DNA from: Armatimonadota bacterium
GTDB taxonomy: Bacteria; Armatimonadota; Chthonomonadetes; Chthonomonadales; JAMCWF01
Length of the DNA: 33,171 nucleotides
Direction of reading: 5' to 3'
NCBI GenBank assembly: GCA_023481295.1
Contig: JAMCWF010000039.1
Coordinates: 1 to 33,171 of the forward strand
The position numbers and the translations under genes were made by a program. Of this stretch, positions 1 to 33,171 are shown piece by piece. Below the pieces are notes generated by a model. That model did not search any database and was not told the DNA's origin. It saw only the letters and a program-made list of their open reading frames with translations. Position 1 is the stretch's first letter, and every line of letters starts with the position of its first letter.

Positions 1-1
1 T

Positions 2-1114
2 CTTGGGACGCCGATTCGGTTTACTTCCGATCCGGCCGATCTGGTCGGCATCACCTTTTTTGTGGTCGCAGTGCCAACGCCGATTGATAGTCAGAAGCGA
101 CCCGATTTAAATCCACTTATTACCGCTTCCGAGATCGTGGGAAAGGCGATGCAATCGGGCGCGGTTGTGGTCTACGAATCGACCGTTTACCCCGGTGTAA
201 CCGAGGAGATTTGCGGACCGGTGCTGGAGCGTGTGTCAGGCCTTCGTCAAGGGGTGGATTTTAAGCTCGGCTATTCACCGGAACGCATCAACCCCGGCGA
301 TAAGGAGCATACGCTGGAGAAGATTATGAAGGTGGTTTCGGGTGAAGATGAAGAGACATTAAATCGGGTGTCGAATGTCTACTCCCGAATCATCGCCGCT
401 GGGCTGCATCGCGCGCCTTCTATCAAAGTAGCCGAAGCGGCCAAAGTCATCGAGAATACCCAACGTGATCTCAACATCGCGCTGATGAATGAGTTGGCCA
501 TCATATTCAACCGCCTCGGCATCCGCACCAAAGATGTCCTGGATGCCGCCCGCACCAAATGGAACTTCTTGCCGTTTATGCCGGGGTTGGTCGGCGGCCA
601 CTGCATCGGGGTTGATCCCTACTATCTGACTATGAAGGCGGAGGAGATCGGCTACTATCCGCAGGTTATCCTGGCCGGCCGGCGTATCAACGACGGAATG
701 GGCACCTATCTGGCCGACCAGATGGTCAAACTGCTGATACACGCCAACCTGTCGGTTAAAGGCGCTCGGGTCGCGGTGTTGGGCATTACCTTTAAAGAGA
801 ACGTAAACGATCTTCGCAACAGTCAAGTTCCATCCATCGTAAACGAGCTGCGCCAGTTCGGCATCGATCCGATGGTGCACGACCCGGTTGCCGACCCCTG
901 CCTTGCCGAGCAAAAATATGGCCTGAAGCTGGCTCCATGGCACGACCTGAGTGAGTTGGACGGTTTGGTGCTGGCGGTTAGTCATCAGCACTATCTCGAA
1001 ATGGAGTTGTCTGACTTGATTGGAGGACTACGGACGGGCGGCGTGCTGATGGATGTGAAATCAGTGTTGAAGCCCGCTTTAATCCCTGGCCACATCAGCT
1101 ACTGGAGTTTGTAA
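2..1114 (+). CDS. UDP-N-acetyl-hexosamine 6-dehydrogenase (nucleotide sugar dehydrogenase, TviB/WbpO-like), 5' truncated by the window edge
   Basis: The frame is open upstream of the listed start back to base 2 ([27 protein letters not shown]). Family motifs: [20 protein letters not shown], catalytic [12 protein letters not shown]. Confidence 0.93.
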
Positions 1115-2139
1115 TGAAATCCAACTTTGAAACGATGCAAGCCCAACTGATGAAAGAGCCGAAAAGCTGGTTGGTTACCGGTGTGGCTGGATTTATCGGC
1201 TCCAACTTGCTGGAGGCACTGCTTCGTTTAAATCAGAAAGTCGTCGGGTTCGATAATTTCGCCACCGGTCACCGCCACAATTTAGAGGATGTACGCAATT
1301 CGGTCAACGAAGCGCAATGGTGCAATTTCCGCTTTATAGAAGGAGATATTACCGATCTCGATACCTGTCGGAATTCCTGCGACGAAGTGGATTATGTGTT
1401 GCATCAGGCCGCGCTGGGATCGGTGCCGCGCTCCGTCGAGGATCCGATCAACACCAACCGTTCCAATATAGATGGATTCCTCAACATGCTGGTCGCCGCG
1501 CGTGATGCCGGCGTAAAGCGGTACGTTTACGCGGCATCCAGCTCCACCTACGGCGATCATCCCGCCCTCCCGAAGGTTGAGGATCAGATCGGCGAGCCGC
1601 TGTCACCCTACGCCGTCACCAAATACGTCAATGAGCTTTATGCGAAAGTGTTTGGGCGGGTCTATGAGTCTCAGACAATCGGGCTTCGCTATTTCAACGT
1701 ATTCGGCCCGCGCCAGGATCCAAACGGCGCCTACGCCGCCGTTATTCCGCGCTGGATCGGCGCACTATTGAAGGGCGCTACCTGCGCCATTAACGGAGAT
1801 GGTGAGACCAGCCGTGATTTTTGCTACGTCGCCAACGTGGTGCAAGCGAACGTGCTGGCCGCCCTTGTCGAGGATGCTGAGGCGTTAAATCAGGTCTACA
1901 ATATCGGATACGGTGGCCGCACCACACTTAATCAGCTCTACCGAATGATCCGCGACCGTATCGCCACTGAGAGACCCGCCATTGCCTCCCTAGAGCCGAG
2001 CTACCTCGATTTTCGGACCGGCGACGTCCGCCATTCCCAGGCCGACATCAGCAAGGCAAAGCGCCTACTGCAATACCAGCCGACTCACTCGGTAGTGGAG
2101 GGGATGAACGCGGCCATTCCCTGGTACTTGAGCCGCTGA
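1114..2139 (+). CDS. NAD-dependent epimerase/dehydratase, UDP-GlcNAc 4-epimerase-like (WbpP/TviC type)
   Basis: [15 protein letters not shown] Rossmann motif, SSSTYGDHP and YAVTKYVNE (YxxxK). The start overlaps the upstream stop by 1 nt (TAATG). Confidence 0.93.
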
Positions 2140-2148
2140 GGCTGCCGC

Positions 2149-3465
2149 TCAGGGCACGTAAGCGAGCGTCGTATTGTAAACCTCAATGGTGCGCTGAGCG
2201 ACGATTTGGTCATCGAACTCCAATTGCATTTTAAGGCGCCCGGCCGCGCCCATTTTTTGACAGAGCTCGTGGTTCGATAGTAATTTCTCAATTGCATCAG
2301 CAAGGGCAACCGGATCCTTGGGAGGAACCAGCAGGCCGTTCACATTGTGATCCACCACCTCGCGGCATCCCGGTACATCGGTTGCGACGATCGGTATACC
2401 CATAGCCGCTGCCTCAAGCAAAATGTGGGGTATTCCCTCTCGGTAGGATGGCAGCACGACCATCGCGGCCATCGCGATCAAATCCTCGATAACATCCACA
2501 TGGCCCAACAAGTCCACCGCACCTTCACGCCGCCACTCCTCCAGGGTCGCTTCACTGATATAGGATGGGTTGCCCTTATCCGGCTCGCCGGCAATCTGAA
2601 CCGTCACGTTCACGCAGCGCCGTTTTAATATTCGGGCGGCTTCCACCAGCACCGCCACGCCCTTCTCATTGATCAGGCGGGAGGCAAATAGGACTATCGG
2701 TGCCGGCGGCACTTCGGGCGATCCGGGACGAGGGCAAAACCGCTGCAGGTTCACCCCGGAGCTTCTGATTAACACCGTCCGGTCGGGGACGATCATATTT
2801 TCATCAGAGAAAGCCTGAAGATCATCCGGGTTTTGAAACACGACTCTCACCCGTCTTGCGGTCAAAACTCGGCGGTATAGCCACTTCACCATCGTTCGAA
2901 TAAGGCGGGCGCTCAAGCTGCCGTCAATAAAAACATAGCCCAGGCCGGTTACCGCGTTCACCACCGCGCGGATGCCGGCCATTTTTGCGGCCAAGGAACC
3001 ATAGAGCACACATTTTATGGTGAAATGGTGAACCGCCGACGGCCGTTCCCGGTTGTAAATCAGCACAAGGCGGAAAATTCCCAAAAGCTCTTTGAAGGGG
3101 TTGAGGCTTCGGCGATCGAGATTATAGTGCACCCAGCGAAACCCTTCAGCCCGCAGGCGCTCCACATAAGGATCATCCGGGCAGACCATCACCACCTCCA
3201 CTCCGCGTGAGCGCAGCAACCGAGCCAAAGGAAGCCGGAAATTATATAGATACCAGCCGGTATTGGCAACCAGCAGGATTTTACGCATGCCGGTGGAATG
3301 AGTGCGTCCGCTCACCGCTGCGGAGGTGTGCCCATTGCCCGACAATATGATGGAATGGGTGGCTTCGGCCGTATGGTTTTGTTCAAGGGTTCTGGCCGAC
3401 GCGATCGGCTGCATTGCGCGTTCGTTGTTCTGCCAATTTTCCATATCATTTACCTCCGAATTCAT
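2149..3465 (-). CDS. Glycosyltransferase family 4 (GT-B). The start may be the internal Met at 3288 (MRKILLVANTGWYLYNFRLPL)
   Basis: LLVANTGWYLYNFRLPLARLL N-terminus; VLPSYREGIPHILLEAAAMGIPIVATDVPGCREVV donor-site motif. Confidence 0.9.
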   Translation of the reverse strand: MNSEVNDMENWQNNERAMQPIASARTLEQNHTAEATHSIILSGNGHTSAAVSGRTHSTGMRKILLVANTGWYLYNFRLPLARLLRSRGVEVVMVCPDDPYVERLRAEGFRWVHYNLDRRSLNPFKELLGIFRLVLIYNRERPSAVHHFTIKCVLYGSLAAKMAGIRAVVNAVTGLGYVFIDGSLSARLIRTMVKWLYRRVLTARRVRVVFQNPDDLQAFSDENMIVPDRTVLIRSSGVNLQRFCPRPGSPEVPPAPIVLFASRLINEKGVAVLVEAARILKRRCVNVTVQIAGEPDKGNPSYISEATLEEWRREGAVDLLGHVDVIEDLIAMAAMVVLPSYREGIPHILLEAAAMGIPIVATDVPGCREVVDHNVNGLLVPPKDPVALADAIEKLLSNHELCQKMGAAGRLKMQLEFDDQIVAQRTIEVYNTTLAYVP

Positions 3466-4362
3466 CCGGTTTCCATCTCATTGAGCTCTCATCCGGCATT
3501 CACCATGAGAGACCACTGGGAGAGTTGCGAATCCCCACTCTGTCCGTCGTAAATCGTGGAAAACCGGAGAGGTATTGAAATTCTGCATGGATAGGTGGAT
3601 AAATCTAGTGAAAATAGTAATAACTGCCAATTGGTGGGGAACAGGAATGCGAACCTCAATGCAATACTTGATCGCGCTGTGGAGACTGTTGACCTACACC
3701 GTGAGGTGTTCGAGGTACTGCAATGATGGGTGAAAACGGAATGCGCCGGCCGCCCCAACCGCTGAGGGCACCGCGAAAAAAGCCACCGATCGATTTTTCG
3801 ATTGCTACTTCTCATTACGCTCTACTACAGCCACCGGGTTTTATCGCAGGTTAGGTAGGAAATAGGGTTATTGGCAAGGGTATTCAACTGCAGCGTTTGG
3901 TCAAAGCGGAGCTTCACATTAGGCAACCAACGTGCCACGCAGCCGAGCGAGCAGTGTTGCGGCGATGCAAAGAGACGATTCGAGATCACGCAGGCTCCCC
4001 TTTCCGCTATACGATAATAGGCGTTGCGCACCCCATTCTCACTTGGTGCGCTCCGCTTTTGCCGGATGGTGTCAGATCGTCGCTATCCGTTACTTGATCC
4101 CAATGATTAAACACTCAACCAAGCACACAATATATTATCTGCAAACCAGGTAATTTGTCTAGGGTTAAAAGGCACCAATTAGCGACCAGTGCGTGATTTT
4201 TTCGCTTGGTTGACGTTCCGAACAAGTAGCCGGACATATATTCAGACGCCGTTCGGCCGTTTATGTTCCCAACGAATTGTTGGGCGATTCGCCGGATCAC
4301 GGGTGCGCCCGGCTCGTTACGCTGGAGCAGTCGGTCACTGCCGGTTGAGATAGCCTCTCTGC

Positions 4363-4368
4363 TATAAT
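4363..4368 (+). promoter_or_regulatory. -10 element TATAAT very close to the lepA start
   Basis: TATAAT with only 9 nt (gtctctgga) before ATG 4378; no convincing Shine-Dalgarno. Confidence 0.5.
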
Positions 4369-4377
4369 GTCTCTGGA

Positions 4378-6186
4378 ATGAAAACCGATCTCTCTAGAAT
4401 CCGTAACTTTTGCATCATCGCCCACATTGACCACGGCAAGTCCACGCTGGCCGACCGCATCCTCGAGATCACCGGCGCCATTACCGAGCGCGAAATGCAG
4501 GATCAACTGCTCGATACGATGGATATCGAGCGCGAACGAGGCATCACCATCAAAATGACCGCGGTCCGGCTCACCTATACCGCCCTGGACGGCAGCGAAT
4601 ACGAGCTGAACTTGATTGATACGCCCGGTCACGTCGATTTTACCTATGAGGTCTCCCGGTCGCTGGCCGCCTGTGAGGGTGCGGTGCTGGTGGTGGACGC
4701 CGCTCAGGGCGTGGAGGCGCAGACGGTGGCCAACGTCAACCTGGCCCTCAACCACAAACTGGCGATCGTGCCGGTCATCAACAAGATCGATCTGCCGGCC
4801 GCCGACCCGGATCGGGCGCGCGAGGAGATCGAAAACGTGCTGGCCATTGACGCCAGCGAGGCGGTCCTGGCCAGCGCAAAGCAGGGGATCGGCACTCGGG
4901 AGGTGCTCGAGGCGGTGGTACGTCAGATACCGCCGCCGACAGGTGATATCGAAGCGCCTCTTCGCGCACTAATTTTCGACAGCCACTTCGATACCTATCA
5001 AGGCGTGGTGTGCTACATACGGGTGGTGGATGGTGAGATCATGCCCGGCATGCAGATCCGATTGATGGCAACCGGCAAGGAGTACGAGGTGATGTCGGTG
5101 GGGGTGTTCAGGCCAAAGATGGAGCCGGGCAAGCGGCTGCAGACCGGCGAGGTTGGGTATGTGACGGCCGGCATCAAGACGATCGGTGATGCTAACGTGG
5201 GCGATACCATCACCGGCGCCGAGCATCCGGCATCAGAGCCGTTATCCGGATACCGGCGGGCGAAGCCGATGGTCTTTTGCGGCTTCTATCCGATGGATGG
5301 GGCCGACTACCCCGACTTGAGGGAGGCGCTCGCCCGCTTGCAGCTCAACGATGCCGCCCTCAGCTATGAGCCGGAAACCTCCGCCGCATTGGGCTTCGGC
5401 TTCCGGTGCGGATTCCTCGGCCTGCTTCACATGGAGATCGTCCAGGAGCGGTTGGAGCGCGAGTTTAACCTTTCGCTCATCGCAACCTCACCCTCGGTGG
5501 TTTATCAGGTGATGACGACCGCCGGCAAACGACTGGAGGTGGACAATCCCGCCCTGATGCCGCCGGCGGTGGAAATCGCCGCCATCGAGGAGCCGTTTGT
5601 CATCGCCACGATCATGTTGCCGGGCACCTATGTTGGCCCCTCGATGGAGCTGGCTCAGGAGCGGCGCGGTGAATTCATTAAGATAGATCATCCTGCCCAA
5701 GACCGGGTTATGCTTTCCTACCGTCTGCCGCTGGCCGAGATACTGTTGGATTTCTTTGACCAGTTGAAGAGCCGCAGCCGTGGTTACGCCTCCTTCGATT
5801 ACGAAATGGAGGGATACCGCGAATCGAAGCTGGTAAAGCTGGACATTTTGATCAATGGGGATGTGGTGGACGCCCTCTCCTTCATCACCCATCGAGATAA
5901 GGCCTACTCGCGGGCGAGGCTGTTTGTAGATCGCTTAAAAGAGGTGGTTCCGCGTCAGCAATATGAGGTGCGAATCCAGGCGGCGATCGGGGGGAAAATC
6001 ATTGCGGCGGAGACGGTAAAGCCGTTCCGTAAAAACGTGATCGCCAAATGCTACGGCGGCGACATCACCCGCAAGCGCAAGCTGCTCGAGAAACAGAAGG
6101 AGGGCAAGCGCCGAATGAAGCAGGTCGGCAGCGTCGAGATCCCGCAGGAGGCGTTTCTCAGCGTGCTGAAGATCGGGCAAGGCTGA
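4378..6186 (+). CDS. lepA: Translation elongation factor 4 (LepA)
   Basis: [52 protein letters not shown]; full-length 602 aa with LepA-type C-terminus. Confidence 0.98.
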
Positions 6187-6462
6187 TTATTGGCCGGTTG
6201 AGGTGCCCGGTATCGGCTCTCGATGGTGCCGCGTGATGGCGAATCGCTGCTCCGCATAGACCGGAGCGGTGTGCGCCTCGTTATTGCGATACTCCTCATC
6301 AATGATGAAGTGGAACGATTCGGTGAGCCGGCAGAATTTCTTGAGCTCGGCCACCTCCTCGGGTGTTTCCGGGCAGAGACGTAGGATCACGCTGATCCGC
6401 CTGCCCTGCTCATCCACAATCATCGGCTCTCCAGCGCGCATTCCCTCAAAATAGGCCTTCAT
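6187..6462 (-). CDS. Hypothetical small protein (91 aa), convergent with lepA
   Basis: ORF stop immediately abuts the lepA stop; plausible composition (MKAYFEGMRAGEPMIVDEQGRRISVILRL). Family not recognised. Confidence 0.5.
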   Translation of the reverse strand: MKAYFEGMRAGEPMIVDEQGRRISVILRLCPETPEEVAELKKFCRLTESFHFIIDEEYRNNEAHTAPVYAEQRFAITRHHREPIPGTSTGQ

Positions 6463-6577
6463 ATTTCCGCTCCTATCCTAATGATGAAGATTATGGGAGA
6501 TCAGGATTCCCTGGCTGAAATTTACCCTATTTGCCCCATTTCCCATCATCGAATTGCGACGATTGGGTGCGGATAGG

Positions 6578-6592
6578 TTGTTGCTCCAACAA
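6578..6592 (+). promoter_or_regulatory. Inverted repeat TTGTTG-ctc-CAACAA in the putative rpsF promoter, upstream of a TAGAAT -10-like hexamer at 6605-6610
   Basis: Direct reading of the sequence. Confidence 0.4.
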
Positions 6593-6642
6593 TCGAGCAT
6601 GTGGTAGAATGGAATACCAATTAATTCACGGTACCGGATTGA

Positions 6643-6701
6643 AGCCAACCCTCTACTAGGGTCGGCTCCTTCCTGCCCCGTTGGAGCGGGGCCAGTGTCC
6701 G
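6643..6701 (+). promoter_or_regulatory. Candidate structured rpsF 5' leader (possible S6:S18-responsive element)
   Basis: Two adjacent hairpins, AGCCaACCCT-ctact-AGGGTcGGCT (6643-6667) and GCCCCG-ttggag-CGGGGC (6675-6692), then a CCG (6699-6701) just before the Shine-Dalgarno. Confidence 0.4.
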
Positions 6702-6718
6702 AAGGGAGGGTAATCACG

Positions 6719-7021
6719 ATGCGCCATTACGAGGCAATGTTCCTCGTTGACGCCAATACCACCGATGAGGCGCTCGAAGCCATCATCGAAAAGTATAAAA
6801 ACGTCGTCACCGAAACGGGTGGAGTGGTCGGAGAGGCTGGCAAGTGGGAAAACGGCAGCCGCCGGCTGGCATACGAGTTGGCAGGCCGCCAGGAAGCGAT
6901 CTACGTCCTGATGAATTTTGAAGCGGGTGCCGATACGCCCAGCGAGCTCGACCGTATGTTTCGAATAAGCGACGACGTTTTTCGACATATCATCGTCCGC
7001 CGGGATCAACGTGAGGAGTAG
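6719..7021 (+). CDS. rpsF: 30S ribosomal protein S6
   Basis: MRHYEAMFLVDAN..., YELAGRQEAIYVLMNFEA; the listed ORF start (6695) is upstream of the S6-like Met at 6719. Confidence 0.95.
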   Translation: MRHYEAMFLVDANTTDEALEAIIEKYKNVVTETGGVVGEAGKWENGSRRLAYELAGRQEAIYVLMNFEAGADTPSELDRMFRISDDVFRHIIVRRDQREE

Positions 7022-7080
7022 CTGCCCCAATCCTCATTCTTACGATCCGTATTTTGTCCTCGAGCTGAATCCTGAACCAT

Positions 7081-7123
7081 CTGACGCCTGCGTCCCATCG
7101 GGGTATGGGGTCAGGCGGATCAG
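7081..7123 (+). promoter_or_regulatory. Long intergenic RNA hairpin between rpsF and ssb
   Basis: Nested stems CTGA/CGCCTG ... CCCAT cggggt ATGGG ... CAGGCG/GATCAG; no U-run follows. Confidence 0.45.
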
Positions 7124-7162
7124 GGACAGGAAAACCGTTGAATTAGGAGGAGAACGAAGAAC

Positions 7163-7585
7163 ATGCTCAACCGAATCGTGCTAGTCGGCCGCTTAACTCG
7201 TGACCCGGAACTGAAGTACGCGCCTAGCGGAACTCCGCTGGTAACCTTCGGGATTGCGGTGGACCGCCGCACAAAATCGGCTTCCGGCGATCGCGAAACC
7301 GATTTCATCAACATTGTGGCTTTCCGGCAGACGGCAGAGTTCGTCAGCCAGTACGTGGGCAAGGGGCGGCTGGTAGCGATTGACGGCCGCTTGCAGATTC
7401 GGAGCTGGACCGCTACCGACGGCACCCGCAGGACCAGCGCCGAGGTCATCGCCGAATCGGTGCAGGCGCTGGATCGCCCGAAGGAGGGAACACCGGCCGG
7501 GGTCGGCGCGGCGGCCGAGGGGATTGAAGAGGCGGCCGGCGGTTTTGACATGAACGAAGAAAGGGACCCCTTCGCCGATGAGTAG
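7163..7585 (+). CDS. ssb: Single-stranded DNA-binding protein
   Basis: MLNRIVLVGRLTRDPELKYAPSGTPLVTFGIAVDRR..., RLVAIDGRLQIRSW; AGGAGG upstream. Confidence 0.97.
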   Translation: MLNRIVLVGRLTRDPELKYAPSGTPLVTFGIAVDRRTKSASGDRETDFINIVAFRQTAEFVSQYVGKGRLVAIDGRLQIRSWTATDGTRRTSAEVIAESVQALDRPKEGTPAGVGAAAEGIEEAAGGFDMNEERDPFADE

Positions 7586-7740
7586 CGCCTCGTCGGGGAT
7601 GGACTATATTGCTCAAATAAGTGATTCAGAAAAGCGAAGCAGGATGAAAAATCGGCGGATGCCCGGCCGAGGGTAAACATCTGCATCCTGCCACCGCTTG
7701 ATAGACTACTACCTGTCCAGGAGATACAACGCAACCGGCT

Positions 7741-7977
7741 ATGAACAAACGAACCACTAAGTTTCGCCGCCCACGCCGGAAGGTATGCACCTTTTGTGTG
7801 GAAAAGGCAACCGATATTGATTATAAGGCGGTCGCTAAATTACGCCGCTTCACCACCGATCGCGGTAAGATAATTCCGCGCCGCACCAGTGGAGTGTGTG
7901 CCCGCCATCAGCGCGACCTGAGCAATGCGATTAAGCGGGCGCGGCATATCGCACTGTTGCCATTCGTGACGGGGTAA
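7741..7977 (+). CDS. rpsR: 30S ribosomal protein S18
   Basis: CTFC...[50 protein letters not shown]. Confidence 0.97.
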
Positions 7978-8016
7978 GGGGACAACTTAAAAATTACAGG
8001 TTAGGAGCATCGCGGA

Positions 8017-9138
8017 ATGGTGGTTAAACCAATCTCAGAGATACTCGACAGCCCAGCTCAGATGAAGGCGTTGGATCCCAGCGATATGCTTGGGCTGACG
8101 GTGGATTTTCCCAATCAGTGCCGTCGGGGCGCTGAGTTGGGTCGACAGTTCGAACGGGACATCCGGCCGCAAACCTCGATTCAAAACATAGTTGTCACCG
8201 GAATGGGCGGCTCGGCCATCGGCGGTGATATGCTGCGCTGCCTCATTGAGGAGGCGGGGGTGGTGCCTTTATCGGTAAACCGCAGCTACGACCTGCCCGG
8301 TTACGTGGGAAGCCATACTCTGGTCATCGCGGCCAGCTACTCCGGCAATACCGAAGAGACGCTTGCTTCGTATAAAGTGGCGCACAGCCGGCGGGCGCAG
8401 GTGGTGGTGATCACCAGCGGCGGATCGCTCGCCGAGCTGGCTCGAAAAGATAAGGTGCCGCTGTGCATCATTCCGGGCGGCCAGCCGCCCCGCGCCTCAA
8501 CCGGCTATCTCTTCTTTCCGGCGCTGATCTATCTCGTATCGAGAGGATTTTTCAACCGAGACCTGAGCGGCGATATTGACGAATCGCTCCAATTGATGGC
8601 CAAAATGCAAGCGGAGCTAGGGCCGGAGGTACCGGCCGTCGGCAATGAGGCGAAAAAGATTGCGGAGCAGCTTTACCGGCGGCTACCGGTTATCTATGGC
8701 TCACAAGATTACGGCGGGGTGGCCGCACTTCGCTGGAGAACGCAGATCAACGAAAACGCCAAATGCCTGGCCTTCCCTTACGCTTTTCCTGAGATGAACC
8801 ATAACGAGATTCTGGGTTGGACGCTGGCTCATAAGCTCCAATCACGTAACTTCACCACCGTCATCCTGCAAGACCCCAGCGAGTTCGAAGCGCTTCCCGG
8901 CGGCGACCCGCGTCGCCGTATCGGACGCCGAATCGAGGTGACCAAAGACCTCATTCACCGCGCAACCCGCCTGATCAGTGTGGTGGCCCGCGGGGAATCG
9001 CTGCTGAGCCGGATGCTCAGTCTGATCTATCTGGGTGATTTCGCCAGCGTCTATCTCGCCTACCTGAACCAAATTGACCCGACCAACATCGATAACATCA
9101 ACGTCTTGAAGGCGAAGATGGCGAAGCTGCGAGGCTGA
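8017..9138 (+). CDS. Bifunctional phosphoglucose/phosphomannose isomerase, SIS-domain family
   Basis: VVTGMGGSAIGGDMLR, SYSGNTEETLASY, PEMNHNEILGW. Confidence 0.93.
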   Translation: MVVKPISEILDSPAQMKALDPSDMLGLTVDFPNQCRRGAELGRQFERDIRPQTSIQNIVVTGMGGSAIGGDMLRCLIEEAGVVPLSVNRSYDLPGYVGSHTLVIAASYSGNTEETLASYKVAHSRRAQVVVITSGGSLAELARKDKVPLCIIPGGQPPRASTGYLFFPALIYLVSRGFFNRDLSGDIDESLQLMAKMQAELGPEVPAVGNEAKKIAEQLYRRLPVIYGSQDYGGVAALRWRTQINENAKCLAFPYAFPEMNHNEILGWTLAHKLQSRNFTTVILQDPSEFEALPGGDPRRRIGRRIEVTKDLIHRATRLISVVARGESLLSRMLSLIYLGDFASVYLAYLNQIDPTNIDNINVLKAKMAKLRG

Positions 9139-9169
9139 TTTTTTAAGCCGGAATTGGCGTCAAACCGAT

Positions 9170-9937
9170 TTAGAAGTCGAAAAGAGATGCGCTGAGATCG
9201 GTATTGACCTTGATTCGGCTGGCGGTGGTGATGGCCGCCACCTGACCGCCGCCGTCCTCCACCTCGACTTTCGTCGGCAGCCAGATTCCGGGCGCCGCTT
9301 CGACCGGATCGGTATACAGAAAGATCGCCTTTGTGCGCCCGCTTTCACCTACCCACTCCCGGCGAGCGGTAATGTGGGTTTGAGGATCGAACCAAACGAT
9401 GTATTTGGATTCATCCCCATTGGCGCCCTTATAGGTCAATTGAAAGACCGGCATACTTTTGCCGTCGCAGCTTTCTGTGCGCAAATAGTCGGCATTGAGA
9501 TAGATGAGCGCATCGGGCGTCAAAAGGCCCGCATCCAGCAGCGACTGGCGGGTTCCCGGCGTGGCGCCGACCTTCGACTTTTGCTTTAGCCCCAGCTTTG
9601 GAATGGCGAAATAGCGCTTTTCCCCGTTTATGATGTAGATCGCCTTGGTGATGCCGATTTCACCCTCCAACCGCAGTCGGTTCGGCGCCATATAGCTGAG
9701 CGTCATCCGCTTAAAGCGGTAAGCCATTTCAAAGTCACGCCCCATCTTTCCCAGTATGCTTCGGTCCGCCTGCACGATCTGGATGCTTTCTTGGAGGCTG
9801 TTAATCTTGTTGGCGATGAAGTCGTTGATGTTGGGGGCGGCGTATGATTTCGCCACGCACAGCAGCAGGAGGGCGCCCGCTGCTGCGGGCAGGTACCGCC
9901 CGCCCCAAGCGCGTAAATAGTTATTCATTCTGTTCAT
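9170..9937 (-). CDS. Secreted LolA/MucB-like outer-membrane lipoprotein carrier-type protein
   Basis: N-terminal signal peptide; RFKRMTLSYMAPNRLRLEGE..., PGIWLPTKVEVED pattern. Confidence 0.65.
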   Translation of the reverse strand: MNRMNNYLRAWGGRYLPAAAGALLLLCVAKSYAAPNINDFIANKINSLQESIQIVQADRSILGKMGRDFEMAYRFKRMTLSYMAPNRLRLEGEIGITKAIYIINGEKRYFAIPKLGLKQKSKVGATPGTRQSLLDAGLLTPDALIYLNADYLRTESCDGKSMPVFQLTYKGANGDESKYIVWFDPQTHITARREWVGESGRTKAIFLYTDPVEAAPGIWLPTKVEVEDGGGQVAAITTASRIKVNTDLSASLFDF

Positions 9938-10073
9938 TATGCAATAAGTATATCACGCCGCCGGGGAATTGACTACCATCAGTCAGGCATCAATCAGGCT
10001 TGTTTTTCTAAAAGCTAAAAATATTGTTTCGTATTTACCATAAAGCGAAGTTAATGGACCGCTATTCGCTCCG

Positions 10074-11867
10074 TCACAGCGCCTCATGGATAAAGCGGTA
10101 GTTGAAGCGGCCGGCCGGGGCGCTATCCCCGATATACCAGAAATCGTTGATATCGCCGCCGATCGGGCAGTTATCCACCCAGTGAAAATCGAACATGGTG
10201 CGGCGCGGGTTTTCCAGTTTCAAGATCGCGCGCGGCACTTCGAGCACCATCTGATTGCCAGCCGCCCGGTATCTCACCTCCCACTCGTTGCCGTTGGAAA
10301 GGTTTTTTACCGTGGTGGTTGCGGTGCCGGCAACCCGCTGGTTCACCACATAGTCATACCCATTCCAGCCGCTATTCGTGTTCAGGTTGGAGTTGATCAG
10401 CAACAGCATCCAGTTCGGATCGGAGTACGGTGATAATGGTTGAGCGGTACGTACATAAAAGAAGAGGTTGTGCTGGTCGCAGGCAACCTTCGCCAGAGCG
10501 ATGTCGTTGCGGCCGGAATCGTCGGTGTAGTGGAAGTCGCCCCAGCCCTTCCAATCGCGATGAATCACGTCGCCGATATCATCGCGGTATTCGGGCATGA
10601 TTTTTTGCCAGGCTGCGAACTGGTTTGCGGGCGACATCGTATGAAAGCCGTGCGCGATCGGTATGGGTCGCACCCCCTTAAATCGCCGGATGCCGCTCAC
10701 CATCTGAAGATAGTAGGTGTCACCGTAACCGCCCTTCATCGGCATCGCATCTCGGCTGAACTCTTGGTTGTAGTTATCCACAAAGAAAGTGTCGCCCGGT
10801 TTGAGCGCTCGGCCAATAAAATTCATCGTCTGACCCGGCTTAACGATGAATCGCTGCGCCACCCACTCGTTCCATCCAGTGATGAATAGAAAATCGGGGT
10901 CGAGTTTGAGCGCCTGCTCCCACTGCTCATTGAAATAAGGGCCGCTTTTCACATCGGCCGCGATGAAGTCCCGGTTCAGCGGCGGCTCATCCCCGTTGTG
11001 GAAGCTGCGGCCGATGTCGTTAACCGGATGCGAGGCGATGGCGACCGGCACCTCTTCGGCCACGTTCGGGCTGGTGTGCCAGCCGTAGTGCTGGGGGTAG
11101 CTGTCAATCCACTGCCACTTATCCTTGCCCGGGTCCCACGCCCAGGAGTAGCGCCATGTGAAATAATCGCGGATGCGAGGGCCAATTGGCGAGTCGTTCG
11201 GTAGTTTGGCGTTGATGTCGCCCAGAATGAGCGGCTTGCCCTCCCAGTAAAACCAGAGGTCGGGATAGAGGTTTTTTGAATAAAAGTTGTTGTACAGGCT
11301 CGTCACCGTTTCGGCGCCGGCGGCATGGGTCACGTAGGCGATCTGCGGGGTGGCATTGCCCTGCGCGCGCATCCGCATGGCGACCTGGCAGAGTGCGTGC
11401 ACCTCATCCGGGTAGGTAAATGCATTGGTTACATCCAGCAGCAGCACGTCCACGCCGGCCGCCTGCAGCATCGCGATGTTATGCCGAATAACCCAGGGGT
11501 CGTTGGCCAAAAAGTAGCCCACCGCCGGCTCCCCCCACCAGTGGAAGGCGCCTTCCGGACCGTAATCGGGATGACTGGGGTCGGCGGCGATCAATTTGGT
11601 GTTGTCGTAGGGGCCAGGCGTTCCATGCGCACCGTGCCAGACGAAGTAAAAGATGCCGACAAAGCGATTCTTGCGCGGTGAGGGCGCCTCAGTTGAAGTG
11701 GGTAGCTCGCGCCCCAGCGCGTCGGTGGCGACCCAGGTGTCGGAGGAGAGATCGCGAAACCGCTTTCTGACCTTTGGAACATCCGGAGTAGTTAATACAG
11801 TTGAACCGATACCGAGGCTCAGCGTCGCACCTCCTAAAAATTCGCGACGGGTTAATGGATGGCGCAT
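10074..11867 (-). CDS. TAT-exported glycoside-hydrolase-like protein (GH99/GH71-like barrel) with a possible C-terminal CBM9-like domain
   Basis: MRHPLTRREFLGGATLSLG twin-arginine signal; IFYFVWHG...GVDVLLLDVTNAF, FLFITGWNEWVAQRF; beta-rich C-terminus. Start moved from 11900 to the Met at 11867. Confidence 0.75.
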   Translation of the reverse strand: MRHPLTRREFLGGATLSLGIGSTVLTTPDVPKVRKRFRDLSSDTWVATDALGRELPTSTEAPSPRKNRFVGIFYFVWHGAHGTPGPYDNTKLIAADPSHPDYGPEGAFHWWGEPAVGYFLANDPWVIRHNIAMLQAAGVDVLLLDVTNAFTYPDEVHALCQVAMRMRAQGNATPQIAYVTHAAGAETVTSLYNNFYSKNLYPDLWFYWEGKPLILGDINAKLPNDSPIGPRIRDYFTWRYSWAWDPGKDKWQWIDSYPQHYGWHTSPNVAEEVPVAIASHPVNDIGRSFHNGDEPPLNRDFIAADVKSGPYFNEQWEQALKLDPDFLFITGWNEWVAQRFIVKPGQTMNFIGRALKPGDTFFVDNYNQEFSRDAMPMKGGYGDTYYLQMVSGIRRFKGVRPIPIAHGFHTMSPANQFAAWQKIMPEYRDDIGDVIHRDWKGWGDFHYTDDSGRNDIALAKVACDQHNLFFYVRTAQPLSPYSDPNWMLLLINSNLNTNSGWNGYDYVVNQRVAGTATTTVKNLSNGNEWEVRYRAAGNQMVLEVPRAILKLENPRRTMFDFHWVDNCPIGGDINDFWYIGDSAPAGRFNYRFIHEAL

Positions 11868-11980
11868 AAGTTGCTCCTTGAAGCGGCGTTGACCGCACAA
11901 AAATATAAATCGTTTGGTATGAAATTTACCTCATCCGTCCTTTCGGTGTGGCCAAAGAGCTGAAAGGTCAGAGAGTAGTT

Positions 11981-12124
11981 TGCGGGAATCATTCTCGATT
12001 ACACAACCCACCCCCAACCCAACCCTCCCCCTCAGAGGGGGAGGGTTTTAATATACTCACCGTGCTCGGCATCCTTCCCCCTCTCAGAGGGAAGGCCGTC
12101 ATGGGGGTACGCCTGATAATCGGG
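11981..12124. repeat. Dispersed repeat family C, copy 1, with inverted ends and strong internal palindromes
   Basis: tgcgggaatcattctcgattacacaaccc ... gggggtacgcctgataatcg; the right end is near-identical in reverse complement to 16408-16427. Confidence 0.65.
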
Positions 12125-12325
12125 TGTTAATCGAACGTATTCTACAATCCCGTTCCCCCATCCTTGGGGAAGTAGTGGGGATGAGTCAGTCTATCGAGCT
12201 GAGTTCCAGCCGAGCTAACACCTTTTTGAAATGGGTTTCGTCTTATGAGTGTAATTGGATAGATCGATTCTGACCGTGGCCGCTGGATAAATCATCCCGG
12301 ATTCTAGTCAGGGAAGGAGAATACA

Positions 12326-13183
12326 ATGAAAACGAAGACGATTTGGATGGCCGTCATCACGCTGCTGGTGATCGGCGGTCTGGCTCGACTGGGATACGCT
12401 CAGATCTCCGCAAATCAGCCGCCGCAGTACGGAGGGCCGATGCAGCCGGGAATGCAACCGCCGATGGCCGGTATGATGCCTCAATTCCCACTGTTTGACC
12501 CCGCCGTACCCAATCTGCCTCAGAAGCTAGCGCCGGTCATCGCTTTACGACAGATAGTGCAGTCCGGGTTGACCAAGAAGGACATCGCGGATGCCTTGCC
12601 GATATTGAAGCAGCTTGCGGCCGATAAGAAAGAGCTGGAGACGGCGGTCGACTCGGCGATCAGCCAGGAAAAGCAGCACCTGCTGTCGTCATCCGGTGAC
12701 GACTCGCTCCCAGCCGTCGAATCAAGCGCTCTACGAACCGCGCTCAACCGCTTTCACCGCCAGCAGCAAGACCTCTGGAATCGGTTAAACGATCGAATCG
12801 GTGACACAAAGGCCCACGTTCTGCAAAGCTTGGTATCACCAGTGTCGGGCCCCATGCCGATGATGATGCGGGGGATGCCGGGTCGGCCTTCCGGCGGAGG
12901 CCCATTCGGGCCGCCTAACGGCCCCTCGATGCAGGGTGGACCGCCGATGGGACCCCCAAATCAGGGTGGACCGCAGACGGGACCCCCGAATCAAGGCGCT
13001 CTCCAATCCTGGCAAATTCGCTCAGCAGGTGGCTTTGCCCGGCAAGTGGATCAGCCGGGTTCAATGCCGAGACCCGGTATGGGAGTGCCGATGATGCCTT
13101 CGATCATGCCATTTATCCAGCGGATCAGCCTAACCGATTTAATCCAACTGCTGGAGCAGCGGCTCGCGGCGATGCCCGGCTAG
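12326..13183 (+). CDS. Secreted Met/Pro/Gly-rich protein with a helical middle domain, unknown function
   Basis: Signal peptide MKTKTIWMAVITLLVIGGLARLGYAQ; SD ggaagga; low-complexity PGM-rich segments. Confidence 0.75.
   Translation: MKTKTIWMAVITLLVIGGLARLGYAQISANQPPQYGGPMQPGMQPPMAGMMPQFPLFDPAVPNLPQKLAPVIALRQIVQSGLTKKDIADALPILKQLAADKKELETAVDSAISQEKQHLLSSSGDDSLPAVESSALRTALNRFHRQQQDLWNRLNDRIGDTKAHVLQSLVSPVSGPMPMMMRGMPGRPSGGGPFGPPNGPSMQGGPPMGPPNQGGPQTGPPNQGALQSWQIRSAGGFARQVDQPGSMPRPGMGVPMMPSIMPFIQRISLTDLIQLLEQRLAAMPG
12932..12991 (+). repeat. Two tandem copies of a 30-bp coding repeat
   Basis: cagggtggaccgccgatgggacccccaaat / cagggtggaccgcagacgggacccccgaat. Confidence 0.85.
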
Positions 13184-13278
13184 CCGAAATCGAGGCGAGT
13201 TGGAATCCGATCTAACGGCCAAGCGAACGAATAGGTTCTAAAGTGATCACGAAGGAGCTCGTAGGTGGAAAATAAATA

Positions 13279-13412
13279 ATAATACGGCGATTAAAGTCCG
13301 TCATGCCGGACTTGATCCGGCATCCAGAGCCTTCTGGATTCCCGCTTTCTCCCCGCCTACGCTGGGGATGACAGGGAATGACAAATTCGGGATATTTATT
13401 TGCCGGGTGAAT
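13279..13412 (+). repeat. MITE-like repeat family B, copy 1 (expanded internal segment)
   Basis: aatacggcgattaaagtccgtcatgccggacttgatccggcatcc...aattcgggatatttatttgccgggtgaat; shared with 20556-20668 and 30812-30924. Confidence 0.85.
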
Positions 13413-13836
13413 ACCGAGCGGGCTCCTTCGATTTTGTGTCGGCGACGAACAACCTATATGCCAATCCTCCCGCGATGTTTCCACCTACCACTTCCCTGCA
13501 CAACGACTGCATCGTTTCGAAACCCGATAAACCGCTCCCCGGATCTATAAATTGAGTGCGCTGTGGTAATTCCAGCCGCTTTTATCGCGATTCAACTCAT
13601 TTAGGGGTTTAATTTCACCAGTGGTTGCGACCGTATTTTAGTTACTGCACCAATATAGGAGATGGCCCATCGAACATACCGAAGCCATTGCCCAATATGA
13701 GAGAAAAATGGTGAAATCTTCAACCTTTATTCTTCGATGGAGGGCGGAGAAGGTGGGAGGCAGCGGCATTTCGCCCGCATCGGTGAGATATTGAATGAGA
13801 TGCTTGCTGATCGGTTCCAATTTGTTCGTTTTGAAA

Positions 13837-14754
13837 ATGGAAAGAACATTTAGATTTGCGCGCCAGGTCGTCAGCGCTTACATTCTGGATGATTGCCGGA
13901 TGATGGCGGCCGCGATCGCCTACTACGTGCTGCTTGCGCTGGTACCGGCGCTGCTGTTGGCGATCGGTGCGCTCGGCATCGTGATGGGCAACTCGCTGGA
14001 ATCACTGCACGCGATCCGAATGTTCCTTACACGCAACCTGCCGGTGGGTCCCCATTTTATTTCCTATATGGTGCGGGAAATTGTCAGCGATCGGCGGATT
14101 TTGGGCGGGGTTGGGCTGGTCGGCGTCTTATTTTTAGCCAGTCAGGTCATGGTTAACTTGGAAATTGCATTTAACCGGATCTGGGGGATTGACCACAATC
14201 GCTCCTATCTATGGCGCCGGCTTTACGGCCTTGGGGTCACGATACTGGTGCTCTTGATGTTGATTTTATCGCTGCTGCTTTCTGGGTTTTACACTTACAT
14301 TCGGCATTTCAAGATTCCCGGCCTCTCTATTTCTCCCGATCGCGTTCCGATACTGTGGAGCTTGATCGGCACCCTAACGCCGCTTGTGCTTTCGGTGTTG
14401 ATGTTTTCAATTCTGTATAAGCTGGTACCGCACCGGCGCACCTCCTGGAAAGCAACGCTGTCCGGCGGCCTTTTTGCCGGCCTTTGCTGGGAAGTTGCAA
14501 AGTATCTTTTCACCTTTTATTTAGTTCATTTCGATTCGTACGCCAAACTTTACGGCTCCTTGGGCAGCCTTTTCATTTTGCTGTTTTGGGTCTACTATTC
14601 GTCAACCATTTTGCTGATCGGTGCCGAGATCGGCGCGATTTGCGATCATCAAAAGGTTTGCCCAGTCGAGGTAATGGAGACGATACAGCTCGCATCACCG
14701 GGGCATAAAGATGGTGGAACAGGCGACAAGGATTTCAGCGGTCGGGGCGTTTAA
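13837..14754 (+). CDS. YihY/virulence factor BrkB family membrane protein
   Basis: MAAAIAYYVLLALVPALLLAIGALGIVMG, YGSLGSLFILLFWVYYSSTILLIGAEIGA. Start set at MERTFRFARQ rather than 13795. Confidence 0.92.
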   Translation: MERTFRFARQVVSAYILDDCRMMAAAIAYYVLLALVPALLLAIGALGIVMGNSLESLHAIRMFLTRNLPVGPHFISYMVREIVSDRRILGGVGLVGVLFLASQVMVNLEIAFNRIWGIDHNRSYLWRRLYGLGVTILVLLMLILSLLLSGFYTYIRHFKIPGLSISPDRVPILWSLIGTLTPLVLSVLMFSILYKLVPHRRTSWKATLSGGLFAGLCWEVAKYLFTFYLVHFDSYAKLYGSLGSLFILLFWVYYSSTILLIGAEIGAICDHQKVCPVEVMETIQLASPGHKDGGTGDKDFSGRGV

Positions 14755-14867
14755 TCGGCGGCTGGATCGAATTTACCGCGCGGACCTTTCTGCCGGCTCT
14801 CGATTAAAAATAGCGAAGCGCGTAAGTGGACTAAGGGCAGTGTGTCAATGGCGGCTGAACGGTGCGA

Positions 14868-16196
14868 TTACTTCCGATCAATCACCAGATAGGCGATCGC
14901 CGCATCCCACCGGTGGCCATAGTTCCGCGCCAGACGGAAATGAAAGTCGGATGCTGGCAAGGTCACGATGGAGTGATGGCTTTGTGATACCAGTTGAATG
15001 GGCATGCTGCTGCCGGTCACGCTAAGCAAGCGGATTTTGGATCTGGCGATAGGGAGCGTGATTCGTATGTCGGTATTTTTTGTCAAAGTGGCATGGTCTA
15101 AGATGAGCGCGACCACGATCCGCTTTCGGCCCACTTGAAAGCCCAGCACGGTGGGATTCTCCTCGTCAATGGCGGGTGGCAGGTCAGGGTGGCAGGTAAA
15201 TTTATTGTAAGCATGTAGCGGGGCGCCGCCCAGCAATCGGTTGATTACCGCCAGCCGTTCGCCGTGCTGGGACATCACGATCTTGCCGCTTGCACCGGTG
15301 GTGGTGAAGCATTTGGAGCCGTCCGGTCCGGCGCCCCAGGCGGCGTACCAGAACAGCTTATATTGATTGGGATGTTTCCAACGATGGGTGAGCGCCCAAT
15401 GAAGCGCTCGCAGGTAGTAGTTTGGCAGGTAGTTGGGGAAATCCACGAAGCCGATCTCGGTTTGCCAGATTCCGCGGCATTTGCCGGTTTTGACCCAGCG
15501 GTCATAGAGATACTGCCAGTCGGTAATGGGGTCATAATGGATGTCGAGGATATCGGTGTAGCGCCAGGCATTGTGCCATCGCAGTTCACGATCGTACTCT
15601 TGCATTGAGTTGCCGCAAGGCCAGCCGCCGAACACGACCCGGCAATGGTATTGTCGAATGATCATCGCAGCCGGCAAGTAGACATCATCTATGTAGGCCA
15701 GGTTGGTTTTCCCGGCCCAAAAGCCGGCCTGAATCGTCGGCTCGTTCCATATCTGGAAGTAGCGTAGGTTAAACGGCGGTTTGCTATAGTGGGCAACCAC
15801 GTGTCGGACGTAGTTCTCCCACTCCAAGCGATCGGCCGGCGGTGCAAAACCGTTGCCCGGCACGCTCTCATCCCAGGAGGCGGTGTAGGCGAGTATCGGG
15901 ACCACCTCAATCCCCTGGGCGTGCGCACCCTTCACGAACCGGTCGGCGGCGTCCCATGACCATTCGCCCTTTTTCGGTTCGATGGAAATCCAGCCGGGAC
16001 CGCCGGTCCAATAGAAGGGGGTACGCGACCAACCGATGCCCATCCGTTTGCCGAGTGATGAATCGACCAGGTAGACGGCGCCCAGGAAGTCCCGCAGTCG
16101 GATGCCGCTCTCATTTTCGGCCAGGATCGGCGGCTTTGCGGTGGCGGGAAGGCTGACAATTATGAGCGCAAATAAAAAAATTGATCGAAATTTCAT
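14868..16196 (-). CDS. Secreted clan GH-A-like glycoside hydrolase (GH39-like)
   Basis: Signal peptide; YFQIWNEPTIQAGFW (acid/base NEP) and GIWQTEIGFVDFP (candidate nucleophile Glu). Confidence 0.8.
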   Translation of the reverse strand: MKFRSIFLFALIIVSLPATAKPPILAENESGIRLRDFLGAVYLVDSSLGKRMGIGWSRTPFYWTGGPGWISIEPKKGEWSWDAADRFVKGAHAQGIEVVPILAYTASWDESVPGNGFAPPADRLEWENYVRHVVAHYSKPPFNLRYFQIWNEPTIQAGFWAGKTNLAYIDDVYLPAAMIIRQYHCRVVFGGWPCGNSMQEYDRELRWHNAWRYTDILDIHYDPITDWQYLYDRWVKTGKCRGIWQTEIGFVDFPNYLPNYYLRALHWALTHRWKHPNQYKLFWYAAWGAGPDGSKCFTTTGASGKIVMSQHGERLAVINRLLGGAPLHAYNKFTCHPDLPPAIDEENPTVLGFQVGRKRIVVALILDHATLTKNTDIRITLPIARSKIRLLSVTGSSMPIQLVSQSHHSIVTLPASDFHFRLARNYGHRWDAAIAYLVIDRK

Positions 16197-16266
16197 GATT
16201 CTGTTTTGATACCTCGGTCGTTCATTGGAGTTGGCATAATAATTGCTTCGTAGGAGAGTTCGGCTT

Positions 16267-16340
16267 TGCGGGAATCATTTTCGATTTCGTTGCCCCCCAC
16301 CCAGCCCTTCCCCGCGGAGGGAGGCGGGGACCGTCATTCC
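16267..16340. repeat. Dispersed repeat family C, degenerate copy
   Basis: tgcgggaatcattttcgatttcgttgccccccacccagcccttcccc; followed by a family-B-like fragment cgtcattcccacggaagtgggaatccaga. Confidence 0.5.
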
Positions 16341-16400
16341 CACGGAAGTGGGAATCCAGACTTGTAGTGGCGATCCTATGTGATCGCTCTCTTATTCGTT

Positions 16401-16496
16401 TCATTCTCGATTATCTGGCGTACCCCCATCCCGGCCTTCCCCCAGAAAGGGGGAAGGAGGTTGGAGATTGCGTCATTCCCGAGAAGGCGGGAATTC
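16401..16496. repeat. Dispersed repeat family C copy plus family-B-like fragment abutting the 1205-aa gene stop codon
   Basis: tcattctcgattatctggcgtaccccc; perfect stem ccttccccc-agaaa-gggggaagg (16435-16457); cgtcattcccgagaaggcgggaattc. Confidence 0.55.
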
Positions 16497-19400
16497 TCAA
16501 CGTGCATCGCCGGTCGTAATTTTCCTCAAAAACCCGATCACATCCTCAACGAGCGGCTGGCTATATTCGGCGTTGGTGGTCAGCACATCCGAGATGTAGA
16601 GGATGCGGCCGCCGCCCGGAAAGGTGAGCAGCGCGGCGGCCACCCCGTAGTCCTTACCGCTCGCCCCGACCACCCGATAGATCGGCTGATATTGCACGCC
16701 GGCCGGAAAAGTGCTGGTGGTGATGGCGCGCAGTCGGGGATTGTCGTTTGGGTAAGTGATCGTCTTTGGAAGGCCGGTGAAAACGGTCTGACCGGGCACT
16801 TCCTCGATTTGAAGCGACTCGCTGGGAAGCGTTTCGATGGTGTTCACCAGCGGCAACCCCAGCCGGCCGGTCAGTGGGGCGGCTGCCATTTGGCCACCGG
16901 GGCCGACCGGGTAAAACAAGGGCCAAGGCCCACCGGCCATCAGAATGAGCGTGCCCCCGTTGTGCAGATATTGAACCAGCGCGTCAGCGGCATCGCCGGG
17001 CGCGTTGACGGTTTGGATATACTGCTCGCCGTCCAGATCGAAGGCGGCTTTTATCTTTTGCGAGTTGAAGACGCTCGCATTAACCAGTTGCTGAGGCGTC
17101 AATATCAGCGCTTTGTCGTTTAATCCGGACATTCCGAAAATGGCGGAGACCGGCGATGCACCGCCCTGCGGCGGCAGGATGGCGAAGCTGTTGTTCGGAA
17201 TCGCCGCCGCCGCATCCCTTAGCCCGGCGGCAAAGCGGTCAGCCGTTTGAAGCTGCCGCAGCGTTTCGATCCCGAATTGCAGCGGCGCCGGATTGAACGC
17301 CTGGCGGGCGGCGCCGGTGACGGCAAACACCAGGCGGCTGCCGGCATCCACCCTGGTAACCGGCTGGCCGTCGGTTTTCACCCAACCCATCAGCAGTCGC
17401 GCGGTGAAAATGGGCGGCCAAGCCTTCCACGCCAACCCCGACCGCTCATCGGTAACGGACAAGCGGCGGCCGTTTTGTAGGATCAGAGAAGGCAGCGCAC
17501 CGGAGCCGTCGCTGTAAAGCACGCAGACCTCATCCGCAACCAGGGGATGAATGAGATCGGCTTGTCCCTTTACCGCGCTCTTTGCGCCGGCCGGCGCAAG
17601 TGTAAACGGCACTCCAAGCACCCATCTCGACCCGCGCCATAGGCCAGACCAGGAGCTCAGGTCATGCCAGGAAGTGTCGGGCCGGATGTTGCAGATGAGA
17701 TCACCGTACTGGAATCCAGGCGGCGCGGCGGGGTTGGAGACCGAGTCGGTCAGCGGCGGCTCAGACGGCAAAACGGGAAGCGAGGCGGCCGGATGGCCGA
17801 CCACAATGGTGTCATCGTTTTGCACGTTATTAATGATAAGCGACCATAGCGCTTGGGGCGGCCGGATAAAGTCAGTGCCCGGCGCCAGAGAAATTTGACT
17901 GGTTCCGCGCAATATGGAGACCTGCTTCTTGCTTAAATCCACGTAGGGACAGGTGAGCGACAGATCGAATGGATGTCCGATCTTGCTGTCTACCCGGAAA
18001 CTGAGGTTCCCGGTCGGCTGGTAACGGTAGTCGCTGACGCGGGTCTCGGCACCGTCCCGATCAAAGGCCATCGCCGCCTTTTCACCGGCCAGTACTCGAA
18101 CGCGGGTATCGCCGACCGGATACTCCATTGGCAGGGTTGAGCCGGTTCCGTAATCGGCGTGCTTTCCCGGCCACCAGGAGCGGCCCGGAAATAGACCGTA
18201 CTCTTCGCCGAGGGCATCCCCCGGGTAATCGGCGATCGAGGAGTGATACTCATCTTTGTAGAGCTGGTACCAGCGATCCAGTGAGCCTTGCAGAGCGTAC
18301 ATCAAGATTGGATCACCGGTCTCAACCGCCACCTGACCGAGCGTATCCAAATCCCAAAAGACCTCATTGGCGCAGGCGGTTCCGGTCCAATCGCGGCCGG
18401 AATTGGGCTCCCAGAGGAAGGCGGAATCCAGATTGTCATCGCGGTTGTTGTCGGAGGGCCACATCGTCATGTAGCGGTAGACGAAGGCGCGGGCAAGATG
18501 CAGCGCCTCCTTCGCCCGAGTTGCTCGAACCGGATCGTCCTTGAAGGTGAAGTAGTAGTCCAGGCAAAAGGCGGCCGAGAGCGTGCCGCCTATGGCAAAG
18601 GGCGAGGAGGGAACATCGGGAAACTCGTTGCGGGTCCAGGCGATCGACCGCGTCCAGTTAAAGACGCCGTCCACGTAGGGTAGATACTGCGTTTCGCCGC
18701 GGTCCCGGTAGAGATCGAGCAGGAGCCGCCCGGCCGCCCAGCCGTTGGAGTTATGCAGGCTGGTGACTGGGGCGCCGCCCCATTCATCTGTCCACCGCCC
18801 TTTAATCGGCTTATCCCAGTAGCATCCGATTTCTGCCGGGATCGGCTTCCCTTCGGTTAATGCGGGCGGGCCGGGTAGAAAGCGCTTCGGAGATGCGCCG
18901 GCCTGGTTGATGTCAAACCAGCGGGCATTCTTTACCAGGTAGGCGGCCTGCTCTTCTAGTTGGGCGATCCGAGAGGTATCTTGATCACGCACCGGCACAT
19001 CCACCATGCTCTCGTTGTTGCTGCGCCAGCCCTCGATATCAACCGATCCCGGAACCTGGAAGGGCGCACCCTCTTGCGCGATCAGGTTTCCCTTGAATGG
19101 CCCGTCGAAATCCTGCATTCGGTCCCCTCCCGGAAGCCATGAAAGGTCTACCCTTCTGGGAACGCGGGGCAGATCATTGCGATAGTTTTTCCAAATAAAG
19201 CTCCAGAGCAGCTCATTGGGGTCACGGGTGGCCGGCAGATCTTGACTCCAGATCAGGTAGCCATCGGAGGCGATCACATCGCCCGGCTTGGGAAATTCCA
19301 ACTTTTGATAATCCAGGCCGCCATACGGATAAACCAGACTAACGAACTGGTCGTCGGTGTTATTGGGATGGCTTGGCGTCGCCTCTCGCCAGCAGTAACC

Positions 19401-20087
19401 GGTTGCAACGTACTTTTCAGTGTTGGTGAGAAGCCGTGTGGATTGAAATTCAAAGCCGGCGTAGAGTGATCGCTGCGGAGCCCAGAGGCCGATCACCGGT
19501 AGCGCTTGAGCGCCCAGCGGCGGGGTGTAGCTCCAGTTCCGGTTGTAGTGGTAGGCGGATATCTCCGGTGTCCCGGCGTGACGATCCAGCAGCAGCGGAA
19601 ACGGGTCGGCGTAAGGAGTCGCATTGAGCCAGCCTTGAATGTGCCAGGCCATGGCGTCGGGCATATAGAGGGATAGGAAATGAAACGGCGATTTTCCAAC
19701 GGTGGTCAGCCATTTGCTCGAATCGAAGGCCTGGATGGTCAAGTGAAAGACCACATGAGGATAACGATTTTTGGGAAGCAGGGCCACCTCGATGTAATCG
19801 CTCTCACCCAGTTGGAGTCCGCAACCGCGCAATGGTACCAAAGCGGTGAAGACCAGCCGCGGGTAGTTGGTTTCGGCGCGGCAGACATCGGCCGTAATGA
19901 TGCCGTTGCTACTCAGTCGCACCGGCGCGACCAGATGGTTGCGATTATAAAGGTCGAATCCGATCCATCGGTCGGCCTGTTTCACCGCTACGATACGGAT
20001 CGTCCCAGAGGCAATCTGCAGCCCCTGGGATGGCGCGCTGGACGCCAAAAGCGCGCCCAACGCGATGAACAGCCATCCTGTTTTCAT
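16497..20087 (-). CDS. Large secreted protein (about 1196 aa): central six-hairpin glycosidase-like region and C-terminal GATase1/trimerisation-like domain
   Basis: Signal peptide MKTGWLFIALGALLASSAPSQG; helical region with SNGWAAGRLLLDLYRDRGETQYLPYVDGVFNWTRS, FLWEPNSGRDWTG; C-terminal DALVQYLHNGGTLILMAGGPWPLFYP...GGGRILYISDV. Start moved from 20114 to 20087. Confidence 0.75.
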   Translation of the reverse strand: MKTGWLFIALGALLASSAPSQGLQIASGTIRIVAVKQADRWIGFDLYNRNHLVAPVRLSSNGIITADVCRAETNYPRLVFTALVPLRGCGLQLGESDYIEVALLPKNRYPHVVFHLTIQAFDSSKWLTTVGKSPFHFLSLYMPDAMAWHIQGWLNATPYADPFPLLLDRHAGTPEISAYHYNRNWSYTPPLGAQALPVIGLWAPQRSLYAGFEFQSTRLLTNTEKYVATGYCWREATPSHPNNTDDQFVSLVYPYGGLDYQKLEFPKPGDVIASDGYLIWSQDLPATRDPNELLWSFIWKNYRNDLPRVPRRVDLSWLPGGDRMQDFDGPFKGNLIAQEGAPFQVPGSVDIEGWRSNNESMVDVPVRDQDTSRIAQLEEQAAYLVKNARWFDINQAGASPKRFLPGPPALTEGKPIPAEIGCYWDKPIKGRWTDEWGGAPVTSLHNSNGWAAGRLLLDLYRDRGETQYLPYVDGVFNWTRSIAWTRNEFPDVPSSPFAIGGTLSAAFCLDYYFTFKDDPVRATRAKEALHLARAFVYRYMTMWPSDNNRDDNLDSAFLWEPNSGRDWTGTACANEVFWDLDTLGQVAVETGDPILMYALQGSLDRWYQLYKDEYHSSIADYPGDALGEEYGLFPGRSWWPGKHADYGTGSTLPMEYPVGDTRVRVLAGEKAAMAFDRDGAETRVSDYRYQPTGNLSFRVDSKIGHPFDLSLTCPYVDLSKKQVSILRGTSQISLAPGTDFIRPPQALWSLIINNVQNDDTIVVGHPAASLPVLPSEPPLTDSVSNPAAPPGFQYGDLICNIRPDTSWHDLSSWSGLWRGSRWVLGVPFTLAPAGAKSAVKGQADLIHPLVADEVCVLYSDGSGALPSLILQNGRRLSVTDERSGLAWKAWPPIFTARLLMGWVKTDGQPVTRVDAGSRLVFAVTGAARQAFNPAPLQFGIETLRQLQTADRFAAGLRDAAAAIPNNSFAILPPQGGASPVSAIFGMSGLNDKALILTPQQLVNASVFNSQKIKAAFDLDGEQYIQTVNAPGDAADALVQYLHNGGTLILMAGGPWPLFYPVGPGGQMAAAPLTGRLGLPLVNTIETLPSESLQIEEVPGQTVFTGLPKTITYPNDNPRLRAITTSTFPAGVQYQPIYRVVGASGKDYGVAAALLTFPGGGRILYISDVLTTNAEYSQPLVEDVIGFLRKITTGDAR

Positions 20088-20196
20088 GCATGTCCTCAAA
20101 TCGGTGCCCTCCATTTCGGTAAATGATGATCGTCGGTTTGCCCGTTCAAATGAGTGATTCGGGGAACAACGGTCATCTTTTTTATTGAAAATTGTA

Positions 20197-20493
20197 TTAA
20201 AGCGATTCTAGATGCCAGTCATTCAAGGCGCTATCCGAGAAACCGGAAGGTGGGGGAAATACTTGTTTAACCAGACGGCCTAAAGCTCGGCCGGATGACA
20301 AGAAAACACGAGAAAGCTTCTCAGCATAATTCATCTTGGTTTTCGAAATATCGCAAGCGGAGTAAGCTACTTTCATGAGATGGGTTTTTCCGGTACCATT
20401 AGCGCCTACAAAAACATTAACGACGGGCGAAAAGTCAACGGAAATCTTCTTAAAAGCGGTAAGCCCTTCACAAACGACCTTGCTTAAGCTCAC
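20197..20493 (-). pseudogene. Truncated AAA/SMC-like ATPase (N-terminal fragment with Walker A)
   Basis: FKKISVDFSPVVNVFVGANGTGKTHLMKVAYSA; only 98 aa, no Walker B, signature or C-terminal half downstream. Confidence 0.7.
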
Positions 20494-20555
20494 TTATGCT
20501 CTCCTGTTCAGCGTTACAATCTAACGGTACCACATTGTAAGTCCCGATTAGAGAT

Positions 20556-20668
20556 ATTAACCCGGCAAATAAATATCCCGAATTTGTCATTCCAGCGAAA
20601 GCGGGAATCCAGAAAGCTCTGGATGCTGGATCAAGTCCGGCATGATGGTATTTGATTACCGGATTAAT
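20556..20668 (-). repeat. MITE-like repeat family B, copy 2 (inverted)
   Basis: attaacccggcaaataaatatcccgaatttgtcattcc...ggcatgatggtatttgattaccggattaat; 113 bp. Confidence 0.9.
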
Positions 20669-20677
20669 AAGTCTCGA

Positions 20678-21811
20678 TCACTGTCTGACATATCTTCTTG
20701 ATGCCTCCCACGCCAGCTCTTGGAAAATAGGGAGGGAATGGCGGTAAAACCGCTTCCAGCCGGCGCACAGCCAGCTCAACCGATGGGGATCGTCCGTTTG
20801 GCGGAATCGGTGCTTCAGGCAATCGCCGGCGCAGAACGCTCGATATTCGCAAGTGTCGCATTGCAAATTCCACTCCGATTTCATCCGCCCAAATTGCTGG
20901 TAGACGGTCGATGTTTGCATCTCCTCCCATGTGTTTTGCATCAGGCTGCCCAATTTCAAATCCGGCCTCACGAAAAAGTCGCACGGGTAAACGTCGCCGT
21001 TATGCTCCACCACGAAGTAGTCGTTGCAGCGGTTGCGCATGGTGCAGGTGGCGGCGGCGCCGGTTATCAGCCGATTCAAAATATCATCATGAAGGCGAAT
21101 GGAGACGCGACCGACGTCATGCCGCCGCCACTCATCAAAAACCTCTTTGAGAAATTCCCCCCATTGATCGCCGGTGATGGTAAAGGGCAACGGCCGCCCG
21201 GTCGCATCGAACTCCACGCAGGGTATGTACTGATGATAGTCCAGACCCAGGCTCTTGATGTAACGATAGACCTCTTTCCCTTGCTTCACGTTGGCCGAGC
21301 TGACGACCGTCAGCACGTTGAAGCTGACCCCTTGTCGCCGAAGTGCGGTGATCCCTTCCAGCGTTTTGGTATGCACGCTTCGGCCGCTCACCGTATGGCG
21401 GTTGAGGTCATTAATGCCGGGCGGGCCGTCCAAGCTGACCCCGACTAAAAACCGGTACTTTGCGAGATGAGCGGCGAGATCATCATTCATGAGGGTGGCG
21501 TTGGTTTGCAGGCCATTGGTGACGATGGCGCCAGGCCGGCCGTAGCGCTGCTGCATATCTACCACTTTGCGGAAAAACTCCAGTCCCATCAAGGATGGCT
21601 CACCGCCCTGCCAGCCGAAGGCGTAAACGGTCTGGATGGTGCCCATATAACCGGCAATGACACGCTCCAGCACCGGGTCGGACATTCGGTGCTTATGTGT
21701 TTCGGAGTATAGCTCGGCCCGATCCAGGTAAAAGCAGTAGCGGCAGCGAAGGTTACAATCGGCGCCGGCTGGCTTTATCAGGAGTGAAAAGGGCTTTACC
21801 AGCTCGCGAAT
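20678..21811 (-). CDS. Radical SAM/SPASM protein, anaerobic sulfatase-maturase type; listed ORF start (21685) is too short and the 5' end is disrupted
   Basis: Reading the same frame upstream of 21685 gives IRELVKPFSLLIKPAGADCNLRCRYCFYLDRAELYSETHKHR-MSDP, containing CxxxCxxC; C-terminal CDTCEYRAFCAGDCLKHR. No in-frame ATG/GTG/TTG before a TAG at 21815-21817. Confidence 0.88.
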   Translation of the reverse strand: MRELVKPFSLLIKPAGADCNLRCRYCFYLDRAELYSETHKHRMSDPVLERVIAGYMGTIQTVYAFGWQGGEPSLMGLEFFRKVVDMQQRYGRPGAIVTNGLQTNATLMNDDLAAHLAKYRFLVGVSLDGPPGINDLNRHTVSGRSVHTKTLEGITALRRQGVSFNVLTVVSSANVKQGKEVYRYIKSLGLDYHQYIPCVEFDATGRPLPFTITGDQWGEFLKEVFDEWRRHDVGRVSIRLHDDILNRLITGAAATCTMRNRCNDYFVVEHNGDVYPCDFFVRPDLKLGSLMQNTWEEMQTSTVYQQFGRMKSEWNLQCDTCEYRAFCAGDCLKHRFRQTDDPHRLSWLCAGWKRFYRHSLPIFQELAWEASRRYVRQ

Positions 21812-21885
21812 CCCCTATCTTGCATATATTTGATGAGTAAAACACCGCAATCAAGTTTCATCACCGGGCCGGGAAATCCTCCTTC

Positions 21886-21970
21886 CATTGCGAGAGACCG
21901 GGAAGGGACCATGAAGCAATCTCCCCTTTACCGGGAGATCGTGTCGCTTCCTGTGGTCGCTCGCAATGAC
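21886..21970. repeat. Palindromic repeat related to family A
   Basis: CATTGCGAG ... CTCGCAATG ends plus inner ATCTCCC ... GGGAGAT inverted repeat. Confidence 0.7.
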
Positions 21971-22034
21971 AAGCGAGCGAAATGTGCGGATTTATACTCG
22001 ACTGCATTTCCTTGGCCGCCGGTCGGCCGGTTGG

Positions 22035-22062
22035 TTGTAGGGCTGAAAATCCGGTGTATAAT
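22035..22062 (+). promoter_or_regulatory. Putative sigma-70-type promoter TTGTAG-N16-TATAAT for the HTH/terminase cassette
   Basis: Hexamers at 22035-22040 and 22057-22062, about 35 nt before ATG 22097, with GGAGGT SD at 22084. Confidence 0.5.
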
Positions 22063-22096
22063 AGGTAGACAAATATATACTTCGGAGGTTGAGCGG

Positions 22097-22636
22097 ATGA
22101 GCAACTGGGTGACGCTCTCTTGGCCGAAATGGGAGCTGGAGCAAAAAGCGGATGATCTGTTGAGAAGCGAAAGGCGTGAGGGGGATAGTCCGGTTTATAC
22201 CGAGAAGCAGCTTGCTCGAAGGGGCCGCGCCGCGATACCGGTCGAGCAGATCGAGGACTGGGTGGCGGATGAGCGAAGGATGCGTTACGATGAGCTGCGC
22301 TTTATGCTGGCGACCAGCCGGCTGAGCGGCGCCGATCGGCTGTGCGTGGATCTCTGGCTGGATGGCTACACCCAGCATGAGGTCGCCGAGGTGATGGGGG
22401 TAAAGCAACAGGCGGTCTCACGGCGGTTGCGGCAGGCGCTCAAACGACTATGGGAGGAGGGAGCGCTCTCATTTTGGGAGTTTTCGCGTCGGGTGATCTA
22501 TCGCCGGCCGGTTCATTCACACAAGTACTGCATCTCGCGGATTTGTCGGCGGTGCGGGGAGGAGTTCCTGGTCGGGTTGGGTTGCGGCATATACTGCTCG
22601 GATCGGTGCCGGGAGGCCGGAAAACATAAGGAGTAG
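22097..22636 (+). CDS. Sigma-70 region-4-like HTH protein with C-terminal Cys-rich zinc motif
   Basis: LSGADRLCVDLWLDGYTQHEVAEVMGVKQQAVSRRLRQALKRLWEE; C-terminal CRRCGEEFLVGLGCGIYCSDRCREAGKHK. Start moved to 22097. Confidence 0.8.
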   Translation: MSNWVTLSWPKWELEQKADDLLRSERREGDSPVYTEKQLARRGRAAIPVEQIEDWVADERRMRYDELRFMLATSRLSGADRLCVDLWLDGYTQHEVAEVMGVKQQAVSRRLRQALKRLWEEGALSFWEFSRRVIYRRPVHSHKYCISRICRRCGEEFLVGLGCGIYCSDRCREAGKHKE

Positions 22637-22639
22637 ATT

Positions 22640-22966
22640 TTGGTTGAAAAGAGGCGATTGGAGATGGAGCATCCCGACCTGACCACCGCGGCCGATATCC
22701 GGAGGCGGCTGGCGGCCAACTGCGAACGGGTGGAAAAGCTGCTGGCCGAGAATTCGATGGAGGATTTGAGGGCGGTGAGGTCGCTGCTGGCTGAAGTTCG
22801 GCAGCACCTGGCGCTCGCAATTCGGGCGATGAAATTGCTGCAAGAGGCGGAGGCGGTGGAGCGGTTTAAAGCGGTTGTGCTGGAGGCGCTCAACGAAGCG
22901 TCACCCCGGCTGCGGAAAAAGGTGCTTCAGCGGCTGGAGCAGGCGGAACCGGCCGAGGAGAGGTGA
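22640..22966 (+). CDS. Small, predicted alpha-helical/coiled-coil protein (108 aa), TTG start
   Basis: Charged helical composition; AAGGAG SD (22628-22633) next to the upstream stop; sits between the HTH gene and terL. Confidence 0.65.
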   Translation: MVEKRRLEMEHPDLTTAADIRRRLAANCERVEKLLAENSMEDLRAVRSLLAEVRQHLALAIRAMKLLQEAEAVERFKAVVLEALNEASPRLRKKVLQRLEQAEPAEER

Positions 22967-23010
22967 TCTGGCCGGCATGTGGCCTGCCCACAGCAGGCAG
23001 GGGGTAGGCG

Positions 23011-24537
23011 ATGGGTGACCAGCATCTAGAAGATTTTTGCCGGCGATTGCGGCTGGTTTTCGGCGGGGAGGCGATGGATAATCGTTTTCGGCGGTATCGG
23101 CGGAACCCGGAGCGGTTTGCCGGCGAGGTTTTAAGCTCACACTGGTGGTCTCGGCAGCGGGATATTGCGAGGAGCGTGACGCAGAGCCGACGCACGGTGG
23201 TGAAATCGGCGAACGGGGTCGGCAAGACTTATCTGGCGGCCGACCTGGCGCTCTGGTTTCTCTATTGCCATGCCCCCAGCATCGTGCTGACCACCGCGCC
23301 TACCCGGCGGCAGGTTGAGAGTCTGCTTTGGGAGGAGATACGGCGGCGGATGCGCCGGGCTAACGCGGAGTTACCGGGGATGCTGCTCAAAACCAGGCTG
23401 CAAATTCGTGAGGGATGGTACGCGCTGGGATTGGCTACCGATGAGGACGTCCGATTTCAGGGATTTCACGCCGAAAACCTGTTGGTCGTGATGGATGAGG
23501 CGTCGGGGGTGCCGGATGAGATATGGAACGCAGTCGAAGGGGTGGCGGTCGGACGGAACAATCGGGTGCTGGCGATCGGCAATCCGTTGGCGCCGGTCGG
23601 CCGGTTTTATCGCGCGTTTCGTTCCCCGCGATGGAAAGCATTGACGGTCAGTGCGCTGGAGCACCCGAACGTGATCGGTCGGGGTGAAATCATCGAGGGG
23701 GCGGTGACCAGGGAAACGATCGCCGATCGGGTGGCGGAGTGGTGCGAGGAGGTGACGCCACCAGCGGAAGGAGCACGTTCCAACGTACCCCTACATGGGC
23801 AGGCAGCCCGCAATAACTTGTTTGAGTGGGAGGGGCACTGGTATCGCCCGAACGATCTCTTTTTGACCCGCGTGCTGGGTGAGTTTCCGGAGGATGCCGA
23901 GAATCGGCTCATCTTGCTGAGATGGATCGAGCGGGCGATGAAGAGTGATGTGGCGCCGGTTGGGCTGGTTTTTATGGCGGTGGACGTGGCGCGCTTCGGC
24001 CAGGATTGCAGTGTCATTGCGGTGCGTCGCGGCCCAGCGGTGGTGCGGCTGGAGAGCTTTCGCGGTCTGGATTTGATGAATTTAACCGGCCGGATAGTGG
24101 AGGTGGCTCGCGAGGAGCGCCCGGAGAGCATTATGGTGGATGTGGTGGGCGTCGGCGGTGGGGTGGTGGATCGGTTAAATGAGCTGGGGATCGAGGGGGT
24201 CATTGGGGTAAATGTCGGAATGCGGTCGCAGCAACCGGAGCGTTTTGCCAACCTGCGGGCCGAGCTTTACTGGAGCTTACGGGAGCGGCTGGCTGAGAAC
24301 CACATCCGGTTGCCTTCCGATCGAACGCTGCTGGAGGAGCTTTCGAGCTTGACCTACCGCTTCACTTCGAGCGGGCAGGTGCAAATGGAGAGCAAGGAGA
24401 CGATGCGGCGGCGAGGGGAGAGTTCGCCGGACCGGGCCGATGCGGTGGCGATGCTCTGGGCGCTGCGAACGGAGGAGGGGGTCGCCGTCTCAACCGAGCT
24501 GGGTCAGGGCGTCAACTGGGTCGATGAGCGGTGGTAA
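23011..24537 (+). CDS. Phage-type terminase large subunit (TerL), ATPase and nuclease motifs intact
   Basis: VVKSANGVGKTYLAADLALWF (Walker A), NLLVVMDEASGVPDEIW (Walker B), LAIGNP, MAVDVARFGQDCSVIAVRRG / MVDVVGVGGGVVDRLNE / SPDRADAVAMLWAL (RNase H-like nuclease acids). Confidence 0.92.
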   Translation: MGDQHLEDFCRRLRLVFGGEAMDNRFRRYRRNPERFAGEVLSSHWWSRQRDIARSVTQSRRTVVKSANGVGKTYLAADLALWFLYCHAPSIVLTTAPTRRQVESLLWEEIRRRMRRANAELPGMLLKTRLQIREGWYALGLATDEDVRFQGFHAENLLVVMDEASGVPDEIWNAVEGVAVGRNNRVLAIGNPLAPVGRFYRAFRSPRWKALTVSALEHPNVIGRGEIIEGAVTRETIADRVAEWCEEVTPPAEGARSNVPLHGQAARNNLFEWEGHWYRPNDLFLTRVLGEFPEDAENRLILLRWIERAMKSDVAPVGLVFMAVDVARFGQDCSVIAVRRGPAVVRLESFRGLDLMNLTGRIVEVAREERPESIMVDVVGVGGGVVDRLNELGIEGVIGVNVGMRSQQPERFANLRAELYWSLRERLAENHIRLPSDRTLLEELSSLTYRFTSSGQVQMESKETMRRRGESSPDRADAVAMLWALRTEEGVAVSTELGQGVNWVDERW

Positions 24538-24647
24538 TTGAGGGGCTATCGGAGCGGTGATTGAATAGCTCGCCCTATAATATTGATCACCGATTCAAAA
24601 TCTTCCGCTCACTTGCCGATACGAAAGTGTGGGTTGGGATGATTCTC

Positions 24648-25358
24648 TTACGTTACCGGTGGCGCGATATAGTTCGGGCGAAGGGCGTGCAGGTTATCGG
24701 TGCGGCCCTCCTCAAAGCGCCTTACCGCCGCCATCGCCAATTTCTCGACCGGCGGCTCCCCGCCCTCCCACTGCACCAACATATCCATTTCATGCTGACC
24801 GCGCAACTCGCCAAGGGGCGGCCAGCCGTTGCCCAGCAGCACAATCGGCCCCATCGTGAAATCGGTCTTTCGATTGGACATCATTGGGTTCCCAGCCTGC
24901 AACAGGGCCGTCAGCGCCTCCTCGTCGCGCGCCAGTTTCGCCTCGCCGGCCGGCGTTATCTCGGCACCATCCACCCGGTACTGTTGAAAATAGACCCAGC
25001 CCCTCTTCGCTCGAATCGAGCAAAATATTTTTGCGCCGGGCGCTAAACTTATCCCCTGGATAAGCGCATCGAAGCTCAAAATACCCACCACCGGCACCTT
25101 CAAGGCGAAGGCGAGCGTTTTGGCCGTCATCACCCCAATCCGTAGTCCGGTGAACGATCCCGGCCCCACATCCACCGCGATTCCATCAATATCGCTTTTG
25201 TTCAGCTCAGCCACCCGCAAAAGACGGTCTATCTCATCCAATAGCCGCTCGCTGAGGTGCATTCGGTGGAGGAAGCTGGATGCGCGAATCACTTGACCCT
25301 CTTCAACCAGCGCCGCACCGCAAAGGAAGCCGCTCGTCTCAATCGCCAGCAGCCTCAT
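24648..25358 (-). CDS. tsaB: tRNA threonylcarbamoyladenosine biosynthesis protein TsaB
   Basis: MRLLAIETSGFLCGAALVEEGQ, GIAVDVGPGSFTGLRIGVMTAKTLAFAL; ATGA overlap with tsaE stop. Confidence 0.95.
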   Translation of the reverse strand: MRLLAIETSGFLCGAALVEEGQVIRASSFLHRMHLSERLLDEIDRLLRVAELNKSDIDGIAVDVGPGSFTGLRIGVMTAKTLAFALKVPVVGILSFDALIQGISLAPGAKIFCSIRAKRGWVYFQQYRVDGAEITPAGEAKLARDEEALTALLQAGNPMMSNRKTDFTMGPIVLLGNGWPPLGELRGQHEMDMLVQWEGGEPPVEKLAMAAVRRFEEGRTDNLHALRPNYIAPPVT

Positions 25359-25873
25359 TTCTCCCCATCCACCCACGAAATCCAGCGCGGCTCCAGCGGC
25401 TGCGGCAGGAAGAGCTGAAATTGACGCTTATGCTCCGAGACCACCTGCAGGTAAAGCCAAATGGTGCGCTCCGGCAGCATATCGAGGACGTGGTCAGCCC
25501 ATTCAACCAGCGTGATACCGTCCGTCTCGAAGTAATCATCCAACGCAGCCGAGCTTGCCATATCCCGGGTTTCCAGCCGGTAGGCATCCAAGTGATAGAC
25601 AGGCACCCGCCCGGTGTAGTGGTGCGCGATGACGAAGGTCGGACTGTAAATCGACTCGCCGACGCCCAGCGCGCGGCCGATGGATTGGATGAGGGTGGTT
25701 TTGCCGGAGCCCAGTTCACCCACCAGGCCGACCACATCGCCCGGCGTAAGAGCGGCGGCCAATTGTCGGCCGAAGCGATCGGTCTCTGCCAGCGAGCGGA
25801 TAGTATTGGTCAGCTCCAACCATTCCGGTGGGTTATGCCATTTTGCAACCGGTTTAAACGGCTGGCCGATCAA
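25355..25873 (-). CDS. tsaE: tRNA threonylcarbamoyladenosine biosynthesis ATPase TsaE (TTG start)
   Basis: GDVVGLVGELGSGKTTLIQSIGRALG, SPTFVIAHHY, VYHLDAYRLE, ITLVEWADHV. Confidence 0.96.
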   Translation of the reverse strand: MIGQPFKPVAKWHNPPEWLELTNTIRSLAETDRFGRQLAAALTPGDVVGLVGELGSGKTTLIQSIGRALGVGESIYSPTFVIAHHYTGRVPVYHLDAYRLETRDMASSAALDDYFETDGITLVEWADHVLDMLPERTIWLYLQVVSEHKRQFQLFLPQPLEPRWISWVDGEK

Positions 25874-25874
25874 A

Positions 25875-27221
25875 TCAGTGTCCTTTCAAAAGAGCGGCTG
25901 CCGGCGCTGCGTAGCTTAAAATAAATACCAGCGAGACGAGCGCTAAAATTCCAACCACCCCGCCGCAAAGCAGCTCCCGGTAACGGTCGCCGGCTGCCTG
26001 CCTCCATCCGACCATCAACAAAAGCGAGATGGGCAGTATGGCTGGATATAGGTAACGGCCCTGCGCTTGAAAGTAGACCGCCACGAACGCAATAAAAGAT
26101 AACATCACCAGTGCCAATCCCCAAGCGAGCAGATGAATCACCGAGATCTCTTCCGTGCTCATCAAACGGTTTCGCCGAAAGTGGGCGATCACCAGTCCGA
26201 TCATCGAGATAACAATCAGCCCCAGCATTAGGCCGTAAAAGGGGGCCGGCAAAAAGGTAGGCAGGCCCACATCGGCCGGGCCTTTGTGACCGTTGATGCC
26301 GGGAACCCCATAGGCGGCGAAAAAGCTGCGGAAGGTCCAATCGGCCACCCAGCCGATATACCCCGGCCAACCTAACGGCTCGCCGCCGACTGACGGAATC
26401 AGGTTACCCGAATCGTGATCCACCGCGATGGGGCGCGCGATCATGGCCTCCGCCTTTGCGGTGCCGGCGAATTGCTGGGCGAACCGCTGCGTCGGTATGG
26501 GCGCTCCGTAAACCAACTGGCAATGCAGCCACCATGGCAATGCGATCAATATCGATAGGGCGGCAACCCCGGCCCACGTTTTTATGGGTAACCGCATTTG
26601 AGGCCGGCGGCGCCAACTGAGGTAGATGGCGATCGCCCCGATCGGATAGAGCAGCAGGCCGGTCGCCTTCACCCATTCGGCCAGGCCGATGAGCGCGCCC
26701 AGCGTAAAAGCGGTTCGCCGATCGAAACCCTGAACGATCCCAACCGCCGCCAGATAGAAGACGGCGGTGAATATCAGCTCGTTCAAGCTGTCGTTATTGA
26801 CGGCGGAGTTGATCGCGATGTGCATAGGGATGACGGCCGTCAACGCGGCGGCCCAGATGCCAATTTTCGGGTCAAAGGGTAAAGCTTTCCGGCCGGTCAA
26901 TGCAATGAGTAGGATGGTGCCCATTCCAGCCAAAATGGAGATCACCCGGCACCATGAGGGGCGTACCACATAGGGCAGAACACAGAGCAAGTAGTAGAGC
27001 GGCGGCTGATGAGCCTCGTAGCCGGCATGTTTGGAGCGACCCAGCACCGGCAGCGAATGACGGGTGACAAGGAAGTGTACATACTGGAGGTGGGCGCCTT
27101 CATCCGGCGTGTTGGCGAAGCCGTTCTTTCCCAAGGGGGTGAGATGAGAATAGAGCATCGAAAGCGCCAGGTCGGTGGCGAGTATTGCCGCCAGGCTGAG
27201 CCAAAAATTGCGCGCCTTCAT
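25875..27221 (-). CDS. Multi-pass membrane glycosyltransferase (GT39/ArnT-like GT-C fold)
   Basis: Many TM segments, early FANTPDEGAHLQYVHFL acidic motif and EAHQPPLYYLL. Start corrected to MKARNFWL (27221), overlapping the upstream stop (ATGA). Confidence 0.82.
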   Translation of the reverse strand: MKARNFWLSLAAILATDLALSMLYSHLTPLGKNGFANTPDEGAHLQYVHFLVTRHSLPVLGRSKHAGYEAHQPPLYYLLCVLPYVVRPSWCRVISILAGMGTILLIALTGRKALPFDPKIGIWAAALTAVIPMHIAINSAVNNDSLNELIFTAVFYLAAVGIVQGFDRRTAFTLGALIGLAEWVKATGLLLYPIGAIAIYLSWRRRPQMRLPIKTWAGVAALSILIALPWWLHCQLVYGAPIPTQRFAQQFAGTAKAEAMIARPIAVDHDSGNLIPSVGGEPLGWPGYIGWVADWTFRSFFAAYGVPGINGHKGPADVGLPTFLPAPFYGLMLGLIVISMIGLVIAHFRRNRLMSTEEISVIHLLAWGLALVMLSFIAFVAVYFQAQGRYLYPAILPISLLLMVGWRQAAGDRYRELLCGGVVGILALVSLVFILSYAAPAAALLKGH

Positions 27222-29197
27222 CGTGCTCTCCGCTGAACGAACTGCAGAACCACTGAGCCGTGGGCCGCGAAGCGGGGTATCAGATAACCACGTTGTATGC
27301 AATCCGCCAGCCGCCGTCTCCAAATAGGTAGGTTTCGCTGATAGGGGTTGTACCAGCGGTAGATGGCTGCCATGGCGGCTTGCGGATCGGCCACTGCTGC
27401 CTGTAATCGGGCGAGCCATTTTTTGGGCTTCCCTGGCGGCAGCGGCGCAAATCGCAAATTAATCAGCGCGTACCGGAAGCCGTGGGTCCAAAACCACTGC
27501 TCCAACTCATGGCCGTCCGCCATGGTGGAGTACGGAATGTAGAGAGAATGCTCGCTGTTCCCCCAAATATAGGGGCGGTTGAGATAAAACCCGCGCGTAT
27601 CCTCATAGATGACCACTCCGCCGGTGGCTGGGTCATGGTGATTGAGCCACTCGATCGCTTCGTAGTCATCGAGGTGAGATCGCAGGAAGGCGTGGCGGGC
27701 ACGGCTAGACCATGCCTCGGCCGAGCGGTTGAGGTCGTTTCTCCCGAAGTAAGCCAGCGTGATGCCGCTCTGGATCAGAATTGCGATCATCGCGACGATA
27801 AATGGTGTTTTACCGAACCGGTGCAGATGAGTCGTTGCCACCCCGCCTGCCACCGACATCAACGGGATGATCGGGATGATGTAGCGCACGTACTGCATGG
27901 AGAAGAACCAGGCCATGTACCAGACCCCGACGATCACCAGCAAGCGTCGAATGGTGCTGGATTCGGTGCCGGTGAAAATCAAGACGGCGGGCAGCGCCAG
28001 AAAGATGAACCCGGCATGGTTGAAGATACCGGGGTCCAGCTTGTTGTAAAACAGTTCCGGCTGGCTGATGAGATACCAGGGAACCAGCAAGAGGTTCGCC
28101 AGGGTCAGGCCCGGCTGGGCGAGTGGATGGACCAGCCCGAAGCTGCGCTGCTCACCCGAATAGGCAACCGACATCTGGTGATCCCAATATTTCCCGCCCA
28201 GTATATCCCAAAACCAGGGGTAGATCGGGTTGCCTGTCAAGAGATAGGATTTAATGTAGTAGGGCGATCCCACCGCCGCCAAAATCCCGATGCCGATCAA
28301 CAAAGCCTTGAGCGGCGGCTTTTTCCAGAGCAGGGCGATGCCGACGATGCCGAGCGGAATCAGGGCCAGCGCCTTAACCGACAACCCAAAGCCCAGCATG
28401 GCGGCAATCAGCCAGAGCCGGCCTGGCTGCTGCTCTTCGGCCCAATCCAGATAGGCGAAAACGGATAGGGCGCAGTAAAGAGAAAGCGCCAGCTCGATAT
28501 AGGCGATACCGGCTTCCCAGATCACGATCGGCGCCGAAGCAAAGCTGATTGCGGCCACCCACGCCGCCCTGGATGAGAAGCGTCGGCGGGCAAATCCGTA
28601 GGTGCCCAGCAGGGTGAGGAAGCCGAAGAGGTAATGGATCATATCGGCCAGCGTGGTGCCGGAGAGGGCCAGCCCCGAGCCGAGGAGCATCTCGGTTAAA
28701 AAAGGAAAGTCGGAATGGGAGTCGTAGCGTAAGAAGATGACCCGGTGATGAGCGAGATAGACCTTCGGCGCGGCGAGATGGTAGGAAAGGGCATCCCACT
28801 CATGGGCGGCCGGCGGAAGGTAGCAGGCGAAGAGGGCCAGCCCGCCCAGCAGGATCAAAATGGGAAGCGCCCAGATCCGATCCTTATCGGTCGGTTTAGT
28901 AGCGGTGCTTTGAGCGTTCCTCTTCTTTGATTGCAATGCCTCGCGAATCAACTTGAGCAGGGCCGGTAGCCCTAGCACCAGCAGAAACGCCCACCAGATC
29001 GCAATCGGGAGAAAGCGGTAGTAGCCCAACAGCCCGATCACCAAAACGCCGTGGCTGCCAATTCCCAACCCGATCGCACCCGCGTAAGCGATCCGCTCAG
29101 GCGTGGAGATTTTCTCGATCCGAAACCACCTCAGAACGTGCAGCCCGATGCCGGACGATGCACCGAAAATGGCGAGGGTCCAGAGCAGTGGAATCAC
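27218..29197 (-). CDS. Multi-pass membrane glycosyltransferase (GT39-like)
   Basis: HEWDALSYHLAAPKVYLAHHRVIFLRYDSHSDFPFLTEML and multiple TM segments. A GTG at 29195-29197 overlaps the upstream TGA (GTGA), likely the real start instead of 29272. Confidence 0.83.
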   Translation of the reverse strand: MIPLLWTLAIFGASSGIGLHVLRWFRIEKISTPERIAYAGAIGLGIGSHGVLVIGLLGYYRFLPIAIWWAFLLVLGLPALLKLIREALQSKKRNAQSTATKPTDKDRIWALPILILLGGLALFACYLPPAAHEWDALSYHLAAPKVYLAHHRVIFLRYDSHSDFPFLTEMLLGSGLALSGTTLADMIHYLFGFLTLLGTYGFARRRFSSRAAWVAAISFASAPIVIWEAGIAYIELALSLYCALSVFAYLDWAEEQQPGRLWLIAAMLGFGLSVKALALIPLGIVGIALLWKKPPLKALLIGIGILAAVGSPYYIKSYLLTGNPIYPWFWDILGGKYWDHQMSVAYSGEQRSFGLVHPLAQPGLTLANLLLVPWYLISQPELFYNKLDPGIFNHAGFIFLALPAVLIFTGTESSTIRRLLVIVGVWYMAWFFSMQYVRYIIPIIPLMSVAGGVATTHLHRFGKTPFIVAMIAILIQSGITLAYFGRNDLNRSAEAWSSRARHAFLRSHLDDYEAIEWLNHHDPATGGVVIYEDTRGFYLNRPYIWGNSEHSLYIPYSTMADGHELEQWFWTHGFRYALINLRFAPLPPGKPKKWLARLQAAVADPQAAMAAIYRWYNPYQRNLPIWRRRLADCIQRGYLIPRFAAHGSVVLQFVQRRAR

Positions 29198-29931
29198 AGC
29201 GGCAGCAACCGCGCGTTGAGTTGAGGTTGGCGATTCGTCGGGTTGAAGCGGCAGCTTACCTCGCCCAGCCATTTCGCGTACCAGCCGGCTTGGACGATCA
29301 GGGTGCGATCAACCCACTCTCCCTCCGGCAGCGCCGTGTGAGTGTGCCCGCCGATAATGAGATCAATGCCGGGCAATTTACGCGCGAGATCGCGGTCGCG
29401 GGCCGATCCCAGATGGGAGAGCAATATGACGAGGTCGGGACGTGGATCGAGGGTTTCAAGTATTCGGGAGGCGGTCGATTCGGGATCTTCGAACAGGTAC
29501 GAGGAGAAGTGGCGGGAGGCCATCCGCACGGTGATCATGGGCACGGTCAACCCGAAAACAAAAACATCCCGCCCATCGAATGAAAAACGGATCGAAGGTT
29601 TCACCGGCAGTGGCTGGGATTGGGTGGGCTTAAGGTTGGCGCAGAGTACCGGAAAGTGGGCGTCTTTGATTTTCGCAACGAATCCATTGGTTGTGAAGTG
29701 AAACTCACGATTGCCGATCACCATCGCATCGTAGCCGACGTCATTCAGCCGCTGGAGGATCGGCTCGCCGTCTCGATGGTAGGTGATGTTACCGGCTGAG
29801 ATGGCATCTCCCGCATCGAACAAAAGGGAGAAACCCGGAATCGAGGCTCGATGCTGCTTAATTTTCGCTGCCTGTACATCAGTTAGGTGGTTGTGCAGGT
29901 CATTGGTGTGGAGAATGGTCAAATCGGCCAT
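29194..29931 (-). CDS. Metallophosphoesterase, 5'-nucleotidase/UshA-like N-terminal domain
   Basis: LTILHTNDLHNHL, LFDAGDAISAG, VIGNREFHF, DLVILLSHLGSARD, DLIIGGHTHTALP. Confidence 0.92.
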   Translation of the reverse strand: MADLTILHTNDLHNHLTDVQAAKIKQHRASIPGFSLLFDAGDAISAGNITYHRDGEPILQRLNDVGYDAMVIGNREFHFTTNGFVAKIKDAHFPVLCANLKPTQSQPLPVKPSIRFSFDGRDVFVFGLTVPMITVRMASRHFSSYLFEDPESTASRILETLDPRPDLVILLSHLGSARDRDLARKLPGIDLIIGGHTHTALPEGEWVDRTLIVQAGWYAKWLGEVSCRFNPTNRQPQLNARLLPL

Positions 29932-30230
29932 CAGGCTTCAGTGTGCTTGTTTCTCCACGGAAATAGCCATCTAAAGAGTCGGGATTCGGTTTCTTCATCG
30001 GTTTCAGTCTTCAGTGGTCGTGTGCCGTCAACTGCGATCGCTTTTTCCAATGCCGCTTTCACGTCGTTATCGGTCGGCGGTTGAGATGATGAAGGCTCAT
30101 CCACGCTATGCTCAAGCGCAAAGGACATCGGTAGAGTGCGCCCGCATCGCCAACATTCACGACGATGGGCTAAATTGGGCGCCGCGCAGTGCGGGCACAG
30201 ATCGGTTTTTGCATACGGAGGCATGCCCAT
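29931..30230 (-). CDS. Small zinc-ribbon protein
   Basis: LCPHCAAPNLAHRRECWRCGRTLP (CxxC...CxxC); stop overlaps the metallophosphoesterase start (ATGA). Start probably MGMPPYAKT. Confidence 0.65.
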   Translation of the reverse strand: MGMPPYAKTDLCPHCAAPNLAHRRECWRCGRTLPMSFALEHSVDEPSSSQPPTDNDVKAALEKAIAVDGTRPLKTETDEETESRLFRWLFPWRNKHTEA

Positions 30231-30502
30231 CCCTCGCTTCCTCACGAAACCCGTTACTAACTCCTCTGAACCAGCTTTTAAGGCGGGTCGTTGGTCAAGC
30301 GCGAGCAATTCCCGCTCTCCTCCGACTTCAGATCGTTAAAAAGCACGGTTTGCTCACCGGCCACATCGGAAAGTTGCTTTATGGGTATATAGGTATGAAT
30401 TAGACGCCGGGCAACCGGGAAAAGTTCTCAACCAAAACAACTTTCTTTTTCCATATAATACCACAAAATTATAAAAATTGCAACCTCTAAGATTTCAGTC
30501 CG

Positions 30503-30560
30503 GCTGGGATTGTTCTCGATTGCACAATCCACCCCACCCTGACCCTCCCGCTTATAGGGT
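30503..30560. repeat. Dispersed repeat family C, degenerate copy
   Basis: cggctgggattgttctcgattgcacaatccaccccaccctgaccctcccg, compare 11981 and 31448. Confidence 0.5.
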
Positions 30561-30666
30561 GAGCGAGACAAGATTATCGGCGCGTGTATCCATTCCCCTA
30601 GGAGTGGGAAGCATAGTTAGAGTCGGCTTTGCTATTCAGTGTCCACCGCCGACGCCCTAAGAGGTT

Positions 30667-30809
30667 GTTGAAAAAAGGTGTCTCTTTGTCATTGCGAGCG
30701 GTTTTATCGCGATGCAATCTCGTTTTCGGTGAGGGAAGTGAGATCGCCACGTCGCTGCGCTCCTCGCGATGACGCTAAAAAGAGTTTTTCAACAACCACC
30801 TAAATCATA
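30667..30809 (+). repeat. MITE-like repeat family A, copy 1
   Basis: gttgaaaaaaggtgtctctttgtcattgcgag...ctcgcgatgacgctaaaaagagtttttcaacaaccacctaaatcata; imperfect terminal inverted repeats; near-identical to 31505-31648. Confidence 0.93.
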
Positions 30810-30811
30810 TT

Positions 30812-30924
30812 ATTAATCCGGCGATTAAATACCGTCATGCCGGACTTGATCCGGCATCCGGAACTTTCTGGTTTCCCGCTTTCGCGGGAATGACTAATTC
30901 GGGATATTTATTTGCCGGGTTAAT
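30812..30924 (+). repeat. MITE-like repeat family B, copy 3
   Basis: attaatccggcgattaaatacc...gatatttatttgccgggttaat; ends are an 18/22 inverted repeat; 113 bp as in copy 2. Confidence 0.92.
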
Positions 30925-30932
30925 ATTAATGA

Positions 30933-31316
<384 letters not shown>

Positions 31317-31387
31317 CTAAGTACGGATAAAATACGGCCGATTGCACTCCCGTATAGACATACTGCCATCGAGCGCGGAACCACTTC

Positions 31388-31416
31388 ATTATATGCAAGA
31401 CGATCACGCTTGTCAA
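31388..31416 (-). promoter_or_regulatory. Consensus sigma-70-type promoter TTGACA-N17-TATAAT for glnB
   Basis: On the minus strand: TTGACA agcgtgatcgtcttgca TATAAT; exact hexamers and 17-nt spacer. Confidence 0.85.
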
Positions 31417-31423
31417 TGTGCAG

Positions 31424-31439
31424 CTCATACCGGTATGAG
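31424..31439. promoter_or_regulatory. Perfect 16-bp palindrome CTCATACCGGTATGAG just upstream of the glnB -35
   Basis: Direct reading; 7 bp upstream of the TTGACA hexamer. Confidence 0.75.
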
Positions 31440-31447
31440 TTCAGTTC

Positions 31448-31504
31448 TGCGGGAATCATTCTTGATTACACAACCCACCTCCACCCTCCTCCTCATAGAG
31501 GGAT
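31448..31504. repeat. Dispersed repeat family C copy, apparently interrupted by family A copy 2
   Basis: tgcgggaatcattcttgattacacaacccacctccaccctcctcctcatagaggg then the family A element. Confidence 0.6.
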
Positions 31505-31648
31505 GTTGAAAAAAAGGTGTCTCTTTGTCATTGCGAGCGGTTTTATCGCGATGCAATCTCGTTTTCGGTGTGGGAAGTGAGATCGCCACGTCGCTGCGCT
31601 CCTCGCGATGACGCTAAAAAGAGTTTTTCAACAACCACCTAAATCATA
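31505..31648 (+). repeat. MITE-like repeat family A, copy 2
   Basis: Differs from copy 1 by one extra A in the 5' A-run and one a/t substitution over about 143 bp. Confidence 0.93.
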
Positions 31649-31843
31649 CAAGGTGAGGATGGGTGTGAAATCCAGCTCCCATAAAACTTCCCGTAAAACT
31701 GGACGGTTACTTCGTACACCTACGGATGAGAAATTTCACAAAAAGCGATGGGCGCCTTTGCTAAACCCTGTCGGGGCTGGTAAACTGTTCAAAGTGATCG
31801 CATGCTCGATTCAATCAAGACACCCAAGAAGGGAGGCCGGCTC

Positions 31844-33171
31844 TTGAAACAGATCGTCCCATTGATCCTGTTGGCAAACATAATCATTGTTGGAAGCGGC
31901 ATCGGTTTTGCTTATCCTAACCGCATCACCAACGGCCCGATAGCGGTTCAATATGCTGGCGGCAGCGGCTTGTCGGTGTGGTACAACGGCGTCCCGGTCA
32001 TTGTGGGATCGGGCGTGCAGGCCTACGCGCCGAGATGGAAAGAGGGCTACTACAGCTCCTATTACGGCACCACCCCCTCCGTTTCGGTTAGCGAAAATCA
32101 GATTACGGCCGTATTTCATTCATCGCGATACGGGTTCAGTGGCACCGAAACCTACCAACTGCAGGGGCAGACGCTCAACATGCAGCTTCACGTTACCTGG
32201 ACCGATCCCAAGCCCGCCCTAATGGAGCTGAATTTGGGATTGATCTGGTCGCCTTCATTTATCGGCTTGCCCATTCAGGTTCAAGGATCGCAAGCCGCCG
32301 CCGAAAAGGTGGTACCGGTCGTCACGCGCTCCACCTACAACAATCCGGACCGGCTGGCTGGCAACTTCTCGGAGCTGTCCCTCACCGGCCGCGTTTGCAA
32401 TTTTACGTTGACCAGCCCGAACACCGCGAACGGATCGGTGCTGTTGGACGGCCGCCATACCCAGCGCGGCTGGTCAGACAACAGCCCCAACTTTTGGCTG
32501 GGGATGCTGGGCGTTCCCTTACCGCAAAATCAGACCGTCAACTTCGCAGCCACCTTTCGGTTCACACCGGGCGCGGCCGCCCAAGCGCCGACCCCCCCCG
32601 TATTACTGACGCTATCACCGTCCAAACAGCCGATCTATCGACTGCCGGAGCGACCGGTCATCATTCCAAAGCCGAAACAGCTCCACTGGCTCAAGCGGCC
32701 GCTCCTCTTAAACCATCCGCAAGCGGTGACCTACGAGTTAGAAGGTCCCGCGCAGGATACGATGCCCGCCCTCCACAGCCTGCGGTGGTGGCTCAAGCGG
32801 CTGGCCGGCATTAAGCTTGTTCCCAGCGACCTGAACCCGATGATCCGGCTGCGGCTCAAGCGTTCAGCCGGACATGGCCGTCCTGGAGGGTACGATCTAT
32901 CGGTCAATGAGCACGAGGCGATAATCACCGGTCACGATGCGGCTGGGCTCTATTATGGGGCGCAAACCTTAATCGAGCTGCTGACCTCGAAGCAGGATCT
33001 GCCGGCGCTGGCCGGATGCCATATCAGCGATTGGCCCACCTTTCCTTTTCGCGGCGCCCACCTTTTTGTGGGAAGCGATGCGAGGCCGTTTGAAGATCGG
33101 CTCATTCAGCGTATCCTCAGCCACTTGAAGATGAATCAGCTCGTGTTGGAGTGCGAGTATACGAAATGGGC
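31844..33171 (+). CDS. Secreted GH20 beta-N-acetylhexosaminidase-like protein, 3' truncated by the window edge
   Basis: Frame open to the window end and absent from the ORF track. TTG start 7 nt after GGAGG gives MKQIVPLILLANIIIVGSGIGFAYP; GYDLSVNEHEAIITGHDAAGLYYGAQTLIELL...ISDWPTFPFRGAHLFV is the GH20b/GH20 junction pattern. Confidence 0.85.
   Translation, partial: MKQIVPLILLANIIIVGSGIGFAYPNRITNGPIAVQYAGGSGLSVWYNGVPVIVGSGVQAYAPRWKEGYYSSYYGTTPSVSVSENQITAVFHSSRYGFSGTETYQLQGQTLNMQLHVTWTDPKPALMELNLGLIWSPSFIGLPIQVQGSQAAAEKVVPVVTRSTYNNPDRLAGNFSELSLTGRVCNFTLTSPNTANGSVLLDGRHTQRGWSDNSPNFWLGMLGVPLPQNQTVNFAATFRFTPGAAAQAPTPPVLLTLSPSKQPIYRLPERPVIIPKPKQLHWLKRPLLLNHPQAVTYELEGPAQDTMPALHSLRWWLKRLAGIKLVPSDLNPMIRLRLKRSAGHGRPGGYDLSVNEHEAIITGHDAAGLYYGAQTLIELLTSKQDLPALAGCHISDWPTFPFRGAHLFVGSDARPFEDRLIQRILSHLKMNQLVLECEYTKW

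Follow-up and report, generated by a model that had tools for sequence, protein, structure and literature searches.

The three co-directional genes analysed here, which encode an HTH/Zn protein, a short helical protein and a terminase large subunit (TerL), probably serve regulation and packaging in a gene transfer agent (GTA) that derives from a virus, belongs to the bacterium, is inherited vertically and has its genes split over separate loci. This explanation is considered the most likely one because the proteins derive from phages, the genes are endogenised at split loci and their descent is concordant with that of the host. On balance, we also lean towards the narrower proposal that this GTA evolved independently within the Armatimonadota from a podovirus-like phage, with unlinked operons joined by a palindromic operator and a possible tie to DNA damage. 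The first-pass annotation had described the trio as a possible domesticated module rather than debris; a selected, conserved module of gene-transfer type agrees with the results below, but its stand-alone character does not.

Organization of the terminase locus

The window (the whole stretch of DNA analysed, 33,171 nucleotides) belongs to genome G000, a 1.23-Mb assembly that is 65% complete. The relatives in which TerL was found are Armatimonadota MAGs of the Chthonomonadales/Chthonomonadaceae, and the order as sampled comprises three families, f1 (G000 and G001), f2 and f3. The features of the locus are collected in Table 1. As initially annotated, the trio is tightly spaced, with intergenic gaps of 3 and 44 nt, and all of its frames are open. 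It is flanked by the genes for a radical-SAM/SPASM protein and by tsaB, both of which are host genes, and no further phage genes were seen on the 38-kb contig of the trio. No convincing att-like repeats were found around it, and a gene-map survey of the window and the mapped head clusters recognised none of the integrase, replication and lysogeny genes that are traits of temperate prophages.

Table 1. Features of the terminase locus, with positions in the window.
Feature	Position	Strand	Evidence
-35-like hexamer TTGTAG	22035..22040	+	Sequence; kept in same-genus G001
-10 hexamer TATAAT	22057..22062	+	Sequence; kept in G001
Palindromic operator-like box AGGTAGACAAATATATACTT	22063..22082	+	Cross-validated motif; abuts -10
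Shine-Dalgarno GGAGG	22084..22088	+	Sequence; kept in G001
HTH/Zn regulator, 179 aa	22097..22636	+	PF04545 Sigma70_r4 E=3e-8; invariant Cys; dN/dS 0.056
Helical protein, 108 aa, candidate GTA-type small terminase	22640..22966	+	Position before TerL; 3 predicted helices; dN/dS 0.119
TerL, 508 aa, ATPase and nuclease motifs intact	23011..24537	+	phrog_2 E=8e-40; Sf6 gp2 relative; dN/dS 0.121, 0.137

TerL displayed the features of a phage large terminase, namely the Walker A (SANGVGKT) and Walker B (VVMDEAS) motifs and the RNase-H-like acidic residues within AVDVARFG, MVDVVG and SPDRADAVAM. Residues K72, T73, D162, E163, D325, D377, D474 and D477 were invariant in six relatives, which confirms the earlier description of a full-length protein with these elements intact. 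The nearest solved structures included Sf6 gp2 (E=2e-11), with the likeness lying over the nuclease domain. In G001, terL carries a 1-bp frameshift (one base missing) near residue 350 in an assembly with a coverage of ~1.6, for which a sequencing error and a recent loss cannot be told apart.

The middle protein has 108 residues when read from the TTG at 22640, and its relatives start at an ATG matching 22664; this ATG is probably the actual start, which gives 100 residues. The protein is conserved immediately upstream of TerL in f1 and f3, and neither it nor another small terminase (TerS) candidate was detected in f2. Structure prediction yielded three helices (pLDDT 73), while no HTH or DNA-binding family matched the sequence, a fold search returned no significant match and no close copies were present in viral collections. 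The TerS of GTAs is short, almost all-helical and without a DNA-binding domain, and lies immediately upstream of terL (PMC6854486). The helical protein can be read as a candidate TerS of this type, since its size, place and three-helix form fit, and the absence of a small terminase implied in the annotation is doubtful.

The HTH/Zn protein combines a sigma region 4-like HTH (residues 70–121) with a C-terminal Cys4 motif, in line with its earlier annotation, and Cys150, Cys153, Cys167 and Cys171 were invariant in ten relatives. A sigma-70 factor has regions 2 and 4, and only the region 4-like HTH is present here. Within the order, 18 genomes encode full-length forms. Shorter relatives of the HTH part occur across the phylum among housekeeping genes or in other non-phage settings; viral contigs held two short HTH fragments only. 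Within the order, the HTH and TerL genes occurred together in 17 genomes, HTH alone in 1, TerL alone in 2 and neither in 11 (Fisher p=1e-5, with the relatedness of the genomes ignored). The suggestion that this protein recruits DNA in place of a small terminase is weakened because the HTH gene lies far from terL in f3 (four genomes), its HTH relatives are non-phage and the neighbouring 108-residue protein is TerS-like, although the f2 genomes keep some room for it. Judged from the sequences, a transcription factor is more likely than a TerS replacement.

Portal and capsid loci in related genomes

The same TerL family was found across all three host families. In f1 and f2 the unit consists of HTH-(helical)-TerL between host genes, whereas searches for portal and capsid genes, which covered 31 genomes of the order, located the matching partners elsewhere. 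One matching portal each was present in G001, G008, G022 and G030 on a contig other than that of TerL, and the first three also had one matching capsid gene each off the TerL contig, the incomplete G030 yielding the portal alone. The second locus of G001 occupies ~18.4–28.9 kb of contig C172. Genes for portal, protease, cement and capsid were mapped there together with connector-like and spike-like genes, and holA and a transporter gene flank the locus. In f3 (G005, G019 and G021), the helical protein, TerL and portal genes stand together and the HTH gene is located elsewhere, adjoining the tail-end genes of the system in G005; the protease and capsid genes follow the portal in G005 and G019 and lie on another contig in G021. 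Matches to phage families were obtained for TerL, portal, protease, cement and capsid. The clusters showed no recognisable integrase, tail tube or tape measure gene, and no lysis gene was identified there with confidence. The system is patchy within the order, several genomes being without it, and the split loci may make it less likely, depending on the size of the head, that such a GTA would package its own genes in full.

No genome carried the matching portal and capsid pair without TerL. G000 and G015 were the only genomes with this TerL for which neither portal nor capsid was recovered, and the G015 contig ends in terL. In G000 itself only the terminase locus was seen, as neither a protein search nor the flanking DNA of the G001 capsid locus led to a portal or capsid gene. 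This absence is uninformative because the completeness of the assembly is 65% and it lacks almost all of the G001 capsid-locus flanks too, and we infer that G000 has a capsid locus of its own.

These arrangements bear on the idea of a stand-alone terminase module in which the HTH protein replaces TerS and there is no capsid partner. Such a module would suit the position of the HTH gene, directly before TerL in f2 and at the head of the trio in f1, as well as the lack of a detected f2 TerS candidate; it is scarcely credible given the single matching portal and capsid genes elsewhere in the same genomes, together with the distance of the HTH gene from TerL in f3 and its kinship with non-phage regulators. 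The annotation had similarly stressed that the trio has no phage neighbours. This holds locally, where the flanks are housekeeping genes, but the relatives keep partner genes elsewhere or adjacent, and a self-contained cassette is not supported: single-copy portal, protease and capsid genes occur at other loci (G001, G008 and G022; portal in G030) or downstream of TerL (G005, G019 and G021). Portal genes downstream of TerL, a position that the annotation had proposed as the mark of an ordinary prophage remnant if found directly downstream in close relatives, were seen in f3; the f1 and f2 units lie between host genes.

Several further observations concern the surroundings of these genes. Several genera have Y-family DNA polymerase and NAD-epimerase genes embedded in the head cluster or next to it (L043, 10198–12235; L042; L109; L111; L112). 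A small DUF3467 gene was found in 11 genomes of the order, and in 11/11 it either adjoins phage head or terminase genes or lies no more than ~2 kb away (G003:C3, G007:C275, G009:C73, G011:C137, G013:C50, G017:C154, G023:C135, G001:C172, G005:C7, G019:C27 and G021:C132), and at least two different head modules are involved. A second compact head module stands beside DUF3467 in L053 (G023:C135), L054 (G013:C50) and L239 (G007:C275), with a TerL that is 30–37% identical, a different portal and capsid, and parAB directly adjoining in 3/3 genomes; it is possibly a second inherited module. The second-type TerL is broken by a stop codon in G009 (L056, G009:C73, 5182–6605) and open in G011 and G017. 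G025 contains two different TerL copies of the family (C741 and C951), by duplication or contamination. In the G001 capsid locus (G001:C172), an ~80-bp repeat near 3539–3620 of L105 matches dozens of G000 sites and represents a dispersed intergenic repeat.

Inheritance and selection

GTAs were judged here by the characters set out in PMC9662315. Besides proteins derived from tailed phages, these comprise endogenised genes, often at several loci, as seen in G001, G008, G022 and, for the portal only, G030, and in the separate HTH gene of f3. They also include vertical inheritance with host-congruent trees. The remaining characters concern the particles, which carry largely random host DNA, cannot take up all of the agent's own genes and pass their DNA on to other cells. 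Families f1, f2 and f3 each formed a clade in the TerL tree and in a five-protein concatenated tree, in agreement with the GTDB family codes and an RpoB tree in which f3 was weakly supported; in the portal tree alone, f2 was unresolved. A random nine-taxon tree would contain all three of these clades with a probability of 45/135135 = 3.3e-4. The chromosomal position of the system is kept within genera only, and the same place was found in two genera. Compositional characters were less uniform. The elevation of GC1/GC2 that is typical for the GTA of Rhodobacter capsulatus was not clear in the module and GC3 was raised instead, which could also mean a foreign origin, strongly so in G005, and a lower side-chain carbon content was found for the capsid but not for TerL, a measure that is confounded by host GC.

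A lineage-restricted defective prophage or satellite, still moving within the order and sometimes mobilised by a helper phage as capsid-forming satellites are, would be in keeping with a module GC above that of the host (by 11 points in G005), with positions that differ between genera, with the existence of related genuine phage contigs (L179) and with a motif-like site pair in another mobile-looking element of G000 (L289). It is nevertheless unlikely, as no integrase or replication genes were recognised, the genes are split over two or three loci, the trees are family-concordant, the position is the same within genera and the operator-like box described below is common to the separate loci.

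The trio is under purifying selection, like its neighbours. Between G000 and G001, dN/dS was lowest for the HTH gene and similar for the helical protein and TerL (Table 1), with 0.09–0.27 for the flanking host genes; the two TerL values refer to the parts before (0.121) and after (0.137) the G001 frameshift. For G005 and G015, in which TerL occupies the same chromosomal place, the value was 0.084 over the available half of TerL. Ordinary prophage debris is therefore a very improbable account. The genes are indeed phage-derived, several genomes of the order are without the system and one frameshifted orthologue of terL was found, the low-coverage G001 copy; yet dN/dS is low on both sides of that frameshift, the frames are open in three families, and the promoter and operator are conserved. 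For the gene set of the window, debris is refuted by the dN/dS values, unless selection stopped very recently.

An operator-like box shared by unlinked operons

The 5' region of the trio, including the promoter and the Shine-Dalgarno sequence, is conserved between G000 and G001, and the DNA farther upstream has diverged. The promoter and strong Shine-Dalgarno sequence of the first-pass annotation are thus both present and retained, but the promoter hexamers (TTGTAG-N16-TATAAT, 22035–22062) match 9/12 consensus bases, which alone is not beyond chance. A simple pairwise comparison of upstream regions did not rise above shuffles; a formal motif search then gave a 20-bp palindrome, tAGTAgAcA-ta-TgTcTACTa (consensus tAGTAgAcAtaTgTcTACTa), that is common to the upstream regions of the HTH, helical-TerL and portal operons.

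When the motif was trained on HTH promoters alone, the held-out portal and TerL operons scored higher than almost every one of the 193 host upstream regions used as controls (p=1.2e-6), most of which lie on contigs that carry the modules. In leave-one-genome-out validation, 17/18 of the HTH, TerL and portal operons reached the 5% level of the host set or better, and the expectation-maximisation score was 118 for module upstreams vs 38–52 for random host sets. The box stands before essentially none of the 193 host genes. It also occurs 40 bp before TerL of G018 (score 18.1), a site outside the training set. The window box was the top site in the readable 0.85 Mb of G000 (20.5 bits; runner-up 15.0) and the sole site within ≤2 mismatches of the consensus in the whole G000 assembly. 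Two weaker copies were noted at 5645 and 6963 of G000:C25 (L289), flanking a region without clear genes and adjoining large plasmid- or phage-like reading frames.

Because the HTH, TerL and portal operons have this box in common, the unlinked terminase and capsid loci look like one regulon. The position of the box, abutting the -10 hexamer, suggests that it acts in repression, and the presumed binder may be the HTH protein, LexA or another factor. A link with DNA damage, to which the regulon is possibly tied, is hinted at by Y-family DNA polymerase genes within the head cluster and, in G021, by a box that precedes an ImuB-like gene by 20 bp. The Y-family polymerase and NAD-epimerase genes inside the cluster might also hint at a wider stress programme, and no long-tail genes were seen; both fit a domesticated head module put to another use, with capsids serving defence, altruistic lysis or storage without gene transfer. 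That use is improbable, given that terminase, a TerS-like protein and portal, needed for DNA packaging only, are all kept and that PADLOC defence families gave no match beyond a weak HTH hit.

Under the GTA explanation, a repressor would leave the box and the HTH/Zn protein and terminase would be made, the HTH/Zn protein acting as a sigma-region-4-like transcription factor. Sharing this box, the portal-protease-cement-capsid operon at its unlinked locus would be switched on together with them. The 100–108-residue helical protein, as a TerS without a DNA-binding domain, would allow unselected host DNA to be packaged, and TerL, an Sf6-like enzyme of headful type, would move this DNA by way of the portal into a capsid, probably one with a short, podovirus-like tail. 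We infer that particles form in this way, package host DNA at random and transfer it to cells.

GTAs of known genetic basis represent a few independent lineages. If the proposal is true, it adds a further GTA lineage whose age is no less than that of the three host families, in a phylum that is deep and little studied, and it would show that phage packaging has been domesticated repeatedly and across a broader range of bacteria. The operator common to the loci would further provide a sequence handle for split GTA loci that are missed by searches for phage clusters, and for naming the control protein.

Comparison with known systems

A search of open-access papers found none that connects GTAs with the Armatimonadota. 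Among viral sequences, the nearest IMG/VR matches were 38% (TerL) and 60% (capsid) identical, and the nearest phage records 40% (TerL) and 30% (capsid). Capsids within the order are 70–77% identical to each other, compared with at most 60% to viral ones, and these identities place the module as a branch that belongs to the host lineage, within a phage family that also has free members. One such member is L179, a genuine related podovirus-like phage contig from IMG/VR that shares the order terminase, portal, protease, cement, capsid. Unlike the module, it is a free or integrated 98-kb phage contig, and its proteins are only 29% (TerL), 34% (portal) and 58% (capsid) identical.

Capsid-forming satellites (cfPICI) carry head and terminase genes. 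They resemble the present system in having these without recognised tail genes, whereas here no integrase was recognised, the loci are split and the trees are host-concordant.

The GTA of Rhodobacter capsulatus (RcGTA) likewise has a short helical TerS directly before TerL (PMC6854486), and its TerL is a headful enzyme for which Sf6 gp2 is among the near solved structures (PMC7947584), as it is for the TerL of the window. A DNA-binding region of sigma-like character is present in its activator GafA (PMC9638019), as in the HTH/Zn protein, although GafA is larger and a different protein. The likeness is one of protein traits and gene order, and RcGTA differs in its siphovirus-type tail genes, none of which were seen here, and in its GC1/GC2 signature, which is not clear here.

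The GTA of Brachyspira (BhGTA/VSH-1, Brachygtaviriformidae) belongs to another phylum and has another gene set, and its particles and transfer are demonstrated, whereas those of the present system are predicted. In layout it is alike: BhGTA keeps one conserved terL apart from its structural cluster and has co-diversified with its host (PMC9662315), and in the Armatimonadota terL of G001, G008, G022 and G030 likewise lies on another contig than the matching portal, with TerL trees that recover the host families.
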